NCBI RefSeq assembly: GCF_000487995.2 | Contig: NZ_CP097562.1 | Location: 1,733,001 to 1,797,000, forward strand | Origin: Mucispirillum schaedleri ASF457 | Lineage (GTDB): Bacteria > Chrysiogenota > Deferribacteres > Deferribacterales > Mucispirillaceae | DNA: 64,000 bases | Direction of reading: 5' to 3' | Made by a program: the position numbers and the translations under genes | Notes under the pieces: model-generated | Database searches by the model: none | Seen by the model: only the letters and a program-made list of their open reading frames with translations | Told to the model about the DNA's origin: nothing | Shown: positions 1 to 64,000 of the stretch, one piece after another | Layout of the letters: the number at the start of each line of letters is the position of its first letter | How positions within the stretch are numbered: the stretch's first letter is position 1

Positions 1-545
1 AAAGGAAGAGTAATTGTATCTGTTACAGGGCTGTAATAGGCTCTGTCTTGTGCTTTATGCTTAATTTTAGCTCCAGAATTATTTAAAATTTCTTCAGCTT
101 TTTCAATAGGGTTAAAATCTATTTTTTTAGGCTCATAAGCTGGCAGTCCTTCGCACTGCTCCGCATTAAATACCACACTCCATACAGCTCTTGGTTTTTC
201 AAGTTTCTCTGTAACCACAATTTCTTCGCCTGTTTCTTTATCTATTTCTTTTCTTGTTTCAGTAGTCTGTAGATACATGATAGGTGTTCCTTTTTCACCA
301 GCTCTAACTTTTGCATTCTGTTCCGCAGCCTGTAAAAAAGTAAGCCATCTGGCATCTTCATAACCTCTATCTGTTGCAATATCTATTAAGTTCAACATAT
401 TCATTCCGTTATATTCTTTACCAGTTTTTATATTAAATGGTAAAAATCCATTACTGCTCCACGATTTTTGCCATGGGGCTTCATTTTTTTCTATCAGGTC
501 AGCAAATTTATTTGCCAGCTCATAGTATTTGTTTGTTTTACTCAT
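1..545 (-). CDS. ArdC/TraC-like antirestriction protein, N-terminal part (runs off the window)
   Basis: Reading the minus strand from an ATG at 545 gives an uninterrupted frame to the window edge, about 181 residues. It begins MSKTNKYYELANKFADLIEK and continues with EAPWQKSWSSNGFLPFN, the signature of the N-terminal ssDNA-binding domain of the ArdC family (DUF1738), also found in the RP4 TraC primase region. Such proteins enter the recipient with transferred DNA and protect it from restriction; the C-terminal zincin-like domain would lie outside the window. The start overlaps the stop of the small upstream ORF by 8 nt, so the two are translationally coupled. Position after a topoisomerase gene matches traC in the IncP Tra1 order. 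The family call is firm; the precise function is inferred. Confidence 0.75.
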   Translation of the reverse strand, partial: MSKTNKYYELANKFADLIEKNEAPWQKSWSSNGFLPFNIKTGKEYNGMNMLNLIDIATDRGYEDARWLTFLQAAEQNAKVRAGEKGTPIMYLQTTETRKEIDKETGEEIVVTEKLEKPRAVWSVVFNAEQCEGLPAYEPKKIDFNPIEKAEEILNNSGAKIKHKAQDRAYYSPVTDTITLP

Positions 546-699
546 CTTCCACCTCGTCAAACCTTGCATTTAATGCATATTCTTCTGATACTGCTGTTTC
601 AACTTGCAAGCCTAAAATATCAGCTTCATCAGGGGTAAGTTCTACCACTGCTCCCGGGATGTCTAAATCTATTAGTTTTTGTTCCAAAATTTCATTCAT
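538..699 (-). CDS. Small acidic protein, 53 aa, in the traD position
   Basis: A 53-residue frame starts at the ATG at 699 with a strong ribosome site (GAGGTGAAATT before ATG) and ends in a TAA overlapping the start of the ArdC-like gene. It begins MNEILEQKLIDLDIPGAVVE and ends FDEVEDE, so it is acidic, and I see no membrane segment or known domain. It lies between the topoisomerase gene and the antirestriction gene, where RP4 has traD. I do not recognise the family. A KorB-type operator ends 29 bp upstream of its start, so this small operon may be repressed from that site. Confidence 0.6.
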   Translation of the reverse strand: MNEILEQKLIDLDIPGAVVELTPDEADILGLQVETAVSEEYALNARFDEVEDE

Positions 700-724
700 A
701 ATTTCACCTCATTTATTTTTTTAT

Positions 725-743
725 AATTTTAGCCGCTAAAATT
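725..743. promoter_or_regulatory. KorB-type operator (O_B) copy 1
   Basis: Contains the exact 13-mer TTTAGCCGCTAAA at 728-740 with arms extended to 9 bp on each side of a single central base. It matches the operator of the IncP regulator/partition protein KorB (TTTAGCSGCTAAA). It lies between the topoisomerase stop and the start of the small ORF at 699, so it is placed to control the small ORF-ardC pair. The binding protein is not in the window. Confidence 0.7.
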
Positions 744-744
744 A

Positions 745-3075
745 TTAATCCTTTTTTGCTAATTCTTTATTGTATATTGGTTCGCCATTATTATCTTGGT
801 AGATTGTTTTGCATTTCGGATAAGCAGAACAGCCCCAAAACCAGCCATTTTTTCCATTTCTTCTAACAAGTTTGGAGTTGCACTCTAAACAGCGATACTG
901 CTCTGATGGAACAGCTTTTTCCCTAATAGTTAAATCTGGTTTACCTTTATCATCATTAAATGTTTTGCTGCATTCTGGATTTTTACATTTCCAGTAAGCA
1001 CCATATTTGCCTCTGAATTTTAAAAGCTCACCTTTTTCGCATACTGGACAAGACACACTTAAATATACATCAGGTTCACCATTATTATCTTGATAAGATA
1101 CTTTACATTCTGGATAAGTAGAGCAGCCCCAGAAATAACTGCTTTTATCTTTACCTTTTCTTTTAACAAGATAGCCAGTATCGCAGTTAGGGCATTTTTG
1201 AGCATTGCTTTTAAATACTGCTTCGCTTGATGTTATTTTATCTATTTCTTTACTTGAAAACTCTGTTATAGAGTTAATAAAGTCATCAAGTTTTGACATA
1301 TTTGTATTAATTTCTTTTATATCTTCATGCCATAAGGCTGTCATATCTGGATAAGTGATTTCATCTGATAAAAGTGATATAAGCTCTTTACCTAAATCAG
1401 TAGATACTATATTTTTCTTGTCATCTTTAATATAGCCCCTGTCATATAATGTTTTAATGATCGCTGACCTTGTAGCAGGTGTGCCTATACCACCGCTTTC
1501 ACCAGCCTTGTCTTTATCTTTTTCTTTTAAAAACTGTTTTGTTTTTTCATTTTTGCAGTAAACAGCTACTCTTTTTAAATCATTTAAAAAGCTGTCAGTT
1601 GTGTATAACTTTTTAGGCTTTGTTTCTTCTTTTAAAGAAATAAAGTCTATTTTCTCTACTGGTTTTTCTTCATAGATTTTGCTGTAATCAAAATTACCTG
1701 ATACTGTTTCATCTTCTTCTTTTTCTGATAATATTCCTTTCCAGCCTGCATCTAACAGCTGCCTGTGATTATTAATTAAATAATCATCATTAATTTTAAT
1801 TGTAATTGTATGCTTTAAATATTTTGCTGGTGGTAAAAACTGCATAACAAAACGATTGGCTATTAATAAAAATACTTTCTTTTCATCATCTGAAAATGCA
1901 GAAAAATCCAGTTTTGTTTCTGTTGGAATAATAGCAGTGTGTGCTGTTGTTTTTGATGAATTAAATGCTTTTGATTTTATATCTATATTTGCATTATTTA
2001 CTATATTTTGTAGTTTTTCATCGTTAATATCTTGCAGGCAGGCAATTATAGCTGGTGATTGCTCATAAGTTTCATCAAGCAGATAGTTACAGTCTGAACG
2101 GTTGTATGTTATTGCTTTATGTTTTTCCCTTAAATCCTGAGTAACAGACATTACCTTATCTGCTTTCATATTGTAAAGTTTAGAACAGTCTACCTGTAAA
2201 TCTAGCAAGTTATATGGAAGTGGAACGGTATCTATTTCTTCCTTTGTTTCATACTTAAATACAACTGCTTTACTTTTATTGTCATTTAAACGATTTATTA
2301 TGGTATTAGCAGTTTCTTCTGATGTAATTTTTTTAGTTTCATCTATTTCTTCAGCTTTTGTCTGATATATAAAATCAAGACTGCTGCCAGCAATTGCAGT
2401 GCTGCCTTTTATTGTATAATAATATGATTTTACATGATTTTTTATTTCCTGCTCTCTACGGACAATCAGTGCAAGCATAGGTGTCTGAACTCTGCCAATA
2501 GATATTACATTATTATTGCCAGCTTCTTGATTTTTAAGAGTATATCCTCTTGTTAAATTGTAACCAAATGTTTTATCTGCTAATGTTCTTGCAAGAGCCA
2601 TATATGATAAATTAAGATATTCATTATTATCTTTTAAATTAGATAATTCTTTTTTAATGCTTTTAGTATTAAAATCATTTACAAGAAGTCTTTTGATAGT
2701 CTTTTTAGAATTGCCTTTTAAATCAATAATATTCTCTTTATAAAGAATGCTGTCTACTATTAATTGACCTTCTTCATCTGGGTCGCCTGCATGAATGATA
2801 GTATCTGACATATCTATTAATGTCTTAACTATATTATACTGCTTTTTAGTGTTTTCTTTAATTTGAAAATTCCAGCCTTTATGTTTTAATGGCAGATTAT
2901 CAAAACTCCATTTACTGTTTTCATCTGGAAGCATTACTTCTAAAAGATGACCAATACACCAAGAAATATAATATTCCTTGTTTTCATAATAGCTGTCTTT
3001 CTTCTGAAAATCTGTGCCAATAGCCTCTTTTATTGCTTCCGCTAGTGCTGGCTTTTCTGCAATTATTAGCTTCAT
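745..3075 (-). CDS. DNA topoisomerase III-like, type IA (TraE position)
   Basis: A 776-residue type IA topoisomerase that cuts and rejoins single strands through a 5'-phosphotyrosine. The Toprim domain is at the N-terminus, with Glu7 in LIIAEKP and the metal-binding DPDEEGQ at about 98-104. SIGRVQTPML lies near residue 192, and the catalytic tyrosine is in ITYNRSDC near residue 325. The last 140 residues hold three Cys4 zinc ribbons, each followed by a GxGKxGxFWGC-like segment. TopB usually has about 650 residues and RP4 TraE is a similar plasmid homologue, so the extra ribbons are typical of mobile-element versions. It lies between traF and the traD/traC-like genes as in IncP Tra1, with KorB-type operators at both ends. 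It probably resolves transfer intermediates. Confidence 0.93.
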   Translation of the reverse strand: MKLIIAEKPALAEAIKEAIGTDFQKKDSYYENKEYYISWCIGHLLEVMLPDENSKWSFDNLPLKHKGWNFQIKENTKKQYNIVKTLIDMSDTIIHAGDPDEEGQLIVDSILYKENIIDLKGNSKKTIKRLLVNDFNTKSIKKELSNLKDNNEYLNLSYMALARTLADKTFGYNLTRGYTLKNQEAGNNNVISIGRVQTPMLALIVRREQEIKNHVKSYYYTIKGSTAIAGSSLDFIYQTKAEEIDETKKITSEETANTIINRLNDNKSKAVVFKYETKEEIDTVPLPYNLLDLQVDCSKLYNMKADKVMSVTQDLREKHKAITYNRSDCNYLLDETYEQSPAIIACLQDINDEKLQNIVNNANIDIKSKAFNSSKTTAHTAIIPTETKLDFSAFSDDEKKVFLLIANRFVMQFLPPAKYLKHTITIKINDDYLINNHRQLLDAGWKGILSEKEEDETVSGNFDYSKIYEEKPVEKIDFISLKEETKPKKLYTTDSFLNDLKRVAVYCKNEKTKQFLKEKDKDKAGESGGIGTPATRSAIIKTLYDRGYIKDDKKNIVSTDLGKELISLLSDEITYPDMTALWHEDIKEINTNMSKLDDFINSITEFSSKEIDKITSSEAVFKSNAQKCPNCDTGYLVKRKGKDKSSYFWGCSTYPECKVSYQDNNGEPDVYLSVSCPVCEKGELLKFRGKYGAYWKCKNPECSKTFNDDKGKPDLTIREKAVPSEQYRCLECNSKLVRRNGKNGWFWGCSAYPKCKTIYQDNNGEPIYNKELAKKD

Positions 3076-3088
3076 AGTTCAACTCCGT

Positions 3089-3109
3089 AAATTTTAGCCG
3101 CTAAAATTT
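3089..3109. promoter_or_regulatory. KorB-type operator (O_B) copy 2, before the topoisomerase gene
   Basis: Perfect inverted repeat with 10-bp arms around one central base; the core 13-mer TTTAGCCGCTAAA is at 3093-3105. It ends 14 bp upstream of the topoisomerase start at 3075, a position suited to repressing transcription or translation of that gene. Confidence 0.75.
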
Positions 3110-3170
3110 TTAGCAGCTTTATTCATTTAATTATTTATACAAATACAGACTGAACTATAAATTGATAGAT

Positions 3171-3701
3171 TTATTTGAATATAATTAGTGGCACAACTTC
3201 TTTTTTTACTTGATATTTTTTTATTATTCCAAAATACCTGCTGTCATAAGAATGTTTATTATAGTCTGATAGCATAAAGTATTCATCAGATTTCAGAATA
3301 AACTCTTTATTTTTATTATATGCTTTATTTTTTAAAATAATTTTAGTATTTGCTATTAATTCATTATTAACAAATACACCATCATCTGTAATAAGTATTT
3401 TATCAAACGGCAATCCTAATGCTTTTTTTAAATATTTTGGTGTCTTACCACAAGATTTACTAATATTACCCCAGAAACCATTTTGCTCTGCAAACTTCAT
3501 TTTTTCATCATATTCAGGGCAGAAAATGTATAGCTTTCCCTGTTCTATATCTTCAAAATTCCTGTTGAAATAAAGTCCTGTTGGAAAAGAATGTGAGTAA
3601 TTTATTGTAAAAAAAGAGAAAACTGTATTTAAAATTAATATTAATACTCCAATAAATAAAAGATATTTAATCAGCCTTATCAGTATCTGATATTTTTTCA
3701 T
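3171..3701 (-). CDS. traF: TraF-like signal-peptidase-family protease
   Basis: I start it at the ATG at 3701 (176 aa) because a good ribosome site, GGAGCAGG, lies just upstream and this start falls 17 nt after the traG stop; an upstream ATG at 3755 would overlap traG. A membrane segment spans about residues 8-28. After it comes NYSHSFPTGLY, with the nucleophilic serine typical of TraF/S26 peptidases, then a lysine-rich YLKKALGLPFDKI segment that should carry the catalytic lysine, and the conserved SYDSRYFG near the end. RP4 TraF matures and cyclizes the conjugative pilin in the periplasm. Its position after traG agrees. No pilin gene is visible in the window. Confidence 0.85.
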   Translation of the reverse strand: MKKYQILIRLIKYLLFIGVLILILNTVFSFFTINYSHSFPTGLYFNRNFEDIEQGKLYIFCPEYDEKMKFAEQNGFWGNISKSCGKTPKYLKKALGLPFDKILITDDGVFVNNELIANTKIILKNKAYNKNKEFILKSDEYFMLSDYNKHSYDSRYFGIIKKYQVKKEVVPLIIFK

Positions 3702-3717
3702 TTTCCTGCTCCTGCAC

Positions 3718-5565
3718 TTATTCTTTTTTAATACTTTTTGGTTTAAGTTTTTCAAACACTCCTATTTTATCGGACTCTTTTGGTGCTGGAATACTAGCAC
3801 GATAAGAAAATGCTGGGTCTTGAAAATATAAAGCCTGCACACCTTTAATTGCAGGATAACCAGCAACAAATATCAACATTTCACCTGCTCTTGTGATTTC
3901 ACCTTTGGCATTTTTATCTGCTCCTCTCAATCTCATACATTCATCAGGTGTCAAAAGATTTCTTTTTGTATGCTGGTAGCTTTTAGAATAATTTTTATTA
4001 CTTAATAAACCACCACTAGATGATATAGATATATTTTCATCAACAATGGTAGCTTCACCAGTTGCATTAGATAAATATTGTGCAGTTTCATATCTATTAG
4101 GTGCATAAGCATTTTGTATATGACAGTTAGAAGTTATACTTTCATTTTTACCATATTTATCCTGCAACTGTGATAAATCCTGCACAATTAAATAAGCCTT
4201 TATGCCATAGCCTGCCATATATGCTAACGCTTTTTGCACTTCATCCATCTTCCCCAAAGATGGAAATTCATCAAGCATTAAAAGCATTCTATGTTTATAG
4301 TTACCAGCTCCACGAATAGCATTATATCGTTTAGTATCTTTACCCTGTAAAAATCTACCTGCTTTTTCAATAACAGAATAATCTTTAAAATTATCACTTT
4401 GAAAAAATCTAAATTCTGATACATTTTTTCTTATAAGCATATTGACTAATAGTCTAAATAGTGGACTTATCCTTGTTTGGTCTGATGGCTGCACTACAAT
4501 ATATAAAGATACTGGTGTATCGCTATTCATAATATCATAGACATAAAAATCAGAAGTATTTGTATTTTTGGCAACTATTGGGTCTCTATATAGTGCCAGC
4601 TCTGATTTTGCTGTTGATACTATACTTCCTGCTTCATTTTCTGGTTTATCTTTCATATCCTGTCCTACCTGTCTAGCTACTTGATTATCAGATTTACTCA
4701 TAGCTTCCCACAGACTTTGCAACGGCAGTTCAGGGTCTGATAACATTTTATCAAGATATGAAAGACTGACCTGCCCTTTTTCTTGTTTTTCTTTGTCATT
4801 AATGAGATAAAGTATGCAGCCAGTTAAAAGTGAGTAAGCTGTTTTTACCCAGTGGTCATCAAGTCCTTTACCCATAGGGTCTACAATTAAAAGTGCTATA
4901 CTTTGAGCATCTGATACTTCATTATCTCCCTTTCTGATTTCCAATAATGGATTCCATTTTACAGAATCTTTTACTGCTGGCTCAAATTTAAGAACTTTAT
5001 TATTCAAACCACTTTTTCTAAATCCTGCTGTCATATGCCATAACTCTCCTTTTATATCTGTTGCAACCAGCGAATGCTTCCAATTAACTAAAGACGGAAC
5101 AATTAAGCCGACACCTTTACCACTTCTAGTAGGAGCATAGGTTAAAATATGCTCTGGTCCATTATGTATTAAAGTATATTTTTTTGGTTTTCTTAAAAAT
5201 CTCTTTTTTTCAAAAGCACCTACAATTACACCTTCATCTGATAATAAACCCATCTGTTTTATATCATTAATATCTGCCCATCTGGCTGTTCCATGCAGTG
5301 CCTTATTAGCTTTTGATTTGCCACGATTTATGATTAACGCTGTCAATATTACACCAAAACACAGCACTGGCAGCATGTAAAAAAATGATTTATTTACTAA
5401 ATCATAACCTGCACTTCCATATGTTTTAAAAAGCCATTCAATAGATTTCCAAAAATGATTGTATTCAATTATTCCTTTCAGCTGGTAGACAATATATATT
5501 GTAACCGCTTGAAAATATAAAATAATTGAACCAAAAAATACAAATAAGCCTGTAATCGTTTTCAT
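3718..5565 (-). CDS. traG: TraG/VirD4-type coupling ATPase
   Basis: A 615-residue coupling protein that links the relaxosome to the secretion channel at the inner membrane. Two membrane segments (about 3-25 and 62-80) come first. Walker A is APTRSGKGVG at about 144-153, and Walker B is in LLMLDEFPSLGK near residue 420. Later conserved blocks include IVQDLSQLQDKYG and NCHIQNAYAPN, typical of the TraG/TraD hexamer. It sits directly after the relaxase gene (3-nt gap) and before traF, as in RP4. The length is normal and no lesion is seen. It would pass DNA to a mating channel encoded outside the window. Confidence 0.95.
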   Translation of the reverse strand: MKTITGLFVFFGSIILYFQAVTIYIVYQLKGIIEYNHFWKSIEWLFKTYGSAGYDLVNKSFFYMLPVLCFGVILTALIINRGKSKANKALHGTARWADINDIKQMGLLSDEGVIVGAFEKKRFLRKPKKYTLIHNGPEHILTYAPTRSGKGVGLIVPSLVNWKHSLVATDIKGELWHMTAGFRKSGLNNKVLKFEPAVKDSVKWNPLLEIRKGDNEVSDAQSIALLIVDPMGKGLDDHWVKTAYSLLTGCILYLINDKEKQEKGQVSLSYLDKMLSDPELPLQSLWEAMSKSDNQVARQVGQDMKDKPENEAGSIVSTAKSELALYRDPIVAKNTNTSDFYVYDIMNSDTPVSLYIVVQPSDQTRISPLFRLLVNMLIRKNVSEFRFFQSDNFKDYSVIEKAGRFLQGKDTKRYNAIRGAGNYKHRMLLMLDEFPSLGKMDEVQKALAYMAGYGIKAYLIVQDLSQLQDKYGKNESITSNCHIQNAYAPNRYETAQYLSNATGEATIVDENISISSSGGLLSNKNYSKSYQHTKRNLLTPDECMRLRGADKNAKGEITRAGEMLIFVAGYPAIKGVQALYFQDPAFSYRASIPAPKESDKIGVFEKLKPKSIKKE

Positions 5566-5568
5566 ACA

Positions 5569-7536
5569 TTACCTCTCTAATCCTTTATTTTTATTATTTA
5601 TATTTTCTTTATTCTGTTCTTTTTCTTTAATATGATATGTTGTTGAGACATAAATACTGTTATCATTATCTTTTTTGTATAAATATAATTTTTGACCATT
5701 ATGTTCTTTAGTGGATATTCTTTTATAGAAATTATCAGGGCTTGAAAGTTCTTTAAATGTTATTCTAGTTTTTTCTTTCTCATTAACAAAACATTCTATA
5801 TCATAACTGTCTTTTATCGGAGTATTAACATATACAGTATCGCCTTTTTTATACTGCTTTAATAAAATATAATCTTCTTTTATTGGTTCTTTAATATATA
5901 CGGTATTACTTGTATTTGACTTAAATTTTAATAAGAATTTATCATTATATTTAAAATAGCCTTGATAAATATATTCCTGTTCTTTACCGTCAAATTTGGC
6001 AAAACTTATTATTTTACTGTTTCTTTCATTGACATATGAAATAAGATTATCCTGCTTTAAAATTTTAGCCGCTGAAATTTTTTGATTTATATTATTATCT
6101 TGAAATGTAATATCTAAATCATTTGCTGCTATTATATCAATTATTTTTGCTTTAAACTCATCTGTGCCATTTAATGTATCTGGTTTAATATTATTATCTT
6201 TTAATATTTCAACAGCTTTTTTGATATTATTATATTTTGGTGTTAGAAAAATAGATATATTTGTAGCTTTCAGCTTATTATTTAAAATATAAGTGCCGTT
6301 CTTGGTTATTTTTAAAGCACTGTTTTTAAGTCCTTTAAAATCACCTTTAATATAATTAATACGGCTTTCTTTTATATTTTTTAAAGCAAGCTCTGCTTTT
6401 TCATTAGTTAGTGCCTGCTGCTGCAGCCAGACATCATAATTATAATATTTGTATTTATCATTTATTTTTTTTATTTCTTTCTGGCGTTCTTCTCTTAATT
6501 TTTCAAGTTTTGCTTTTGCCATAGCTCTTTTATTCATTTTGATTAATATTCTATCAAGCTCACTGCCACCAGCCATTCGGCTTAAATTATCTATTATATC
6601 ACCAGAATATTTAGCAGCATCCATGTATTCATTTTTAACAACCTGCTTTTCCTGCTTTGATTTTATTTTTCTACTGGTATCTATAAGGTCATACTGCTTT
6701 TTTAAAGATAAATCTTGATACCTTTGATATGAGTTTTGAATATTATTTAAAGATTGTGATGGTTCAAAGATGCCATACTTCTTTTCTAGTGAATTTAAAG
6801 AGTATTCTCTTTGGACTGCACTTGCCTTTATATTTATCTTATCATCTATTAAATCTTTAAATACTGCACCATTGCCATATTTTCTATACTCAACACCATT
6901 TTCTTTCAGCTTATCATGAAAATCCTGCCATGATTTACAATCTGATAAATCAATATTCTCTACATAGCTTTTAAAACTTATCTGTGTTGCTCTGCTGTCA
7001 ATATCATTAGCCACATAACATCTATTATCTTTTGTTTTTTCATTAGAATGTGTTTGATTTAAATTATATTTATTTTCTAATTCCATAGCTTTTTCAGATA
7101 GTATTTTATAATCACGAAAAGGCTCATGAATTGTATATTTTTCTGGGTTTATTTTATTTATTGCTATATGCATATGCAGGTTATCTGTGTCATCATGAAT
7201 TACAGTTAATCTTTGGTGTTTACTGTATCCTAAACTATCTATAAGCTCATTATTGATATTTTTTAAAGTTTCAATATCTGGTCGTTCCTCTGCCCCAAAA
7301 GAAACTATTAAATGATATGTTTTATCTGATTTTGCATTACTCATTGACTGCACTGATTCTATATCTTCAATGAACAAATCTAAATCATCTATATCATAAA
7401 TATCATCAGGTTCTATCCAGACACCAACATTACGGATATTTATATCCGACTGCACCTGCTCCTGCGTAATATATTCTGTTAATCTTTTAAAAGATGATTT
7501 AATAGATTTATCTAACTTTGCTGCTTTTACTATCAT
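5569..7536 (-). CDS. traI: MOBP-class relaxase TraI
   Basis: A 655-residue IncP-type relaxase. The catalytic Tyr22 lies in LTEYITQEQ, aligned with the YITDEQ of RP4 TraI. The metal-binding histidine motif HDDTDNLHMHIAINKI is at about 114-129, preceded by KTYHLIVSFGAEERPD. The N-terminal 250 residues follow RP4 TraI closely; the C-terminal half is lysine-rich and not recognised. It nicks oriT and stays bound to the 5' end during transfer. The start overlaps traJ by 4 nt. A KorB-type site with one mismatch (6060-6080) lies inside the coding sequence, where it encodes KISAAKI. No primase domain is visible. Confidence 0.95.
   Translation of the reverse strand: MIVKAAKLDKSIKSSFKRLTEYITQEQVQSDINIRNVGVWIEPDDIYDIDDLDLFIEDIESVQSMSNAKSDKTYHLIVSFGAEERPDIETLKNINNELIDSLGYSKHQRLTVIHDDTDNLHMHIAINKINPEKYTIHEPFRDYKILSEKAMELENKYNLNQTHSNEKTKDNRCYVANDIDSRATQISFKSYVENIDLSDCKSWQDFHDKLKENGVEYRKYGNGAVFKDLIDDKINIKASAVQREYSLNSLEKKYGIFEPSQSLNNIQNSYQRYQDLSLKKQYDLIDTSRKIKSKQEKQVVKNEYMDAAKYSGDIIDNLSRMAGGSELDRILIKMNKRAMAKAKLEKLREERQKEIKKINDKYKYYNYDVWLQQQALTNEKAELALKNIKESRINYIKGDFKGLKNSALKITKNGTYILNNKLKATNISIFLTPKYNNIKKAVEILKDNNIKPDTLNGTDEFKAKIIDIIAANDLDITFQDNNINQKISAAKILKQDNLISYVNERNSKIISFAKFDGKEQEYIYQGYFKYNDKFLLKFKSNTSNTVYIKEPIKEDYILLKQYKKGDTVYVNTPIKDSYDIECFVNEKEKTRITFKELSSPDNFYKRISTKEHNGQKLYLYKKDNDNSIYVSTTYHIKEKEQNKENINNKNKGLER
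6060..6080. promoter_or_regulatory. KorB-type operator copy inside traI (one mismatch)
   Basis: Core TTTAGCCGCTGAA at 6064-6076, one base from the KorB consensus, with 10-bp arms. It lies in frame inside the relaxase gene, so it may act in partition or spreading rather than as a promoter operator. Confidence 0.5.
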
Positions 7537-7883
7537 ACAATGCCCAAATCATTTTTTAAATTTGAAATAATACCTTTAATTTCTTTTTTCAGTTTTTCAT
7601 TATCTTTAATAACCATATCAATTCTTTTTTTTGATATATCATCAAGAGATGAAATATGCAGTTTTAAAAGACCAGTGTTTTTACCAAACAAACCTGCAAG
7701 CCGTCTTAATTCATTAATGTGTGCAACATCTAATTTTGACGGCACTTCATAATTAGTAATAAGTCTGCGGATATATTCCGCTTTTGAATTAACACCTGAA
7801 AGAAAAAAGTTTTTTTCAAATAAGAGCCTGTCTTTTTCTGACAATCTGAAAATAAATTTTTTATTTTTAAAATCTTCACTCAT
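7533..7883 (-). CDS. traJ: TraJ-like oriT-binding relaxosome protein
   Basis: I use the ATG at 7883 (116 aa) because AAGGAGG lies 10 nt upstream; a longer reading from 8024 would run back through oriT. The protein begins MSEDFKNKKFIFRLSEKDRLLF, then AEYIRRLITNYEV, a ribbon-helix-helix DNA-binding domain, then LRRLAGLFGKNTGLLKLHI, the conserved MobC/TraJ motif. It should bind the oriT inverted repeat and recruit TraI. The stop overlaps the traI start (ATGA). A homologue with the same central motif is at 19856-20197 in the second element, and a C-terminal fragment remains at 38160-38257. Confidence 0.88.
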   Translation of the reverse strand: MSEDFKNKKFIFRLSEKDRLLFEKNFFLSGVNSKAEYIRRLITNYEVPSKLDVAHINELRRLAGLFGKNTGLLKLHISSLDDISKKRIDMVIKDNEKLKKEIKGIISNLKNDLGIV

Positions 7884-7955
7884 AGAGTGATATCCTCCTT
7901 TCGTTCTTTTCAAAAGAACCAAGATAAAATTAGAGCATTTATGCGAATTATTTTC

Positions 7956-7990
7956 GTGAATGTATATACATTCACCTATCTTGCCTATAA
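7956..7990 (+). other. oriT of the first element (IncP-type nic region)
   Basis: A perfect 20-bp palindrome (GTGAATGTAT followed by ATACATTCAC, 7956-7975) is followed by CTATCTTGCC. This matches the RP4 arrangement, where the inverted repeat ends CTTCACC just before TATCCTG/C. By analogy the nick is between 7983 and 7984. It lies between divergent traJ and traK, as in RP4. The same layout recurs on the opposite strand at 19752-19781. Confidence 0.85.
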
Positions 7991-7997
7991 AACATAA

Positions 7998-8072
7998 GCG
8001 ACTTTTGGCGACTTTAAGCGACAAAAAGCGATATTTAGCGACTTTAAGAGATTTTAGGCGATTAAAGGCGAC
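7998..8072 (+). repeat. Eight phased 10-bp repeats beside oriT
   Basis: GCGAC or a close variant (GCGAT, GAGAT) occurs at 7998, 8008, 8018, 8028, 8038, 8048, 8058 and 8068, an exact 10-bp spacing, separated by short A/T runs. Phasing by one helical turn predicts curved DNA and sites on one face. RP4 TraK binds and wraps a curved segment on this side of oriT, so these are candidate TraK sites. The second element has no equivalent array. Confidence 0.75.
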
Positions 8073-8149
8073 TATTTAGTAATATCAATGCAAAGTTCAC
8101 TTCTTATTAGTATATACTTATATAAACTGACAATTTTAGGTGTAATGCT

Positions 8150-8680
8150 ATGAATAATAAAATTGATGATTTATATGACAGATTAATACAAAAAAACAAA
8201 TATGTTTTATTAAGAAATTTTTTAGAAAATAATAAAAATCAGATTATAAAATCACTGAGATATAAAGTTAGTCATAAAAATATTTATACTGAATTTAAAA
8301 ATATATCTAATTTAGATATTAATTATAAATGGTTTTGTAAAATCCTTTCAGAATTTAAAATAAAATATATTTATAGCCAAGAATTAAAAGATATTACACC
8401 AAAAGAAAAAATAGAAACAAGTGATATAGAACAACCAAAAATTTTAGCGGCTAAAATTTCAGAAGTGGAGCCACCAGCACAAGCAAAAAAGACTGAAAAA
8501 ATAGAAACTAAAAAATATGTTCCAGCTGACGAAACACCAAGTAATAATACAAATTCAGAAGAGCCACAAAAATTATCAAGAAAAGAAAGGCTTTTAGCAA
8601 TTAAAAATAGTGAAGATAAAATTATTGATGTTCAAAAAGACCAAGAAAAATTTATTTGGACACCAAGTATAAAAAAATAA
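8150..8680 (+). CDS. traK: TraK-like oriT-binding protein
   Basis: A 176-residue basic protein starting nine bases after AGGTG. The N-terminal 85 residues (LYDRLIQKNKYVLLRNFLE, then a helix-rich segment) are shared with the second-element protein at 19040-19579 and probably form the DNA-binding domain. A charged, low-complexity linker follows, and the end EKFIWTPS is also shared. The name rests on position (divergent from traJ across oriT, followed by traL, as in RP4), size and charge; sequence likeness to RP4 TraK is weak by eye. A perfect KorB-type operator is embedded in the linker, where it encodes KILAAKIS. It probably binds the phased repeats at 7998-8072. Confidence 0.65.
   Translation: MNNKIDDLYDRLIQKNKYVLLRNFLENNKNQIIKSLRYKVSHKNIYTEFKNISNLDINYKWFCKILSEFKIKYIYSQELKDITPKEKIETSDIEQPKILAAKISEVEPPAQAKKTEKIETKKYVPADETPSNNTNSEEPQKLSRKERLLAIKNSEDKIIDVQKDQEKFIWTPSIKK
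8439..8459. promoter_or_regulatory. KorB-type operator copy inside traK
   Basis: Perfect 10-bp arms around one base; core TTTAGCGGCTAAA at 8443-8455. It is in frame in the linker of the TraK-like protein. The equivalent linker of the second-element traK carries the same site. Confidence 0.7.
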
Positions 8681-8696
8681 ATATAAGGAGTAGACT

Positions 8697-9482
8697 ATGT
8701 CTGAAACAGAAAACAAGAAATTAAAAAACTTTCACTTTATTTTGCAGGGAAAAGGCGGGGTAGGAAAAACAACTTGTGCTTCCTTTATAGCTCAATATTT
8801 AAAAGACCATTTACAAAAAGAGTATCTTGCAATAGATACTGATCAGGTAAACGCCAGTTTTGCCAGTTTTAAGGCTTTAAATGTGGAAGCTCTAAATATT
8901 ATGGAAAATAATCAAATACTGCCTCGTGGCTGGGATACACTGCTTGAAAAAATAATAAACAGCGATAAGTCAAATATTATCATTGACAATGGAGCCAGCT
9001 CATTTGTGCCATTAATAGCATATGCTATTGAAAATGATATGGTGGATTTACTCACATCAGAAGAAAACAGCTATGCAGGTAATATTTTTATACATGTAGT
9101 AATAGCTGGTGGCGAGGGTTTGTCACATACACTGGCAGGTCTTAATATGATTTGTGAAAAATTTAATCAAGATAATGTAATGATTATTGTATGGTTAAAT
9201 GAATTTTTAGGCAGTATTGAACAGGCTGGAAGACAGTTTAAAGATATAGATGAATACAAAAAAAATAAATCAAGAATATTTACTGTTATCAAAATACCAA
9301 CATATACAAGTGATACATTTGGAAAGGATATTTCTGATATGCTTTCAAAAAATAGAACATTCTCTGAAATGATAGTATCGCCATCTGTAAATATTGCTTC
9401 AAGACACAGATATAAAAAAGTACAAAAAGAAATATTTACACTGCTAAATAATATCAATGATATTTTTGAAGAAAGCGAATAA
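8697..9482 (+). CDS. traL: TraL-like ParA-family ATPase
   Basis: A 261-residue ATPase with a deviant Walker A motif GKGGVGKTT at about 18-26. IDTDQVNASFASFKALNVE and IIIDNGASSFVPL follow, both very close to RP4 TraL (CIDTDPVNATF and IIDNGASSFVPL). RP4 TraL is a transfer-region ATPase of poorly known role, related to partition ParA proteins. It sits 16 nt after traK with AAGGAG before the start, so traK-traL form an operon. A terminator follows at 9623-9650. A truncated homologue is at 18728-18979. Confidence 0.88.
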   Translation: MSETENKKLKNFHFILQGKGGVGKTTCASFIAQYLKDHLQKEYLAIDTDQVNASFASFKALNVEALNIMENNQILPRGWDTLLEKIINSDKSNIIIDNGASSFVPLIAYAIENDMVDLLTSEENSYAGNIFIHVVIAGGEGLSHTLAGLNMICEKFNQDNVMIIVWLNEFLGSIEQAGRQFKDIDEYKKNKSRIFTVIKIPTYTSDTFGKDISDMLSKNRTFSEMIVSPSVNIASRHRYKKVQKEIFTLLNNINDIFEESE

Positions 9483-9491
9483 ATTTTATAA

Positions 9492-9512
9492 AAATTTTAG
9501 CCACTAAAATTT
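9492..9512. promoter_or_regulatory. KorB-type operator copy after traL (one mismatch)
   Basis: Core TTTAGCCACTAAA at 9496-9508, one base from the consensus, ten bases after the traL stop. No gene starts just downstream, so it may serve partition or silencing rather than a promoter. Confidence 0.55.
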
Positions 9513-9622
9513 TTTACTTGTAATATAATCATTGTATTACGCCAGTATAAAACTGATAAAAAGATTAAAAAAGCTGTTAAAGCAGCACAAACACAGTAAA
9601 AAATTCAATTTAATCAACAATC

Positions 9623-9652
9623 AAGAGGGCTTATTTTAGCCTTCTTTTTTTT
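9623..9652 (+). terminator. Terminator of traK-traL
   Basis: AAGAGGGCT pairs with AGCCTTCTT across a 6-base loop (two G-T pairs) and runs into a T tract. It lies 140 bp after traL. Between the two I see no ATG-initiated gene, only a KorB-type site. Confidence 0.75.
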
Positions 9653-9659
9653 AAAAAAA

Positions 9660-10184
9660 ATGGCGGTCAAAAATTCTACTCTAAACTATCTAACTTTATT
9701 CAAAATATTTACATCTGTTATATATCAATTTAAATTTTAAAGATTTTCTACTATACTTTTTTTAAAAACATCTACCAGCAAATAATAATATATGCAATAT
9801 TAAAAGTTATCTTAACTATCATAAAACATAAAACTTGAATATGCGATATACTCTTTTTCTTTTTTTTAAAATTATTACTTCCTTCTTTTTTATTTGGCGT
9901 CATAAAACATTAAAAATATAATAATATACCTTTATCTTTATATATTCTTATAAACTATATTAAAAATTGTAATCAGTGTATGAATTTTTGCGAAGTGTTT
10001 TGATAAATACACCAATGAAAAAATATTGATTTTTAAATTTTTAATAAATTTTCTACACAATTTCTACATAATATACCAGGAATAAAATTTATAATTTAAA
10101 TTTTCTTGATATACTGTATTTTTTGATAAATGTGAGAGAGTATAGTATTATATTGTAATGTGTTGGTTAGTATTTCATCAGAAT
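9660..10184. other. Conserved non-coding region, candidate replication origin
   Basis: About 525 bp of very AT-rich DNA without a gene, between convergent traL and the winged-helix/sigma-like gene. Two blocks are conserved in the second element in the same place relative to both genes: about 9660-9850 (mate about 18537-18780) and about 10050-10120 (mate about 18302-18377). The latter contains TTTCTACACAATTT, then CCAGGAATAAAATTTATAAT. GTATGAATTTTTGCGAA near 9977 is also shared. Conservation of non-coding AT-rich DNA beside a possible initiator gene suggests an origin, but I see no clear iteron set. Confidence 0.45.
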
Positions 10185-11741
10185 TTAGCTGTTATTTATA
10201 AGATGCCTTATTTCATTTTCCATATCTGGTGGAAAATGCTCTCTCAAAAGCAGAATAGCTTTTTTATATATTCTTGCTATAAGTGATTCTGAAAGATTTA
10301 ATATTTTGCCTATTTCTTTAAAAGTCAGATGATGCCCATCATAGCCTATATAGTGCTTAATTATAAATATACTTCTTTCATCTAATATACTAAAAAGTTT
10401 ATTTATGCCTGTATTTTTATCAAAATTAATCTCTAACGGCTTTTCTTCCATCTTACATACAGATAAATCTAAATTATCAAATTCATACTCATAATTGATT
10501 ATAGAGCTTTTATTTTCAAATGTATCTATTAATGACCTTTTTTGATACATATAATCTTTTAATCTGTATTTTATTGTAGATATCGTAAAATTATCATTAT
10601 TATGATGCTTCTTAAAGTATTCATAAGCTGATTTTAATGCTTCCTGATAAAAATCTTCAAAATCAATATCTGTAACACCTGCTGATGAACTGTAATACCA
10701 TTTCTGTAATGCACCTTTTAAACTATTTATATAATTTAATGCCCTTTGCCATATTTCTATATCAGATATGACTTTATTCTGATTAGGTTCATCTTTATCA
10801 GTTTCATCACTGCTTAATAAGTTATTTTTTAACTTATATATAAATCTTTTAGCCTTTCTTTTAGAAAGTGCTTTTGAAAGGTTATATAATTTATCATATG
10901 ATTTTTTTATTTTTGCTGGTGTTGTAAACTCTTTAAAATCAAAATAGTTTAATGTGATAAAAGAAAAAATATGCTTTAAAATTAATGGATTATAACCATC
11001 ATTAAGCATTCTTTTAATAGTCATTTTATAACTTTTAAGCTCACTTTTAGAAAAAGAAATATTTACCTGCTTTAAATATTCTTGATATATGCTAAATAGT
11101 TCAGCAGTAAATTTATTTATATCATCAGCACTGTAATTATTTGTGATTTTAGATACATTGATTTTATAATTATAGACACCATAAACAAGTTCAGCTGCAA
11201 TGTAATCATCAGCTATAAGCTGCTTTAAGATAGAACGAATAGAACTTTCACTGTTATTTACGCCCAGCATTGATTTTAATTTGCTGGCAGATATTCTTAT
11301 CTCATTGATACCTGATAGTGCATATGTTCTAAATTTGTTTAATAAAGCAGCTGTAAGATAATGAAAATCATACTTTAAATCAATTCCTTCTATTAGTGCT
11401 AATATATCCTGGTTATCAGAAATTACTTTATCAGTCGGTTCATATAAATCTTGGTTGTATATTAAACTATTGCTTTTATATTTGCGAATTAGACCAAGTT
11501 CAATAAGCTGTTCCAGCTTAGCTCTTATAGTTTGTTTTGTCTTTTCATTTAAAGTCAACCTTTTAATATCATTTAAAGTAAGTTTATCTTTTTTAGAAAA
11601 GATTATCTGATTAAGCAGGACGGCAAGTTCTAAATCCTGTGTCAATTCCAGTAAATAATCCCGCACTGGTATTTTTACAGAATCATATAAATCTTGACTG
11701 TGAAAATAAATTTGCTTTTCTCTTATTTCAGTGCTTACCAT
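10185..11741 (-). CDS. Winged-helix protein fused to sigma-70-like regions
   Basis: Start taken at the ATG at 11741 (518 aa): residues from MVSTEIREKQI onward align with the second-element homologue, which also starts MVTAE with the same GG(C/T)GGT...CTTT leader. An N-terminal helical and winged-helix-like domain (about 1-100, LTLNDIKRLTLNEKTKQTIRAKLEQL) is followed by a second one (about 140-200). A helical middle comes next. Residues about 375-420 (DIDFEDFYQEALKSAYEYF) resemble sigma-70 region 2, and the last 65 residues (LDERSIFIIKHYIGYDG, LTFKEIGKILNLSE) resemble region 4. It could be the element's replication initiator, a transcription factor, or both. I do not recognise a named family. 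Confidence 0.65.
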   Translation of the reverse strand: MVSTEIREKQIYFHSQDLYDSVKIPVRDYLLELTQDLELAVLLNQIIFSKKDKLTLNDIKRLTLNEKTKQTIRAKLEQLIELGLIRKYKSNSLIYNQDLYEPTDKVISDNQDILALIEGIDLKYDFHYLTAALLNKFRTYALSGINEIRISASKLKSMLGVNNSESSIRSILKQLIADDYIAAELVYGVYNYKINVSKITNNYSADDINKFTAELFSIYQEYLKQVNISFSKSELKSYKMTIKRMLNDGYNPLILKHIFSFITLNYFDFKEFTTPAKIKKSYDKLYNLSKALSKRKAKRFIYKLKNNLLSSDETDKDEPNQNKVISDIEIWQRALNYINSLKGALQKWYYSSSAGVTDIDFEDFYQEALKSAYEYFKKHHNNDNFTISTIKYRLKDYMYQKRSLIDTFENKSSIINYEYEFDNLDLSVCKMEEKPLEINFDKNTGINKLFSILDERSIFIIKHYIGYDGHHLTFKEIGKILNLSESLIARIYKKAILLLREHFPPDMENEIRHLINNS

Positions 11742-11787
11742 AAAGCACCGCCATATAAGAAAAACAATATTTTGTAGTTTGAAATGC

Positions 11788-11880
11788 ACCGCCTATTAAA
11801 TAATAGGCGGTAAAAATAATGCCGTTAGAAGCAGGAGAATATTTTTGATTAGCACAACAAAAGAACTCTATGCTTCTAAC
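11788..11880 (-). promoter_or_regulatory. Two-hairpin leader upstream of the fusion gene
   Basis: On the minus-strand transcript, GTTAGAAGCA (11880-11871) can pair with TGCTTCTAAC (11833-11824), then ACCGCCTATTA pairs with TAATAGGCGGT (11811-11788), upstream of the start at 11741. The second element has the same two hairpins with different bases but kept pairing (16473-16560). GGCGGTGC occurs both in the second hairpin and at the ribosome site, so alternative pairing is possible here. Confidence 0.5.
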
Positions 11881-11926
11881 AAATATCCCTGAAATAATTA
11901 TATAAAAAAATTCAGGGTATAATAAA

Positions 11927-11978
11927 CCTCTCTACCAGATTAGGAATCCGTCGCTCTATCCAACTGAGCTACAGAGGC
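11927..11978 (-). pseudogene. Truncated tRNA-Arg(CCU)
   Basis: From 11978 the minus strand reads as a tRNA 5' half: acceptor GCCTCTG, D arm AGCTCAGTTGGATAGAGC, then the anticodon loop TTCCTAA with anticodon CCU. After the anticodon stem no T arm (TTCRANY) or 3' acceptor follows; the sequence becomes TAGAGAGGTTTATTATACCC and then a CCCTGAA/TTCAGGG hairpin. The gene is cut at the end of the element, which suggests integration or deletion within the tRNA. The 3' half is not seen in the window. Confidence 0.7.
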
Positions 11979-12111
11979 AGATTACATCTGATTATTTTAT
12001 ATTAGAAAAACTTAATACAAGTATTATATGATTAAGCTTTATTAGAACTTCTATTTATAAAGCATAATTTATTGCTTGCGTCAAGCTCTTTTTTGCTGTC
12101 ATTTGCTAAAT

Positions 12112-12750
12112 GTAAACTCTAAAAACGATTGCAAGATTTTAAGCATTGTTTTATGTTCTCATAAAAAATATCATTAGCCGATTTATAGTTAAATAATTTT
12201 CTAGGATAATTATTCATCCAGTCCCCAAATTTTTTTAATATAAGCAGCTGAAAAATTTTTAATAATTGTTGATATACCCTGATGCCTTAATTCACCAGAT
12301 ATGGCATCGGGGGAATACTTCTCGTCTAACTTACTTTGTATATAACTTAATAACAAATTGTCTTTTTCATAGAACAACTTTCGCCCTGTTTTACTCATTA
12401 ACTGTCCCCTTATGTTTAATGAATAATAGGCACTGTATTCTTTTCTTACACTCCAGTCACTGTTGCGAAACTCTACCATGCCCCGTTTAATTTCTTGGTA
12501 TATTGTGCTTTTGTCTCTTTCTAATAACTCCGATATCTCACTTACATTCATTTTTGATTTTAATAATATTTCTAGTTTGCAGCATTCTGATGAACTTAAG
12601 TGTTTATTTTTTTTGTCGTTTTAGTGTAGTATACATTAGTGGTTGTTAACTCCTTTTTATTTTTTTGGCTGAAAAATAATATTTTATTTAAAGAGTTTTA
12701 ACAACCACTTTTTTTGACTCAATTGTTTTGAAATCGTTTTTGGATTTTAC
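12112..12750 (-). mobile_element. IS30-type element with an internal deletion
   Basis: Inverted ends GTAAACTCTAAAAACGATTG (12112) and, at 12730-12750, the complement with two differences match the ends of the longer copy at 13888-15055. The 639-bp unit keeps both ends and only the first 100 and last few codons of the transposase, so it is a non-autonomous, MITE-like derivative. Confidence 0.75.
12210..12551 (-). pseudogene. IS30 transposase remnant
   Basis: A 113-codon frame begins MNVSEISELLERDKSTIYQE, the helix-turn-helix of IS30 transposases. It runs through KYSPDAISGELRHQGISTI, then jumps to IKNFSAAYIKKI, which in the intact-length copy lies near the C-terminus, and ends in frameshifted WGLDE. 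The whole DDE catalytic domain is therefore missing. Upstream, the expected N-terminal start (ATG near 12634) is out of frame across a run of eight A residues. It cannot encode an active transposase but could make a DNA-binding fragment able to interfere with the related copy. Confidence 0.75.
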
Positions 12751-12786
12751 CATATAGCAGACTTTTACAATTTTGTAAGAGTATAA

Positions 12787-13855
12787 GACATATGTTACAA
12801 AAATAAGTACAACAAAATACCTCTTAGTATATAGTATAAAATTAAGCAAAAAACTAAACTAAACTAAGAGGTATCACAATGAATAAAGTGATAATAACAG
12901 AAGAAATGCGATTTCGTCAACGGTTATGTGAGTATGCATTAAAAAAAGGAGCAACGAAAGCAGCCCGCAAATATCAAGTGAACCGTATGTTTGTATACAG
13001 GCATTTAAAGAAATATGATGGAACAGTTCAGAGTTTATCTTTTAAAAGTCGTAGACCAAGAAACAGTCCAAATAAGCATAGTAAAGAAGAGCTTGATTTA
13101 ATATTTAACACATATGCCGAGCATGGTTTGTATGGTAATGCGGAGGTATATGTCAGACTTCTAGAAATTGGTTATAATCGTAGTTTTGGCAGTATGTGTA
13201 TACAGATAAGGAAGAAAGGCTTAAAGTCATTAAACAAGTCAAAAAAGAGCTATACAAGATATGAACCAATAACAGGTCAGTATATAGGCGACAAGGTTCA
13301 GATAGATATAAAATATGTTCCACAGGAATGTATAATGTTTTCCAGCTATGGTAAAAAATATTATCAGATAACAGCGATAGATGAATACAGCAGAATGAGA
13401 GTATTAGAAATAGTAGAAGAAAAAAGCACATTTGAAACAGGTAAGTTTTTAGACGAACTGGAAAATAAATTTGGCTTTCCACTAAAAACAATTCAAGTGG
13501 ATAATGGCTATGAGTTTGTAAATGATAAGGAAGTTACAAACAAGAAAAGCTATTTTGAAGAGACAGCTGAAAAGAAAGGATATACTATTAAACGAATAAG
13601 ACCTTATTCACCTTGGCAGAATGGAAAGGTGGAAAGAAGTCATAGAGAGGATGGAAAAATTTTATATGCAAATAATAAATTCTATTCCAAAGATGAATTA
13701 ATTAAGGCTCTTAAAAAGCATGAAGATAGATATAATAATACTGCTAAAACATGCTTAAATTTTAAATCTCCATATGAGATTGTTATTGAAAATAAATTAT
13801 TGCTTGATTTATATTAATTTAAGATTTATTTTTTATTAAAAATGTAACATTTGTC
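12787..13855 (+). mobile_element. IS481-type insertion sequence
   Basis: Contains one transposase gene. Candidate inverted ends are GACATATGTTACA (12787-12799) and the complement of TGTAACATTTGTC (13843-13855). No clear target duplication is visible. It lies between the two IS30-type copies. Confidence 0.6.
12879..13817 (+). CDS. IS481-family transposase
   Basis: A 312-residue transposase that appears intact. The N-terminal helix-turn-helix (about 15-50, KKGATKAARKYQVNRMFVYR) is followed by an rve-type DDE domain. The catalytic Asp is in VQIDIKYV (near 142), the second in QVDNGYEF (near 205), and the Glu in WQNGKVERSHRED (near 250). The single-ORF layout and length fit IS481 rather than the two-ORF IS3 group. 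AACTAAGAGGTATCACA precedes the start and supplies the ribosome site. Because the frame is complete it may still be mobile. Confidence 0.8.
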   Translation: MNKVIITEEMRFRQRLCEYALKKGATKAARKYQVNRMFVYRHLKKYDGTVQSLSFKSRRPRNSPNKHSKEELDLIFNTYAEHGLYGNAEVYVRLLEIGYNRSFGSMCIQIRKKGLKSLNKSKKSYTRYEPITGQYIGDKVQIDIKYVPQECIMFSSYGKKYYQITAIDEYSRMRVLEIVEEKSTFETGKFLDELENKFGFPLKTIQVDNGYEFVNDKEVTNKKSYFEETAEKKGYTIKRIRPYSPWQNGKVERSHREDGKILYANNKFYSKDELIKALKKHEDRYNNTAKTCLNFKSPYEIVIENKLLLDLY

Positions 13856-13887
13856 CTGTTAGTTAAGAACCATATAGCAGACTTTTG

Positions 13888-15055
13888 GTAAATTCTAAAA
13901 ACGATTGCGAAAAAGTGAATAAATAAAAAAGTGGTTGTTAAAACTCTTTAAATAAAATAATATTTTTTAGCCAAAAAATAGAGTAAGAGAGGTAACAACC
14001 ACAAATGGATACTACACCAAAAAATCGTAAAAATAAACACTTAAATGCATTTGAGTGTTATAAATTAGAAGGTCTGTTGAAATCCAAAGTTAGTGTGTTG
14101 GAAATAGCGTAGATATTATGCAGGTCTAAAAGCACGATATACCGAGAAATAAAGCGAGGGACAGTGGAATTTCTCAACAGTGACTTGAGTGTAAGGAAAG
14201 AATATAGTGCATACTATTCTCTAAATATAAGGCAAGGTTTAATGAGTAAAACAGGTAGGAAATTACAATATAACATTGAATATGGCTTATTAGACTATAT
14301 ACAGAGTAAGTTAGATGAGAAGTATTCCCCAGATGTTATATCTGGAGAGTTAAGGCATCAGTGTATATCAACAATAAGTACCCAAACAATATATAACTAT
14401 ATATCATTAGGACTATTAGAAAGTATAGAATATAGAAAATATACTAAACAATGTAAAAGTAATCCACGAACAGCCTATAATAATACACGCGGCAGAAGTA
14501 TAGACGAACGACCATTTGAACTGAAAGAGCGACTATATGGCAATTGGGAGATGGATACAGTGGTGGGCAAACAAGGCAGTAAATCAGCCTTACTGGTGCT
14601 TACAGAACGAGTATCACGGTTTGAAATAATAATCAAATTAAGAAATAAAACACAGAAAAGTATAATAGCAGCATTAGATAAGTTAGAAAGAAAGTATAAA
14701 GATAAATTCAGCTTAATATTTAAGAGCATAACAGTAGATAATGGTGTAGAATTTTTAGATATGGCAGGTTTAGAAAAATCAGTGTATGATAAAGTATCTA
14801 AACGAACAACTATTTATTATGCTCACCCTTATTGCTCTTGGGAGAGGGGAAGTAATGAGAATAATAATAAACTTATAAGGAAATTTATTAAAAAGAAAAC
14901 TGATATTAAAAACTTTTCAGCTGCTTATATTAAAAAAATACAAGACTGGATGAATAATTATCCTAGAAAATTATTTAATTATAAATCGGCTAATGATATA
15001 TTTTATGAGAACTTAAACAACTGCTTAAAATGTTGCAATCGTTTTTAGATTTTAC
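13888..15055 (+). mobile_element. IS30-type element, nearly full length
   Basis: Ends GTAAATTCTAAAAACGATTG (13888) and the matching inverted end at 15035-15055 bound a single transposase reading. The 15-mer ATATAGCAGACTTTT lies just outside both ends (13872-13886, 15057-15071) and also right of the shorter copy (12752-12766). This is longer than an IS30 target duplication, so it more likely reflects earlier IS-IS rearrangement. Confidence 0.75.
14005..15048 (+). pseudogene. IS30-family transposase with an in-frame stop
   Basis: Translation from the ATG at 14005 gives MDTTPKNRKNKHLNAFECYK and meets TAG at codon 36 (14110-14112), then continues in the same frame as a normal IS30 transposase to 15048. 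The helix-turn-helix is interrupted near the stop. Downstream the catalytic domain is complete: NWEMDTVVGKQG, TVDNGVEFLD and the HPYCSWERGSNEN block that carries the final Glu. A partial product could start inside at 14164 or nearby, lacking the first DNA-binding helices. The element is probably inactive unless the stop is read through. Confidence 0.75.
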
Positions 15056-15241
15056 AATATAGCAGACTTTTACAATTTTTACTTGTCAAAACAATATAAA
15101 TATATTATCTTTATGGTTTAACAATGAATAATGAAAGTTATCATTTTTGTTTTTATCTGTGGCACAATTTTTTAAAAAACTAATTTATTTTATTTTGTCT
15201 TTATCTGCCACGCCATTATTTTTTATATGAGGTTTTTTATT

Positions 15242-16261
15242 ATGGCGAAACGAGCTTATATTAAGCATATTACATCTTACTACCCAAATAACTTTGAGTT
15301 TAATAACCCAGAGAACCGTATTACAAGTAAAATAGGGGTTTTAAGACGCCCTGTTGCACTTCCTAATGAATGTGCGTCAGATTTAGCTGTAGAAGCAGCA
15401 AAAATTATGTTTGCAAAATACAATGTGAATAAAGAAGATATTGATGCACTTGTATTATGCACAGAAACACCAGACCATATTATGCCTGCAACATCATGCA
15501 TTATACACGGCAGGCTTGGTTTAAAAACAAACTGTATGTGTCTTGATTACAACCATGGCTGCACAGGTTATATTTATGGGCTTTCTATTGCAAAAGCATT
15601 AATAGAATCAGGTCAGGCTAATAATGTCCTTTTGCTTACAGCTGATACATTAAGCAAACTTATTCACCCAAAGGATATGAGAACGAAACCGCTTTTTGGT
15701 GACGCAGCTGCTGCAACATTGGTAGCTTCTACATATTCAAGAACAGAATATCTTCGCGGATTCCAGTTTGGAACAAACGGTGTAGATTTTATGAAAATCA
15801 TTATAAACTATGGTATGATGCGAATGAAGTATGCTTCAAAGGAAGAAGCATATAGAGAGATAGAAGACCAGTATGGCAATGTCCGCACAGATGCTGCTGT
15901 ATATATGGACGGTAAAGGTGTTGTGCAGTTTACTCAGACAGTTGTGCCGCCAATGCTTAACTCTATTTTAGAAAAAAATATGCTTTGTCTTGATGATATA
16001 GACAACTTTATTTTTCATCAGGCAAATAAATTTATGCTGCAGACTATCCAAAAAGCGTGTAAAATACCAGATGATGGCAGATATTTTAATGACTGCGAAG
16101 ATACAGGCAACACTGCTTCTGCAACTATACCTATAGCTATTAATAAAATGCAGTCATTAAATATTCCACTTGGCAGAAGAGCATTGTTAATGGGCTTTGG
16201 TGTTGGTTTAAGCTGGGGTGGATGTCTTGTAGATTTAACACTTATGGACCCTGAAGAATAA
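15242..16261 (+). CDS. 3-oxoacyl-ACP synthase III-like (FabH-type) enzyme
   Basis: Start set at 15242 (339 aa, MAKRAYIKHI) because GAGG lies nine bases upstream; the ATG at 15227 overlaps that site. The thiolase fold of KAS III is clear: the catalytic cysteine is in YNHGCTGYIYGL (near residue 112), the histidine in FHQANKFML and the asparagine in DTGNTASATIP. It condenses an acyl-CoA or acyl-ACP with malonyl-ACP. GCTG in place of the common ACSG/ACAG suggests a FabH paralogue rather than the housekeeping enzyme. It stands alone between an IS cluster and tRNA-Asn, so the context gives no pathway. I leave the symbol open. Confidence 0.8.
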   Translation: MAKRAYIKHITSYYPNNFEFNNPENRITSKIGVLRRPVALPNECASDLAVEAAKIMFAKYNVNKEDIDALVLCTETPDHIMPATSCIIHGRLGLKTNCMCLDYNHGCTGYIYGLSIAKALIESGQANNVLLLTADTLSKLIHPKDMRTKPLFGDAAAATLVASTYSRTEYLRGFQFGTNGVDFMKIIINYGMMRMKYASKEEAYREIEDQYGNVRTDAAVYMDGKGVVQFTQTVVPPMLNSILEKNMLCLDDIDNFIFHQANKFMLQTIQKACKIPDDGRYFNDCEDTGNTASATIPIAINKMQSLNIPLGRRALLMGFGVGLSWGGCLVDLTLMDPEE

Positions 16262-16349
16262 TTTTAAATTTTTTTAAAAAAAGTTGTTGACAACTGAAAT
16301 AAAATATGGTTTACTCTGCAAACACTGAATAGATAATCTTTTCAGACAT

Positions 16350-16430
<81 letters not shown>

Positions 16431-16472
16431 TATACCTTATTAGTAGTTTGCTATTAATAAAGGGTTATTATT

Positions 16473-16560
16473 AACTAAAAGCAAATTTATAATTTTGTCG
16501 CAAATCTTTATAACTTCCTTGCTTTTAGTTTTAGATTTTACCCCCTATTTAATAGGGGGT
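16473..16560 (+). promoter_or_regulatory. Two-hairpin leader upstream of the second fusion gene
   Basis: AACTAAAAGCAA (16473-16484) pairs with TTGCTTTTAGTT (16519-16530), and ACCCCCTATT pairs with AATAGGGGGT (16540-16560). Layout and distance to the gene match 11788-11880 although the bases differ, so the pairing itself is conserved. Confidence 0.5.
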
Positions 16561-16606
16561 ATATCCAACACTACAATTTATCAATTATCTCTTTTGGTGG
16601 TTCTTT

Positions 16607-18222
16607 ATGGTAACCGCTGAAAGACGCCAAAAGCAAATCCGCTTTCACAGTGTAGATTTATATAATTCTATACAAATTCCAGTGCGTGATTATTTACTGG
16701 AATTGACGAAAGATTTAGAACTTGCCGTCCTGCTTAATCAGATGATATTTTCTAAAAAAGAATATATGACATTGAATGACATAAAACGGCTGTCATTAAA
16801 TGAGAAAACAAAACAGACTATTCGGGTTAAGCTGGAGCAGCTTATAGAATTTGGTTTAATAAAAAAGTATAAAAATAATAAGATTATATATAATCAAGAT
16901 TTATATACAGTATCTGACAGCATAATATCTGCCCCAGAAGATAATAAAATATTAGGAATAGTAGAGGGGAAAGACTTAAATTATGAATTTCACTATTTAA
17001 TGGCAATGATTATAAATAAATTTAGAACTTATGCATTAAGTGGCATAAATGAGCTAACTATATCAGTATATCAATTAAAAATAATGCTGGGTGTAAATAA
17101 CAGTGAAAGTTCTATCCGTAATGTTTTAAATCAGCTTGAAGAAGATAACTATATAACAATTGAAAACAGTAATAACATAAATACATATATTATTAATACA
17201 GATAAAATCATAAATAATTACAGCCTTGAAGATATAAAGAAATATACTGATGAACTGGTAAAATATTATGAAGAATATTTAAAACGAATGGCATATTATA
17301 TTTATAAAAACAGGTTGAAAAATCAAATCACTATTGACTATTATATTAAAAAACATTAGACAGATTTAAAAATATGATTAAAAAGATGTTTGAAACTGGT
17401 AAAGCTGATTATTATATATTAAAGCATATAATAATCTACTTAATCCATAATATAGATTTAGAGAAATATACAAATCCAAGTGCTATCAAAAAAGAATATA
17501 ATGAGCTGGCGGAATTATCAAAAGATTTATCTAAAAGAAAGGCTAAACGGTTTATATATAAATTTCAAAATAACTTACTTAATGAAGAAAGCTGTAAGGC
17601 ATTAAATAAAATCTACTGGGAAGAAGCATATAAATTAATAGATAACTATAAAAATATATTTCGTTTAAAATATTTTGAAAGCAGGGCAGGTGTTAATTTA
17701 ATAGATTTTGAAGACTACAAGCAGGAAGCAGTTTATACTGTATATAAAACATTAAAAAAATATAATATTATTGATATAAACGATAATACAAAATATGATG
17801 CAGAATTTTTATTAAGTGCAATATTATACAGATTAAAAGAGAAAATGTTTAACAACAGGGAAACCGTAGAAACAGAAGAAAATAAACGAACAATAGTGAA
17901 ATATTCAACAGATATAAGTAATTTAAATTTATCAGCCTATTTAAATAACGAAGAGCAGGAACAAGAGCAGGTAGAAATAGATTTTGATACAAATACAGGC
18001 ATAAATAAACTTTTTAGTATATTGAATGAAAGAAGTATATTTATAATAAAAAAATATACAGGTTATGACGGTCAGACTTTAACATTTAAAGAAATAGGGG
18101 AAAAGTTAGGCATAACAGAAAGTATTACAGCAAGAATATATAAAAGAGCTATCCAGCAATTACGGCAGCACTTCCCGCCCGATAAAGAGCAGGAATTAAG
18201 GCAGTTGATTTTTAAGACTTAA
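16607..18222 (+). pseudogene. Frameshifted winged-helix/sigma-like gene of the second element
   Basis: Residues 1-250 (16607-17359) match the first half of the protein at 10185-11741. The rest (17374-18222) continues in another frame with the shared LSKRKAKRFIYKFQNNLL, the region-2-like DFEDYKQEAVYTVYKTL and the region-4-like LNERSIFIIKKYTGYDGQ and LTFKEIGEKLGITE. The frames join at a run of six A residues near 17350, where one base more or less, or a -1 slip, restores the reading: AAA ACA TTA GAC AGA gives KTLDR. It could be a decayed gene, a slippage-dependent gene or a sequencing error. All other motifs are intact, so loss was recent if real. Confidence 0.7.
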
Positions 18223-18727
18223 CCGCTGATGAAACACCAAACAGCATAACCAGAATAACCAAAACATCCCAAACAATATAATACTATCTACTCTTAAATT
18301 AATCAAAAATAACGATATACCAGGAAAATTTAAATTATAAATTTTATTCCTGGTGTATTATGTAAAAATTGTGTAGAAAGCTGGCACCAAAGAAAGAAAA
18401 TAATTTTTTATTTGGTGTTTTTTTATATCAGCAGTTCGCAAAAATTCATACACTACTCGCAATTTCTAATACACTCTATATAAAGAATATATAAAAATAA
18501 AGGTATTATATATTTATTATATATATATTTATAACGCCAAAGAAAAAAAGAAGGAATAATTTTTAAAAATAAAAAAAAGAGTATATCACACATTCAAGTT
18601 TTATGATGTATGATAGTTAAGATTATCTTTAATACTGCATATATGATTATTTGCTGGCAGATGTTTTTTAAAATGTATAGTAGATAATCTTTAAAATTTA
18701 AAATGATATATAGCAGATGTAAATATT
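18223..18727. other. Candidate origin region of the second element
   Basis: Non-coding and AT-rich, in mirror arrangement to 9660-10184. Positions 18313-18362 form a long inverted repeat: ATACCAGGAA, an A/T-rich interior, then TTCCTGGTGTAT. In the first element one arm is decayed. TTGTGTAGAAA and TTCGCAAAAATTCATACAC are shared with the first element on the opposite strand. Confidence 0.45.
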
Positions 18728-18979
18728 TTAAATAAAGCTAGACAGTTTAAGCAGAGTAGAATTTTTGACCGCTTCTGTTATAATGTTATCCTGCATAACA
18801 TTAATAGTTTCTACATTTAAGGCTTTAAATTTTGCAAAGCTGGCGTTTACCTGGTCAGTATCTATTGCCATATAATCCTGTTTTAGATAATCTTTTAAAT
18901 ACTGTGTAATAAAGGTTGATACTGTTGTTTTTCCTACTCCACCCTTTCCTTGTAAGATAAAATGAAAATTTTTTCTCAT
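18728..18979 (-). pseudogene. Truncated traL
   Basis: The first 70 or so residues match TraL: NFHFILQGKGGVGKTT at about 4-19, then IDTDQVNASFAKFKALNVE. The frame then passes straight into sequence corresponding to the non-coding block after the first-element traL terminator (GCGGTCAAAAATTCTAC) and ends KLSSFI, 83 aa. About 190 codons of the ATPase and the terminator are therefore deleted. A ribosome site GGAG precedes the ATG, so a short P-loop peptide may still be made but cannot be a working ATPase. Transcribed convergently with the fusion gene, as in the first element. Confidence 0.8.
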
Positions 18980-19039
18980 TTCTGTTTCTCCTTTTAATAG
19001 TTATATTTTAAGTATTTTATACTTAATTTGCATTTACTT

Positions 19040-19579
19040 TTATGTCGGTTTCCAAATAAACTCTTCTTTTAATTCCATTGATTTTGGTTGACTTTTTAAA
19101 TATTTAAAATATTCATTTAATGAGTTAAACCCTGCTTCTTTCCATTTTGGAATTTTGCCACTTGGCTTTTCATCCGCTGGAACATCTTTTTTAGTTTCTG
19201 CTTTTTCCTGCTCTTTTGGTTGTACTGGTTGCTCTGATTCCGAAATTTTAGCCGCTAAAATTTTCGGCTGTTCTATCTCTACTTTTTTCTCTGGTGTGGT
19301 GATACCTGCTTGACTGATTGCCTGCATTTGTTTTTTATATTCTGCTTCTGTTAGGTTATAAATGTATTTCTTTTTAAATTCTGAAATAAATTGACAAAAA
19401 TATTTATAATCAATATCTAATTGTGTTCTTTCAATAAATACTTCATATATATGTATATATCTTACTTTATCATTAAGAGCCTTTAATATATCATTTTTAT
19501 TTTTTTCTAAAAAACTTCTTAATATATTATATTTATTTTTACTAATTAGCTCGTCATATAAACTTTGTTCTTTTTTCAT
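19040..19579 (-). CDS. traK: TraK-like oriT-binding protein of the second element
   Basis: Start at 19579 (179 aa, MKKEQSLYDELISKNKYN) with GGGAG nine bases upstream; an upstream in-frame ATG at 19621 lies within the promoter repeats. The N-terminal 85 residues align with the protein at 8150-8680 (SFLEKNKNDILKALNDKVRY). A charged proline/lysine linker includes QPKILAAKISE, encoded by a perfect KorB-type operator, and the end is EEFIWKPT. It lies divergent from traJ across oriT as in the first element. The gene looks intact although the adjacent traL is truncated, which fits retention of the oriT-recognition set only. Confidence 0.65.
   Translation of the reverse strand: MKKEQSLYDELISKNKYNILRSFLEKNKNDILKALNDKVRYIHIYEVFIERTQLDIDYKYFCQFISEFKKKYIYNLTEAEYKKQMQAISQAGITTPEKKVEIEQPKILAAKISESEQPVQPKEQEKAETKKDVPADEKPSGKIPKWKEAGFNSLNEYFKYLKSQPKSMELKEEFIWKPT
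19243..19263. promoter_or_regulatory. KorB-type operator inside the second traK
   Basis: Perfect 10-bp arms; core TTTAGCCGCTAAA at 19247-19259. It sits at the same place in the gene as 8439-8459, encoding the same peptide. Confidence 0.7.
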
Positions 19580-19597
19580 ATCTATACTCCCTACTAG

Positions 19598-19704
19598 TAT
19601 ATACAGATACCAACTGAACATATTTATTGATATAAGTTAATAATCAAAAATTTTCATAAATATTTATATAATTATTACATAAGTTCAGTTGTTATCAGTA
19701 TATA
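19598..19704. promoter_or_regulatory. Inverted repeat pair between traK and oriT
   Basis: GTTCAGTTGTTATCAGTATA begins at 19683; a complementary 22-bp copy with two differences lies at 19598-19619, immediately upstream of traK. A similar AGTTCA...TTAGTATATA segment is at 8093-8115 before the first traK, and CAGACTGAACT occurs at 3146. These may be operators for transfer-gene promoters. Confidence 0.4.
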
Positions 19705-19751
19705 TCAGTAGCACAATATATATAATCAGCTTTTATCGGTTGCAATTTACA

Positions 19752-19781
19752 GGCAAGATGGGTGAATGTGGGCACATTCAC
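19752..19781 (-). other. oriT of the second element (IncP-type nic region)
   Basis: On the minus strand, GTGAATGTG, CC, CACATTCAC, then CCATCTTGCC: the same repeat-plus-nic design as 7956-7990, with nicking predicted between 19754 and 19753. The flank toward traJ (TTCGCATAAATGCTCT, then TTCTTTTGAAAAGAACGAAAG) is also nearly identical to the first oriT. Confidence 0.85.
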
Positions 19782-19855
19782 GGGAAACAATTCGCATAAA
19801 TGCTCTAGTTTTATCTTGGTTCTTTTGAAAAGAACGAAAGGGGGATATTTTTATT

Positions 19856-20197
19856 ATGAATAAAAAAGATAAGTGGTTTAAACTACGATTAACACCAGAA
19901 GAAAAAGAACTTTTAAAAAGCAAGGTTGAAAAAGTTGGGTATATTACACAGTCGGATTATATTCGCCGTTTAATTACAGATGTAGAAATACCCTGTTATT
20001 TAGACAAAGTTAAGTTAAATGATATTAGACGGCTTGCTGGTCTGCTGGGTAAAAATACAGGGCTTTTAAAAATGTATATTATGGAACTTGAAGAACCTAA
20101 TAAAAAAATGATTGATAAAATTATCAATAATAATGAGAAAATCAAAAAGGAAATAAGGCAAATATTGGAACAGATAAAAGCAAAATTTAATATATAA
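19856..20197 (+). CDS. traJ: TraJ-like oriT-binding protein of the second element
   Basis: A 113-residue protein beginning MNKKDKWFKLRLTPEEKELL, then SDYIRRLITDVEIP (ribbon-helix-helix), then the family motif DIRRLAGLLGKNTGLLKMYI. It resembles the first-element TraJ over its full length. GAACGAAAGGGGG supplies the ribosome site. Unlike the first element, no relaxase gene follows; instead there is a KorB-type operator and a toxin-antitoxin module. It probably marks oriT so that a relaxase supplied in trans can nick it. Confidence 0.85.
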   Translation: MNKKDKWFKLRLTPEEKELLKSKVEKVGYITQSDYIRRLITDVEIPCYLDKVKLNDIRRLAGLLGKNTGLLKMYIMELEEPNKKMIDKIINNNEKIKKEIRQILEQIKAKFNI

Positions 20198-20218
20198 AAA
20201 TTTTAGCGGCTAAAATTT
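20198..20218. promoter_or_regulatory. KorB-type operator after the second traJ
   Basis: Perfect 10-bp arms; core TTTAGCGGCTAAA at 20202-20214, directly after the traJ stop. The same traJ-end/operator junction is preserved in the relic at 38133-38257. Confidence 0.7.
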
Positions 20219-20233
20219 TATATAATTGCCTGT

Positions 20234-20252
20234 CTGCTTAATCGTTAAGCAG
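20234..20252. repeat. Conserved CTGCTTAA palindrome
   Basis: CTGCTTAA, three bases, TTAAGCAG. The relic at 38099-38117 keeps both arms with a different 3-base centre, so the palindrome is probably functional: a protein site or a terminator-like hairpin after traJ. Confidence 0.5.
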
Positions 20253-20401
20253 GTTGACATAAACATTTGAAAATACTAAAAAAGCATTGTGGATTATCTG
20301 GGGATAAGTATTTTAACTTGTAATTTTTTTATTTTTGGTGTTAAATACATACGGCACGGTGCGATTGATGGGATAGCCTACATCATAATGGAGGTAGGCT
20401 T

Positions 20402-20476
20402 ATGGTATATGAAAGCTGGATTATTCAAATAATCTTAGTAATCATAATTGCCAGCTTAATACAAAAGCTGAAATAA
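20402..20476 (+). CDS. Small hydrophobic peptide, candidate type I toxin (copy A)
   Basis: A 24-codon frame starting MVYESW and ending SLIQKLK, with a central run of about 14 hydrophobic residues and a basic end: the build of membrane-acting type I toxins such as Fst and TxpA. GGAGGT is seven bases before the ATG. AGCCTAC (20375-20381) can pair with GTAGGCT (20394-20400), partly hiding the ribosome site. Two related peptides occur at 37439-37516 and 37824-37901 with the same surroundings. A promoter TTGTAA/17/TTAAAT lies at 20318-20346. A converging RNA from 20566 shares its terminator. Toxicity is inferred from architecture and conservation only. Confidence 0.65.
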   Translation: MVYESWIIQIILVIIIASLIQKLK

Positions 20477-20481
20477 TCCAT

Positions 20482-20527
20482 AAAAAAAACCGTCTATATA
20501 TCGCAGTGTAGACGGTTATTTTTTTTA
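20482..20527. terminator. Bidirectional terminator of toxin-antitoxin module A
   Basis: AACCGTCTA pairs with TAGACGGTT, with eight A residues on the left and a T run on the right, so it can end transcription from both sides. Copies B and C have different stem bases but the same design. Confidence 0.75.
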
Positions 20528-20566
20528 AAACCAAAAACACGGGGCTATACATCAGTCCCCTGTGCT
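20484..20566 (-). ncRNA. Candidate antisense antitoxin RNA (copy A)
   Basis: A minus-strand promoter, TTGAAT (20601-20596), 17 bases, TATATT (20578-20573), is followed by GTAGCACAGGGGACTG, a GGGG/CCCC hairpin and the shared terminator. The same promoter spacing and 5' sequence occur in copies B and C. The 3' part is complementary to the toxin mRNA tail. The transcript start is estimated from the -10 box. Confidence 0.6.
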
Positions 20567-20673
20567 ACTCTTAATATAATCAATATTTTATATAAATTCA
20601 AGTCTTTTTTTACTTACACCATATAAAAAATAATACTTCTTGGCAATTCTTTTGCTTATTCTACAACTACAAA

Positions 20674-20694
20674 ATATTTTAGTGGCTAAAATTT
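20674..20694. promoter_or_regulatory. Degenerate KorB-type site before the integrase gene
   Basis: Core TTTAGTGGCTAAA at 20678-20690, one base from the 13-bp consensus; the left arm is otherwise imperfect. It ends 24 bp before the integrase start, so it may control integration. Confidence 0.45.
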
Positions 20695-20718
20695 ATATTA
20701 TTTTTTGGAGTATTAATT

Positions 20719-21615
20719 ATGGATAGTTTAGAAGCATTACAGCAAATAAATATTTTATCATCTGCAATTTTATCAAATTTTAATTCTATTACATTAAAAG
20801 AGTATATAGAAGACTATTATATACCTTTTCAGAAAAACGCCAAAAAAGAAACAAATTACAGGCATATTTTAGGGCAGTTAAATATTATAGCAGGCTATGA
20901 TTTTACAGATAAGGCAATAAATGCAGTATCTGAAAATGATATAATAAACTTTTTTAATATTTTAAAAAGTGATAGGAATATTAAACAGGCAACACAAAAC
21001 CGTTACAGGTCATTATTAAATCATATCTTTAATACAGCGATTAAAGATAAAGTAGTTAATTACAACCCAGTAAAATATACTAAAAAATTCAAAGAAATAA
21101 GCAGGGACAGGGCTTTAAATAGTAGTGAAATAAAAGCACTATTGCAGGCTTGCAGTGATTCCAGGAATCAAGAATTATACTATATTGTCATGATTGCATT
21201 ATATACTGGTATGAGATACAGCAATATAGTAAATATGAAGAAATCAAATATTAAAGGTAATGTTTACCAGCTTGACGGTAACGAAACTAAATCAGGCAAA
21301 GGGCAGCTTATATATTTACATCAAGATTTAATGAATGAATTAAATAAGCATATGCAGGCTTATAATAGAGATAATATATTTATTACAAAAAGGGTCAAGC
21401 GGTCATTTAAAACAGCCTGTAATAAAGCAGGTATAGAAAATTTTAGATTCCACGATTTAAGGAGGACATTTGCAACTTTTTTACTGTATAATAATACTAA
21501 TATTAAAACTATTCAAAATATACTGGGGCATAGTTCTATTATGATGACAGAGAGATATTTAGCAAATGACAGCAAAAAAGAGCTTGACGCAATTAATAAA
21601 TTATGCTTTATTTAG
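20719..21615 (+). CDS. Tyrosine recombinase (integrase) of the tRNA-Asn element
   Basis: A 298-residue integrase. The N-terminal SAM-like DNA-binding domain (LKEYIEDYYIPFQK to about residue 115) is followed by the catalytic domain with ALYTGMRYSNIV (first Arg), FHDLRRTFATFLL (His and second Arg), ILGHSS (His) and MTERYL (catalytic Tyr, near residue 285). It lies 100 bp from the right attachment repeat, the usual place, and reads toward it. GGAG precedes the ATG. It should integrate and, with a helper, excise the element at tRNA-Asn. Length and motifs are normal, so it is probably active. The restriction-modification island beyond has no integrase of its own and may have depended on a related enzyme. 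Confidence 0.93.
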   Translation: MDSLEALQQINILSSAILSNFNSITLKEYIEDYYIPFQKNAKKETNYRHILGQLNIIAGYDFTDKAINAVSENDIINFFNILKSDRNIKQATQNRYRSLLNHIFNTAIKDKVVNYNPVKYTKKFKEISRDRALNSSEIKALLQACSDSRNQELYYIVMIALYTGMRYSNIVNMKKSNIKGNVYQLDGNETKSGKGQLIYLHQDLMNELNKHMQAYNRDNIFITKRVKRSFKTACNKAGIENFRFHDLRRTFATFLLYNNTNIKTIQNILGHSSIMMTERYLANDSKKELDAINKLCFI

Positions 21616-21717
21616 ATTGCGACAAAATGTAAGGAAGTAAACAATGATTTTTCCATAATATATTACTCAAACATAGTATAATAATCAAGGTATAAAAGCA
21701 GGTAATAGGCACATTGC

Positions 21718-21767
21718 CTGTTAATCACTGGGTCGGCGGTTCGAGCCCGTCTCGGGGAGCTTCTTTT
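21718..21767 (+). repeat. attR of the first tRNA-Asn island
   Basis: 50-bp direct repeat identical to 16381-16430. It is followed by a CTTGC-ATTA-GCAAG terminator and T run (21772-21793), which recurs at 24708-24728. No gene lies in 21616-22039 apart from this repeat and terminator. Confidence 0.9.
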
Positions 21768-22039
21768 AAGTCTTGCATTAGCAAGGTTTTTTTATGCCTG
21801 TATTTTAGATATTTTTCATTATAAATATTTTACACAAATCTAAACACTCAATTTAAAAATACTCTCACTTTTGTTATACAGAGTATCTGTAAATATATAT
21901 TTTTTTTTCATCTTAAATTATAGTGTATAAATCTATATAACAGGAACCTATAACAGTAATAACTATTTCCTGATTATAAAAATAAACTGTATCATTCTTT
22001 ATAATTATAATGCTATGATACTGTTGTTAAATTATTAGT

Positions 22040-23299
22040 TTACATTGAACATACTACTATATATTCATAATTCATTGTAGTAGCAGTTTTACCAGCTTTA
22101 TTTGTTGGCGAATTTCGCAGAGGCATTGTTTTATTTGTGAGTCTTCGTTTTATAGTTTCTATGTGTTTTAAACCATAATATTCAAATGTTTCAGCGATAA
22201 ATTTATCTGTTGGTAATTCAACTCCTTTAACTGTCCTATTACTTACTACAAAAAAAACTTTTCCATCTTTATTCATTACTCGTGAAAATTTTGCTATATC
22301 ATGTGCTAAATCGTAATAAAATGCCGATACTTCATATGCTCTTTTTACATCTTGCTTACTTATTTCTACTATATAATCTGCAATAATACCAGCATCATAC
22401 ATTTTTTTATTTTTATCAACTTTACCACCAAGCAATTGTTTATCAAGTTTTCTAGCTTCTTTAAAGCCCAACCACTCATTTATAAAAGTAGAAAATTGAC
22501 CATATGCAACAGTGGTTCTACTATCTCCATATGGTGGGGATGTTAGTATAATATCAAAACTAGGCTGCTGGTCACTAATAGTTTTATTATATATATTGTA
22601 GATTGGTTTTGTTTGCATAATCATTTGATGATAATAATTAAGATAATCATTTACTATTTTATTAAGATTTTTAATAAAAATAGAAACGCTATCAACAATA
22701 AATGAGTCTACATTTTTCATCCTAAATAATTTAAATTCGCTATTTCTAACATAGCTTACTTCTCTTAATGTTGTAGAAAATGCCAATAATACTAAATTTT
22801 TAATATTTATATCTATTATGACTTCATTTATTGTATAGTAAATAACTAATAAATCGTTTTGAACTTGTTTACTCAACCAATAATTGCGATTAGTTATATT
22901 TGCTAATGCTTGTTCTTGTATTGATATTCTTCCAACATTATACAATTTTATATTTACATTTAATTTTGAAATAAATGTATCTATGACAGAGTTTAATATA
23001 TGTTTATCAATATATGTAATTTTAGCCTGTGTAATCATAACAGCAAGTGGATTCAAATCATATCCAGTAAAATTAGATATACCATGATGAAGTCCAGAAA
23101 CAAAACTAGAACCACTACCACAATATGGATCAAGCATTTTGGCATCTTTAGATATATTGTAATCATTAAGCAACTTAATTCCTATCTGAGGTATCATTGT
23201 AGCTGGATATTTATGCAAATATGGATATAAAGAACTATACTTTTCTCCTATAAAATCATAATGAGAATCGTAATAGCATTTGTAGTTTAATGTATTCAT
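22040..23299 (-). CDS. Type II DNA methyltransferase (amino-methyltransferase)
   Basis: A 419-residue enzyme. The S-adenosylmethionine-binding motif LDPYCGSGSSFVSGL is near residue 57, and the catalytic motif TSPPYGDSRTT near residue 255. TSPPY is usual for N4-cytosine methyltransferases, though N6-adenine cannot be excluded. The order motif I then motif IV, widely separated, fits the beta class. Its start overlaps the endonuclease gene by 4 nt (ATGA), so the two are translated together, nuclease first. It should protect the host site of the partner. The target sequence cannot be read from the protein. The pair lies in a tRNA-flanked island, as expected for a transferred defence locus. Confidence 0.88.
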   Translation of the reverse strand: MNTLNYKCYYDSHYDFIGEKYSSLYPYLHKYPATMIPQIGIKLLNDYNISKDAKMLDPYCGSGSSFVSGLHHGISNFTGYDLNPLAVMITQAKITYIDKHILNSVIDTFISKLNVNIKLYNVGRISIQEQALANITNRNYWLSKQVQNDLLVIYYTINEVIIDINIKNLVLLAFSTTLREVSYVRNSEFKLFRMKNVDSFIVDSVSIFIKNLNKIVNDYLNYYHQMIMQTKPIYNIYNKTISDQQPSFDIILTSPPYGDSRTTVAYGQFSTFINEWLGFKEARKLDKQLLGGKVDKNKKMYDAGIIADYIVEISKQDVKRAYEVSAFYYDLAHDIAKFSRVMNKDGKVFFVVSNRTVKGVELPTDKFIAETFEYYGLKHIETIKRRLTNKTMPLRNSPTNKAGKTATTMNYEYIVVCSM

Positions 23300-24060
23300 A
23301 ACAATATTTCTCGTGTATAATCTATCAAATAGCTTAATGGTTTTATAAAATCACCAGTTTCAATATTTTTCCCAATAAAAGCACAATCAAAAAATTTAAA
23401 CATTCCTCTATGCTGCGGATTGTTGATTTCATCATAAAAGTTAATAGTAGCAAAACATACTACTGGATTAACTGGGGGATTATATTCTATATTATATCGT
23501 TCTTTTATATCTGATGCAGAATTAGCAATTTCCATCAATAGTTTCCACTTATATGTTTGTCCTGCTCTTTCTCTTAAAGATGTTTTAAGTGAAAGTATCA
23601 TACATTTCTTAAGAGATTCATCTTCATTTAAACTATATACAGCCAAATCCATATCTGGTTTTTGTGTCTCTTCTCCAACATTAATAGTAAACAATTCAGC
23701 ATTATTTGGGACACGCTTCTTATGAGATGTAATATAGATATTATCATCTATATTACCTACTTCCTTATTTTTCAGAAAAATCCAAACTATAGTGTTTGAA
23801 AATATTGAACCAACAACTGTTTTCGCTGCTTGTTTAGTATCTGAAATATAACCATTATCTTTTCGTTGCTGTATTATTGCCTCTACATCTTCTTTTGAAG
23901 TGATAACATATTCATATATATGATTGAATGAATTCTTAACAAATTCCTTTTTAGCATCTTGATTATCTGGTAACAAAGAATTGATTTTTTCAAGTATTGG
24001 TCTCATATAATATTTACTTTCAATTTCTTGAATATCTTTCAGTTCCATATTATTTAACAT
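23296..24060 (-). CDS. Type II restriction endonuclease, possibly BsaWI-like
   Basis: A 254-residue protein beside the methyltransferase. A PD-(D/E)XK core can be seen: KPDMDLAVYS (Asp), then ILSLKTSLRERAGQTYKW (the Lys of the K-T-S block). KTSLRERxxQ is typical of a group of type II enzymes including BsaWI, many of which cut at CCGG-cored sites; this is family knowledge and not proof of specificity. The N-terminal 70 residues are helical (YEYVITSKEDVEAIIQQRKDNG). The start may be 24060 or the in-frame ATG at 24048. No controller (C) protein is visible, so balance may come from the operon order and coupling. Confidence 0.75.
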   Translation of the reverse strand: MLNNMELKDIQEIESKYYMRPILEKINSLLPDNQDAKKEFVKNSFNHIYEYVITSKEDVEAIIQQRKDNGYISDTKQAAKTVVGSIFSNTIVWIFLKNKEVGNIDDNIYITSHKKRVPNNAELFTINVGEETQKPDMDLAVYSLNEDESLKKCMILSLKTSLRERAGQTYKWKLLMEIANSASDIKERYNIEYNPPVNPVVCFATINFYDEINNPQHRGMFKFFDCAFIGKNIETGDFIKPLSYLIDYTREILL

Positions 24061-24254
24061 GACACACCCATATATATAAAAATAAACTAATTTTTTGTAT
24101 ACTTTATACCAATATAATTATGCTTGATATAAATATATGCAGTATTATTATATAAATGGAGGCATTTTGCAAGAATTCTTTTTTGAAGTATATTATTAAT
24201 TTTTCATTTCTTCTTTTAAAATATTGAGAATTTTATCTATGATATTTTGAGTAT

Positions 24255-24680
24255 TTAGAAATTTAGGCAGTGTAAACATCTTTTTTTCCTGCCGTTTTTC
24301 ATAATCTTTAAAGTAAAAACACCCATTATCAGAATAACAAAAAGTATAATTATCATCTTCGTCATCAAAAAAGTCACTGGTGACTTTTTTATCTTATTCA
24401 ATGATATTTTATTATAAATCGCTCTTATAGTTGCTTCATTATGTAAAATTTTTATTATATCTGCCTGCTCTGCATTTTCTGCAACGATAATTGCCTGTTT
24501 TGCCTTTGTTTCTGACAACCTAATAAACTTTTTCATTATAAAATCTGCTTTTGAGCCATTGCCATATTTTTTCTCATAATATGGCAGAGCTTCTATTATT
24601 AACTTTATTAATATGCTGTTATCTATATTTCTTCTATGGAATTGTAATCTGTGTATATAATCACTGGGTCGGCGGTTCAA
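24255..24680 (-). pseudogene. Hypothetical membrane protein, probably cut at its 5' end by att
   Basis: The open frame runs back into the tRNA-derived repeat at 24658-24704, and the only upstream start is a TTG inside it, so the original start was probably lost at the recombination site. The readable protein has a helical part (IEALPYYEKKYGNGSKADFI, then AKQAIIVAENAEQADIIK) and one membrane segment (MIIILFVILIMGVF) near the C-terminus. I do not recognise it. A hairpin AAAAAGTCAC/GTGACTTTTT lies inside the gene at about 24371-24392. The next 190 bp toward the endonuclease contain nothing I can name. Confidence 0.4.
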
Positions 24681-24704
24681 GCCCGTCTTGGGGAGTTTCT
24701 TTTA
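24658..24704 (+). repeat. Outer att copy, diverged tRNA-Asn 3' end
   Basis: Aligns with 21722-21767 but has CAAGCC for CGAGCC, CTTGGGG for CTCGGGG and GAGTTT for GAGCTT, all transitions. It is followed by the same terminator (24708-24728). It is the displaced original tRNA 3' end, drifting since the first island entered. Confidence 0.85.
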
Positions 24705-24707
24705 AGC

Positions 24708-24728
24708 CTTGCATTAGCAAGTTTTTTT
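24708..24728 (+). terminator. Original tRNA-Asn terminator
   Basis: CTTGC, ATTA, GCAAG, then a run of seven T. A near copy follows the inner att at 21772. Confidence 0.7.
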
Positions 24729-24913
24729 ATGCCTGTATTTTAGATATTTTTCCATTACTTATAATAATTTTTTAATATTATTTTTTCAAAATAAACCAGC
24801 TCTTTTAGAAGTGTTATATAAATTATATATTTTTTAAAATACTTCTTTACAATAAAATTTCTTTTTTGTAGTGTATGTAGGTTTAATTAAATCATATTTT
24901 TACAGGATGATAT

Positions 24914-26296
24914 ATGAAAAAAGACTTGACTGTGGGAAGTCCTTTAAAGCTGATTATATATTTTACTATTCCATTATTAATTGGTAACCTTTTTCAGCAG
25001 TTATATAATACTGCGGATACAATGATAGTTGGCAGAACAATAGGATTTGATGCTTTAGCTGCTGTTGGAGCAACAGGTGCGTTAGTATTTTTTGTTATAG
25101 GATTTGCTCAAGGGCTGACAGGTGGATTTTCTATTATTACAGCACAGAAATTTGGCAATAAAGATGCGGCAGGTGTAAGAAAAAGTATTGCATCATCATT
25201 TATATTATCATTTATTATAAATATAGTTTTAACACTAGCAAGTGTGGCTCTTTCAGGCTGGCTTTTGCATATTATAAGCACACCAGAAGAGCTTTATGAT
25301 AATGCATATAAGTATATAGTTATAATATTCTGGGGAACAGGGGCAGCAATTCTTTTTAATCTTTTTTCAAATATGCTGCGAGCCATAGGCAATTCAAAAT
25401 GGCCCTTATATTTTTTAATTGCTGCATGTATTGTAAATATTATTTTGGACTATTTATTTATTCTTTATTTTAATATGGGGATATCTGGTGCTGCACTTGC
25501 AACAGTTATTTCGCAGATTACAGCAAGTTTATTATGTTTTGAATATATAAGAAGATTTGTACCTGAGCTTCAGGCAAAGGGCAGCGATTGGAAAGTTACT
25601 AAACATGACTTATGGGAGCATATAAGGGTGGGTATACCAATGGCTGTGCAGGTGGCAATTATTGCTGTTGGTATAGTAATACTTCAGTGGGCATTAAACA
25701 GGCTTGGAGCATTAGCAGTCGGTGCTTTTACTGTGGCTCAAAGAATAGATGTGCTTGCGGTGCAGTGTCTTTTATCGTTTGGTATCACTATGGCAACATA
25801 TTCTGCACAAAACTATGGAGCAGGTGATATTCCAAGAATAAGGCATGGAATCAGGCAGGGCAGTATTATATCTGTTGCATTTGCTGTAATGAGTGGTATA
25901 TTAATATTATCAGCAGCAGATTTTTCTGTAAAATTATTTTTAGGTAAAAATATAACTGACCCAGCAAAGATAGAAGAAACTATATATCTTGCAAAGGTAT
26001 ACTTAACGATTAACTGCTCTATGTATGTATTTTTAGCACTTCTTTTAGTTTTCAGAAGTGCACTGCAGGGGCTTGGCAATAGTATTGTGCCAACATTTGC
26101 GGGCATAATGGAGCTTATTATGCGGACAGTTGCAGCTATAATACTTTCTGAATATATTGGCTTTACAGGTATAGCATGGGCAAGTCCTATTGCATGGGTT
26201 GGTGCATTTATACCAGTTTTTGCAGCTTATTTTTATATTATAAAAAGTCTTATGCATAAATATGAAATAAAAAAAGCTATGCAGAAACATATATAA
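24914..26296 (+). CDS. MATE-family multidrug efflux protein
   Basis: A 460-residue inner-membrane exporter with twelve predicted membrane segments in two halves. It begins MKKDLTVGSPLKLIIYFTIP and contains GNLFQQLYNTADTMIVGRTIG, the hallmark first-half motif of the bacterial MATE (NorM/DinF-like) family; AVGAFTVAQRIDVL marks the second half. Such proteins expel cationic drugs or metabolites using a Na+ or H+ gradient. ACAGGATGA supplies a ribosome site. A small membrane protein follows 18 nt downstream, so they may be co-transcribed. It is the first gene beyond the island array. Confidence 0.88.
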   Translation: MKKDLTVGSPLKLIIYFTIPLLIGNLFQQLYNTADTMIVGRTIGFDALAAVGATGALVFFVIGFAQGLTGGFSIITAQKFGNKDAAGVRKSIASSFILSFIINIVLTLASVALSGWLLHIISTPEELYDNAYKYIVIIFWGTGAAILFNLFSNMLRAIGNSKWPLYFLIAACIVNIILDYLFILYFNMGISGAALATVISQITASLLCFEYIRRFVPELQAKGSDWKVTKHDLWEHIRVGIPMAVQVAIIAVGIVILQWALNRLGALAVGAFTVAQRIDVLAVQCLLSFGITMATYSAQNYGAGDIPRIRHGIRQGSIISVAFAVMSGILILSAADFSVKLFLGKNITDPAKIEETIYLAKVYLTINCSMYVFLALLLVFRSALQGLGNSIVPTFAGIMELIMRTVAAIILSEYIGFTGIAWASPIAWVGAFIPVFAAYFYIIKSLMHKYEIKKAMQKHI

Positions 26297-26314
26297 AATC
26301 AAGGAGACATTATT

Positions 26315-26677
26315 ATGAAACAGAAACAGTTACTTATAATTTTAGGTGCAGCAGGTATTATATTATGGATTTATAGTATTTATTCATCTATTCCATTTGC
26401 AAAACACCTTAATTTTAATTTTTTAAAACTTATACTGGAAAATATGCTTACAATAGAAAGCCTTGTTACACCACTTGGGTTTATCATAGTTACCGCTGGT
26501 GCAGTTATTAATCAAAAAATTGCAGTTGCTGCTGGTGGTATTATTTCACTAATTATGCCTGTATATGCTTTTATAAAAAATGGCAGTGTAGATAATATAA
26601 TATCATTAATTATGATACTTATATCTATTGCTGTTATAGTATTGAGTCTGGCAGGTAAAAAACTAAAACTTAAATAA
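26315..26677 (+). CDS. Small integral membrane protein, unknown
   Basis: A 120-residue protein with four likely membrane segments (about 5-25, 45-65, 68-85 and 95-113) and little else. AAGGAG stands before the ATG. It closely follows the MATE exporter gene and may share its promoter. I do not recognise a family and see no catalytic residues. The basic C-terminus GKKLKLK would face the cytoplasm if the topology is even-numbered. Confidence 0.65.
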   Translation: MKQKQLLIILGAAGIILWIYSIYSSIPFAKHLNFNFLKLILENMLTIESLVTPLGFIIVTAGAVINQKIAVAAGGIISLIMPVYAFIKNGSVDNIISLIMILISIAVIVLSLAGKKLKLK

Positions 26678-26718
26678 TTATATAAAAACTGGACTTATAT
26701 AAAAATTTTGAGAATCAG

Positions 26719-26836
26719 TCATTTTGAGCCTGATTTTTACAGACAAAAAATCTAAATTATATATATTTCAGTAGTGTATAATATATTTAAATTGTATGCT
26801 TTTTAGATACTTCGCCTTTGGCTTAGTAAGACATGG
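26719..26836. repeat. Dispersed palindromic repeat, copy 1
   Basis: Starts TCATTTTGAGCCTGATTTTT, has AAAAATCTAAATTATATATA inside and ends TTTTTAGATACTTCGCCTTT then TAGTAAGACATG. The inner parts (AAATCTAAA and TTTAGATACTTCGCC) form an inverted repeat, so a transcript would fold as a long hairpin. An extension to about 26905 (GCAGGCTCAGGACGAG) recurs inverted near 34145-34222. Confidence 0.7.
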
Positions 26837-26945
26837 AAGCAGGCTCAGGACGAGCCGTCTGAAAGTAAGCGATAGGCGAACTTGTTTTGGCAGAGCATGA
26901 TTTAAAAAATTCACGGATGAATTTTTTAATATAAATTTATTAAGT

Positions 26946-27060
26946 TCATTTTGAGCCTGATATTAAAGGCGAAAAATCTAAATTATATATATTACAGTAG
27001 TGTATAATATATTTAAATTGTATACTTTTTAGATACTTCTCTTTTGGCTCAGTATGACAT
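26946..27060. repeat. Dispersed palindromic repeat, copy 2
   Basis: Same orientation as copy 1, with TCATTTTGAGCCTG at the start, GGCGAAAAATCTAAATTATA next and TTTAGATACTTCTCTTTTGG, TCAGTATGACAT at the end. The two copies plus their link fill the 460-bp gap between the membrane protein and the Rrf2 gene; nothing else is seen there. Confidence 0.7.
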
Positions 27061-27140
27061 GGAAACAGGCTCAATATAACCTTATTTTCTTTCTATATAA
27101 GCTGCTTATATGTATTAGTATAATTTTTTTGTAAATCCAA

Positions 27141-27569
27141 TTAATCAGGGCAGCCAAGCACTGGATATTTTTTATCATTTAAGGAAGCTATGTTTACATT
27201 TCTTAAATATTCTTCCATATGGTTTTTCATTTCATACCAAAGCCCGTTAATAGAACATTCTGGACATACTGTGCAGTTTTTATTATTTACACAGTGAATA
27301 GGAATAAGTCCCCCATCCATAGTAGTTATCACATCAAGAATAGAAATATCTTCTACAGGTCTTGCCAGTTTATATCCACCAAGCTTGCCTGCTGTTGAAA
27401 TAACAAGTTTGCTTCTTTTAAGGTTAGAAAAAATCTGCTCTAAATATTTATTAGACAGTCCCAGTTTTTCAGAAAGTGTGGCAATACCTACAGGCTTACT
27501 GTCTTCTGAAAGCAGATTAAGTGTATGTAATGCTCTGATAGCATAGATTGATTTTGTAGTAATTTTCAT
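27141..27569 (-). CDS. Rrf2-family transcriptional regulator, probably Fe-S
   Basis: A 142-residue winged-helix regulator. MKITTKSIYAIRALHTLNLL, then IATLSEKLGLSNKYLEQIFSNLKRSKLV and the wing GGYKLARP are typical of IscR/RsrR/NsrR relatives. The cysteine group CVNNKNCTVCPEC (about 93-105) resembles the cluster-binding loop of IscR-like proteins, so it probably senses iron-sulfur or redox state. The next gene on the same strand upstream is endonuclease IV (18-nt gap), so it may be expressed with DNA repair. No iscS/iscU genes are nearby, so the target is unknown. Confidence 0.88.
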   Translation of the reverse strand: MKITTKSIYAIRALHTLNLLSEDSKPVGIATLSEKLGLSNKYLEQIFSNLKRSKLVISTAGKLGGYKLARPVEDISILDVITTMDGGLIPIHCVNNKNCTVCPECSINGLWYEMKNHMEEYLRNVNIASLNDKKYPVLGCPD

Positions 27570-27587
27570 AATTGCCCCTTCATCTTT

Positions 27588-28430
27588 TTATAGAGTGCAT
27601 TCAGTAAAGTTTTCCCTTAACAGTTTTATTTCTGCAGCATACCCATCAAGCTCATTTGGAGTTTCAAGATAAAAAGGCAGATGACGAAGTTCAGGGTGGT
27701 TAATAAATTTGATAACTGCATCAAGTCCTATGGAGCCTTTGCCAATTTTTTCATGTCTGTCTTTATGGCTGTTGTAGGGCATCATAGAGTCATTTAAATG
27801 GACAGCTTTAAGCCTTTGAAGCCCTATAACTTTATCAAACTTTTCTAATACACCATCTAAATCATTGACAATATCATATCCTGCAGAAAAAATATGGCAT
27901 GTATCAAGACACACACCTAATTTATGGTTTAATTCAACTCTGTCAATAATAGTGCTTATTTCTTCAAAAGTAGAGCCCACTTCACTCCCTTTGCCAGACA
28001 TTGTTTCAAGCAGCACAGTTGTGTGATATTCTTCTTTTAATATAGAGTTAAGCATATCTGTTATAAAATCAATAGCAGTATCAATCCCTTGTCCTACATG
28101 GCTTCCGGGATGGAAATTATACATATTTTCGGGTATATGTTCCATAATTTCTAAATCGCTTGCCATTGTATTTTTTGCAAATTCTCTAAGCCCTGCATCA
28201 CTAGAGCATGCGTTTAAAGTGTATGGTGCATGTGCTAAAACAGGTGCAAAGTTATTTTTTTGTAATATTTCATTAAGGGCAGCAGTATCTTTTTCGTCAA
28301 CAGCTTTTGCTTTACTGCCTCGTGGATTTCTACTGAAAAATTGAAATGTATTTGCATTAATACTTAATGCTTCTTTACCCATATGCTTAAAACCTTTTGA
28401 TGATGAAAGATGACATCCAATATTAAGCAT
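27588..28430 (-). CDS. nfo: Endonuclease IV (AP endonuclease)
   Basis: A 280-residue Zn-dependent AP endonuclease that cuts 5' of abasic sites in base-excision repair. [18 protein letters not shown] starts the TIM barrel; metal-binding blocks include [60 protein letters not shown] and [11 protein letters not shown]. All usual His, Glu and Asp ligands can be seen and the length is typical. The start at 28430 follows AAAAATGCTT-type sequence, with GGAGTAAAA as the ribosome site. The Rrf2-type gene follows closely on the same strand. Confidence 0.95.
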
Positions 28431-28681
28431 TTTTTACTCCATAATATATTTAATATATTTATTTAAATACATTTAAAAACTAAGTCTTACATATAATTTT
28501 ATATAAAAATAATTTAAATGCAAGTAAAATAAGATAATATTTTAAAAAAAATATGTAGAAATAACAGATATATTCTTTAAAAAACTTAAACAAACAGCAT
28601 TAAATTGTTAAAAATACTTGTAAATAATAAGAACTTTTACTACATTATAAGTAGATATATTTTATATGGTGGAGGCATAAT

Positions 28682-28909
28682 ATGTATAAACTTTTAGACA
28701 TTTTAAACCCAAACCAAATCAATTTTTTATTGTCAATAGGTATAGATATTTATGATAAAGAATATACTGTAGATGAAGTCAGTGATATTTATTTTGCAGT
28801 AATGGATAAGCTCAGCGATAATCTTGGAGATGAAATAACTTCTCCAGATGAATACAGTAAGAAATGCTCTGATATTTTAAACTCACTTGCAAAAGTTACA
28901 AGTATATAA
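28682..28909 (+). CDS. Hypothetical protein, 75 aa
   Basis: A short acidic protein (MYKLLDILNPNQINFLLSIG, then EVSDIYFAVMDKLSDNLGDE) with helical character and no membrane segment. GTGGAGG lies nine bases before the ATG, a strong ribosome site, and the 240 bp upstream are non-coding, so it is a likely real gene with its own promoter. I do not recognise it. It stands between the nfo and ferric-reductase genes, on its own. Confidence 0.65.
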   Translation: MYKLLDILNPNQINFLLSIGIDIYDKEYTVDEVSDIYFAVMDKLSDNLGDEITSPDEYSKKCSDILNSLAKVTSI

Positions 28910-29055
28910 TTTAATGATTAATATATTGATAGTGAACTATTTATTTACGAACTTGTCATACTAACCATATAATTTTGTAACTTAATTTATTATGTCTGTG
29001 TCTTATGACTTTGCAGCATAATATTTAAGTTATAAAAGTATTTATGAGGTGATGT

Positions 29056-30375
29056 ATGAGTAAAGCTGCAAAATGGAGTATATCTGGTTTGTTACTAGGA
29101 GTTTTAATATTTTTATTATCTCCAAGTTTTAATAAACTTATTTCAAATTTTGCATTCTGGAATGTTAAAGAGCAGTCATTATATTTAACAGGCTCTATTG
29201 CTATTGTTTATATGGTAATGAGTATGCTGCTTTCTGTTCGTTTTAGTTTTATTAATAATATATCAGGTGGTCTTGATAAAGCTTATATTATTCATAAATG
29301 GGTTGGTATTTGGGCATTTGTTTTTTCTGTAATTCACTGGTTTATTGAAACACTATTTGTAGATATATACAAATTATTTTTTGAACTTCCGCCAAAAATA
29401 AAAGGTGTTTCTTCTATAAGTGATTTTGCTAAATCAATATATAAAATAGGAAATGAGTTAGCTGAGAATGCTTTTTATATATTAGTTATTGTTTTAGTTG
29501 TGGCATTGATTAAACGTGTCCCATATCATAAATTTAGATATATCCACAAAATAATACCTTTTCTTTTCCTTTTTATAGCATATCACTCTTTTACAATACA
29601 GATAAAAGGTGTATGGTTTGGCTCTATTGGCAGTTATCTTTTATCTGCTGTTATAATTATTGGTGTAATTGCTGCTGTTATTGATTTGCTGCAGTTAATA
29701 GGTTTTAAGCATAAGGTATTTGCTGAAATAGTAAAATATGAGCGTAATGAAAAAAATAAAACTATTGATTTAGTGTTAAAACCAGCAGAGCCTTTTGAAT
29801 ATACTGCAGGTCAGTATGTGTTTTTAAAGTTCTGCCACAGTAGAGAGCCGCACCCATTTAGTATTGCAGGATATGATAAAGAAAGCAATACACTTAGATT
29901 TTTGATAAAAGAGCTTGGCGATTTTACAAATGAGCTTGCTGTAAAAATTAAAAAAGATGATATAATAACTATAGAAGGTCCTTATGGTAATTTTACATTT
30001 AATGACAGCAGGGCTCAGCAGATATGGGTAGCAGGTGGTATTGGCTTTACTCCATTTGCAGCAAGGCTTGAATATCTTGTATCTCTTGGTAAAAAAGTAG
30101 ATAATGTAGATTTCTTTTACAGTGCAAGGGGCGAAAATTTATATCCTGAGCTTGCAGAATTAAGTGAAAAAGCAGGTGTTCGTTTTCATTACAGAGATAC
30201 ATGTAAAGATGGCAGGCTTAATTTTGATATAATAAAAGAAAAAATAAAAGATATAAAAAATATATCATTATGGTATTGCGGTCCTGCATCTTTTGGTGCA
30301 GCATTAAAGCGGAATGCAGCTTCCTGCGGCATAAGCAAAAAAGATATACACTATGACAGCTTTGATATGCGTTAG
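29056..30375 (+). CDS. Ferric-reductase-like membrane flavocytochrome
   Basis: A 439-residue protein of the ferric reductase/NADPH oxidase type. Six membrane segments lie in the first 225 residues, with heme-binding histidines probable in IHKWVGIWAFVFSVIHW and FRYIHKI...FIAYHSF. A ferredoxin-reductase module follows: FEYTAGQYVFLKF and HPFSIAGYD (FAD), then IEGPYGNFT, WVAGGIGFTPFAARLEYL (NAD(P)H) and LWYCGPASFG. Electrons from cytoplasmic NAD(P)H would cross the membrane to an outer acceptor such as ferric iron; the acceptor is not knowable here. GAGGTG precedes the start. A terminator follows at 30421-30462. Confidence 0.85.
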   Translation: MSKAAKWSISGLLLGVLIFLLSPSFNKLISNFAFWNVKEQSLYLTGSIAIVYMVMSMLLSVRFSFINNISGGLDKAYIIHKWVGIWAFVFSVIHWFIETLFVDIYKLFFELPPKIKGVSSISDFAKSIYKIGNELAENAFYILVIVLVVALIKRVPYHKFRYIHKIIPFLFLFIAYHSFTIQIKGVWFGSIGSYLLSAVIIIGVIAAVIDLLQLIGFKHKVFAEIVKYERNEKNKTIDLVLKPAEPFEYTAGQYVFLKFCHSREPHPFSIAGYDKESNTLRFLIKELGDFTNELAVKIKKDDIITIEGPYGNFTFNDSRAQQIWVAGGIGFTPFAARLEYLVSLGKKVDNVDFFYSARGENLYPELAELSEKAGVRFHYRDTCKDGRLNFDIIKEKIKDIKNISLWYCGPASFGAALKRNAASCGISKKDIHYDSFDMR

Positions 30376-30420
30376 TATATGAATGTGACAGAACATTAGT
30401 TCGTTTGTTATTTTTAACAA

Positions 30421-30462
30421 AAAAGGCTGATTGTGTTCTAAAAAACACATCAGTCTTTTTAT
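30421..30462 (+). terminator. Terminator after the ferric-reductase-like gene
   Basis: AAAGGCTGATTGTGTT pairs with AACACATCAGTCTTT (one bulged base) and ends in a T run. It separates this gene from lpxC. Confidence 0.75.
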
Positions 30463-30490
30463 TTATTCTTATTTATCAATAATTTATGTA

Positions 30491-30506
30491 TGGCACATAT
30501 TTTGCT
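30491..30506 (+). promoter_or_regulatory. Sigma-54 type -24/-12 promoter before lpxC
   Basis: TGGCACATATTTTGCT matches the sigma-54 consensus TGGCACRNNNNTTGCW at every fixed base, with GG and GC ten bases apart. Transcription would start near 30517, 24 bp before lpxC. An overlapping TATACT could be a sigma-70 -10 but has no good -35. Confidence 0.6.
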
Positions 30507-30540
30507 ATACTGAATTATATGAAAATAAGGAGTGTAATAT

Positions 30541-31479
30541 ATGCAAAAAACACTTTCAAAAGCTTTTACTATAAAGGGTATAGGACTTCACAGCGGCAGA
30601 GAATTTACAGCAGTAGTAAGCCCTGCTCCAGAAAATACAGGTATCCAGTTCAGGCGTGACGATGTGCGTAACTGTGAATATACCCGTATTACTCCTTATA
30701 ATGTTTCTTCTACTCAGCTTGCCACAACTATTGACTGCGGCGGGCTTCCTATCAGCACAATTGAGCATTTTTCTGGTGCATTTTATGGGCTTGGTCTTGA
30801 CAATGCTTATGTTTCTGTTTCAGGAACGGAAGTGCCTATATTAGATGGCTCAGCAAAAGAAATTATTGAACATGTAGAAAGAGCAGGCTTAAAAGAGCAG
30901 AAAGCACTAAGAAAGGTGCTGAAAGTAACACGCCCTGTATCTATAGAATATGAAGAAAAAACTGTAGAAATTGAACCTTATGACGGTTTTCAGATTACTT
31001 TTGAGCTGGATTATCCACATCCTGTAATAGGCAGGCAGGTTTTCACTTATGAATATAATGAAAATACATTTCATAAAGAAATAGGCATAGCCCGCACTTT
31101 TGGCTTTAAAAGAGAAGTGGAGGCATTATGGTCTATGGGGCTTGCAAAAGGCGGCTCTCTTGATAATGCTATTGTAATAGATGATAAGGAAGGGGTATTA
31201 AACCCAGAAGGTTTAAGAGCACCTGATGAGTTTGTCCGCCATAAAATACTTGATATGTTTGGAGATTTATCATTAATTGGATACAGACTGCAGGGTAAAA
31301 TTAAAGCCAGCAGGTCAGGTCATCAGGTAAATAATGTATTTGCCAGAACACTTCTTGAAGCAACTAACAGTTATGAAATAGAAGAAGTTTATGATAAATA
31401 TGAAAATATGCAGGAAAGCACAGCAGAAAATATTTCATTTAATCCTTTTGTGGCTTCCCCATCAGTAAGCCCCGCATAA
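30541..31479 (+). CDS. lpxC: UDP-3-O-acyl-N-acetylglucosamine deacetylase LpxC
   Basis: A 312-residue Zn-dependent deacetylase, the committed step of lipid A synthesis. MQKTLSKAFTIKGIGLHSG and the zinc-site block STIEHFSGAFYGLGLDNAYV are present, followed by GTEVPILDGSA, the second zinc part FVRHKILDMFGDLSLIG and the catalytic-histidine block SGHQVNNVFA. The C-terminal 35 residues after ATNSYEIE are unconserved. AAGGAGTG provides the ribosome site. A perfect sigma-54 type promoter lies upstream, which is unusual for an envelope housekeeping gene and would tie lipid A synthesis to an activated regulon if real. Confidence 0.95.
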   Translation: MQKTLSKAFTIKGIGLHSGREFTAVVSPAPENTGIQFRRDDVRNCEYTRITPYNVSSTQLATTIDCGGLPISTIEHFSGAFYGLGLDNAYVSVSGTEVPILDGSAKEIIEHVERAGLKEQKALRKVLKVTRPVSIEYEEKTVEIEPYDGFQITFELDYPHPVIGRQVFTYEYNENTFHKEIGIARTFGFKREVEALWSMGLAKGGSLDNAIVIDDKEGVLNPEGLRAPDEFVRHKILDMFGDLSLIGYRLQGKIKASRSGHQVNNVFARTLLEATNSYEIEEVYDKYENMQESTAENISFNPFVASPSVSPA

Positions 31480-31535
31480 TATACATTATTGACAGTATAT
31501 TATATCTATGATAAATACTATTTAAGGGGTAAAAT

Positions 31536-31730
31536 ATGAAAGAGAGTTTAGCAGATACAAAAAAGTGGCGAGAAGAGCAGGAAAAAAATATTAAATATTT
31601 TAATAATATATCAAATATGACTTTGCCAAATGACAGCAATTTACCTAATTATGATGATTTAGCAGATAAATTAAATAAAAATTTCTCAAATTTTATAAAT
31701 AATATTGATAAAGCTGTCAGTGATAAATAG
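31536..31730 (+). CDS. Hypothetical protein, 64 aa
   Basis: A short polar protein, MKESLADTKKWREEQEKNIK to AVSDK, rich in Lys, Asn and Asp, with no membrane segment. AAGGGGT before the ATG is a good ribosome site. It is followed after 7 nt by another unknown gene and then proS, so these may form one operon. No family recognised. Confidence 0.55.
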   Translation: MKESLADTKKWREEQEKNIKYFNNISNMTLPNDSNLPNYDDLADKLNKNFSNFINNIDKAVSDK

Positions 31731-31737
31731 GTATTAC

Positions 31738-32202
31738 ATGCAGTTTGATAATGATATTTTTGTTAATAATGAGATAGATGTTATTCTTAATTTCTATAGA
31801 AATTCTTTTAGTAAATCCTATAAATGTGTTCTACAACTTCAATTATTATGGCATACTATTACTTGTTTTGCTAAAGATTTAGATAGACTGTGTAGTTTTC
31901 ATTGTATAGATATTCCAGACAAGCATAAACAAGTGGCACATTTAATATATTGGATAGTCAAAATAAAGCCAATACATATTATAGATGGAAAAGGTAATTT
32001 TGACAGACTAAGTGTGCCATTTATTAATGAGATTTTTGCTTGTTACATTGGACTTACAAGGTTAGGCATAGATGTTATGAGCATTAGTAATATATTTTTA
32101 AAAAATTTTTTATATATGCTTCATTTTAGAGAAATAAAGCCAGAGCCTCTTTATTTGTTTTTATATACTTTAGAAAAAGCATGTATGAAAGAAATTCCAT
32201 AA
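31738..32202 (+). CDS. Hypothetical protein, about 154 aa
   Basis: I prefer the ATG at 31738 (MQFDNDIFVNNEIDVILNFY) to one at 31705, which would overlap the preceding gene. The predicted protein is mostly helical, with LQLLWHTITCFAKDLDRLCSF and scattered cysteines and histidines (CSFHCIDIPDKHKQ), but I recognise no domain and no clear transmembrane stretch. It sits 24 bp upstream of proS on the same strand. Codon use matches its neighbours. Confidence 0.6.
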   Translation: MQFDNDIFVNNEIDVILNFYRNSFSKSYKCVLQLQLLWHTITCFAKDLDRLCSFHCIDIPDKHKQVAHLIYWIVKIKPIHIIDGKGNFDRLSVPFINEIFACYIGLTRLGIDVMSISNIFLKNFLYMLHFREIKPEPLYLFLYTLEKACMKEIP

Positions 32203-32226
32203 AAATAATTGATTTAAGGTAAAATT

Positions 32227-33966
32227 ATGAGACAAAGCAGATATTTTATACAAACTATGAGAGAAATTCCATCAGAAGCAGAAGTTATCAGCCACCAGCT
32301 TATGTTACGAGCTGGTATGATAAAAAAAGTTGCAGCAGGTATATATGATTATCTTCCATTAGGATTAAAAGTTATCCGTAAAGTAGAAAATATTGTTCGT
32401 GAAAATATGAATAAGGCAGGAGCAGTTGAGCTTTTAATGAGTGTAGTGCAGCCTGCTGAGCTTTGGCAGCTTTCTGGCAGATGGAATCATTTTGGTAAAG
32501 AACTGCTCCGTTTTAAAGACAGGGGGGAAAGAGACTTTTGTCTTGGACCTACTCATGAAGAAGTAATTACAGATATTGTTAAATCTCAGGTTAATTCATA
32601 TAAACAAATGCCTGTTACATTATACCAGATACAGACAAAATTTCGTGATGAAGTTCGCCCTAGGTTTGGTTTAATGCGCGGCAGAGAGTTTATTATGAAA
32701 GATGCATACTCATTTGATATAGATGATGCAGGTGCAGATATAAGTTATCAGAAAATGTATGATGCTTACAGGTCAGTATTTAATGCCTGTGGACTTCGCC
32801 ACAAGGTAGTAGATGCAGATACTGGTGCAATTGGCGGCTCATTTTCACATGAATTTATGGTGCTTGCTGATACTGGTGAAGATGCTGTTATGTCATGCAC
32901 AAAATGCGATTACAGTGCAAATATTGAAAAAGCTCAGGTAGTAGATAACGGTGAAAAAGAAACGGTAGAACTTTCGCCATTAGAAGAAGTTGCAACACCA
33001 GATAAACATACTGCATTAGAAGTTGCTGAATTTTTAGGTGTTGATATTAAGCATGTTCCCAAAACTATGATTATAAGATGCGAAGGTGTAATGGACGGCA
33101 AAGAAGAAAAAACAATTTTTGTTGCCTGTATGGTCAGGGGTGACCATGAAGTAAACCTTACAAAAGTTAAAAATATAGTTAAAGCAAAATCTGCAGAATT
33201 TGCAGAGCATTATGAAGTGCAGGATATGACGGGATGTGCAGTTGGTTCTCTTGGTCCAGTAAATATGCCTTTAAAAGTGTATGTTGATAATGCTTTAAAA
33301 TATGTGTCAAATATAGTAGTTGGTGCAAATAAAGAAAGTTATCATATTAAAAATGTAAATTTAGACAGAGATGCAAAAATAGAAGGTTACTTTGATATCC
33401 GTAATGCTTTATCAGGGGATAAATGTCCGTTATGTGGTGCAGAGTATGAAGAAACAAGGGGTATAGAAGTAGGCCATATATTTAAGCTTGGCACAAAATA
33501 TTCTGAAAGCATGGGTGCAAAAGCTCTTGATAAAAACGGTAAAAATATTCCTATTGTTATGGGCTGCTATGGTATAGGTATTGGCAGAACTGCAGCCAGT
33601 GCAATAGAGCAGAACTATGATGAATCAGGTATTATATGGCCTAAGGCTGTTGCACCTTTTGAAGCAGTTGTTGTGCCTGTTAATACAAATGATGAAGAAG
33701 TTATTAAAAAAGCTGACGAAATATATGAATGTCTTTTAAATATGGGTGTAGATGTATTAATAGATGACAGAAATGAGAGAGCAGGTGTTAAATTTAATGA
33801 TGCAGATTTGATTGGATATCCTTTAAGGGTGAGTGTTGGTAAAAAAACACTATCTGATGGCAAAGTGGAAGTATTAATACGCAGAACAAAGGAAGTTATA
33901 TTAATAGATGCAGATAATAGTGCTGCTGAAAAAATAAAAGAAATATTAGATACAAAAGTTTTATAA
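32227..33966 (+). CDS. proS: Prolyl-tRNA synthetase
   Basis: A 579-residue class II synthetase of the bacterial type, with the editing (INS) domain between motifs 2 and 3. It starts MRQSRYFIQTMREIPSEAEV. Motif 1 is around GIYDYLPLGLKVIRKVE, motif 2 is FRDEVRPRFGLMRGREFIMKDAYSF, and motif 3 is GCYGIGIGRTAASAIEQ. The anticodon-binding domain covers the last 110 residues (VDVLIDDRNERAGVKFNDADLIG). Length and motifs are normal. The following 700 bp carry no gene, only repeats. Confidence 0.96.
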   Translation: MRQSRYFIQTMREIPSEAEVISHQLMLRAGMIKKVAAGIYDYLPLGLKVIRKVENIVRENMNKAGAVELLMSVVQPAELWQLSGRWNHFGKELLRFKDRGERDFCLGPTHEEVITDIVKSQVNSYKQMPVTLYQIQTKFRDEVRPRFGLMRGREFIMKDAYSFDIDDAGADISYQKMYDAYRSVFNACGLRHKVVDADTGAIGGSFSHEFMVLADTGEDAVMSCTKCDYSANIEKAQVVDNGEKETVELSPLEEVATPDKHTALEVAEFLGVDIKHVPKTMIIRCEGVMDGKEEKTIFVACMVRGDHEVNLTKVKNIVKAKSAEFAEHYEVQDMTGCAVGSLGPVNMPLKVYVDNALKYVSNIVVGANKESYHIKNVNLDRDAKIEGYFDIRNALSGDKCPLCGAEYEETRGIEVGHIFKLGTKYSESMGAKALDKNGKNIPIVMGCYGIGIGRTAASAIEQNYDESGIIWPKAVAPFEAVVVPVNTNDEEVIKKADEIYECLLNMGVDVLIDDRNERAGVKFNDADLIGYPLRVSVGKKTLSDGKVEVLIRRTKEVILIDADNSAAEKIKEILDTKVL

Positions 33967-34079
33967 ACATAAATATAAGCAAAGTATTTTCGTTTATCCT
34001 TTTTCTGCATTGTCATACTGAGCTTTAAAGGTGAAGTAATTTAATATATCCTTTATTAAAAATACTGTCCAGCTGCGGA

Positions 34080-34222
34080 CTTTTAATTCCATCGCTACTT
34101 GCTTGGAAAGTCCTTGCTTCGCAGAAAACGCTCCCCCTGTATTTTTTAAATTACGCTCTGCCGAAGCAGGTTTGGCTATCGCTCACTTTCAGATGTCTCG
34201 TCCTGAGCCTGCTTCACTGCCA
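34080..34222. repeat. Longer dispersed repeat segment
   Basis: TCGTCCTGAGCCTGCTTC, TGGCTATCGCTCACTTTCAG and ACGCTCTGCCGAAGC match, inverted, the segment after repeat copy 1 (about 26836-26905). Upstream, GTCATACTGAGCTTTAAAGG at 34013 is a broken copy of the palindromic repeat. No gene is seen in 33967-34681. Confidence 0.5.
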
Positions 34223-34339
34223 TACTGAGCTTGATTTATAAGCGAAGTATCTAAACAACTAGATACTTTAAATATATTATGCACTGCTGCAATACATATA
34301 ATTTAGATTTTTCGCCTGTAAAATCAGGCTCAAAATGAC
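34219..34339. repeat. Dispersed palindromic repeat, copy 3
   Basis: Opposite orientation to copies 1 and 2: CATACTGAGCTTGATTTATA, AGCGAAGTATCTAAA, ATTATGCACTGCTGCAATAC, ATTTAGATTTTTCGCCTG, CAGGCTCAAAATGAC. Confidence 0.7.
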
Positions 34340-34681
34340 TTATGGTGTGAAAATGGTATGTCAATACTGAGCTTGCAATACAGCAAAGTATCTGTCATAT
34401 AAACATTAAACAGTATATATAACTATTTTAGTTTATACATTATATAAACTGCACATTATATAGTGCAGTATAAACAAATTATAAATAACTTATACATTTT
34501 AAGATTTTTTGCTTGATTATTGTAAAAAAATCTGTCATAAGTAAAATGTATTGTGTTATGCTTTATAAGTAGTATGTTTTATAGTTATGGTAAGCAGGCA
34601 GTTTAAGGATATATATTATTCTCAATAAATAGTTTTTTTGAGCATAATTTTTGTAATGGCTTATATACAAGGGAGAATATA

Positions 34682-35623
34682 ATGGCAAAAAAATATACAG
34701 TAATGATTTTTGACCCTGAGAAATATGGTAAAAGTAAAACTATTTTTATATCTAAAAGACCATTCTGGGCAGTAGGTTTTATTATATTTTTCCTTTTAGC
34801 ATCTACTGGTATATCATCTTACATTGCTTATAGTTTTTACAAAGAAAGCCGTATGCAGCAGGCTGCAGTAGGCAGCGACAGCAAAAGTGCTGTTTTTAAT
34901 GTGCAGTTTGCTAATTACATTCAGCAGCTTGATGAATTAAATAATAAAATGAACTCATTAGATGAGCTTGAATATAAAGTCAGGGAGCTTGTTTCCTATC
35001 AGGATGGCAGCCGTGTTGTAAAACAAGTGGCAGTTGGCGGTAAGGAAGTAGATATATTAAGAGAATATTTTGCTTTTTCAGACAGAAGAGAGCAGGAATT
35101 TTTTGACAGCTTAAATGAAACATTAGATGTAATGCGGATAGAAATCAATAAAAGAGAAGTAAGCCTTGCAAAACTTGTAGATTTTTTAGAAGAGCAGCGT
35201 CTTGTTATGCTTTCTACACCTACTATATGGCCAGTGAGAGGGTGGGTATCTTCTAAATTTGGTTTCAGGACTTCCCCATTTTCAGGAAGAAGAGTTTTTC
35301 ATGAAGGTTTAGATATTGCAGCAAGGTATGGTATTCCAGTCCGTTCTACTGCAAAAGGTATAGTTTTATATGCTGGAGAAAAAGCAGGCTATGGTAAAAT
35401 TGTTACTATTGACCATGGCTATGGTTATATGACAAGATACGGCCATAACAGCTCATTAACTGTAAAAGTTGGTGATAGGGTAGAAAAAGGTGATGTGATA
35501 GCCAAAGTAGGCTCTACAGGAAGAAGCACAGGTCCCCATGTTCACTATGAAGTGCTTGTAAACGGCATACCTGTAAATCCACAGAAATTTATTATTGATG
35601 AAAATGAAACTGAAATATATTAA
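34682..35623 (+). CDS. M23-family murein endopeptidase with N-terminal membrane anchor
   Basis: A 313-residue envelope protein. A short cytoplasmic start is followed by one membrane segment (about 28-50), then a coiled-coil stretch (QQLDELNNKMNSLDELEYKV) and a C-terminal M23 peptidase domain. Zinc ligands are visible in FHEGLDIA (His, Asp) and GPHVHYEVL (His-x-His), with the catalytic-site histidine in YGHNSS. These enzymes cut peptidoglycan cross-links; those with coiled coils often act in division or shape, but no divisome gene is adjacent. GGGAG supplies the ribosome site, and a terminator follows at 35629. Confidence 0.9.
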   Translation: MAKKYTVMIFDPEKYGKSKTIFISKRPFWAVGFIIFFLLASTGISSYIAYSFYKESRMQQAAVGSDSKSAVFNVQFANYIQQLDELNNKMNSLDELEYKVRELVSYQDGSRVVKQVAVGGKEVDILREYFAFSDRREQEFFDSLNETLDVMRIEINKREVSLAKLVDFLEEQRLVMLSTPTIWPVRGWVSSKFGFRTSPFSGRRVFHEGLDIAARYGIPVRSTAKGIVLYAGEKAGYGKIVTIDHGYGYMTRYGHNSSLTVKVGDRVEKGDVIAKVGSTGRSTGPHVHYEVLVNGIPVNPQKFIIDENETEIY

Positions 35624-35628
35624 ATATA

Positions 35629-35662
35629 AAGCCTTATGTATACAACATAAGGCTTTTTTTTT
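35629..35662 (+). terminator. Terminator after the M23 peptidase gene
   Basis: AAGCCTTATGT and ACATAAGGCTT form a perfect 11-bp stem followed by nine T. Confidence 0.85.
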
Positions 35663-35915
35663 ATAGACTATCAAATTTTCTTAAATCATTCTTTATAACA
35701 TGTTGTTCTGTATTTTTATAATATAGTAATGTAATTTGCAAAAAAAATATTTTAACATATAGAATGTCTATGTCTTTTTGTTATAAAATATTTTAGATTT
35801 TTGTTTTAATTTTTTGATATAACAAGAAATTTTTACTTTTTTTTAATATTACTATTTACATTTATATAAAATCATTTTATAATTTAAATAAATTAATCGA
35901 GGAGGATTAAGGATT

Positions 35916-37055
35916 ATGAAAAAGGTTTTATTAACTTTGATTGCTGTCTTAATGGCAGTTCCTGCTTTCGCTATTGAAGTTTATAACAATGGCGAAAATG
36001 CTGTTGATATTTATGGCACACTCCGTGGCTATATTGGCTATGGACATGGTGTAGATGGTGTATCTGACACGACTGATGATAACTTTCTTTACGGGATACA
36101 AGGAAACTCTCGTATAGGTGTAAGATTAAAAGTTGGTAATTTTTCCGGACAGGTAGAATTAGGTGCTGTAGAAGCTACTCTTTATGGTCGTTCTACTGGA
36201 AGTAATGTTGGTTTAAGGCAGGCTTGGGGTGCTTATTCATTTGGTAATGCAGGTGCTCTTCTTGCAGGTAAAACTGATACTCCAACAGCAATGGGCGGTT
36301 TTATTTCTGATATTATGGATACTGACGGTGGCTTAAACGGTTTTGGAGGCAGCACTACTGGGTCAAGACGCTTTCAAATACAATACAATGTTGCAGGTTT
36401 AAGCATTGCATTAATTGAAAACGATATGGCATATGGTCCTGGTGTTAGTTACGGCTATACTGATGGCGGTGAAACTATTCCTCGTCTTGGCTTAAGTTAT
36501 ACATATAAAAATCCTTCTTTATTAGTTAAAGTAGCTGCTACTTACAGTGCATTAAACGGAACTATTAATGCACCTGTATCAGATACTCGTTGGGCAACTG
36601 TTCATGCTTTTGGTGTAGCTCTTGGTTTAAAACCTACTTTTATGGATGGTAAAATGTGGTTATCTGTTCTTGCAAGATATGGTATGAATGAAGAATTATA
36701 TGGAGAAGCTAAAACTGTTTATAATGGCGGTTTAATGGCTCACAGCTCTATTGGTAATTATGTTGGTGTTCAAGCAGATGGAACTGTTGATAATGTTCAA
36801 AGAGCAGCTGTAGCATTAGAGTTAGGTTACAATGTTAATGATATGATAGCTGTTATAGTAGGTGGCGGTTATCAGCACAGTATGATTGATGCACTTACAT
36901 ATGATGTAGGCTCTTATGCAGTATTCTTACAAGCACCAATCAAAATAAGCGGTAATTTTGCTCTTATCCCACAATTTACTTATACTGGAACAAGATTAGA
37001 CAGCGATAACAAAGATTCTCTTGTTTTAGCTATGCAGGCAAGAATTACTTTCTAA
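35916..37055 (+). CDS. Outer-membrane porin-like protein
   Basis: A 379-residue protein with a classical signal peptide (MKKVLLTLIAVLMAVPAFA, cut before IEVYN). The mature part has alternating beta-strand character: VDIYGTLRGYIGYGHG, RIGVRLKVGNFSGQVELGA, and the last residue is Phe in MQARITF, as required for barrel assembly. GKTDTPTAMGG resembles the loop region of trimeric general porins. It should form diffusion channels in the outer membrane. AGGAGG stands right before the start, and 290 bp of non-coding, A/T-rich upstream DNA suggests a strong, regulated promoter. A perfect terminator follows. Confidence 0.8.
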   Translation: MKKVLLTLIAVLMAVPAFAIEVYNNGENAVDIYGTLRGYIGYGHGVDGVSDTTDDNFLYGIQGNSRIGVRLKVGNFSGQVELGAVEATLYGRSTGSNVGLRQAWGAYSFGNAGALLAGKTDTPTAMGGFISDIMDTDGGLNGFGGSTTGSRRFQIQYNVAGLSIALIENDMAYGPGVSYGYTDGGETIPRLGLSYTYKNPSLLVKVAATYSALNGTINAPVSDTRWATVHAFGVALGLKPTFMDGKMWLSVLARYGMNEELYGEAKTVYNGGLMAHSSIGNYVGVQADGTVDNVQRAAVALELGYNVNDMIAVIVGGGYQHSMIDALTYDVGSYAVFLQAPIKISGNFALIPQFTYTGTRLDSDNKDSLVLAMQARITF

Positions 37056-37086
37056 TTTAATATTAGTTTAGTGACATAATATATAA

Positions 37087-37118
37087 AAGCTGCTTTTTAT
37101 AAAGCAGCTTTTTTTTAT
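37087..37118 (+). terminator. Porin terminator
   Basis: AAGCTGCTTT and AAAGCAGCTT form a 10-bp stem, followed by T8. Confidence 0.85.
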
Positions 37119-37368
37119 GTAATAGTTATGTGATTATATTTATTATGTTATTATGAATATAGCTAATAATATATTAAGTTTAAATACTTTGCCATTATAT
37201 AGCTTTAAATGATTAGATATGGTTAGAGTAGTAATAATTAAGTTTCCAGACTTATCAAAAATTTTGGAAATTGTAGAATAAGCAAAATAACTTCCAGTAA
37301 GAAATATTTTTATACTGTATTATAAAAAAGGACTTGCAGAAATTATATTCTTTAAGTATATTAAAGGC

Positions 37369-37449
37369 ACGGGAAGGCTGGACTGATCAGCCCCCGATTC
37401 TGGTTAAAAATAACCGTTCATCTTTGGTAGTTGGGCGGTTATTTTTTTA
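37369..37449 (+). ncRNA. Candidate antisense antitoxin RNA (copy B)
   Basis: The promoter TTGCAG (37334-37339), 17 bases, TATATT (37357-37362) leads to an RNA beginning near GCACGGGAAGG, with a CTGGACTGATCAGCC hairpin and a terminator stem AAAATAACCG/CGGTTATTTT. It converges on the peptide gene at 37439-37516 and overlaps its 3' end. Confidence 0.6.
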
Positions 37450-37516
37450 TATAAAATAAAATTATGCTTTCAAGTATTATAAAGATTATATACAAATGAT
37501 ATACTTCTGTTACCAT
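37439..37516 (-). CDS. Small hydrophobic peptide, candidate type I toxin (copy B)
   Basis: A 25-codon frame, MVTEVYHLY at the start and ILFYIKK at the end, with a hydrophobic middle of about 14 residues. The ribosome site AAGGAGGT is exactly paired with CCTCCTT in a 7-bp stem with a 3-base loop (37522-37538), so translation should need structure opening or processing. The promoter is TTGTAT, 18 bases, TATAAG on the minus strand at about 37567-37596. Related to copies A and C by its surroundings more than by residues, though the ends FYIKK are shared with C. Confidence 0.65.
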   Translation of the reverse strand: MVTEVYHLYIIFIILESIILFYIKK

Positions 37517-37735
37517 AAGCACCTCCTTTCTAAGGAGGCTACCAGCCACAGCCAAACCGTGCTTATATCTTATAACACCAAAAAATAAAAAAATACAAGT
37601 AAAAATACTTATTTAACTTACCAAAAAATTTTAGGAATTGTAGAATAAGTAAAAGGACTGCCAATAAGAAATATTTTTATATGGTGTAGTAAAAAAGAAC
37701 TTGCAGAAATGGCATTTTTTGATTATATTAGAAGT

Positions 37736-37834
37736 AGCACAGGGGACTGGTATGGTCAGCCCCTTAGTGTGAGATTTTAAAGAAATATCTTAAAATAACC
37801 ACCTGCTGGGCAAAACAAGGTGGTTATTTTTTTA
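37736..37834 (+). ncRNA. Candidate antisense antitoxin RNA (copy C)
   Basis: The promoter TTGCAG (37701-37706), 17 bases, TATATT (37724-37729) leads to GTAGCACAGGGGACTGG, nearly identical to copy A, then a CAGCCCC hairpin and the terminator AAAATAACCACC/GGTGGTTATTTT. It overlaps the 3' end of the peptide gene at 37824. Confidence 0.6.
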
Positions 37835-37901
37835 TGTAAAAAATTATGGTTGCCGTTACCAGCACACATAATGCAAATGTGATATGATTTTCATATACCA
37901 T
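37824..37901 (-). CDS. Small hydrophobic peptide, candidate type I toxin (copy C)
   Basis: A 25-codon frame starting MVYEN, as copy A, with the hydrophobic stretch FALCVLVTATIIF and the end YIKK. GGGGGTGG before the ATG is a weaker ribosome site. The upstream region (TACTTGTATTTTTTTA, then TTTTTGGTGTTT) is shared with copies A and B and contains the predicted promoter. Directly upstream lies the remnant of a traJ gene and its operator, in the same order as copy A, so this module belongs to an old copy of the element. Confidence 0.65.
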   Translation of the reverse strand: MVYENHITFALCVLVTATIIFYIKK

Positions 37902-38132
37902 AAGCCACCCCCTTACTTATTCCGAATGGTTAATCCTAATGGATAAAAAGAAAGGTAGCCAACCACCAGCCCGCACTGTGCTATTAGGCTTAAAGCCTAG
38001 ATAGAATAAACACCAAAAAGTAAAAAAATACAAGTAAAAATACTTATCCCCAGATAATCCACAATGTTTTTTTAGTATTTTCAAGTATTTATGTTGAGCT
38101 GCTTAATGATTAAGCAGTCAAGCAGATATATA

Positions 38133-38153
38133 AAATTTCAGCTGCTAAAATTA
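38133..38153. promoter_or_regulatory. Decayed KorB-type site in the relic
   Basis: TTCAGCTGCTAAA at 38137-38149, two bases from consensus. It stands between the traJ remnant and the CTGCTTAA palindrome (38099-38117), as in 20198-20252. Confidence 0.45.
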
Positions 38154-38159
38154 TATATG

Positions 38160-38257
38160 TTAAATTTTGCTTTTATCTGCTCTAACAGCTGCTTTATTTC
38201 CTTTTTGATTTTCTTATTTTCATTTATAATCTGATTAATATTTTTTATTAGTTACAT
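38160..38257 (-). pseudogene. C-terminal fragment of a traJ-like gene
   Basis: On the minus strand about 29 codons read KNINQIINENKKIKKEIKQL then LEQIKAKFN, matching the end of the traJ product at 19856-20197 (NNNEKIKKEIRQILEQIKAKFN). The rest of the gene is missing; thiF begins just beyond on the other strand. Sequence downstream, including ATTGTGGATTATCTGGGG (38051-38075, complement), also matches the second element. This identifies 37.2-38.26 kb as a relic of that element family. Confidence 0.75.
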
Positions 38258-38311
38258 TAAGCTTTTTTTGATTTCTTGACTTTTATAATCAACCATAATA
38301 TACTTTTTATT

Positions 38312-39112
38312 ATGAAAATTACAGTTAACGGCAAAGAATTATTTATAGAAAAGCCTTTATCCATTAAAAATTTAATACTTGAATTGAATGTAGATTCAGA
38401 TATATTTATAGCAAACTCCTTCCCTGTTTCATTGTCATATAACATAAAAAATAATGATGTTATTACTTTAATAAAAAAAGGCAGCATACCTGATAAAGAT
38501 TATTTAGAATATCAGCTTATCAGCAGGCAGGGTTTAAAAGAATATAATATATTAAAAAATTCATCAGTTGCAGTATGTGGACTTGGTGGGCTTGGAAGTA
38601 ATGCTGCCATAAGTCTTGCAAGAGCAGGGGTTGGCAGTTTAAAACTTATTGATTTTGATATAGTTGAGCCGTCAAATATAAACAGGCAGGCTTATTTTAT
38701 AGAGCATATTGGTAAAAATAAAACTGATGCCTTAAAGGAAATAATAAATAAAATATCACCTTATATTAATATAGAAACAGCAAATATTTATTTAGATGAA
38801 ACAAATATTATAAATGAACTTTCAGGTTTTAATGTAATACTTGAATGTTTTGATAATATTTCTTCTAAAATGATGTTAATAGAAAAATGTGTAAATAATA
38901 TGCGTGACAGTTATATTATAGGTGCATCAGGTGTGGCAGGATATTATAATACAGATAAGTTTACAAAAAAATCTTTAGGCAGTAATTGTATAATAATAGG
39001 TGATTTTGAAAATGAAGCAGGCTTTAATCAGGGGCTTTATGCTCCGCGGGTAACAGCTGCTGCAAATATTCAGGCAAATGAAACCATAAGATATTTATTA
39101 AAGGATAAATAA
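38312..39112 (+). CDS. thiF: ThiF/MoeB-like adenylating enzyme with N-terminal ThiS-like domain
   Basis: I start it at 38312 (266 aa, MKITVNGKELFIEKPLSIKN); the earlier ATG at 38276 lies in relic sequence. The first 65 residues resemble ThiS (ubiquitin-like fold) but lack a Gly-Gly end and run directly into an E1-like domain: SSVAVCGLGGLGSNAAISLARAGVG (nucleotide site), IDFDIVEPSNINRQ and ILECFDNISSK. It should adenylate a sulfur-carrier protein, most likely the ThiS encoded next. No CxxC zinc pairs are visible, as in some short ThiF variants. The start overlaps no gene; its stop overlaps thiS by one base. Confidence 0.8.
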   Translation: MKITVNGKELFIEKPLSIKNLILELNVDSDIFIANSFPVSLSYNIKNNDVITLIKKGSIPDKDYLEYQLISRQGLKEYNILKNSSVAVCGLGGLGSNAAISLARAGVGSLKLIDFDIVEPSNINRQAYFIEHIGKNKTDALKEIINKISPYINIETANIYLDETNIINELSGFNVILECFDNISSKMMLIEKCVNNMRDSYIIGASGVAGYYNTDKFTKKSLGSNCIIIGDFENEAGFNQGLYAPRVTAAANIQANETIRYLLKDK

Positions 39113-39312
39113 TGCAGATAAAAGTTAACGGCATATTATATGATTTTGATGATAATATTTCACTTGAAAATATTATAAATCAGCTTAATATTTCATCAAA
39201 TAATATTATAGCAGAAGTAAATGGTGAAGTAATAATAAAAAGTAAATTTAGTGAAACAATAATAGAGCATAATGCAGTAATAGAGATTGTTAAATTTGTA
39301 GGCGGCGGTTAA
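39112..39312 (+). CDS. thiS: Sulfur-carrier protein ThiS
   Basis: A 66-residue ubiquitin-like protein (MQIKVNGILYDFDDNISLEN, then VNGEVI and VIEIVKFVGGG). The Gly-Gly end needed for adenylation and thiocarboxylation is present with one extra glycine. It donates sulfur for the thiazole ring of thiamine. The start is coupled to the thiF stop (TAATG). ThiG and other thi genes are not in the window. Confidence 0.88.
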   Translation: MQIKVNGILYDFDDNISLENIINQLNISSNNIIAEVNGEVIIKSKFSETIIEHNAVIEIVKFVGGG

Positions 39313-39322
39313 TGGTGATAAT

Positions 39323-40924
39323 ATGAAAAAAATACTTTTGATACTTTTACTTATTCCAAATATTATAAATGCAAAAGAAACTTTTGACAGTTTTGCTGCT
39401 CGCACAGAAAGCTGGGCAAAGGGTTTAAATGGATATATTGTTTCATCTGGTCGTGATGTAACTATTGATTTAGGTAAAAATGCTAATGTGATTAAAGGTA
39501 TGGAGTTTACTGTTTCAAAAGATGGTCAGGAGCTTCTGCACCCAGTAACAGGTAAATCATTAGGTAAAAAAAGAGTAGAAACAGGTAAGGTTGTAATAAA
39601 TAATGTAGAAGACAAATACAGTATATGCAGTATAAAAGAAAATAAAGGCATAGTCAGGGGAAATTACATATCCCATATTTATCCTGTCCCTGTAAGTATT
39701 AAAACAAATCTTTTAGAAGAAAGTGAAACTGCTCAGTTAAGATATGCTTTATTTAAGCAGGGTGCACTTGTAGAAAATGGGTCATCTGATTACAGTATTG
39801 TATGCAGCAGAGAAAAGCATGGTGCAAACACTGCAAAATGCAGCCTTAAATTTAAAGATAATGAAATATTTTCAGATGATATAGCAGTAAAAGGTGTTAA
39901 AATCATAACAACAGCGAAAAATGTAGATAACTTAAAATCATATAAAATAGAAACTACAGCTTATAGTATGGCAATAGGCTATTTTTTAGGCAAAGAAAAT
40001 GGTTATTTAGTAGCAGTTAATGAAAGGTCATCAGTAATAGTATATGAGCTTAAAAATGGTCTTCTTGTAGAAAAAACATCAGTTAATTCTATTGGAGAAA
40101 AAATAGTAAATATAGAAGCTGTTGATTTAAATAATAATGGCAAAGATGAATTATTTGTTTCAGCAGTAACAAAGAAAAATCAGCCTGTATCATATATATT
40201 TGAATATGATAACGGAGAATTTAAAATACTGCAGAAAAAAATCCCTTACTTTTTCCGCACATATTATGTGGCAGGCAGAAAACATATTATATGTCAAAGT
40301 TATACAGAAGGTGCAATGACTGGTATGATATATGGTGTGGAATATAATAAAGATGAAAATAAATATTTATTTTCAATACCTTACAGCCGCAGCTATGGTG
40401 CAGCAATATATGGATTTGGCTTAATCAAAGGCAGTGAAAACAGAGATGATGAAATAATGTTTTTTAACAGGCACGGAGAGATTAGTTTAAGTGATGGAGA
40501 AAATATTAAAATATATAAAGAATTAGACTGCGGTAATACTCCAAACTACCTTGAATATTCAGAAAAATTGAATACTGGTGTAAATGTTGCAGCATCAGGG
40601 GAAAGTGCAGGCTTTTTTGTATATGATGAGCAGAGTATAATAGTTCCTGTATACCAAAGAATAATACAAATGCCTGACGGTTCAATTATGCTTTATTCAA
40701 ATAAACTTGCTAAAATGAATGTAATAGGTAAATATAAAGCTGCAAAAATTGGTTCATATTTTTTTACAGATAAAATGGTGCCTGTGTGGGAAAAAAATCT
40801 ATCAGGAACAGCAGTTACAGATATTGATATAACAAGTGACGGCAGCTATTTAGCTTATATAGTATCTAATAATAAAAATGGTTTAAACAAATCATTTTTA
40901 TATGTGATAGACAGCAATCTTTAA
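39323..40924 (+). CDS. Secreted protein with FG-GAP/VCBS-like segment, unknown
   Basis: A 533-residue protein with a signal peptide (MKKILLILLLIPNIINA). The N-terminal part (about 20-190) has GYIVSSGRDVTIDLGKNANV and GKSLGKKRVETGKVVI, resembling the C-terminal region of FlgT-like or flagellar/envelope assembly proteins. The rest is beta-rich with VDLNNNGKDELFVSAV, the calcium-loop style of FG-GAP/VCBS repeats, suggesting a beta-propeller. It follows thiS by 10 nt but probably does not share its job. Periplasmic or outer-membrane location is likely. The family is not named with certainty. Confidence 0.6.
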   Translation: MKKILLILLLIPNIINAKETFDSFAARTESWAKGLNGYIVSSGRDVTIDLGKNANVIKGMEFTVSKDGQELLHPVTGKSLGKKRVETGKVVINNVEDKYSICSIKENKGIVRGNYISHIYPVPVSIKTNLLEESETAQLRYALFKQGALVENGSSDYSIVCSREKHGANTAKCSLKFKDNEIFSDDIAVKGVKIITTAKNVDNLKSYKIETTAYSMAIGYFLGKENGYLVAVNERSSVIVYELKNGLLVEKTSVNSIGEKIVNIEAVDLNNNGKDELFVSAVTKKNQPVSYIFEYDNGEFKILQKKIPYFFRTYYVAGRKHIICQSYTEGAMTGMIYGVEYNKDENKYLFSIPYSRSYGAAIYGFGLIKGSENRDDEIMFFNRHGEISLSDGENIKIYKELDCGNTPNYLEYSEKLNTGVNVAASGESAGFFVYDEQSIIVPVYQRIIQMPDGSIMLYSNKLAKMNVIGKYKAAKIGSYFFTDKMVPVWEKNLSGTAVTDIDITSDGSYLAYIVSNNKNGLNKSFLYVIDSNL

Positions 40925-41187
40925 TATAGAAAATACTTATATATTAAATAGATTAGAAGTAAAAAATACTACAAGGCTAAATATTTCTATTCTGAGCAAA
41001 GCGAATAAAATAAAAAGGTATATTATTATATAATACACTATAAATTTATATTTATTATTTTATAGTTCCTTCGTTTGCATAGCAAACTCAGGAAGACATT
41101 ATCTAGTGTATTAAAAATTTTATAAATTAATCAAATTTTTATGTATTAATAATATATGCTATTCAATAAATTACGATAACGATTTAA

Positions 41188-41642
41188 TGTCTATTCTGAG
41201 CAAAGCGAAGAATCTGAAAAATATTCTTGCTTTTTATTGCAATATAAATACAATATGCAAATGGAAGATAAGTTTAAATCAATAATTTTATCACATAATC
41301 AAACAGCTTCAAGTAGGAATCAATATTATATTTATATTATTACTAACTACCATAATACAGTGTTATATGTTGGTGTTACAAGCAACCTTATAAAAAGAAT
41401 ATATGAACATAAAAATAAGGTGGTAAAAGGTTTTACTAATACTTATAATTGCAATAAACTTGTATATTTTGAAATATTTTCAGATATACAGGAAGCAATT
41501 AAAAGAGAAAAATATATTAAAGGTAAAAAAAGAAGTTTTAAACTTGATTTAATTCAGTCATTAAATCCAAACTGGCTAGATTTATATGATATGATTACTC
41601 AATAAATATTTTATAGATTCTTCGCTTTGCTCATAATAGACA
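41188..41642. mobile_element. GIY-YIG unit between 28-bp inverted repeats
   Basis: TGTCTATTCTGAGCAAAGCG begins a 28-bp end (41188-41215) whose inverted copy (41615-41642) differs at one base. The 455-bp unit holds only the GIY-YIG gene. Single ends recur at 58653-58680 and, decayed, near 40988 and 41069. Confidence 0.55.
41255..41605 (+). CDS. GIY-YIG family endonuclease
   Basis: A 116-residue protein from the ATG at 41255; a TTG at 41237 is possible. The GIY-YIG core is YYIYIITNYHNTVLYVGVTS (tyrosines for the first motif), then LIKRIYEHK (catalytic Arg), CNKLVYFEIFSDIQEAIKRE (Glu) and YIKGKKRSFKLDLI. It is the UPF0213-like class, small single-domain nucleases of unsettled role. No ribosome site is obvious. 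Inverted repeats on both sides suggest it travels or is maintained with them. Confidence 0.8.
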   Translation: MQMEDKFKSIILSHNQTASSRNQYYIYIITNYHNTVLYVGVTSNLIKRIYEHKNKVVKGFTNTYNCNKLVYFEIFSDIQEAIKREKYIKGKKRSFKLDLIQSLNPNWLDLYDMITQ

Positions 41643-41765
41643 ATGTTGTGGTTTGAATATTTTATCAGTTTTATTTATCTTTAATTTTTTATTTACTAAA
41701 ATATTTAATAACAGGCATAGTTTTTTTGAAAGATTAATATATGTCTTCCTGAGCATGCTCCCGTG

Positions 41766-41888
41766 TCTTACTGAGCTTGACTTATAAGCGAAGTATCTAA
41801 AAAAATAAGATATTTTAAGTATATTATGCACTGCTGCAATATATATAATGCTAGATTTTTCGCCTTTAAAAATCAGGCTCAAAATGAC
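41766..41888. repeat. Dispersed palindromic repeat, copy 4
   Basis: TCTTACTGAGCTTGACTTAT, AGCGAAGTATCTAAA, ATTATGCACTGCTGCAATAT, TAGATTTTTCGCCTTT, CAGGCTCAAAATGAC; same orientation as copy 3. It fills the gap between the GIY-YIG unit and fliR. Confidence 0.7.
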
Positions 41889-41939
41889 AGTAGTCTAAGT
41901 TTTTCGGATAAGTCCAGATATATAATTATTACAGCATAA

Positions 41940-42728
41940 TTAATTTAGGATACTATTTATTTCAAAAAATTTCTGTATCTGTCTAAAATACTCAAATACA
42001 ATTTTTTCATAAGCTATATAGAAAAGCTGCATAGATGCAATCAGCATAAGCACACCTATTGTAATTTTTACAGGAAAGCCTATCACCATTATATTCATTT
42101 GTGGAACAAGTCTTGCAAGTATTCCCATAATTACATTTGTTATCATAAGGGCAATAAATACTGGTGCTGTAATCTGTATGGCAATAACAAATATCTTAAT
42201 AAATGTAGTTAAAATAAACATTAAAGCATCTTTGTTAAAAGTAAAATCACCAACAGGCATAAAATCAAATGACTGCCCAACTGCCCGTAAAAAAATATGG
42301 TGTCCATATATGCCAAGGTATATTAATGTGCCTAAAATATTATATATCTGCCCAGTAAATGACACATTTGAGTTAGTAGATGGGTCTATAACACTTACCA
42401 TACTAAAACCTATTTGATAGTCTACAAGATAACCCCCAAGCTGCAAACCAGAAAAAAGCAGGCTTGTCATACCACCTATACATATTCCTATTAATATTTC
42501 TTTTGCAACGCTTACTATAAGCCACAAAATATTAGGGTCTGTAATAGTAACAGGGTTCACAACAGGAAGTAAAAGCAAAGATATTATCAGCACTAAAATC
42601 ATACGGACAGGGTTTAAAAGTGATGAACTGCTGAATACTGGTGCTGTAAAAAATAAGCCACCCATACGCATTATTATTAAAAAATATGTAAGCAGGTGGC
42701 TTGGCTCAAAAAGGTCAGTAAACCCCAT
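41940..42728 (-). CDS. fliR: Flagellar export apparatus protein FliR
   Basis: A 262-residue inner-membrane component of the flagellar type III export gate. Six or more membrane segments are evident. MGFTDLFEPSHLLTYFLIIMRMGG at the start and the block GGYLVDYQIGFSMVSVIDPSTNSNVSFTGQ are typical of FliR. It partners with FliP and FliQ, not present here, and with FlhB, encoded at 54640. The amidase gene lies just upstream on the same strand (9-nt gap), so the two form an operon. Confidence 0.92.
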   Translation of the reverse strand: MGFTDLFEPSHLLTYFLIIMRMGGLFFTAPVFSSSSLLNPVRMILVLIISLLLLPVVNPVTITDPNILWLIVSVAKEILIGICIGGMTSLLFSGLQLGGYLVDYQIGFSMVSVIDPSTNSNVSFTGQIYNILGTLIYLGIYGHHIFLRAVGQSFDFMPVGDFTFNKDALMFILTTFIKIFVIAIQITAPVFIALMITNVIMGILARLVPQMNIMVIGFPVKITIGVLMLIASMQLFYIAYEKIVFEYFRQIQKFFEINSILN

Positions 42729-42737
42729 AATAATTAC

Positions 42738-44543
42738 CTAGAAATTATTATATTTCGATATATATTCCTTAATACCGTCATATATACCTTTTGCCACTTT
42801 TTTTCTATAAGTTGAAGATTTTAATTTAGAAGCATCATCATTATTTGACAAAAAGCCAGTTTCTACAAGTATGGCAGGCATAGTTGCACCAACAAGCACA
42901 TAAAATGGTGCCTGTTTAACTCCAAGATTTTGTTTTGATGATGCACTAACATTTTTTACAAGACAGCTTTGCACAGAACCTGCAAGTGATACAGATTCTT
43001 CTAATTTAGAATATTTTAATATATCTTTTAGAATACCCTGCAAATCTGAAATAGATTTAGTAGTTGCCTGATTTTCAAGAGCTGCTACTTCTAATGCTGC
43101 TCTGTCATTTGTTACATTAAATACAAATGTTTCAAGTCCTGATGCAGCTTTATTTTTAGCTGCATTTGCATGGATTGATACAAAAATATCAGCTTTTAAT
43201 TTATTAGCAATAGCTGTTCTTTCTTCTAATGGTATAAAAACATCTTTATTTCTTGTTAAATGTATATTCAAATCAGGGTCTGATTTTAAGTATTCATAAA
43301 GATATTTACCAATTTCAAGAACAATATCTTTTTCTTTTAATCCGTTATATACTGCTCCGGGGTCTTTTCCCCCATGCCCTGGGTCTATAACAATTGTTCT
43401 TATTTTAAGCCCTAATGCAGCACCAAGAGTAATGTCTTTTGGCAGGTCATCTGGGCGTTTTGTTTTCATATCTTTTGCTGCATTGTTTTTAGCGGTCTGG
43501 TTATTAGAAGCAATAACAGGGCGTTTCACATCTTCTTTTCTTTCAGATGAAAATACATCAACAACTATTCGGCTTGGGTTGCTCATTTGAAAAACTGTAA
43601 AATCTTTTACATTTGCAGAATCAAGCACAACACGAGTTCTTTTATCCTGCGGATGATACCCAAGACGGACAGCATTTAAAAGACCATCTTTAATAGACAA
43701 ATTTTTTGAAACATTATTTCCAAGTATTGAGTTATTAATATCAATAGTTAAGCGTGGCGGTTTATGAAGTGCTGCATCTGCTTTAAGCCAGTGGCTTGAA
43801 TATTCTGCATTGTTAGATAAATCTATAACTATTCTTGTATAATCTTTATCAGAAAAATATCTTATTCCATGCACATTTACTGTTTTGCCTGATGCTGTAG
43901 CTCCAGAATCCTGCCCAGCTGATACTGATACCACATCTTTATCATCTTCTTCTGCAATATTTTTAACAGGCTCTTTTAATGGCTTATTATCTTGTTTTTT
44001 TACCTGATTATCTGCTGTAATAACTGGATTTGGTCTTGTAATAGTAGAGCGGTTATTAGTGCCAAGAGAAGCAAGCTTTTTTTCAGCTTCACGGGCTTCT
44101 GCACTGTTAGGATGTTTTTGCATAAGTTTATTAAGTGTAAATTTTGCAGAAGCACTGTCGCGTCTTGCAAGAAAAATATCTGCACTTTCTAAATAAGCCC
44201 GTCTTGCAGCAGCAGAAGAAAAAGCACCCTGCACCATTCTATAATAGTTAAGGGATTTATCTAAATCTATCTGCATATTAAAACGCTCAAAAGAACGCCT
44301 GTATGCCCTTGCAGCACCTAGAAGTGCATCATCTGCATATTTGCCTGATGGATTATCTGCATAAATTTTGTAAAACTTATCACCTATTGTAGTATAAGAT
44401 TTTCTGCCAATTTGAGCAGTTTTGTCAAGGAGAGTTAAGTCCTTATACATATTATCAATCTGACTGGCATACACAAAAAATGATGAAAACATAAGCCAGA
44501 AAACTACAAAAAATGGTAACTTAAATCTATCTATAATATACAT
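42738..44543 (-). CDS. N-acetylmuramoyl-L-alanine amidase with AMIN domain
   Basis: A 601-residue envelope protein. The N-terminal signal or anchor (about 8-26) is followed by tetratricopeptide-like helices (about 30-160, YADDALLGAARAYRRSFERF), a linker, an AMIN domain (about 225-335, DYTRIVIDLSNNAEYSSHW) and the Amidase_3 catalytic domain (about 375-600). Zinc ligands are in IDPGHGGKDPGA (His), EKDIVLE (Glu) and VSIHANAA (His); VETGFLSN holds the catalytic Glu. It cuts the amide bond between MurNAc and the stem peptide, usually at division septa or around flagellar assembly. Operon with fliR. Confidence 0.92.
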   Translation of the reverse strand: MYIIDRFKLPFFVVFWLMFSSFFVYASQIDNMYKDLTLLDKTAQIGRKSYTTIGDKFYKIYADNPSGKYADDALLGAARAYRRSFERFNMQIDLDKSLNYYRMVQGAFSSAAARRAYLESADIFLARRDSASAKFTLNKLMQKHPNSAEAREAEKKLASLGTNNRSTITRPNPVITADNQVKKQDNKPLKEPVKNIAEEDDKDVVSVSAGQDSGATASGKTVNVHGIRYFSDKDYTRIVIDLSNNAEYSSHWLKADAALHKPPRLTIDINNSILGNNVSKNLSIKDGLLNAVRLGYHPQDKRTRVVLDSANVKDFTVFQMSNPSRIVVDVFSSERKEDVKRPVIASNNQTAKNNAAKDMKTKRPDDLPKDITLGAALGLKIRTIVIDPGHGGKDPGAVYNGLKEKDIVLEIGKYLYEYLKSDPDLNIHLTRNKDVFIPLEERTAIANKLKADIFVSIHANAAKNKAASGLETFVFNVTNDRAALEVAALENQATTKSISDLQGILKDILKYSKLEESVSLAGSVQSCLVKNVSASSKQNLGVKQAPFYVLVGATMPAILVETGFLSNNDDASKLKSSTYRKKVAKGIYDGIKEYISKYNNF

Positions 44544-44660
44544 TTACACCTGCATTAATACTTGTAAAATTAAATATTTATATTATCAATATTATATGAA
44601 AATATCAATTATTTATTTTGCAAGTATAATATATTTTTGCTTTATTGTAAAAGTAAATAA

Positions 44661-45707
44661 TCAAAAAAAGTTCTTTTTCTTAAAAAACCATGCAAGCATA
44701 AATGAAACTGCAAACATGGCAAATACACTTACTGCAAACCCATGTGGAAATGATGAGAATGGTATTTTATTAAAATTCATTCCAAAAATTCCGCCTATAA
44801 CCATAGGGGGCAGCATTAATGTGGAAAGCATAGTAAGTATATTTATAAATTTATTAGACTTTAACTGCATTCTTGACATATTTTCAGCATATACTGAGTG
44901 TATAGAGTCTTTACAGTATAGAACAGCTTCATTTAAATATACTGCATGCTCACACAAGTCTTCATAATAAGGCACAATATATATATTATTTTCGCTGCTG
45001 TGCTCTATGGAAAGTTTTAAAAGCTGGTTTACTACATCATAAGAAGTTCTTGTGTGCTTTGACAGGAAGTTTACATATCTTTTTAATGTAAAAAGCTGAG
45101 AAGTATCACATGGACATGTAACATCCTGTGTCATAGTATCTTCTATACTGTCAACTGATAAGTTAATATTGTTTAATATCATAATATAGCTGTCTATTAC
45201 TGCATCAATTAAAGCATACAAAAGATAATCACTTCCGCGTGTATAAAATTTATTAAAATTCTTATGTATCCTTTGCAGAACAATATTAAATTCGTCACAG
45301 TGATATTCTTCAAAAGTAATTAAAAAATTATCTTTATGTATAAAAGAAATCTGGTTATCCTGCATAGTGGCATTAATGCTTAATGAACGCATAATGATAA
45401 AATTATAGTCAAAAGTATCATCAAATTTAGGGTTGTGGTATGTTTCAAAAACATCTTCTAAAGTAAGGCTGTCAATATTAAATGGCTTTAATGTTTCTAT
45501 AACCTTACTGCTGTCTGAAAGACCTGTTACTCTAATCCATGTAACAGATTTATCTTTATTATCATAATCTATAACATCACTTTCTTCTACTTTGTCATGC
45601 ATAATTTTACAGCATGTAATATTAGTTTGGACTGGTGCAGTATCGCCTTCATAAATTATTGTGCCGGGTGCTGCACCTTTTGATTTTAAAAAAAGTTTTT
45701 TATCCAT
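44661..45707 (-). CDS. corA: CorA-family divalent metal transporter
   Basis: A 348-residue Mg2+/Co2+ channel. The large cytoplasmic N-terminal domain is followed by two C-terminal membrane segments (about 290-312 and 322-342). The signature is GIFGMNFNKIPF, with GMN at the pore mouth, and the end AWFFKKKNFF is basic. MDKKLFLKSKGAAPGTIIYEG at the start and TWIRVTGLSDSSKVIE are typical. CorA works as a pentamer in the inner membrane. It stands alone. Confidence 0.93.
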   Translation of the reverse strand: MDKKLFLKSKGAAPGTIIYEGDTAPVQTNITCCKIMHDKVEESDVIDYDNKDKSVTWIRVTGLSDSSKVIETLKPFNIDSLTLEDVFETYHNPKFDDTFDYNFIIMRSLSINATMQDNQISFIHKDNFLITFEEYHCDEFNIVLQRIHKNFNKFYTRGSDYLLYALIDAVIDSYIMILNNINLSVDSIEDTMTQDVTCPCDTSQLFTLKRYVNFLSKHTRTSYDVVNQLLKLSIEHSSENNIYIVPYYEDLCEHAVYLNEAVLYCKDSIHSVYAENMSRMQLKSNKFINILTMLSTLMLPPMVIGGIFGMNFNKIPFSSFPHGFAVSVFAMFAVSFMLAWFFKKKNFF

Positions 45708-45844
45708 ACTGCCTGCTCTCTTACTTTAACAATAATAAGTTAAAGTGATTTAAATAATATATAAAATTTACAATATGATTTATAGTAAAGTCTGATAATA
45801 AAGTTACAGACTGTAAAAGCAGGATAAATATATTTTATAACTTA

Positions 45845-46033
45845 CTATTTAACCTTTGGTTTAGGGGTAAAATGCATACACTGACTGCCTGAGTTTTTAA
45901 ATACTTCCATTGATGGTATTATTTTAGATTTAAACCCGATAGCCTTGCAGGCATAAGGTGTTGCAGGCTGCCAAGTAATCTGTAAATGTATGCAGTCAAA
46001 ACAGTTTATTCGTTTTTGATTATTTTCTTTCAT
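45845..46033 (-). CDS. Small cysteine-containing protein, 62 aa
   Basis: FDCIHLQITWQPATPYACKA then IGFKSKIIPSMEVFKNSG and QCMHF: three cysteines and histidines in the pattern C-x(3)-...-P-x(2)-C-x(3)-GFKS-...-C, which I have seen as a conserved unnamed family in Gram-negatives. It may bind zinc or another metal. The start ATG at 46033 lacks a strong ribosome site. It is alone between corA and a chemoreceptor gene. Function unknown. Confidence 0.6.
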   Translation of the reverse strand: MKENNQKRINCFDCIHLQITWQPATPYACKAIGFKSKIIPSMEVFKNSGSQCMHFTPKPKVK

Positions 46034-46102
46034 ACTAGGTATATAAAATAGTTATAGAAAAATTGCAAGCAGTGAATTTGAACTACGAATAAATAATATA
46101 AA

Positions 46103-46131
46103 ATCTCTGCTGTAATCAAAACAGCAGAGAT
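46103..46131 (-). terminator. Terminator of the chemoreceptor gene
   Basis: ATCTCTGCTGT and ACAGCAGAGAT form an 11-bp stem with a 6-base loop, just after the stop at 46148 on the minus strand. Confidence 0.75.
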
Positions 46132-46147
46132 ATATTTGCACGGATTA

Positions 46148-47815
46148 TTATAATTTAAAGAAAGATGCTTCTTCCTTTAACTGCATAGAAATTGTTTCAA
46201 GTTTTTCAACTTCTTTAACATTTTCCTGCATCATACTTTGAGTATTAGATGACATATCAGCCATTTCTGCTAAATATGTTTCAATAGTATGTATACCGTT
46301 TTCCTGTTCAGTAGAAGATGTGCTTACATCTTGAGCCATAGCAAGAGAATCGTTTGCCTGTGTTTGAATTTCACTTAATATTTCACTTGTAATACCTGCA
46401 AGCTCTAAGCCTTTTTCTACCTGCGGCAGGGTCTGCTCCATAGCAGATACCGCTATTTCTATTTCTTTTTGTATTTCAGTAATCATATTAGTAATTTGTG
46501 CAGTAGTGTCGCCTGTTCTTTCTGCAAGTTTTCTCACTTCGTCTGCAACAACTGCAAACCCTCTCCCGTGTTCACCTGCTCTTGCAGCTTCAATTGCAGC
46601 ATTTAATGCAAGCAGGTTTGTCTGGTCTGCAACTTCTGCAATTAAGCCTGCACTGCCGCTGATTTCTGTTGATTTATCTTTAAGATTTCTAATTTTTTCA
46701 GCAGTTTCAAGCACTGTAGAGCTTACTTTATTAATAGCTTCGGTAGTATTATTCATAGCTTCATTGCCTTTTTTAGAAAGCTCTAATGTTTTTTCAGAAT
46801 TATGCTCTGTCTGCCTTGCAATTTCTGCAATTTTTGCTGTGCCTGCACTTATTATTTTTATCTGGTCTACACTTCGCATAGATGCTGCATGCTGTTCTTC
46901 TGCTGCATGCTGTGCCTGATTTGAAGAATCTGCCACAACATGAGTGCTTTTGCCTAATTCATCAGCAGAATGCTGGATATTTTTAATAACATTTCTTAAA
47001 TGTCCCTGCATAAATACAATGTGGGAAAGCATACTGTCTGCATTTTTTTTGTTAGTTTTAATTTCGCGGGATAAGTCACCTTGAGAAATTGCATTAAAGC
47101 TTTTTGAAGCATCCTGCGGGTCTCCACCTAAAAGTTTAACAAGGTATCTGATAATGAAAAATGCAATAGAAAAGCCAAGTATTAAAGCTATGAAAGAGTT
47201 TAATATCATCATAAGTTTAAAATTAGCAGTGCTTTTTGTAACTATTGGAGTTACTGCTTGATTTTTTGCTTCTTCTAAGTTAATAAATTCATTAATAAAT
47301 TTTAACCAGTCTACAAATAATGGACGAACTTTACTTAATTTTTCCATCATTTCTATATTGCTGCCATTCTGTTTATCATCTATTATGCCTTGAATTAATG
47401 GCATAGCAGCAGTTTCTGTATTATTAATTTTATCTAAAATAGCTTTTTCTTCACTTGTAAGCATATTATTATTAACAAAATTTTCCATCATGCGTTTTTT
47501 TGCATCTACATAAAACTGTTCTTCAAAGCGTATTTCTTCAAGATACTTGTTTAATTCTGCCTGATTATTATCTGCAAGAACTACATCTCTAACAGAGATA
47601 GAGCGGTTATGCACAGAACCCCTGTAATCAATAGCTACTCTTTGTTTTGCTGAGTTTACATTATTAATTTCAGATAAATTTCTATCAATAAAGCTTATTC
47701 TATTGATTGAAAGAATGGATATACCTAATATAATTAAAACAAGAACACCATAGCCTGCACCAATTATATTAAATATACTAATTTGCAGTTTTTCATTATT
47801 CATACTCTGCTCCAA
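46148..47815 (-). CDS. Methyl-accepting chemotaxis protein, 4-helix-bundle sensor
   Basis: A 555-residue chemoreceptor. The first membrane segment is at about 13-35, a periplasmic helical sensor (about 36-195) resembles the 4HB_MCP domain, and the second membrane segment is at about 196-220. HAMP and the long signalling coiled coil follow. The conserved hairpin tip is [21 protein letters not shown] then [17 protein letters not shown], which binds CheA/CheW. Methylation-site glutamates are plausible in the flanking helices. No CheB/CheR tail pentapeptide is visible. The ligand is unknown. Confidence 0.92.
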
Positions 47816-48050
47816 AGTAATATTAATTCATTACTATAAACAAGTAAAACAGATAAAAATAAAAAATAATCACTTGAAAATAGTAATGATTACTACTTAC
47901 TATATTTACATATATAAGTCAAGGCAAAATATATTTATCTTATACAATAAAATACTTTTCTTATGTAAAAAAATAATGTATATATAAAATATTGAATTAA
48001 AGTTTTTATGCAGACAAACTGCCATATACAGACTTATATAAGGGTTATGA

Positions 48051-49082
48051 ATGAATAATATAAAAAGAATTTCTTTTCAAGAAGGTGTTGACTTATACAA
48101 CAATGCAGATATTTTAGAGCTTGGCAGAATGGCAGATAATATCCGCAGAGAAAAACACCCAGAAAATATTGTAACATTTGTTATAGATAGAAATATTAAT
48201 TATACAAATATCTGCACATGTAAATGTAAATTTTGTGCCTTTTATAAAAATGAAAATGAAGAAGGCGGATATGTCATATCAAAAGAAGAGCTTGCACAGA
48301 AAATTCAGGAAACTCTTGATTTAGGCGGCTCACAGATTTTATTACAGGGCGGTCTGCATCCTGAATATCAAATTGATTTTTATGAAGATATGCTTAAATT
48401 TATGAAAACTTTTCCTGTTTGGCTGCATGCGTTTTCGCCGCCTGAAATACACCATATTGCAAAAAAAAGCGGTTTAACTGTTGCAGAAACTATAAAAAGG
48501 TTAAGGGCTGCAGGGCTTGATTCTATTCCCGGTGGTGGTGCTGAAATATTAGATGATGAAGCCAGAAAAAATGTAAGCCCTAATAAGATTAACTCTGCTG
48601 CATGGCTTTCTGTTATGGAAGAAGCTCATAAACAGGGGCTTAAAACTACAGCAACAATGATGTTTCGTAAGCAGGATGCGGCAGAGATAATTATTGGTCA
48701 TTTTGATAAAATACGCTCACTGCAAGATAAAACAGGTGGTTTTACTGCTTTTATCCCTTGGCCGTTTCAGCCGGGAAACAGTGAATTAGATGATGATTCA
48801 GTTACTGCTATAGAGTATTTGCGGGTGCTTGCTCTTGCTAGAATTTATCTTGATAATATACCAAATATTCAAGTGTCATGGGTAACCCAAGGTGCAAAAG
48901 TTGCTCAAATTGGTCTGTTTTTTGGTGGTAATGATTTTGGCAGTGTTATGATAGAAGAAAATGTTGTCCGTGCAGCAGGTGCCAATTTCCGCCTTAAAAC
49001 TGAAGAAATTAAACATATTATTAAAACAGCAGGGTTTATTCCTAAAATTCGTAATATGCAGTATGATATTATAGGAGAATAA
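48051..49082 (+). CDS. mqnC: Cyclic dehypoxanthine futalosine synthase MqnC
   Basis: A 343-residue radical SAM enzyme of the futalosine menaquinone pathway. The iron-sulfur cysteines are in CTCKCKFCAFYKNE (CxxxCxxC) near residue 60, followed by GGSQILLQGGLHP, HAFSPPEIHHIAKKSG, DSIPGGGAEIL and FIPWPFQPGNSEL, all typical of MqnC rather than MqnE. It cyclizes dehypoxanthinyl futalosine. It is the first gene of a five-gene run (mqnC, histidine kinase, DUF342, uvrA, flhB). Other mqn genes are not in view. Confidence 0.93.
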   Translation: MNNIKRISFQEGVDLYNNADILELGRMADNIRREKHPENIVTFVIDRNINYTNICTCKCKFCAFYKNENEEGGYVISKEELAQKIQETLDLGGSQILLQGGLHPEYQIDFYEDMLKFMKTFPVWLHAFSPPEIHHIAKKSGLTVAETIKRLRAAGLDSIPGGGAEILDDEARKNVSPNKINSAAWLSVMEEAHKQGLKTTATMMFRKQDAAEIIIGHFDKIRSLQDKTGGFTAFIPWPFQPGNSELDDDSVTAIEYLRVLALARIYLDNIPNIQVSWVTQGAKVAQIGLFFGGNDFGSVMIEENVVRAAGANFRLKTEEIKHIIKTAGFIPKIRNMQYDIIGE

Positions 49083-49114
49083 TATAAACTAAATTTATTA
49101 TATGGAAGTGTCAT

Positions 49115-50239
49115 TTGAGTGGGCCGTTATTAAGTGCTTTAATTAAAATTTCTGCAGAAATAAACTCCACTATGGAGCTTGATACTCTGCTGCCTGATAT
49201 TATTAAAATCACGGGCGATTATCTAAAAGTCCGCAATGCTTCCATTATGCTTATTGACTGGGATACTCTTACAATTAACTGCTATACAGAAAACTCTCTG
49301 CACCATAACTTTTTATCTGTTAAACAAGGTATAATAGGTGATGTGGCAGGCTCAGGCACAGAATATATTGTCAATAAAAAATCTTCTTCAAAATCAAGCA
49401 AATCTTTTCTTGCACTGCCTTTAAAAGCTGGCAGTAAAATATTAGGTGTTTTTTACTTAACAGATAAAGAGAAAGACTATTTTAATGACAGTGATGTTAA
49501 AACAGCAAAATATATTGCTTCTCAGTGTGCTTTAGCAATAGAAAGGCATAATTTATATAATAAAATGAGAGCTAATGAAAACCTGCAGGCAATAGGGCTT
49601 TTAAAATCTTCTGTTGCTCATGATATGTCTAATTTATTAGCTATTGCAGATGTTTATCTTGGTCTTATGGAAGAAGAAGTTGATAAATCATCTGCAATGT
49701 ATGAATATGTGAAAGCTGTTAAAAGAGAAATGAAATACATAACTATACTTGCAAAAGATATGCTTGATTTATCAAAAGATAAGTTAGTGGTTCACAAGAC
49801 TAAATTTAAAGTAAGTGAACTTGTTAATGAATTAAAATTATACAGCGAAGCATTTTCTAAAGATTCTAATGCTAAATGTGAGTTTAGTATAAAATATGAT
49901 GATGAAATAGTGGCAGATAAAAACAGGCTTTTCAGAGTATTCTTTAATCTGCTTAATAATGCAGGGGATGCTGCAAAAGAAAATGGCAGAATAGTTTTTT
50001 CTGTTAAAAAAACAGGCACAGATGTCAGCTTTTTAGTAGCAGATAATGGCAAAGGAATACGAAAGGAAGATATTTGCAAACTTTTTCAGCCGTTTTATAC
50101 ATCAGGAAAAATTAAAGGCACAGGTCTTGGTCTTTCAGTAGTTCATGACATTATAGAAGCACATAATGGCAGCATTCGTGTCCGCTCTATACTAGGCTTG
50201 TATACATGTTTTCTCATAAGGATACCAAAAGATGGATAA
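49115..50239 (+). CDS. Cytoplasmic GAF-domain histidine kinase
   Basis: A 374-residue kinase starting at TTG (49115), with GGAAG seven bases upstream. No membrane segment. A GAF domain covers about 10-155 (LDTLLPDIIKITGDYLKVRN, KAGSKILGVFYLT). The phosphoacceptor His is in LLKSSVAHDMSNLLAIAD (near 170), and the ATPase domain has FNLLNNAGDAAKENG (N), ADNGKGIR (G1) and GTGLGLSVV (G2). It should sense a small molecule or redox state inside the cell. The response regulator is not adjacent. The gene overlaps the following DUF342 gene by 8 nt, so their products may act together. Confidence 0.88.
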   Translation: MSGPLLSALIKISAEINSTMELDTLLPDIIKITGDYLKVRNASIMLIDWDTLTINCYTENSLHHNFLSVKQGIIGDVAGSGTEYIVNKKSSSKSSKSFLALPLKAGSKILGVFYLTDKEKDYFNDSDVKTAKYIASQCALAIERHNLYNKMRANENLQAIGLLKSSVAHDMSNLLAIADVYLGLMEEEVDKSSAMYEYVKAVKREMKYITILAKDMLDLSKDKLVVHKTKFKVSELVNELKLYSEAFSKDSNAKCEFSIKYDDEIVADKNRLFRVFFNLLNNAGDAAKENGRIVFSVKKTGTDVSFLVADNGKGIRKEDICKLFQPFYTSGKIKGTGLGLSVVHDIIEAHNGSIRVRSILGLYTCFLIRIPKDG

Positions 50240-51770
50240 AATAACAGTCCAGGCAGAAAAGCCACAGGAAAGAGCAAAAGATATATGCAATAAAGTATAT
50301 AACCTGCGTGCAGGCGAATATGAAATAGAAGGCGGCACAGAAGACAGGGCGACAGTAATCTTTAAGTGCGATAGTAAAATTGTCAATTCAAAAGTATATC
50401 TTACAACAGATGATGGTGCTTTTACTGGATTTCTTTTTATGTATCCAGCACTAAATGAAGGCACAACCCATACATTAGAAGAAATTCTTGATTATTTAGC
50501 TGGAGAAGAGATAGAAAATATTGATAAAAATCAAATCAGCAGCCTTTTCCAAAGATTTGCAAACGGGGAAGTTATTGAAAATGAAATTATTGCTTCAGGC
50601 ATTCGTCCCACTGCGGGAAAAGATGCAGAAATAACTTTACACTTTGGCACTGCTGATAAAAAGCCAAAAATTAAAGATGGTAAAGTAGACTTTAAAAATC
50701 TTGATAATATAGTAATGGTAGAAAAAGGTGATGTACTTATCACTAAAAAACCAGCAATACATGGCAGCCGTGGAAGAAATATTAAAGGTGAAGAAGTTAC
50801 TCCTATACCTGCAAAAGATATTGTTATACTTCCGGGAGATGGTGCAACAGTTAATGAAGCTGGAACAATCTTTTCTGCAACAACTGACGGCTATGTAGAT
50901 TTTGGAAACAAGCGTCTTGGAGTATATCCTGTTTATATGGTAAAAGGCAATGTGGATTATTCCACAGGCAATATCAGATTTAATGGCTCTGTCCATGTAA
51001 AAGGCGATATTCTTTCAGGCTTTAAAATAGAAGCTGATAAGCATATATTAGTTGACGGCATTTGTCAGGACTGTGAAATTATTGCAAAAGGCAATGTTAT
51101 TTTAAGAACAGGTATAAAATGCACAGGCTCTGGGCTTGTAAGAGCTGGCGGAACTGCTGTAATAGGATATGCAGAAAAAGCAAAAATATATGCAAGAGAA
51201 AGTATAGAAATAAGAAAATATGCTTTTAACTGCGAGCTTTTTGCAGGCACTAAAATAGATGCTATGAATGGTGATGGCATTATTGCAGGCGGGCTTATTA
51301 GAGCATTTCAGGATATTTCAGTAAAACAGCTTGGAACAAATGGAAACTCTAAATTTAATGTAATTATTGGTATGAAATACTACATAGAATTTGAACTTGA
51401 AAAACTTCGCAGAGAAAAAATAAGAATTGGAGAAACCATTGAAAGAGTAGATACTGCATTATCAAGATTTAATTTAAAAAGACCAAAAGTTGCAAACCAT
51501 CCTAAAATTGTAAAAATGCTTGAAGTAAAAACATCATTAAGCGATTTGATTGATGAGCTTGATAAAAGAGCAGCTAAATTAATAGAAGAAAATAAAGCTA
51601 AATCCCCTAGAATGAAAGTAAAAAATAAAGTATTTGAAGGGGTTACAGTTATGTTTTATAATGTTGGTGCCGTTGTAAAAGAGCCTATGGAAAATATGGT
51701 ATTTTACTATGATGAAAAATATGGCGAAGTTGCATGGATAAGCCTTAAAAATGCCAACGCACTTGATTAA
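50232..51770 (+). CDS. DUF342 (FapA-family) protein
   Basis: A 512-residue protein of the DUF342/FapA family. N-terminal segment, then a long beta-helix-like domain of short repeats (about 170-380, such as GNVDYSTGNIRFNGSVHVKG and GDILSGFKIEADKHILV), then a coiled coil (about 390-450) and a short C-terminal domain. In other bacteria such proteins affect cell-surface polymers, septation or flagella placement. Here it is translationally coupled to a histidine kinase and lies upstream of uvrA and flhB. The role remains uncertain. Confidence 0.82.
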   Translation: MDKITVQAEKPQERAKDICNKVYNLRAGEYEIEGGTEDRATVIFKCDSKIVNSKVYLTTDDGAFTGFLFMYPALNEGTTHTLEEILDYLAGEEIENIDKNQISSLFQRFANGEVIENEIIASGIRPTAGKDAEITLHFGTADKKPKIKDGKVDFKNLDNIVMVEKGDVLITKKPAIHGSRGRNIKGEEVTPIPAKDIVILPGDGATVNEAGTIFSATTDGYVDFGNKRLGVYPVYMVKGNVDYSTGNIRFNGSVHVKGDILSGFKIEADKHILVDGICQDCEIIAKGNVILRTGIKCTGSGLVRAGGTAVIGYAEKAKIYARESIEIRKYAFNCELFAGTKIDAMNGDGIIAGGLIRAFQDISVKQLGTNGNSKFNVIIGMKYYIEFELEKLRREKIRIGETIERVDTALSRFNLKRPKVANHPKIVKMLEVKTSLSDLIDELDKRAAKLIEENKAKSPRMKVKNKVFEGVTVMFYNVGAVVKEPMENMVFYYDEKYGEVAWISLKNANALD

Positions 51771-51779
51771 TATATAATA

Positions 51780-54599
51780 ATGAGTAATAAAATGAAAAAC
51801 AGTATAATTATCCGTGGTGCAAGACAGCACAATCTTAAAAATATAGATTTAGATATACCAAAAAATTCTCTTGTAGTAATAACCGGGGTCAGTGGCTCTG
51901 GTAAATCAACACTTGCTTTTGATACTCTTTATGCAGAAGGTCAAAGAAGATATGTGGAAAGTCTTTCTTCTTATGCAAGGCAGTTTTTAGAGCTTATGGA
52001 AAAACCAGATGTGGATTTAATAGAATATTTATCTCCAGCTATCAGCATAGAGCAGAAGTCAATAAGCAAAAATCCCCGTTCAACAGTTGGCACTATTACA
52101 GAAATATATGACTATATGCGTCTTTTATTTGCAAGGGTTGGCGATGTATTCTGCCCAATCTGTAATAAAAAAATACAGTCATACACAGTGCAGAAAATAG
52201 TTGATAATGTATTAGCTTATGGGGATGGTGCCAGAATAGAAATACTTGCACCAGTTATCAGAGGGAAAAAAGGCGAATTTAAAAAATATTTTAAAGATAT
52301 GCTTAAAAATGGATTTGTGAGAGCATACCTTGACGGAGAAAGTGTCCGTCTTGAAGATGATATAGAGATAGATAAAAATGTTAAACACGATGTTTCTATT
52401 TCAGTAGACAGGATAGTTATAAAAAATGATGTATCTAGAAGAATAACAGATTCCATAGAGATAGCTTTAAGAAATGCAGATGGATTAGTTGAAATATTAT
52501 GCAATGGAGAAAAAACTCTTTACAGTGAAAAATTTGCATGTATTGACTGCGGTATAAGTATAGCAGAAGTAGAGCCTAGAATATTTTCTTTTAATAATCC
52601 TTTTGGAGCCTGTCCTGCATGCGAAGGCATAGGAGAACGCTCAGTATTTGATGAAGATGCTGTTATCCCTGATAAATCAAAAAGTATAAGAGATGGTGCC
52701 GTAAAAGTATGGGAGCAGTATGACAACTTCCATTTCTATAATATATTAAATGCACTTTCAGCAAAATATAATGTAGATTTAAACATTCCATGGCAGAAAC
52801 TTTCACAAAAACATAAAGATATTATACTTCATGGAGTGGATGAACCTTTAGAACTTTTTACATTTAAAGGGGATAAAAAAGTTTTTTATGAAAAACATTT
52901 TCACGGTGTTTTTGGCGAGCTGCAGCAGATGTTATCATCAGGCATAATCAGTGAAATAGAAACTGCTAAAAAATATATGACATTTCGCCCATGTGAAAAA
53001 TGTGGCGGCACAAGGCTTAAAAGTGAAAGCCTTTCTGTTAGAATTAATGGGCTTAATATTGCAGAAGCTGCTAAATTTAATATTAAGCAGGCAATAGGTT
53101 TCTTTTCTAAACTGGAATTTGACGGCTTTAAAAAAGAAGTGGCAGATAAGATTATTAGAGAAATATTAAGGCGTCTTAATTTTCTTAATGATGTAGGCAT
53201 AGATTATATTACAATGGATAGGAAAGCATCTACCTTATCAGGTGGTGAAGCTCAAAGAATAAGGCTTGCAACACAGATTGGCTCAGGGCTTACTGGTGTG
53301 CTTTATGTTCTTGATGAGCCATCTATCGGTCTGCATCAGAGAGATAATGATATGCTTATAGCCACTCTTAAAAATTTAAGAGATATAGGCAATAGTGTAA
53401 TCGTTGTTGAGCATGATGAAGATACTATTATGCAGTGCGACCAGATTATAGATATGGGAGTAGGAGCAGGCAGAAAAGGCGGGGAAGTAGTATTTCAAGG
53501 CACGCCAAAAGAATTAATGCATTCAGAGCAATCATTAACAGGCGGGTATCTTTCTGGCAGACTTAATATTGAGGTGCCAAAAGAAAGACTGAAAGTTGAT
53601 AAAACTAAAATTATCTCTATAAAAGGAGCAAAAGAGCATAACTTAAAAAATATAAATGTAGATATTCCTCTTGGTTTAATCACATGTGTTACAGGTGTCA
53701 GCGGCTCAGGTAAATCCACATTAATATTAAATATATTATACCCAGAGCTTATGCGGCAGCTTTATGGTTCTACATATAAAGCAGGCGAGCATAAAGCGGT
53801 AACTGGTGTATCTTTTATTGATAAAGTTATAGATATAGACCAGACCCCAATAGGCAGAACACCGCGAAGCAACCCTGTTACTTATACAGATATATTTAAG
53901 GATATAAGAGAGCTTTTTGCAGTTATACCAGAAGCTAAAATGCGGGGATATAATGCTGGCAGATTCAGCTTTAATAAAAAAGGCGGCAGATGTGAAATAT
54001 GTCAGGGGGAAGGATATATTGAAATAGAAATGCACTTTCTGCCAGATATGTTTGTAAAATGTGATGCCTGCAACGGCTCAAGATATAATAGAGATACACT
54101 TGATATTACATATAAAAATAAAAATATTGCAGAATGTCTTAATATGACAGTAAACCAGTCAGTAGAGTTTTTTGATAATATTCCAAAACTGAAAGCAAAG
54201 CTGGAAGTATTAAGAGATGTGGGGTTAGGCTATATTAAGCTTGGTCAGCCAGCTACAACATTATCTGGTGGTGAAGCTCAAAGGGTAAAACTTGCAAAAG
54301 AGTTAATGAAACGCTCAACAGGCAAAACATTATATCTTTTTGATGAGCCAACAACAGGTCTTCATTTTGATGATATTAATAAACTTGTTAAAATATTCCA
54401 AAGACTGCGGGATAACGGCAACAGTATAGTTATTATTGAGCATAATCTTGATGTCATAAAATGTGCTGATTATATAATAGATTTAGGTCCAGAAGGCGGT
54501 GACGGCGGCGGAGAAATTGTTTTTGCAGGAACACCTGAAGATTGTGTAAAATGTAAAAAATCGTATACTGGTAAATATCTAAAAAGCAAGCTGAAATAA
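51780..54599 (+). CDS. uvrA: Excinuclease ABC subunit A
   Basis: A 939-residue nucleotide-excision-repair ATPase that finds bulky DNA lesions with UvrB. Two ABC modules: Walker A GVSGSGKSTLAFDTLYAEGQ near residue 32 and GVSGSGKSTLILNILYPEL near residue 640. Signature motifs are STLSGGEAQRIRLATQIGSG and TTLSGGEAQRVKLAKEL. Zinc-finger cysteine pairs are present (CxxC at about 118, 253 and 725, such as CEICQGEGYI and CDACNGSRY). Length and motifs are normal. MSNKMKN is taken as the start, with a second ATG at 51792 possible. Ten bases after the DUF342 gene. Confidence 0.97.
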   Translation: MSNKMKNSIIIRGARQHNLKNIDLDIPKNSLVVITGVSGSGKSTLAFDTLYAEGQRRYVESLSSYARQFLELMEKPDVDLIEYLSPAISIEQKSISKNPRSTVGTITEIYDYMRLLFARVGDVFCPICNKKIQSYTVQKIVDNVLAYGDGARIEILAPVIRGKKGEFKKYFKDMLKNGFVRAYLDGESVRLEDDIEIDKNVKHDVSISVDRIVIKNDVSRRITDSIEIALRNADGLVEILCNGEKTLYSEKFACIDCGISIAEVEPRIFSFNNPFGACPACEGIGERSVFDEDAVIPDKSKSIRDGAVKVWEQYDNFHFYNILNALSAKYNVDLNIPWQKLSQKHKDIILHGVDEPLELFTFKGDKKVFYEKHFHGVFGELQQMLSSGIISEIETAKKYMTFRPCEKCGGTRLKSESLSVRINGLNIAEAAKFNIKQAIGFFSKLEFDGFKKEVADKIIREILRRLNFLNDVGIDYITMDRKASTLSGGEAQRIRLATQIGSGLTGVLYVLDEPSIGLHQRDNDMLIATLKNLRDIGNSVIVVEHDEDTIMQCDQIIDMGVGAGRKGGEVVFQGTPKELMHSEQSLTGGYLSGRLNIEVPKERLKVDKTKIISIKGAKEHNLKNINVDIPLGLITCVTGVSGSGKSTLILNILYPELMRQLYGSTYKAGEHKAVTGVSFIDKVIDIDQTPIGRTPRSNPVTYTDIFKDIRELFAVIPEAKMRGYNAGRFSFNKKGGRCEICQGEGYIEIEMHFLPDMFVKCDACNGSRYNRDTLDITYKNKNIAECLNMTVNQSVEFFDNIPKLKAKLEVLRDVGLGYIKLGQPATTLSGGEAQRVKLAKELMKRSTGKTLYLFDEPTTGLHFDDINKLVKIFQRLRDNGNSIVIIEHNLDVIKCADYIIDLGPEGGDGGGEIVFAGTPEDCVKCKKSYTGKYLKSKLK

Positions 54600-54639
54600 A
54601 GTTTGTTAATATAATCATATATTTAAGGTGTAGGCAGAT

Positions 54640-55704
54640 ATGGCAGAAAATCAGGACGGAGCAGAAAAGAGCGAAGAAGCCACTTCCAAGAAAAAGGAAG
54701 ATGCCAGAAAAGAAGGAAATGTCGCTAAAAGTATGGACTTATCTTCTGGTGTGCTGCTTGTAGCTGCAGTTGCAGCTATGTATGTTTATGTGCCATATAT
54801 GCTTGATAATTTTGAAAATCTTGTAGAAGAATTTTTTAAATTTAATAATTTTACTATCACTAAAGAATCAGCTTCTGATTTATTTATATTTTCCATTCAG
54901 TTTATGGCAAAAACAGCACTTCCTATATTTGCTCTTTTATTTGTCCTTGCAATAGGAATAAATGCTTATCAGGTAGGGTTTTATATTTCAACAAAAGCAA
55001 TAGAGCCAAAATTTAACAAGCTTAATTTCTTTGCTAATTTTATGAAAACATTTTTTAATAAACGCAAAGTTGTAGAGCTTATAAAATCGCTTTTAAAAAT
55101 CTTTGTGCTTACTGCTTATGCCTGGTATCTGGTTCATAATGAGATTGATACTATTGTCAGAATGACTGATGCAGATTACAGAGACCTTATGGTATATCTT
55201 GGTCATTTAGTTTTTGATGTTGCTATTCGTATTGCTGCATTAGTGCTTGTAATAGGTATAGCAGACTATGCTTATCAAAAATGGCAGCATAATGAAGATT
55301 TAAAAATGACAAAGCAGGAAATAAAAGAAGAATATAAGCAGATGGAAGGGGACCCTATTGTAAAAAACCGTATCAGGCAGGCTCAAAGAGATGCCGCAAG
55401 ACAGAGAATGATGGAAGAAGTCCCTAAATCAGATGTGGTTATAACAAACCCTACTCACTATGCTGTTGCCATAAGGTATGATATGGATGTAGACAGAGCA
55501 CCAAAAGTTGTGGCAAAAGGACAGCGGCTTATGGCATTGAAAATAAAAGAGATTGCCCGTGCCAGTGGTGTAAAGATAGTGGAAGACCCGCCACTTGCTA
55601 GAACATTATATAATTCTGTAGAAGTTGATGAAGAAATACCAGAAACACTTTATAAAACTCTGGCACAAATTCTTATGACACTTGATAAGTTTAGAAAAAG
55701 ATAA
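54640..55704 (+). CDS. flhB: Flagellar export protein FlhB
   Basis: A 354-residue substrate-specificity switch of the flagellar export gate. Four membrane segments (about 30-50, 85-110, 145-165 and 185-205) follow an N-terminal charged segment (GAEKSEEATSKKKEDARKEG). The cytoplasmic domain has the autocleavage motif NPTH in VVITNPTHYAVAIRYD (near residue 270). It works with FliR (41940) and FlhA, FliP and FliQ, not in the window. It lies 40 bp after uvrA on the same strand. Confidence 0.95.
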   Translation: MAENQDGAEKSEEATSKKKEDARKEGNVAKSMDLSSGVLLVAAVAAMYVYVPYMLDNFENLVEEFFKFNNFTITKESASDLFIFSIQFMAKTALPIFALLFVLAIGINAYQVGFYISTKAIEPKFNKLNFFANFMKTFFNKRKVVELIKSLLKIFVLTAYAWYLVHNEIDTIVRMTDADYRDLMVYLGHLVFDVAIRIAALVLVIGIADYAYQKWQHNEDLKMTKQEIKEEYKQMEGDPIVKNRIRQAQRDAARQRMMEEVPKSDVVITNPTHYAVAIRYDMDVDRAPKVVAKGQRLMALKIKEIARASGVKIVEDPPLARTLYNSVEVDEEIPETLYKTLAQILMTLDKFRKR

Positions 55705-55774
55705 TATTTTTTTATAGATTTTGCATATATTTATGCAAGGCATCTATTTTAAACAGATTAACAGCAATTTTTTG

Positions 55775-55804
55775 TTGACATTATTATCTTAATTATCTTA
55801 TTAT
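55775..55804 (+). promoter_or_regulatory. Sigma-70 type promoter of the second chemoreceptor
   Basis: TTGACA, 18 bases, TATTAT; transcription would start near 55811, about 75 bp before the gene. The ribosome site AAAGGAG precedes the ATG. Confidence 0.5.
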
Positions 55805-55885
55805 TTTATACAGTAAAATAAATGTTTTTATAGTCCTGTCAAAAAGTATATAAAAAAATATCTGTATTTTACAAAGGAGAAATCT

Positions 55886-57811
55886 ATGAATAAAATCCAT
55901 CTATCATTAAGAGCAAAACTCTTAATAGTATCTGCTGCGGCATTAATTATGACAGTATTAGTCTTAATCTCTTTTAATTATTTCAGTATGCATACAAACT
56001 TTATGAATCTCTATAAAAGTATTCAAAACAGAGTAACAGATAATATTGCTGCAATATTAGGTAAAGATTTTGATGGATATACAAGTGGAATTACTATGCT
56101 TGCAAAATCAATGAATGGATCAACTCCTGAATATTTAGTAAGAAGATATAAAACTGCTTTTGAAGAAACTAAAAATACACTTGGCGTATCAAACATTATG
56201 GCAGCATTTGATGACGGCACATTTTATTCTGTTAATGATTTAAAACTTGGAGCAGATTATGACCATAGAGTCAGGGACTGGTATAAAAATGGCTTAAACT
56301 ATAATGGTGTCTTTGTTTCAAAAGCATATACTGACCAGGTTCGTCCAGATGTGCTGTGTATTACAATTAGCCATCCCATAACAGCAGAAAATGGTGTTAA
56401 AGGGCTTATTACTTTTGATGTATATCTTGATTTTACTGAACTTTATAAAAAAATGGCAAATTCAGCTGTTGAAGGAAAGTTTTATTTAGTGGAAAGTGAT
56501 ACAAGAATTATTTCTGCAAGTGAAAGTGACATATTAACAAAAAGGGCTGACAGTGTATTTGCTAAAGAATTAGGCGACTTTCTTAAAGGTGTTATAAATG
56601 GCTCTGTATCTTCAGACAGTTATGTATCTTATATAAGCCGCTCTGGTGACACCCGTATGGCAACAGTTTATAAAATTCCTGATTATGATTTATATATATT
56701 TTATACAATAAGCAGCAGCCTTGTTACAAAGCAGATTAGAACTGTTGCTCTGAAAAGCACTGTTTTTGGGCTTATTCTTTTAGCAGTATCACTTTTTATA
56801 GTGCTTTTTATATTAAGAATATCACTTAATTCTTTAACAGTATTTCAGCAGCAGATAACAAAAGCTGCAGAGGGAAGAGATTTAACCACTCGTATTGAAG
56901 CAAAAACTGATGATGAGTTAGGTCAGATAGCTAAAGGTGTAAATATATTTATCGCTTCTATGGAAAGTGTTATAAAAGAAGTAAGAGATTCTGTTGAAGA
57001 AGTAGCTTCTTCTAATAATCAGCTTGCAGCAACTATGGAAGAATTATCAACAACTTTTGATAATCAGGCACACCAGGTATCAGAAATGGTTGACGGCATG
57101 GGTCAGATAAGTAATATTTCTAAAAATACAAGTAATGCACTTGAAACAAATATGCAGTTTTTAGAAACTACTGCTGATAATACAAGAAAAGAAGCTGAAA
57201 ATTTAGATGATGTAAGCTGTGATATGGGTGATATTGAAAAAGATACAATATCATTATCAGAGACTATCCGCCACTTATCAGAAAGCTCTGCACAGATAGG
57301 TAATATCTTAAATGTTATTAATGATATAGCTAACCAGACTAACCTGCTTGCATTAAATGCAGCAATAGAAGCAGCAAGAGCAGGTGAAGCAGGCAGAGGG
57401 TTTGCAGTTGTTGCAGATGAAGTGAGAAAACTTGCAGAAAGAACTCAGCATGCAATAGGAGAAGTAGAAACTATTATTAATGAATTATCAAAAGATTCTG
57501 AAAATGCATCTAATGCAATGAATAAATCAGTAACAAGTGTGCAGGAAGGTGCTTCTAATATTCAAAGTGTTACTGGAGAAATCAAAAGAGCAGTTGAAGA
57601 TGTTACTAATCTTTATAATGATATGAAGCCTATTTCTCAGTCAGTATCAGACCAGTATGTTACAATCCAGTCAGTTGTTGATAATGCACAGGTAGTTGCA
57701 GCAGGTATTGAAGAAAGCAATGCGGCAGTAAATGAAGTGAATAATACTGTAAGCCATTTGCAGCAAAGAACAGAAAGACTGAAAAACTTAATAGAACAGT
57801 TTAAAGTTTAA
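55886..57811 (+). CDS. Methyl-accepting chemotaxis protein, dCache-type sensor
   Basis: A 641-residue chemoreceptor. A first membrane segment (about 10-32), a large periplasmic domain (about 40-280) with [20 protein letters not shown] and VSKAYTD typical of dCache domains that bind amino acids and related ligands, a second membrane segment (about 285-310), HAMP, then the signalling domain with [21 protein letters not shown] and [17 protein letters not shown]. Length is normal. The WY...N and Y...D residues of the amino-acid motif are partly visible. It is monocistronic, with a terminator at 57886. Confidence 0.93.
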
Positions 57812-57885
57812 AAATATTTATATAAATATTTTTGAGCTTTAATATAAACATATAAAATTTTAAATGATATTTTTATAAGTCTATA

Positions 57886-57916
57886 AAAACCTGTATATTT
57901 TAAATATACAGGTTTT
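57886..57916 (+). terminator. Terminator after the second chemoreceptor
   Basis: AAAACCTGTATATTT and its complement form a long palindrome ending in T6; it can serve both this gene and the converging lipoprotein gene at 57964. Confidence 0.8.
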
Positions 57917-57963
57917 TTATTAACTTAGACTTACCAAAAATTTTTAATAAATTCATTGTATTT

Positions 57964-58266
57964 TTATTCACCTGTTACAATAGTGGTTTCTTTAACATAT
58001 AAACCTAAAACAGAGCTTCTTTTCTTATCAACTGTTTTAATGGCTTTAATACCACCTTGTCTGGCTGCTTCATCTATGGAACAGTTACCAGCAGCTACAA
58101 TTCCAAGAACATTAATACAAGATGCTTCTCCTTTTTTACTTCCTTGAGCAGCATTTGTAGCATTGACAGGTTCTGTAACACCTGTGTATAACCAGCCATT
58201 CATACCAGTTGCAGCACATCCTGATATAGAAGCTGCAAATAGAATTAATAAAACGATTTTTTTCAT
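57964..58266 (-). CDS. TRL-family lipoprotein
   Basis: A 100-residue lipoprotein. The signal peptide MKKIVLLILFAASISGCAATG has a clear lipobox (SISGC). The mature part, GWLYTGVTEPVNATNAAQGS, GEASCINVLGIVAAGNCSID and AARQGGIKAIKTVDKK, is the TRL domain (tRNA-associated locus protein family), small surface lipoproteins of unknown function. The ribosome site GGGAG lies nine bases before the ATG. Its promoter contains a ten-base G/C run in the spacer, so surface display of this lipoprotein is probably switched on and off. Confidence 0.88.
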   Translation of the reverse strand: MKKIVLLILFAASISGCAATGMNGWLYTGVTEPVNATNAAQGSKKGEASCINVLGIVAAGNCSIDEAARQGGIKAIKTVDKKRSSVLGLYVKETTIVTGE

Positions 58267-58299
58267 ACAACATTTCTCCCAATTATTTAGTGCAGCTGC

Positions 58300-58327
58300 A
58301 TTATAAACGGGGGGGGGGATTTGTCAA
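58300..58327 (-). promoter_or_regulatory. Consensus promoter with C10 tract in its spacer (phase-variable)
   Basis: On the minus strand: TTGACA (58327-58322), a 16-base spacer containing ten C (58318-58309), then TATAAT (58305-58300). Both boxes are perfect. In such AT-rich DNA a run of ten identical G/C bases is rare and prone to slippage; one added base gives the optimal 17-base spacing. Confidence 0.8.
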
Positions 58328-58359
58328 TAGTTTTTTAAAATATTAAGAATTATATTTTT

Positions 58360-58375
58360 TGGCATATTGTTTGCT
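58360..58375 (+). promoter_or_regulatory. Sigma-54 type promoter before a candidate small RNA
   Basis: TGGCATATTGTTTGCT: GG and GC ten bases apart, one base from consensus. No protein gene follows on this strand; a terminator does, 55 bp later. Confidence 0.55.
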
Positions 58376-58385
58376 AATGAAAAGA

Positions 58386-58457
58386 TGGGTAGAGAAACAA
58401 TCTCGCCTGGGAGATGGAGCTCTCGTGTCAAGCGGACAGGATGTCCGCTATTTTTTT
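58386..58457 (+). ncRNA. Candidate sigma-54-dependent small RNA
   Basis: From the predicted start to the T run: about 72 nt. ATCTCGCCTGGGAGAT can form a small hairpin, and AGCGGACA/TGTCCGCT (58431-58449) is a strong terminator stem followed by seven T. G/C content is well above the flanks. No open frame with a ribosome site was found. Confidence 0.5.
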
Positions 58458-58490
58458 AATATAAACTAATTAACTGTGAGCCTGCTTCTA

Positions 58491-58610
58491 TGTTATACTG
58501 AGCCTAAAAGGCGAAGTATCTAAAAAAGCATATAACTTAAATGTATTATACATCACTGTAATATAAATAATTTAGATTTTTCGCCTTTAAAAAATCAGGC
58601 TCAAAATGAC
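58491..58610. repeat. Dispersed palindromic repeat, copy 5
   Basis: TGTTATACTGAGCCTAAAAG, GCGAAGTATCTAAA, then ATTTAGATTTTTCGCCTTTA, CAGGCTCAAAATGAC; same orientation as copies 3 and 4. Confidence 0.7.
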
Positions 58611-58652
58611 TTAATTGTAATATTTTTATTTTTCAGCGTTTCCACAGCACAA

Positions 58653-58680
58653 TGTCTATTCTGAGCATAGCGAAGAAGCT
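58653..58680. repeat. Solo copy of the GIY-YIG unit end
   Basis: TGTCTATTCTGAGCATAGCG followed by AAGAAGCT: nearly the same as the left end at 41188-41215, with no GIY-YIG gene beside it. Confidence 0.6.
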
Positions 58681-58690
58681 AAATTTATCC

Positions 58691-60841
58691 TTATAATTTC
58701 AGTGTTTTATAATATTCTTTTAAGTCATTTAATGTAATATCATTCCATTTATCAAGGTTATTATTCCTTATTAAATCCTTTGCTGCTAAAAATGCAAGGC
58801 TTCTAGCAGTAACAGTATAATATGGATTTTCTACAACCTTTATATTATTAGAATAGCTTAAAGATCTTAATAATTTTTTTGTTTTATAGAAAATTGTTTT
58901 TATTTTAAGCATTTTATTATTTTTATCCTGCAGCACAACACCTTCAATATCCATATCTAAACTGTTATTATAATATTCAGCAGTTTTTAATAAGTCTTCT
59001 TCATTATAAATTGTATCAAGCAGTTCTTTTTTATTAAAAAGGTTTCCTGCCAAGCCATTTTTATAAACTAAATCTTCACTATTTTCTACTATATCAAGCA
59101 GCACTATTTCTGATTTTTCAGCTTTTATTGGGTGTTCATTATCTTTTATATGGATACATTCAAAAAGAAATGTTACATTATGCTTTTTGCTTATTTCTTT
59201 TATATATTCTTTCTGCTCATTATTTAATAATTCTTCAATATATCTATTATATTTTTTTCCATAAGCTATTGATTTTGTAGCATATTCTAAATCTTTTGTT
59301 GTTTTGTTATAAAATACAATACCTAAAAAACCATTATATTTTTTATAAACATAAACAGGATATTCTATATCTTTTACCCAGTTTTCTATTTTTGTATCTT
59401 CTTTTTCACCTATATTAAAAAATTTAATATATCCCCTGCCTGCTATTTCGCTGCTGTCTATATATTTATATAATCCACGGGCTTTGATTGTTATATCATT
59501 CCATATTCTTTTATGGAAAACATTTCTGGTAAAGTTTATAGATTTTATATTATGTTCTTTAAACTCTTTTTCCTGTATTATATTTTTTAGATTATTTTCT
59601 ATTTTTTTATTTTTCTTAGCAGGGTTGTCATACATTTTTACTGCTTTATCTTTTAATGAAAATACTATAAGCGGGTCGCCATATTCAATATTACATTCAA
59701 GGCAGTAAGCATTATCATTAATTTTTATGCCATTTTCCAGTTTGTCAGGAAAACAATTTCTATGCCCAAAAATCTGTATAATATCAGGATGGTTTGCCTG
59801 CCAGATACCAGCAACTTTTATATAGCTTTCATAAGTATCATTATCTTCTTTATAACCATAAGTTTTTTTGCCGTTTAAAAAGCAGGCTGGAAAATGATTA
59901 TCCATATATTCAATGCCTGCATGATTTAAAAAATATTTCTGTCCGTTAAATTCAAAATAAATATAGTCTTTTACAGTATTAGAGATTTTTCTAATAGATT
60001 TTTTCATATTTTCAATTTCTTTTTCACTTTTCTTTTTCTCTATTTCTTCAATAGTTTTTTTAAAATTATTACCACCGTATGGTTTATCAAAAGCCCAGTA
60101 AAAAAGTCTTAAATCATGGTTACCCATTATAAGATATACATTTTTAAGAGAAGCAAGCCATATTAATGCTTCTATCATTGATACATTATTTTCGCCTCTG
60201 TCAATATAGTCACCTAAAAATATATATGCCTTTTTAGTATCCTGCAGCATATCATTATCTTCTAAAAATTTGGAAAATACAGTATAGCTTCCATGTATAT
60301 CAGGTATAACAGTTATATCTTCATACTGTTTAAATGTTTCCTGCTGTAGATAAAAAGTATCCCATTTGGCAACAGCAGAATATAAATCTGTTTCATAATC
60401 TTTATGTTTTTTCTTAAATTCAATAAGCCGTGCCTGATATTTTATTAATACATCATAAGATATGCTGTTATTATATTTCCTTGAACGAATATTATTATAA
60501 CATTCATCAATGCTGTATTTATCATATACAACATAAACTACCCTGTATCTATATGCTTTTGCCATATCTAATATATTGTTTATATTATAAAGCCCAGTAG
60601 TATCTAAAATAGTTGTCTGCCCATATATCATTCTGTTTTCAAGCATCTGCATAAGCTGCTCAAAAACTATGCTGTCATAGAAACTGTCAATATTACTGCT
60701 TTTATCAATATAAGGAAATAATGTGCCGTTCATAATACGCAGAGTATCTGCAGAAATAGTTAAATGTTCTAAATTCAGTCTTTTAATATCATAACTTTTT
60801 CCAGAACCGGGAATACCTGTAAGCATAAAAAGTATTTGCAT
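58691..60841 (-). CDS. Three-domain RNA-repair enzyme: kinase, phosphatase, ligase (Pnkp-like)
   Basis: A 716-residue enzyme. The N-terminal polynucleotide kinase has the P-loop LTGIPGSGKSYD (about 7-18). A metallophosphatase follows (about 175-400) with IPDIHGSYTVF, GDYIDRGENN, MGNHDLR and a later GHRN. The C-terminal part is a nucleotidyl transferase: YVYKKYNGFLGIVFY (motif I lysine, KxNG), FLFECIHIKDN (III), DIEGVVLQD (IV) and MLKIKT (V), closest by eye to RNA ligases of the Rnl1/Pnkp-ligase type. Bacterial Pnkp usually has about 850 residues and pairs with the methyltransferase Hen1; neither neighbour is Hen1. It probably heals and seals RNA cut by toxins. Confidence 0.85.
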   Translation of the reverse strand: MQILFMLTGIPGSGKSYDIKRLNLEHLTISADTLRIMNGTLFPYIDKSSNIDSFYDSIVFEQLMQMLENRMIYGQTTILDTTGLYNINNILDMAKAYRYRVVYVVYDKYSIDECYNNIRSRKYNNSISYDVLIKYQARLIEFKKKHKDYETDLYSAVAKWDTFYLQQETFKQYEDITVIPDIHGSYTVFSKFLEDNDMLQDTKKAYIFLGDYIDRGENNVSMIEALIWLASLKNVYLIMGNHDLRLFYWAFDKPYGGNNFKKTIEEIEKKKSEKEIENMKKSIRKISNTVKDYIYFEFNGQKYFLNHAGIEYMDNHFPACFLNGKKTYGYKEDNDTYESYIKVAGIWQANHPDIIQIFGHRNCFPDKLENGIKINDNAYCLECNIEYGDPLIVFSLKDKAVKMYDNPAKKNKKIENNLKNIIQEKEFKEHNIKSINFTRNVFHKRIWNDITIKARGLYKYIDSSEIAGRGYIKFFNIGEKEDTKIENWVKDIEYPVYVYKKYNGFLGIVFYNKTTKDLEYATKSIAYGKKYNRYIEELLNNEQKEYIKEISKKHNVTFLFECIHIKDNEHPIKAEKSEIVLLDIVENSEDLVYKNGLAGNLFNKKELLDTIYNEEDLLKTAEYYNNSLDMDIEGVVLQDKNNKMLKIKTIFYKTKKLLRSLSYSNNIKVVENPYYTVTARSLAFLAAKDLIRNNNLDKWNDITLNDLKEYYKTLKL

Positions 60842-61035
60842 AAATCACCTTTTTTATATGATAAAATGTGTATAATATAAAAAGCAATAGCACAAATGAC
60901 TAAAAAAATAAAGAAAAGATTAAAAACACATCTGTATAATTATGCCTTTCTGTTTATAATATTAATTACAAGTAATTATTGTGTTTCTATGCTAAAATAC
61001 ATTCAAAAAAATATGTTTTTTATAAATATTTTTAA

Positions 61036-61064
61036 TTGACAACAGCTTTTATCAGTATTATATA
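61036..61064 (+). promoter_or_regulatory. Sigma-70 type promoter of the ThrE-type genes
   Basis: TTGACA, 17 bases, TATATA, starting transcription about 25 bp before the gene at 61096. The 190 bp further upstream contain nothing I can name. Confidence 0.6.
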
Positions 61065-61095
61065 AATCTCTTGTTTAAAAATATAGTGAGGTAGT

Positions 61096-61872
61096 ATGAA
61101 AACTGCAGACATTAAAGAATTAAGTAATTTTTTACTTGATTATGCTGTTATGTTAATGCGTTCAGGAGCAAATACTGAAAGAACTGTCCGCAATGTTACA
61201 AGGATAAGTAAATCCTTTGGCTATGAAGCAGCCATAGCAATCTTTCAAAGAAATATTACAATGACTATTAAAGATACAGCAGATACTTCTAAGGGATGCA
61301 CTTCTGTAAAGCAGCAGATGCAGCCCCATTTAAGCTTAAGCATAGTAAATGATTTAAGTGCATTAAGCTGGCAGTCATTTGATACTAATATGTCTTTAAA
61401 AGAAGTGAAAGAAAGGTATAGTGAAATTGTGTCAAAGGCACATTCATCTAATTTTATAGTATTGCTTTTTGCATCATTTGCCATTGCTGCATTTTGTGAG
61501 CTTTTTGGCGGTGATTATTATGCTATGCTTATAGTTTTTCTTTCTACACTTGTGGCTTTTTCTTTAAGACTTTTTCTGCTTAAATTAAAATTTGATGTAA
61601 GAGCTATGATAACAGCTGTTTCATTTACTGCATCGTTTACTGCATATTTAATTGGAACATTTCTTATATCTACAAATACATTAAATGTAGCAGTATCTAC
61701 AAGTGTATTATTTTTAATACCCGGAGTTCATATAATAAATTCTGTTACAGATATACTTGACGGCCATGTTATGACAGGTATAGCAAGGGCAGTAAGCTCT
61801 ATAATACTGGTTATATGTATAGCAATAGGTCTTTATGCAACATTATCTTTAACAAACTGGTTATTTTTATGA
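61096..61872 (+). CDS. Threonine/serine exporter-type protein, N-terminal half (ThrE/DUF1212)
   Basis: A 258-residue membrane protein. The N-terminal cytoplasmic part (YAVMLMRSGANTERTVRNVT, FQRNITMTIKD) has the DUF1212/ThrE_1 signature. Five membrane segments follow (about 115-250), including FLIPGVHIINSVTDILDGH, which carries the conserved proline/glycine loop. The next gene supplies the ThrE_2 half, and the ATGA overlap couples them; together they should make a two-subunit transporter for threonine, serine or a related organic acid. GAGGTAG supplies the ribosome site. Confidence 0.85.
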   Translation: MKTADIKELSNFLLDYAVMLMRSGANTERTVRNVTRISKSFGYEAAIAIFQRNITMTIKDTADTSKGCTSVKQQMQPHLSLSIVNDLSALSWQSFDTNMSLKEVKERYSEIVSKAHSSNFIVLLFASFAIAAFCELFGGDYYAMLIVFLSTLVAFSLRLFLLKLKFDVRAMITAVSFTASFTAYLIGTFLISTNTLNVAVSTSVLFLIPGVHIINSVTDILDGHVMTGIARAVSSIILVICIAIGLYATLSLTNWLFL

Positions 61873-62369
61873 TACATACAATATTATACTCATTAAATGA
61901 AGCACTTTTTGCAGCCATTGCTGCTGTTGGTTTTGCATTAATCAGCGACCCGCCTAAAAGGCTTATTATATATACAGCCATTTTGGCAGCAGCTGGCAGA
62001 GGATGCAGATATTTTTTAATAACACATTATGGGATAGGAATATCAACATCTACATTAATTGCAGCTGTTATAATAGGCTTTTTAGGGCTTTATATGGCTA
62101 ATAAATTAAGATGCTCTATGGAAGTTATTTCATTTCCTGCACTTCTTCCTATGATACCGGGACTTTATGCTTATGAAACTATTTTATCCATAGTAAAATA
62201 CAGTCAGGCATCAACTATTATTGCCAAACAGGAAATACTTATAAATATTTTTGATAACGGTATTACTGCATTGTTTATTATTACCGCACTGGCAGTAGGG
62301 GTTACTATCCCTCTTTTAATTTTCTATGAAAAATCATTTACAATGACAAGGAAAAAGAAAGAGAAATAA
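61869..62369 (+). CDS. Threonine/serine exporter-type protein, C-terminal half (ThrE_2/DUF3815)
   Basis: Start at 61869 (166 aa, MIHTILYSLNEALFAAIAAV), overlapping the previous stop by 4 nt; an earlier ATG at 61815 would lie inside the partner gene. Five membrane segments; FPALLPMIPGLYAYETIL is the conserved ThrE_2 loop and mirrors the loop of the first half. The C-terminus is basic (RKKKEK). Forms the second subunit with the protein above. It ends 13 bp before a sigma-54 type promoter for the flagellar genes. Confidence 0.85.
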   Translation: MIHTILYSLNEALFAAIAAVGFALISDPPKRLIIYTAILAAAGRGCRYFLITHYGIGISTSTLIAAVIIGFLGLYMANKLRCSMEVISFPALLPMIPGLYAYETILSIVKYSQASTIIAKQEILINIFDNGITALFIITALAVGVTIPLLIFYEKSFTMTRKKKEK

Positions 62370-62381
62370 TCTTTATTATTT

Positions 62382-62397
62382 TGGCACATCTCTTGCT
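62382..62397 (+). promoter_or_regulatory. Sigma-54 type promoter of flgB-flgC, distal
   Basis: TGGCACATCTCTTGCT, a perfect match to the -24/-12 consensus, 66 bp before flgB. Sigma-54 control of rod and hook genes is usual in several phyla with polar flagella. Confidence 0.8.
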
Positions 62398-62423
62398 AAT
62401 AAATAAGCAAGTGAATTTAAAAG

Positions 62424-62439
62424 TGGCATTTGTATTGCT
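62424..62439 (+). promoter_or_regulatory. Second sigma-54 type promoter, proximal to flgB
   Basis: TGGCATTTGTATTGCT, again with GG and GC ten bases apart, 42 bp downstream of the first. Its start would be near 62450, just before the ribosome site, leaving a very short leader. Confidence 0.5.
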
Positions 62440-62462
62440 TACTAAAAAGTAAGAGGTGTGAA

Positions 62463-62879
62463 ATGATAGGGATTTTTGATAAAACAAAAGTAAATGATTT
62501 AAACTTTGCTCTTGATACTTTATCAGTAAAAAACAACGGTATATCAAGAAACATTGCAAATCAGGATACTCCAAAATATAAAGCTGTTAAACTTGTTTTC
62601 AGTGAAGTTATGGAAGAGTATTACTCTAATGCAAATAATCCTGTATCACTTAAACGCACTAATTCAATGCACATGCCATTAGGTGACGAAGAATTAGACC
62701 CTAGGACATTAGTTCGTTTCCAAAATAACCCATCTATAAAAAATGACGGAAACGATGTTAATCTGGATTATGAAATGAGCCAGCAGGCAGAAGCAGAGTT
62801 AAGATATAAACTGCTTTCTCAAATAGCCGGCAAAAAAGTAACAGGTCTTGTTGAATTAACAAGAACACAGGCTCAGTAA
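62463..62879 (+). CDS. flgB: Flagellar basal-body rod protein FlgB
   Basis: Start at 62463 (138 aa, MIGIFDKTKVNDLNFALDTL), with GAGGTG just upstream; a longer frame from 62430 would include the promoter. ISRNIANQDTPKYKAVKLVF is the conserved N-terminal rod-protein motif (ANxxTPxYK), and the C-terminal helix (EAELRYKLLSQIAGKKVTGL) is typical. FlgB forms the proximal rod with FlgC, FlgF and FliE after export through FlhB/FliR. First gene of flgB-flgC-fliE-fliF. Confidence 0.95.
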   Translation: MIGIFDKTKVNDLNFALDTLSVKNNGISRNIANQDTPKYKAVKLVFSEVMEEYYSNANNPVSLKRTNSMHMPLGDEELDPRTLVRFQNNPSIKNDGNDVNLDYEMSQQAEAELRYKLLSQIAGKKVTGLVELTRTQAQ

Positions 62880-62896
62880 GAAGTGAGAGGTAGAAA

Positions 62897-63301
62897 ATGA
62901 GTTATTTTGATGTATTAGATGTGGCAGCCACAGGGCTTTCTGCACAAAGAATAAGAATGAGTGTATTATCTTCAAATATGGCAAATGCTAACACTACACG
63001 CACAGAAGACGGCGGACCATACAGGAAGAAAAATGTTATATTTAAACAAGTTTTAACAGGCGAGCATAAAGGCGGTGTTCAGGTGGATAAAATATATGAA
63101 GATACTAAACCACCTCGTTTGCAGTATGACCCAACCCATCCAGATGCAAACGAAGAAGGTTATGTTGCTATGCCTAACATAAGCCCTGTTGAAGAAATGG
63201 TAAACCTTTTAGAAGCAGCAAGAGCTTATGAATCAAACTTAACTATTTTGCAGTCAGCTAAACAATTATCTAATGCTGCACTGGAAATTGGACGACAATA
63301 A
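62897..63301 (+). CDS. flgC: Flagellar basal-body rod protein FlgC
   Basis: A 134-residue rod protein. The N-terminal motif MSYFDVLDVAATGLSAQRIR with SSNMANANTTRTEDGGPYRK is the FlgC signature, then DPTHPDANEEGYVAMPNISP and the C-terminal MVNLLEAARAYESNLTILQS. AGTGAGAGGT before the start is a good ribosome site. Seventeen bases after flgB, same operon. Confidence 0.96.
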   Translation: MSYFDVLDVAATGLSAQRIRMSVLSSNMANANTTRTEDGGPYRKKNVIFKQVLTGEHKGGVQVDKIYEDTKPPRLQYDPTHPDANEEGYVAMPNISPVEEMVNLLEAARAYESNLTILQSAKQLSNAALEIGRQ

Positions 63302-63332
63302 TATAAGGAAATTTTTTCCTGATATTTAAAAA

Positions 63333-63372
63333 CAGGAATTTTATACCATTTATATGTGGTAAAATTTTCCTG
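63333..63372. other. Imperfect hairpin between flgC and fliE
   Basis: CAGGAATTTTATACCA and TGGTAAAATTTTCCTG pair with a few mismatches; TTTTCCTGATAT also occurs as a direct repeat on both sides (from 63313 and 63365). With no T run following, it looks more like an mRNA-processing or stability element than a terminator. Confidence 0.4.
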
Positions 63373-63385
63373 ATATAGATTTATG

Positions 63386-63414
63386 TTGATAAGTAATTAA
63401 AAAGATTGTATATT
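63386..63414 (+). promoter_or_regulatory. Sigma-70 type promoter before fliE
   Basis: TTGATA, 17 bases, TATATT, about 25 bp upstream of the fliE start. It would let fliE-fliF be expressed apart from the sigma-54 promoters. Confidence 0.45.
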
Positions 63415-63439
63415 ATATATAGAAAGATAGGAGCAGAAA

Positions 63440-63748
63440 ATGGCTGATATTAATAAACTGGATATTTTACTTCCAAACAGTCTTGAAACAAATTACAGCT
63501 CTACACAGCAGCCTTCTGTTGTGGAAGGGGACAGTTTCTCTGATATTTTGAAAACAGCACTTAATAATGTGGATTCTGCTCAGCATAATGCAACAGCAGC
63601 TATTCAGCAGGCACTTAATGGTGAAAATACTGATGTGCATGATACAATGATAGCTATGCAGAAAGCTGATACATCACTTAAAATGATGATGGAAGTCCGT
63701 AATAAATTATTATCTGCTTATCAAGAAGTTATTAAAACTCAAGTGTAG
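63440..63748 (+). CDS. fliE: Flagellar hook-basal body protein FliE
   Basis: A 102-residue protein linking the MS ring to the rod. The end MMMEVRNKLLSAYQEVIKTQV is typical of FliE, as is SFSDILKTALNNVDSAQHNA; DVHDTMIAMQKADTSLKMMM is the conserved middle. GATAGGAG supplies the ribosome site. It follows flgC after a 138-bp gap with a hairpin and its own promoter. Confidence 0.95.
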   Translation: MADINKLDILLPNSLETNYSSTQQPSVVEGDSFSDILKTALNNVDSAQHNATAAIQQALNGENTDVHDTMIAMQKADTSLKMMMEVRNKLLSAYQEVIKTQV

Positions 63749-63879
63749 TATATAAATTTTTGCTGCACTTGATTTTCTTATCCCTTTTGTAGTATGCTGT
63801 CTTTTAACAGTGTAACTGTATAGTTACTATCTTTATATAAAAAAATAATAATGTCTTTATAAATACTTAGGTGAAAATA

Positions 63880-64000
63880 TTGGATAAAAAATATAACTCT
63901 GAAAAAGAAAAAGTATCCTCATTGAAATTATTATGGAATTTTCTGCCTTTAAATATTAAAAGGTTTGCTGTGGTTGTTTTTATTGTTTTAATATGTTCTT
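63880..64000 (+). CDS. fliF: Flagellar MS-ring protein FliF, N-terminal start (runs off the window)
   Basis: A frame from TTG at 63880 (or GTG at 63871) reads MDKKYNSEKEKVSSLKLLWN, FLPLNIKRFAVVVFIVLICS to the window edge: a charged start, then the first membrane segment, as in FliF. AGGTG lies six bases before the TTG, so I choose that start. Position after fliE is the usual order. About 40 codons only, so the call rests largely on context. Confidence 0.7.
   Translation, partial: MDKKYNSEKEKVSSLKLLWNFLPLNIKRFAVVVFIVLICS

Follow-up and report, generated by a model that had tools for sequence, protein, structure and literature searches.

Several type I toxin-antitoxin systems resemble the modules described here in part. 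AapA of Helicobacter is, like the peptides of our modules, about 30 amino acids long or less with a K/R end, but its antitoxin, IsoA, sits opposite the 5' part of the mRNA, unlike ours. The Lys-Arg end of AapA is recorded in the part of PMC10537873 that we drew on. Convergent promoters, a bidirectional terminator and a small hydrophobic peptide link our modules to the par locus of pAD1 (Fst, RNA I / RNA II) and the Fst/Ldr superfamily, as do a Shine-Dalgarno (SD) sequence masked by a 5' stem-loop and a frequent location on mobile DNA (PMC7472228, in the sections available to us). According to the same sections, direct repeats provide the second contact between the two Fst RNAs, and some Fst homologs also do without the U-turn (PMC7472228). 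TxpA/RatA and the prophage type I pairs of C. difficile share with our modules a convergent antitoxin that overlaps at the 3' end, a place on prophage or other mobile DNA, and a 3' duplex (PMC8167048, PMC7699646); silencing by RatA goes through the 3' overlap, as far as the review sections at hand describe it. The toxins of these pairs have 34 amino acids or more, and no mirrored leader is mentioned in the portions of the two sources used for this comparison, which is one by description (PMC8167048, PMC7699646). SprA1/SprA1AS and SprA2/SprA2AS likewise have overlapping 3' ends but are regulated via their 5' ends, by what the consulted part of PMC8167048 presents as partial complementarity, whereas the 5' ends of our modules are alike instead. 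Among open-licence papers, we found no type I system described in Mucispirillum and no description of these modules; the main text of the genome paper (PMC5285517) does not contain the word "antitoxin".

The window analyzed here is a stretch of 64,000 nucleotides from Mucispirillum schaedleri ASF457, and positions refer to it unless a contig is named. The segment 20318-20604, copy A, carries a promoter-like site, a masked SD, a 24-codon hydrophobic ORF, a terminator-like hairpin and a facing promoter (Table 1). The original prediction of a 24-residue hydrophobic peptide with a hidden ribosome site is thus borne out by the sequence, where an AGCCUAC/GUAGGCU stem encloses the GGAGG, and so is the converging antisense RNA with a common terminator. 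In the window as a whole, SD-preceded ORFs of 18-32 codons numbered nine, five of them hydrophobic, with the peptides of copies A, B and C ranking 1, 2 and 3 by their best 15-residue hydrophobicity; ten 64-kb Markov sequences gave four hydrophobic ORFs altogether. The terminator-like stem at copy A was one found against 0.2 expected. A consensus sigma-70 scan of copy A was at chance level (3 found versus 3.3 expected), so the evidence for the promoters rests on their conservation, and all RNA start sites are predictions. TTGAAT-17-TATATT had been put forward as an antisense promoter conserved in three copies. TATATT does hold and, with the CTTG of the -35 element, is invariant in 12/12 aligned copies, but of the three copies A has TTGAAT, and B and C have TTGCAG. 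The 12 aligned antisense RNAs have a 5' hairpin and the terminator, and in 7 of the 18 base pairs of these stems both sides have changed in a compensatory way.

Table 1. Positions of module features and neighboring genes. Positions are those of the window, except for copies D and E, which are given on contig C1.
Feature	Position	Strand	Basis
NikA-like mobilisation protein, element of copy A	19856..20197	+	PF21983, E 6e-12
Toxin-mRNA promoter TTGTAA-17-TTAAAT, copy A, predicted	20318..20346	+	aligned with other copies
Toxin-mRNA leader block GCACGGTGCGATTGATGGGATAGCC, common to antisense RNA	20354..20378	+	leader comparison
Anti-SD arm AGCCTAC, pairs with 20394-20400	20375..20381	+	compensatory substitutions among A, S, B, I and G
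SD GGAGG (20390-20394) and masking arm GTAGGCT (20394-20400)	20390..20400	+	sequence
24-codon hydrophobic peptide MVYESWIIQIILVIIIASLIQKLK, putative toxin, copy A	20402..20476	+	ORF scan; codon pattern versus copy S
Shared bidirectional terminator stem, 12 pairs, terminator-like	20488..20517	both	hairpin scan; stem covariation
Antisense (antitoxin) RNA, copy A, predicted	20478..20570	-	conserved promoter; covariance models R1, R2
Antisense leader block GCACAGGGGACTGATGTATAGCC, resembles sense leader block	20543..20565	-	leader comparison
Antisense promoter TTGAAT-17-TATATT, copy A	20601..20573	-	conservation in aligned copies
Tyrosine integrase, element of copy A	20719..21615	+	PF00589, E 1e-26
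Copy B toxin mRNA, predicted; ORF 37901..37824 MVYENHITFALCVLVTATIIFYIKK	37789..38004	-	reading of sequence
Copy B antisense RNA, predicted	37731..37837	+	aligned copies
Copy C toxin mRNA, predicted; ORF 37516..37439 MVTEVYHLYIIFIILESIILFYIKK	37404..37568	-	reading of sequence
Copy C antisense RNA, predicted	37363..37452	+	aligned copies
Copy D	C1:517161-517536		own genome, BLAST
Copy E	C1:1471078-1471295		own genome, BLAST

Two general features of a type I pair are present in the sequence: a small hydrophobic, SD-preceded ORF and an antisense RNA gene whose predicted product is complementary, through the 3' overlap, to that of the toxin gene. Several copies share this anatomy, as had been proposed. 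BLAST against the own genome gave copies A-E, of which A, B and C lie in the window, B and C in tandem. With copy B DNA as the query, 9 of 59 genomes (own included) matched at E 0.001, 8 of them in the genus; a 29-base match in a genome of the same order (G044, E 9e-4) was read as chance. We then used covariance models of the antisense RNA: R1, from 12 copies, on 50 genomes of the phylum; R2, wider, from 16 copies, on 15 genomes of the family; and R3, from 7 copies of the divergent S/U/V/W/X/Y/Z group, on 15 and 45 genomes. This search of sampled genomes for the antisense core with a hydrophobic ORF, suggested in the original prediction, yielded at least 27 loci or remnants, in all 10 genomes of the genus: G000 (A, B, C, D, E, U, Z), G001 (G, Q), G002 (R), G003 (K, L), G004 (J, N, P, L093, L098), G005 (F, S, V, W), G006 (H, X), G007 (Y and the X-like L084), G008 (M, a remnant leader only) and G009 (I). 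By reading, 20 of the 27 are intact, R is doubtful, and six are decayed or stopless before the terminator (L, W, Z and M are broken; E and N have no stop codon ahead of it). R3, which was built without A, D, G and Q, recovers those four at E 2e-4 to 4e-3, and we therefore take all copies as one superfamily.

The count of 27 is a lower bound, since the weakest matches outside the genus and most weak matches inside it stayed unread. Inside the genus, weak matches at G001:C14, G003:C1 and G008:C25 were read and rejected. Among the matches listed for five genomes of the family's other genera and for further genomes of the order and phylum, no module was accepted. The weak matches rejected on reading were in G029 (two), G020, G014 (two), G044, G012 and G050. 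Five of these eight have no SD-preceded ORF of 15-45 codons upstream, and L048 (G014), L019 (G044) and L106 (G050) have one each, by eye not module ORFs. Still weaker matches (E 0.09 or more, among those listed) were in G010, G011 and G013, with further ones in G012 and G014. Neither copy B nor the G170 module described below matched anything in plasmid and phage collections, three exact patterns had no match in viral contigs, and in Rfam tRNA alone matched at gathering score.

Two findings lie outside the genus. An exact pattern of the GCACAGG type, run over species genomes, matched four contigs, three from Mucispirillum and one of 5.3 kb labeled Clostridiaceae (L061, CATLDI010000069.1). The latter carries copy T, near a TrbL/VirB6-like gene, and conjugation genes. 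Taken at its label, L061 would be a third lineage; it is probably mis-binned, or alternatively reflects a transfer. R2 was also run over 384 genomes, where only G170 and G050 matched outside the genus at E 1e-4 or better. G050 (E 8e-5) was rejected on reading. G170, from another phylum (E 1.2e-5 for one genome, such E-values being rough), carries a tandem pair of modules whose ORFs, MVIDLLSAYIYVCIARSVVSVILLIIFWIITRR and MTKDLLTLSIFIDVARSIVYVILLIIFWIITRR, are 33 codons long; by reading, each ORF is accompanied by an SD, a terminator and a convergent antisense RNA. It was the sole match by DNA search among the 100 genomes around it and the only R2 match at E 1e-4 in 185 genomes of its phylum. 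Judging from the sequences, homology with the Mucispirillum modules is likely and convergence possible.

The toxin mRNAs appear to be made with the ribosome site closed, a reading supported by covariation. The 5' arm of the SD helix is the end of the leader block. With arms picked by eye, A, S, B, I, G and L all have a fully paired helix (7/7) that lies one base from the ATG and shows compensatory changes at position 3 (CG, UA or UG), position 4 (CG, UA or UG) and position 5 (UA or AU). C and P (8/8 pairs) and Q (7/7) have SD helices 3-5 bases away; in D, J, T and E the two arms differ in length, and these copies were left out of the scoring. Across 19 modules, pairing of the sense leader with the SD window is better within a module than between modules (p 5e-5), and three sets with one module per type gave p 0.0004, 0.025 and 0.00015. 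Compared with shuffled leaders, SD accessibility is under the shuffle mean in 14/17 modules, seldom significantly in a single one. The 19 modules were drawn from 28 loci (the 27 plus T), leaving out near duplicates (F, H, K, L084, L093), incomplete copies (M, N, Z) and L098, which was found later and is in the 10-module set below.

The two RNAs of a module resemble each other, in the same orientation, over a leader block of 20-40 nt, and this block contains the anti-SD arm of the mRNA. Both RNAs had been expected to begin with GCACRG. The motif does start the shared block, but in B, D and E the block starts about 20-30 nt inside the predicted toxin RNA. We compared the first 55-60 nt of the antisense RNA with the toxin leader in 17 modules, counting how many of 400 dinucleotide shuffles reached the score. 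Same-orientation likeness was reached by 24 or fewer shuffles in 15 of the 17 (A 11, B 11, C 24, D 0, E 6, F 0, G 1, H 0, I 0, J 3, K 3, L 0, P 97, Q 0, R 47, S 1, T 8). The counts for complementary similarity were A 26, B 90, C 351, D 28, E 248, F 16, G 52, H 152, I 110, J 6, K 9, L 100, P 372, Q 197, R 270, S 218 and T 304, which is near chance. The leaders are thus alike rather than complementary, and the loop-loop contact through GCACRG that had been envisaged is rejected.

The block differs in sequence between modules, its types including GCACAGG.., GAACACAG.., GCACGCA.., TGCAGTCAG..GCGGTTAGCT, GTGCAGTTGGG..TTGCCT, GTGCAG.GTAAACTTA.. and TGCAGTTAGTGA. Cognate leaders are nevertheless more alike than randomly paired ones: p was 5e-5 for the 19 modules (the floor of 20,000 permutations) and again in each of three sets of nine modules, one per type. 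A second set of 10 modules including L098 gave p 2e-5, the cognate being the row maximum in 8/10. Complementarity of cognate versus random leaders gave p 0.05 for the 19 modules, 0.03 to 0.35 with one module per type and 0.036 in the 10-module set. We considered a cognate-specific leader duplex and set it aside: its energy gave p 0.002 for the 19 modules, against 0.01 to 0.13 when each type was represented by a single module. Leaders of near relatives cross-pair equally well. The G170 leaders, outside the discovery set, have inverted scores of 41 and 38, reached in 0/400 shuffles each, versus 64 and 255 of 400 for direct similarity. The parts that sense and antisense leaders have in common there are TAATAAC..TGCAGAGG..ATCGT..AAACGA..TTTGCTCCC, the last being the anti-SD arm.

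We regard it as probable, although some way from assured, that these loci form a family of type I toxin-antitoxin-like modules that stabilizes mobile elements in Mucispirillum-like bacteria, with an antitoxin acting in two ways. The peptide would enter the inner membrane and be toxic. The antisense RNA would silence the toxin mRNA through pairing of the complementary terminator hairpins and 3' ends, and it would also serve as a second, trans-acting copy of the RBS-masking leader of the mRNA, keeping ribosome entry blocked. On loss of the element, the less stable antisense RNA would decay first and the toxin mRNA would be translated. Since the terminator is common to both RNAs, these, if both are transcribed, are perfectly complementary over it and their 3' ends; this points to terminator-loop contact, duplex formation and RNase attack as the main silencing step, which is likely by analogy with the pairs covered in the consulted part of PMC8167048. 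For the other step, the data weakly suggest that the copied leader, with its second anti-SD arm, may keep the ribosome site closed in trans. The antisense leader pairs with the SD window in trans at p 0.007 and 0.03 for two windows over the 19 modules, but with one module per type p was 0.07 to 0.19, not significant, and against shuffles only B, F and I among 17 modules reached 20/400 or less. Its pairing to the sense leader's 5' half, at p 0.012 (0.008 to 0.16 when each type was represented once), is at least as strong, and co-folding placed contacts elsewhere, or little beyond the terminator, in G, H and I.

The strongest competing account, unlikely in our view but deserving real weight, holds that the leader repeat is a by-product of an inverted duplication of promoter and leader, its arms kept alike by template switching, with silencing through the 3' overlap only. 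It would explain why same-orientation identity extends to loops unable to pair, why identity in G170 starts in the -10 region (TAATAAC), and why leader complementarity is near chance. Against this, the arms are imperfect and the sense copy has a recurrent insertion, while the promoters differ. D and Q have two leader blocks common to both RNAs in swapped order, a pattern that one inverted duplication would not produce. The block also holds the SD-masking arm, which covaries with the SD.

As had been stated, the peptide family is not a recognized one: 11 peptides had no match at curated cut-offs in Pfam and NCBIfam, including the TxpA/RatA toxin family in Pfam, and nine had none in PADLOC. Up to E 10, NCBIfam returned Heimdall-CTERM at 0.083 and nothing else for the 11 peptides, Pfam gave sub-cut-off matches only (PET117, Lig_chan, DUF6341), and PHROGs gave two single-member matches of unknown function (E 0.013 and 0.057). 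A PDB match to photosystem I subunit XII (0.008 and 0.3) was read as generic membrane helices. Peptides of the genus have 23-26 codons and are hydrophobic, with largely kept ends (M-V/I-Y-E and ..I-K-K) and a middle that varies freely among hydrophobic residues. Differences between species at codon positions 1/2/3 were 1/0/5 for A-S, 0/1/3 for C-P and 6/2/9 for G-B, and most of 13 pairs had no third-position excess (D-J 4/2/2, D-B 5/3/3, E-D 4/3/5, G-I 10/3/7, B-T 1/4/3). On these patterns we take the ORF as translated, with a membrane segment that may be loosely constrained. Copies E (L003 1412-1475) and N (L022) have one A fewer ahead of the terminator, so that the stop codon is lost and the ORF enters the terminator, suggesting decay or a non-stop message; a remnant of a second toxin leader lies directly downstream of E (L003 1560-1660).

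The surroundings are those of mobile DNA. As originally placed, copy A sits on a tRNA-Asn element, between the NikA-like gene and the integrase, and the element spans from tRNA-Asn (16350-16423) to a partial tRNA copy at 21722. Within 16350-24728, tRNA-Asn has two partial 3' copies further along, at about 21722 and 24658, and on this sequence pattern the region is two elements inserted in tandem, the second with a BsaWI-like endonuclease and a methyltransferase-like gene. D and F, by reading, have NikA-like and integrase neighbors as in A; Q has an integrase. A type II/IV secretion ATPase-like gene and a ParA-like gene flank G and H, U lies beside a gene of the former kind and Z beside one of the latter. 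S, Y and L093 are beside tape-measure genes, X beside a tail completion/neck gene and V beside a head closure gene, contexts that, from gene content, are prophage morphogenesis regions. These five prophage-located copies (L045, L081, L083, L086, L093) are in an unusual place for a toxin-antitoxin module. An element of the NikA-integrase type without the module is present at L024 (G004:C3, around 1501-1547), where the gap ends in T-rich promoter tracts. Two other kinds of repeat occur in the window: a AAATTTTAGCSGCTAAAATTT-like palindrome recurs on mobile elements in seven copies (window 19243, 20198, 20674 and others), and intergenic interspersed repeats of about 80-110 nt with GCGAAGTATCTAAA occur at 26737-27073, 34188-34323, 41734-41904 and 58511-58626.

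That the ORF encodes a small membrane protein with a non-toxic function under antisense control we hold to be improbable. Our evidence is of sequence alone, and the free variation of the peptide middle would suit such a protein, but the spread of many divergent copies over different mobile elements, their frequent decay and their differences in presence or absence fit addiction modules.

We give still less credence to the view that these are plain modules of the Fst (par pAD1) type that occur in a new phylum, with direct repeats (DRa/DRb) that make the two RNAs complementary and pair at the toxin start. Convergent RNAs, a common terminator, a masked SD and a mobile location all match Fst (PMC7472228, in the sections available), and in sequence our modules do have the convergent promoters, the bidirectional terminator and an SD sequestered in a 5' stem-loop. 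As controls, six annotated Fst loci (from Lactobacillus, Lacticaseibacillus and Lactococcus) went through the same tests. In the start region (-40 to +25), direct repeats were found at the 5% level in four of the six controls (289, 0, 0, 0, 0 and 47 of 400 shuffles) but in 0/20 modules (18 from the genus or L061, two from G170; all at 57/400 or more). Inverted similarity between the 100 nt upstream of the start and the 140 nt downstream, also with 400 shuffles, gave 366, 74, 23, 193, 225 and 396 for the controls. For the modules it gave A 38, B 33, C 35, D 11, E 109, G 0, I 0, J 12, Q 2, R 11, S 0, T 49, U 21, V 29, W 44, X 0, Y 0, L098 3, and 0 and 0 for G170. At 5%, the leader inverted repeat is thus found in 10/18 family modules and 2/2 G170 modules versus 0/6 controls, although one control, from Lactococcus lactis (23/400), is closer to significance than 7/18 family modules in this wide-window test. 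The Fst/Ldr signature of PXXXG with a charged C-terminal tail is not seen, as reading the peptides gave no PXXXG; the Fst model had no match in the NCBIfam search of 11 peptides; and a YUNR U-turn is in the sense (RNA I) terminator loop of only 2/17. The original analogy with Fst (pAD1) therefore fails for the start-region direct repeats, for PXXXG and, in most copies, for the U-turn. Further differences from Fst/Ldr are the mirrored leader, the length of 23-26 amino acids in the genus, the short K/R end and the occurrence in other phyla. The repeat tests indicate an Fst-like layout without its defining second contact and with another feature in its place. Scarcely credible is a miniature transposable element with terminal inverted repeats: inverted repeats do flank the ORF and terminator and copies are scattered, but the antisense promoter, the most conserved stretch, is outside the inverted repeat, the empty site ends in the promoter T-tracts and not at the repeat, and no target duplications were seen by eye.

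We thus return to type I-like modules that would stabilize mobile elements. More tentatively, and at somewhat less than an even chance, they may be a distinct type I class that spans at least two phyla. In such a class, the antitoxin RNA would mimic the toxin leader through an inverted copy that co-evolves with it, and specificity would come from leader identity, not from complementarity outside the terminator. Antisense antitoxins are usually understood as complements of their targets. In these modules, what lies outside the terminator resembles the target leader in the same sense, and this likeness co-varies with its partner over nine sequence types. If the likeness is functional, it would be a new way of making an RNA antitoxin module-specific. 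The combination of an inverted leader repeat, a small hydrophobic ORF and a common terminator also offers a search signature for unrelated type I systems, and one such pair, in G170, has already been found in another phylum.

What the first reader, a model, noticed from the sequence alone, without database searches (positions are those of the whole stretch)
37330..38010. Two more toxin-antitoxin copies in tandem, retained in a dead element
Copies B and C lie head to tail, each with its own promoter pair, antisense RNA and peptide. Around them the parental element has decayed to a traJ tail and an operator. Survival of these modules while everything else is lost is what is expected of addiction genes, or of modules adopted as anti-addiction against copy A-type elements.
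Basis: partly seen in the sequence, partly recalled or inferred. Interest (0 to 1): 0.75.

Follow-up and report, generated by a model that had tools for sequence, protein, structure and literature searches.

The report
Tandem type I toxin-antitoxin RNA modules
Two tiny self-contained poison-and-antidote RNA modules, left behind when a mobile DNA element decayed in a gut bacterium, belong to an apparently undescribed family whose toxin message seems able to fold its two ends together to keep itself silent.

Summary
On the minus strand at 37240-38060 lie two complete, head-to-tail type I toxin-antitoxin modules, B and C. Each has a Shine-Dalgarno site, a 25-codon hydrophobic peptide, a shared hairpin, and a convergent antisense RNA (82-98 nt, predicted) with a conserved promoter. 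They sit in an insert absent from related genomes, beside a decayed mobilization-gene tail and a decayed KorB-type operator.

The host is Mucispirillum. Fifteen modules occur in 7 of 10 genomes of the genus; no convincing relative turned up in 35 other genomes of the order.

B and C are not copies of one module: their cores are 42% identical, and B's nearest relative (90%) is in another species. Antisense cross-pairing among resident modules is predicted to be weak, so anti-addiction against copy A is not supported.

New feature: the 5' ends of toxin mRNA and antitoxin are nearly the same sequence, not complementary. A toxin transcript that reads through the shared hairpin could close on itself through 21-28 pairs, as in hok and aapA3 mRNAs. 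This covaries across modules; Fst/par-type complementarity does not exceed shuffles.

Expression, RNA ends and toxicity are untested. Verdict: a new, genus-restricted variant of type I systems.

The parts
37124..38262 (.). insert between the porin (35916-37055) and thiF-like (38276-39112) genes that is absent in relatives; approximate ends
   Evidence: porin 3' flank and thiF 5' flank align to short intergenic regions in L033, L034 and L036 without the insert
37593..37598 (-). module B toxin promoter -35 (TTGTAT); -10 TATAAG at 37569-37574
   Evidence: conserved position in modules
37367..37564 (-). module B toxin mRNA, long form (read-through), predicted; start and end inferred
   Evidence: window 37368-37565 folds with z -4.8, 0 of 200 shuffles as stable
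37439..37516 (-). module B toxin ORF, 25 aa MVTEVYHLYIIFIILESIILFYIKK plus stop
37334..37362 (+). module B antitoxin promoter TTGCAG-17-TATATT
37366..37448 (+). module B antisense RNA (antitoxin), about 82 nt: 5' hairpin plus terminator
   Evidence: covariance model hit, E 1.1e-7 (B is among the sequences the model was built from); fold
37533..37563 (-). module B 5' fold-back arm; its partner is the complement of 37367-37396
   Evidence: 25 bp, -44.2 kcal/mol
38028..38033 (-). module C toxin promoter -35 (TTGTAT); -10 TATTCT at 38003-38008
37734..37999 (-). module C toxin mRNA, long form, with a 6-bp 5' terminal hairpin; start and end inferred
   Evidence: fold z -6.9, 0 of 200 shuffles
37824..37901 (-). 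module C toxin ORF, 25 aa MVYENHITFALCVLVTATIIFYIKK plus stop
37701..37729 (+). module C antitoxin promoter TTGCAG-17-TATATT
37736..37833 (+). module C antisense RNA (antitoxin), 98 nt
   Evidence: covariance model hit, E 8.9e-13 (C is among the sequences the model was built from)
37950..37982 (-). module C 5' fold-back arm; its partner is the complement of 37736-37765
   Evidence: 28 bp, -39.8 kcal/mol
37792..37830 (.). module C shared hairpin: T7 run on the antitoxin side (made by the KK-stop codons), T4 on the toxin side
37257..37363 (.). element-derived flank repeat, 82% identical to 37624-37730; a related stretch lies upstream of the integrase in copy A's element
38153..38261 (-). decayed 3' tail of a NikA-like mobilization gene
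38136..38150 (.). decayed KorB-type operator (2 mismatches)
20402..20476 (+). copy A toxin ORF (MVYESWIIQIILVIIIASLIQKLK) in an element with a mobilization gene (19856-20197) and an integrase (20719-21615)

Best explanation
B and C are two distinct, structurally complete type I toxin-antitoxin modules of a family found only in Mucispirillum. Each makes a toxin mRNA for a 25-aa membrane peptide and, from the opposite strand, a small antisense RNA (82-98 nt). The Shine-Dalgarno site is buried in a local stem in most modules. The hairpin after the stop codon ends the antitoxin efficiently but the toxin mRNA poorly. A toxin mRNA that reads through carries the complement of the whole antitoxin, and its 3' end pairs with its own 5' end (21-28 pairs), giving an inert, stable message. 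The antitoxin is complementary to the 3' half of that message and would mark it for destruction. When the element is lost the antitoxin disappears first; 3' trimming would release the 5' end and allow the peptide to be made. On conjugative and mobilizable elements this would stabilise the element. B and C are leftovers of such an element. Shown here: the anatomy, the conservation, the fold-back covariation, the predicted specificity and the decayed element. Inferred: transcription, RNA ends, stability, toxicity, RNase steps, and any present benefit to the host.
For: A peptide of 23-25 codons with start site and following hairpin is kept in 11 of 14 modules examined (N's is divergent). Of 245 small ORFs in the window only A, B and C combine a hydrophobic stretch with a Shine-Dalgarno site. 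The RNA model finds 15 loci at E <= 5.3e-6 in 7 of 10 genus genomes (these include the 12 it was built from). Fold-back pairing beats shuffles in 13 of 13 modules (z -3.7 to -7.9), while trans pairing of the two 5' ends mostly does not (z 0.6 to -3.2). Own-partner fold-back pairing is the best of 120 and of 720 permutations, and among the best 2 of 5040. Long mRNAs of B, C and A fold with z -4.8, -6.9 and -7.2. T-run after the shared hairpin: at least 6 on the antitoxin side in 13 of 13, at most 5 on the toxin side in 11 of 13 (row N dropped because the script picked another hairpin). Modules sit beside integrase, mobilization, TrbE-like, secretion-ATPase and ParA/ParB genes. Antitoxins are predicted specific.
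Against: No expression or toxicity data exist. The module promoters are below the consensus scan's threshold. Synonymous and non-synonymous divergence are similar in five of ten pairs, so selection on the peptide sequence is not shown beyond B-F and, more weakly, C-H. The fold-back does not hide the Shine-Dalgarno site better: its predicted unpaired probability is higher in the long than in the short form for B (0.48 against 0.34), C (0.20, 0.07) and F (0.55, 0.26) and about the same for the others (10 of 12 rows before the script stopped), so fold-back may act on mRNA stability and not on start-site access. Copy A has a strong T8 run on the toxin side, so read-through may be poor there. I saw no obvious terminator just beyond the fold-back.
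Confidence: 0.78

Rival explanations
1. par(pAD1)/Fst-type control: the toxin mRNA stops at the shared hairpin, and the antitoxin blocks translation through hairpin contact plus complementary 5' repeats.
For: Convergent RNAs and a shared hairpin, as described for par (PMC4147584, passages). Short forms fold with the Shine-Dalgarno site partly or fully sequestered.
Against: 5' ends are near-identical, not complementary; trans complementarity of the 5' regions is z 0.3 to -2.5. The toxin-side T-run is weak in 11 of 13. No tryptophan, proline or glycine in B or C, against the Fst/Ldr signature (PMC7472228, its part on sequence comparisons).
Confidence: 0.3
2. Non-functional relic: B and C persist only because the insertion is recent and small targets escape mutation.
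For: Stand-alone modules E, M, O and P are broken. pN is about pS or higher in five of ten pairs. The insert is lineage-specific.
Against: B-F: 3 synonymous and 1 non-synonymous difference. Both modules keep promoters, start site, ORF and hairpin while the neighbouring gene and operator have decayed.
Confidence: 0.35
3. Anti-addiction: resident antitoxins B and C protect the host from post-segregational killing by incoming elements.
For: B's antitoxin is predicted to pair with F-type toxin mRNA of another species, and the reverse (-66 and -64 kcal/mol); 90% core identity.
Against: Cross-pairing with A's mRNA is -4 (B) and -15 (C) kcal/mol against -89 to -102 for cognate pairs; C's antitoxin with the second resident element's module D is -17.
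Confidence: 0.12
4. The inverted repeat of the two 5' ends acts at DNA level (recombination, cassette exchange or repeat homogenisation) and not in RNA.
For: Elements A and D are near-identical up to the toxin -10 box and identical again from the antitoxin 5' arm, with different cores between. K and K2 are a 424-nt block, 100% identical in two species whose neighbouring DNA is 92-96% identical.
Against: The arms keep an asymmetric interruption in most modules, which homogenisation would tend to remove. The repeat lies at the two inferred transcription starts.
Confidence: 0.15
5. Leader peptide and attenuator of the neighbouring gene, not a toxin.
For: Copy A reads toward an integrase gene.
Against: B and C read toward the porin gene's 3' end and precede no gene. 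Neighbours differ from module to module.
Confidence: 0.05

Closest known systems
hok/Sok and AapA3/IsoA3 (end-to-end folded toxin mRNAs)
   Same: Toxin mRNA predicted to be locked by pairing of its two ends, with activation by 3' processing; PMC6733600 says this of aapA3 and likens it to hok (passages).
   Different: Here the antisense RNA is convergent and covers the 3' half, including the fold-back arm. In hok, Sok pairs in the 5' leader over mok (PMC4147584 passages). No family match for the peptides or RNAs.
par(pAD1) RNA I/RNA II, Fst/Ldr family
   Same: Convergent small RNAs, shared hairpin, small hydrophobic peptide, presence on mobile elements.
   Different: No tryptophan, proline or glycine in B or C. 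The 5' ends are inverted, not direct, repeats. The hairpin is unequal in its T-runs.
TxpA/RatA and BsrG/SR4 of Bacillus subtilis
   Same: 3'-overlapping convergent antisense RNA; mRNA decay is a likely mode.
   Different: TxpA is 59 aa (PMC4147584 passages), against 25 here. Rfam BsrG matches B only at 16.3 bits, E 0.24, below its gathering score of 55.
MsoT1/MsoA1 of Microcystis
   Same: A type I system outside the classical phyla.
   Different: Unrelated organism; its paper states that type I systems were otherwise known only in Proteobacteria, Firmicutes and Tenericutes (PMC12390103 abstract and passages). No direct sequence comparison was made.

Membership tests
type I toxin-antitoxin system (general) | small hydrophobic peptide with its own ribosome binding site | tested here: met
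type I toxin-antitoxin system (general) | cis-encoded antisense RNA with its own promoter | tested here: inconclusive
   conserved promoter spacing and RNA model; consensus scan negative; no transcripts examined
type I toxin-antitoxin system (general) | peptide is toxic and the RNA neutralises it | not testable with these tools
   needs expression
Fst/Ldr (par) | conserved tryptophan after the membrane helix and P/D/S/TXXXG motif | tested here: not met
   no W, P or G in B or C; features from PMC7472228, which notes that the prototype itself lacks the tryptophan
Fst/Ldr (par) | complementary direct repeats in the 5' regions | tested here: not met
Fst/Ldr (par) | convergent RNAs that share a terminator hairpin | tested here: met
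   the hairpin's T-runs are unequal
Hok/Sok | Hok protein family | tested here: not met
   no Pfam match for B; only an unrelated E 0.14 match for C; no NCBIfam match for 7 of 7 peptides
Hok/Sok | end-to-end fold-back of the full-length mRNA | tested here: met
   by computation only:
Hok/Sok | antisense RNA over the 5' leader | tested here: not met
   predicted antisense RNA lies over the 3' half
BsrG/SR4 and TxpA/RatA | match to an Rfam family above its cut-off | tested here: not met
AapA/IsoA | sequence relation of the peptides | not tested
   no direct comparison run; no Pfam or NCBIfam family matched

The most novel reading that the evidence does not exclude
An 'inverted-repeat' type I system: the antitoxin's 5' hairpin is a near-copy of the toxin mRNA's own 5' end. 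Both compete for the same 3' arm, so the antitoxin acts by replacing the mRNA's own 5' strand. Such modules are traded as cassettes, from one promoter's -10 box to the other, at a fixed slot between KorB operators on conjugative elements, and are forced apart in specificity because several share one cell.
Probability: 0.3. Interest if true: 0.72.

Novelty: new variant of a known kind. Interest (0 to 1): 0.55.

Why it matters
It would add the phylum of Mucispirillum to those with type I systems, which a 2025 paper lists as Proteobacteria, Firmicutes and Tenericutes plus its own cyanobacterial case (PMC12390103, abstract and passages). It offers a natural series of at least six specificity types with built-in covariation, so end-to-end folding of toxin mRNAs and antitoxin specificity can be tested by swaps. 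Five modules in one genome, in complete and decayed elements, give a direct test of whether stranded addiction modules are kept, lost or reused.

Tried and rejected
B and C as recent duplicates: rejected, cores 42% identical. Antitoxin cross-protection against copy A: not supported. par-type complementary 5' repeats: not above shuffles in most modules. Relatives outside the genus: the peptide profile gave one weak match (E 0.037) in 35 order genomes outside the genus at E <= 0.1, nothing outside the genus at E <= 0.01 among 40 non-genus phylum genomes, and nothing in plasmids, phages or viral contigs. The RNA model gave weak non-genus matches (best E 0.00133; calibration is rough); the three such loci fetched (L095-L097) hold no hydrophobic peptide with a start site. 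Rfam, Pfam and NCBIfam gave no family. Sequence-level selection was inconclusive. Literature: 'Mucispirillum' plus 'toxin-antitoxin' gave 4 papers, seen as a listing; the one opened has the term only in its reference list. 'type I toxin' plus 'Deferribacter' gave one unrelated paper by title and start of abstract. One search was too loose to inform. That the family is undescribed rests on these searches only.

Full report
What is there. The stretch 37124-38262 is an insert between an outer-membrane porin gene and a thiF-like gene; four of nine relatives (L033, L034, L036, L038) keep those genes side by side without it. Inside it, on the minus strand, lie two modules, C (37606-38060) and B (37240-37620). 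Each has a conserved toxin promoter, a 5' leader, a Shine-Dalgarno site, a 25-codon ORF (C: MVYENHITFALCVLVTATIIFYIKK; B: MVTEVYHLYIIFIILESIILFYIKK), a hairpin, and an antisense promoter firing the other way. The last codons, KK-stop, supply the antisense RNA's T-run. A consensus promoter scan did not flag these promoters; the antisense promoter pattern is nevertheless present with a 17-nt spacer in 13 of 14 modules.

Host and range. Pattern matches in named contigs are all Mucispirillum (5 of 5). The window's genome (2.35 Mb, one contig) holds five modules: A (20291-20690 of the window), B, C, D (genome 517 kb) and E (1471 kb). With an RNA model built from 12 antisense RNAs, 15 loci score E <= 5.3e-6 in 7 of 10 genomes of the genus, the 12 training sequences among them. 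Among 35 other genomes of the order the best is 0.00133, and no hydrophobic peptide with a start site lies at the three non-genus loci that were fetched. The peptide profile agrees. Plasmid, phage and viral collections gave nothing.

Element context. A, D and G lie between a NikA-like mobilization gene and an integrase. N lies before an integrase. H and I lie on elements with a secretion ATPase, a TrbE-like protein, ParA, ParB/KorB and an integrase (families were searched for neighbours of A and H and one neighbour each of D and E, the rest read from similarity). B/C keep only the tail of the mobilization gene (84% over 256 nt including its downstream region) and a decayed operator. F, J, K, M, O and P are stand-alone by my reading of their neighbours. 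E, M and O have disrupted peptides and P is truncated. One element, L031, lacks a module altogether.

Modules are exchanged. Elements A and D are 99.8% identical over 1572 nt that end at the toxin -10 box, differ in the core, and match again from the antitoxin's 5' arm. B's core is 90% identical to F of another species, while its flanks match C's. K and K2 are a 424-nt block, 100% identical in two species whose neighbouring DNA is 92-96% identical.

Fold-back. The first 30 or so nt of toxin mRNA and antitoxin are near-identical within each module, so they form an inverted repeat in DNA. Pairing of the mRNA 5' end with the complement of the antitoxin 5' end is stronger than shuffles in 13 of 13 modules (z -3.7 to -7.9), with 21-28 pairs. 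Own partners beat swapped partners: best of 120, best of 720 and among the best 2 of 5040 permutations. Complementary pairing of the two 5' ends shows no such pattern at 24 nt and only a weak one at 32-42 nt (5 and 8 of 120, 62 and 51 of 720, 449 and 384 of 5040). Long mRNAs of C, B and A fold with z -6.9, -4.8 and -7.2. The toxin side of the shared hairpin has a weak T-run in 11 of 13 modules, the antitoxin side a long one in 13 of 13 (N dropped), which suggests read-through into the fold-back arm. RNA ends are inferred. Predicted Shine-Dalgarno accessibility is low in most modules and intermediate in A, B and F, and it is not lower in the long form; in B, C and F it is higher (10 of 12 rows). 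Fold-back is therefore more likely to stabilise the message than to hide its start site.

Specificity. Among the eight modules tested, cognate antitoxin-mRNA net energies are -79 to -104 kcal/mol. Non-cognate values are 0 to -30, except B with F (-64, -66), which are the same type. Resident modules are therefore predicted to act separately, which argues against anti-addiction toward A or D.

Selection. Of ten pairs compared, B-F shows few amino-acid changes against synonymous ones (pN 0.02, pS 0.23). C-H leans the same way (0.19, 0.45), as does the distant B-C pair (0.48, 0.76). Two pairs are identical; the other five have pN about equal to or above pS. Present function of B and C is open.

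Comparison. The arrangement resembles par(pAD1) and the 3'-overlapping Bacillus systems (PMC4147584 passages; PMC7472228 two sections), but the peptide motif and direct repeats of Fst/par are absent. The end-to-end fold resembles hok and aapA3 mRNAs (PMC6733600 passages), but the antisense RNA is placed differently. I file it as a new variant of type I systems, not as a member of a named family.

Noticed in passing
window 727, 3092, 8442, 19246, 20201 (exact); 6063, 9495, 20677 (1 mismatch); genome 516126-517607, 1713162: TTTTAGCSGCTAAAA, the core of the RK2 KorB operator used in PMC11790492 (passages), occurs exactly at 9 places in this genome with none for the reversed control; one KorB-domain gene lies at genome 1712006. 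Sites flank toxin-antitoxin modules A and D. The stretch around window 0.7-9.5 kb was not examined for element genes. An IncP-type regulon may exist in Mucispirillum.
   Followed up: partly
L014 1449-1872 and L023 (reverse strand): A 424-nt module block, 100% identical in two species with neighbouring DNA 92-96% identical, with 47-nt near-direct repeats at its ends; looks recently transferred or strongly conserved.
   Followed up: partly
L031 about 1501-1540: An element of the same kind that lacks the module: a natural loss or an ancestral empty slot.
   Followed up: no
L003 / genome 1471 kb: Module E has a shortened A-run at KK-stop, so its peptide runs on to 41 aa; what looks like a second, decayed toxin leader lies directly downstream, another tandem.
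   Followed up: no
L035 380-1560: In relative G009 the same porin-thiF interval holds a different, longer sequence, so the site may be an insertion hotspot.
   Followed up: no
window 38276-39112: The neighbouring gene joins a ThiS-like domain to a ThiF domain in one protein.
   Followed up: no

Follow-up and report, generated by a model that had tools for sequence, protein, structure and literature searches.

Promoter switching through changes in spacer length is known best from a small number of genes in host-restricted pathogens. In N. meningitidis, the porA promoter contains a poly-G spacer, in which single-base changes step the distance between −35 and −10 around 17 nt (PMC7864442; spacer variation: van der Ende 1995, according to the citing passage of PMC5084427), and in T. 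pallidum the tp0126 promoter has a poly-G tract between −35 and −10 and is most active at 17 nt (PMC7864442). The promoter described here likewise carries a homopolymer in its spacer. It differs from that of porA, which drives an outer membrane protein, in having C instead of G on the RNA-like strand and in belonging to many loci per genome with shared architecture and mostly lipoprotein genes, and from that of tp0126 in that the latter has a G-run, occurs in an unrelated phylum and precedes a gene for an OmpW homologue. The surface-protein promoter of opc (N. meningitidis) is likewise furnished with poly-C, but this run overlaps the −35 region and thus affords no clean spacer mechanism (PMC7864442). 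Gut Bacteroides and Clostridioides likewise switch promoters stochastically, although by recombinase-mediated DNA inversion (PMC11868660), whereas in Mucispirillum only the length of a homopolymer would change. The novelty is one of scale and organisms, not of mechanism; a literature search retrieved no report of phase variation in Mucispirillum. The first-pass annotation invoked precedents from pathogens; Mucispirillum, associated with inflammation in the mouse, is a gut commensal/pathobiont genus and not a classical pathogen.

The window (the whole analysed stretch of 64,000 nucleotides from M. schaedleri ASF457) contains on its minus strand a sigma-70-type promoter (58327–58300; TTGACA-AAT-C10-GTT-TATAAT) agreeing with the consensus at 12 of 12 positions, exactly as the first-pass annotation had read it, i.e., with perfect hexamers, a 16-base gap and ten C. 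The −35 hexamer TTGACA (58322–58327) is retained upstream of the orthologous TRL genes in four further species of Mucispirillum, and the −10 hexamer TATAAT occupies 58300–58305. The 16-nt spacer (58306–58321) reads AAT CCCCCCCCCC GTT, its non-C part amounting to 6 nt, and the C10 tract (58309–58318), a putative slippage site, lies wholly between the two recognisable hexamers. The wording that the run is on the transcribed strand was loose, since it is the RNA-like (non-template) strand that carries C, 5' of the transcription start site. The promoter is located 33 nt 5' of the ATG (58266) of the TRL gene, with a ribosome-binding-like GGGAG (58276–58280) in between. Further upstream, a possible weaker promoter (TTAGCA-17-TATAAT, 58349–58377; consensus match only, 10 of 12 positions) could supply baseline TRL expression irrespective of the C-run. 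An Rfam search of the TRL region matched no RNA family. A short interspersed element resembling ATACTGAGCCTAAAAGGCGAAGTATCT is situated at about 58490–58525 and recurs at about 1517590 of the same genome as well as in a relative.

The downstream gene (57964–58266, minus strand) encodes a TRL-like lipoprotein of 100 amino acids, whose N-terminus is a lipoprotein signal (MKKIVLLILFAASISGC) with the lipobox ISGC. It is a member of the Pfam family TRL (PF13146; 96 bits versus a cutoff of 25, full 77-residue profile matched), confirming the identity proposed in the first reading; the lipoprotein nature stands as well, while the predicted surface location derives from the lipobox. A match to the adhesin Lsa14 (NF047877) stays below the curated NCBIfam cutoff (41.4 versus 120 bits), so that the protein is not a member of this family and, at most, this weak match may indicate a distant relationship to the Leptospira adhesin. 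Lsa14 binds laminin and plasminogen (PMC7662565), and an adhesin-like role of the TRL protein may be taken as a lead, not as a result.

Pattern searches were run on the genome of M. schaedleri ASF457, a single contig of 2.35 Mb with 30 % GC, and every C-run of at least 7 nt (54 in total) was retrieved. Perfect TTGACA-N14..19-TATAAT pairs are not enriched (23 versus 20 with the reversed-pattern control), but 7 of the 23 enclose at least 7 consecutive C. Relaxing the hexamers (TTGA..C7+..TANNNT) gave 10 sites versus none in the control. Runs of C or G of at least 9 nt number 43, compared to 0.2–0.4 expected from composition. Thus, it is the C-run that renders the TRL promoter significant, since perfect hexamers alone do not rise above chance.

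The TRL promoter is one of a promoter family, which the first-pass annotation had not recognised. Exact TTGACA-N-C7+-N-TATAAT matches occur at 35 sites in 10 of 15 genomes of the bacterial family, with one control match overall, and the relaxed search (TTGA/TANNNT) across the same 15 genomes yielded about 80 matches versus 2 in the control. The poly-G version of this geometry was not above control in the family genomes (6 versus 13), so the architecture is strand-specific. No C-run promoters were found in the other 41 genomes of the phylum, including the sister genus g2. From Mucispirillum and one sister genus (one genome per species), 73 distinct sites were parsed, all carrying C on the RNA-like strand. 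The tract is C9 in 54 of these, and spacers are mostly 15 nt long (44 sites), less often 16 (11), 14 (9) or 17 nt (3); C9 with a 15-nt spacer accordingly represents the usual state. The ten promoters of M. schaedleri ASF457 range from 7 to 11 C and from 14 to 17 nt, i.e., both on and off the 17-nt optimum. C9 is found in 50 of 63 sites from metagenome assemblies versus 4 of 10 sites from the isolate (p=0.016), which is only suggestive of greater variation among isolate promoters than among metagenome consensus sequences, given that the non-promoter runs of the isolate are mostly C9 (29 of 44). One sister-genus genome harbours 64 C/G runs of at least 9 nt, more than any Mucispirillum genome, only few of them in promoter geometry.

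Within the spacer the C-run shifts its position (e.g., TT+ATGA, AAT+GTT or AAAT+GT), while the non-C part stays at 6 nt in 50 of 65 well-matched sites. Of 29 distinct flank pairs, 17 sum to 6, versus 27 % upon re-pairing (p=0.0002), and the lengths of the 5' and 3' flanks correlate at −0.6. Hence, the spacing of −35 and −10 and not the position of the tract is conserved, as predicted by selection on the distance between the hexamers. Longer tracts are not offset by shorter flanks, the correlation of tract length with flank sum being r=+0.19.

Of 36 homologous pairs compared across species, 13 have tracts of unequal length, 7 of these with the same flank sum, and 2 differ in flank sum alone. 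The TRL promoter itself has C10 (16 nt) here and C9 (15 nt) in the orthologue of 83 % identity; those of 53–69 % identity retain TTGACA with ordinary spacers, the simplest account being that the C-run arose within Mucispirillum. Within the genome of M. schaedleri ASF457, a recently duplicated promoter has C10 at 1921193 and C11 at 1933225, although the two copies share about 115 bp of 5' sequence with 2 substitutions. Separately, repeat copies at 2303984 and 2307925 contain C7 versus C9.

A lipobox is present in 46 of 72 ORFs 3' of C-run promoters (about 64 %) versus none of 50 other large ORFs in the window, and a few of the other downstream ORFs possess a cleavable-type signal. Most of the roughly ten promoters of M. 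schaedleri ASF457 drive envelope genes, mainly for lipoproteins: besides TRL, a group of related lipoproteins (863232, 1026395, 1805198 and 1933225, with spacers of 16, 14, 14 and 17 nt, respectively), further lipoproteins (1327554 and 1982876) and a small membrane-type protein (1567066). The promoter at 1921193 precedes a truncated copy, and a C9 promoter at 1217453 precedes a gene for a GtrII glucosyltransferase (PF14264), where phase-variable glycan modification is possible. At 863232, the ATG behind the C10 promoter is out of frame with the signal-peptide-bearing lipoprotein ORF, which may indicate either a pseudogene or a further switch in short A/T runs.

Taken together, these data make it likely that the TRL gene is controlled by a sigma-70-type promoter with a slippable C-run spacer, belonging to a set of about ten such promoters in this genome. 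Replication slippage would add or remove C and thereby produce spacers of 15 (C9), 16 (C10), 17 (C11) or 18 nt (C12), an arithmetic correctly anticipated in the first reading. By analogy with porA and tp0126, transcription would be lowest at 14–15 nt, intermediate at 16 nt and highest at 17 nt; the TRL promoter (16 nt) would then be intermediate, one additional C yielding the optimum and the loss of one C a weak 15-nt promoter. A clonal population would consequently contain cells differing in their level of TRL lipoprotein, and independent slippage across about ten promoters could amount to combinatorial variation of the surface. With C9 as the commonest tract and a non-C part that mostly measures 6 nt, the default spacer is in most cases 15 nt, which by the same analogy would correspond to low expression, with rare higher expressers. 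It is thus probable that these bacteria raise and lower the levels of cell-surface proteins through gain and loss of C. The phase variability claimed in the first-pass annotation is hence supported in part, i.e., by recurrence, flank constraint and tract differences, with the switching itself deduced from comparison of sequences. That a defect in mismatch repair drives slippage was considered and rejected, MutS1 being intact; slippage would therefore take place in a repair-proficient cell and may be slow. The dominance of C9 in metagenome assemblies likewise suggests that tracts may be fairly stable.

That a common TTGACA/TATAAT pair in an AT-rich genome happens to flank a C-run could be argued from the hexamer pairs being no commoner than in the reversed control. 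The probability of such coincidence is vanishingly small, since the C-run sites, 10 versus 0 in the own genome and about 80 versus 2 in the family, already refute it, and the orthologous TRL gene maintains the architecture despite changed flanks. It is also quite improbable that the C-run promoter is real but minor and TRL is expressed mainly from TTAGCA-17-TATAAT: the latter does match 10 of 12 positions about 20 nt 5' of the C-run promoter, but a promoter scan returns about 20 promoter-like matches by chance per 3 kb around TRL, and its arrangement of −35 and −10 is not intact in the nearest orthologue.

Somewhat likelier, though still unlikely, is that the C-run acts as a fixed element of the spacer, structural or protein-binding; C9 plus 15 nt would then be the working state, owing to a regulator or to unusual DNA geometry, and changes in length would be incidental. 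The prevalence of C9 (54 of 73) and 15-nt spacing (44 of 73), the preference for C on one strand and the convergence of Clostridia on C8–9 and 15–16 nt would agree with such an element. However, non-promoter runs of M. schaedleri ASF457, too, are most often C9 (29 of 44), so this length appears to be a property of runs rather than of promoters; moreover, lengths vary from 7 to 11 among the ten promoters of one genome, and close duplicates differ in tract length. Spacer slippage is the best-supported mechanism, because it is in accord with genus-wide recurrence, constrained flank length and tract differences in orthologues and duplicates, phase variation being indicated by this comparative evidence.

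Outside the bacterial family, the same design occurs in several metagenome-assembled genomes (MAGs) of uncultured Clostridia (0.8–1.1 Mb; about 8–14 matches per genome, C8–9, 15–16 nt), apparently independently of Mucispirillum, and also, at a few sites each, in MAGs of WOR-3 and Treponema, most genomes giving few control matches; the design occurs in at least these lineages, and taxonomy is as given in the database records. A check for phage-borne promoters matched 19 viral contigs in 2.9 million, an unremarkable number. One may speculate, with even odds in our view, that Mucispirillum and, independently, gut Clostridia, a Treponema and WOR-3 operate a genome-wide switchboard of near-identical C-run promoters with a low 15-nt default, from which +1/+2 slippage activates genes for envelope lipoproteins and for a glycan-modifying enzyme in a random combination in each cell, and that this represents a common, overlooked type of surface variation among gut bacteria. 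The shared design precedes as many as about ten genes in a single genome of a mouse gut genus and recurs in unrelated lineages; if switching is confirmed, the number of C would report the expression state, providing a simple, predictable readout for metagenomes and gnotobiotic mice.

Beside the promoter type, paralogous lipoproteins of about 1000 codons (608, minus strand; 1014143, plus; 1070453, plus; 2270982, minus) contain a G9 run just past the motif ...GCSKD.....IIY. The G9 run puts the long downstream frame out in three of them, which are apparently off, and leaves it in frame in one, apparently reflecting translational phase variation.
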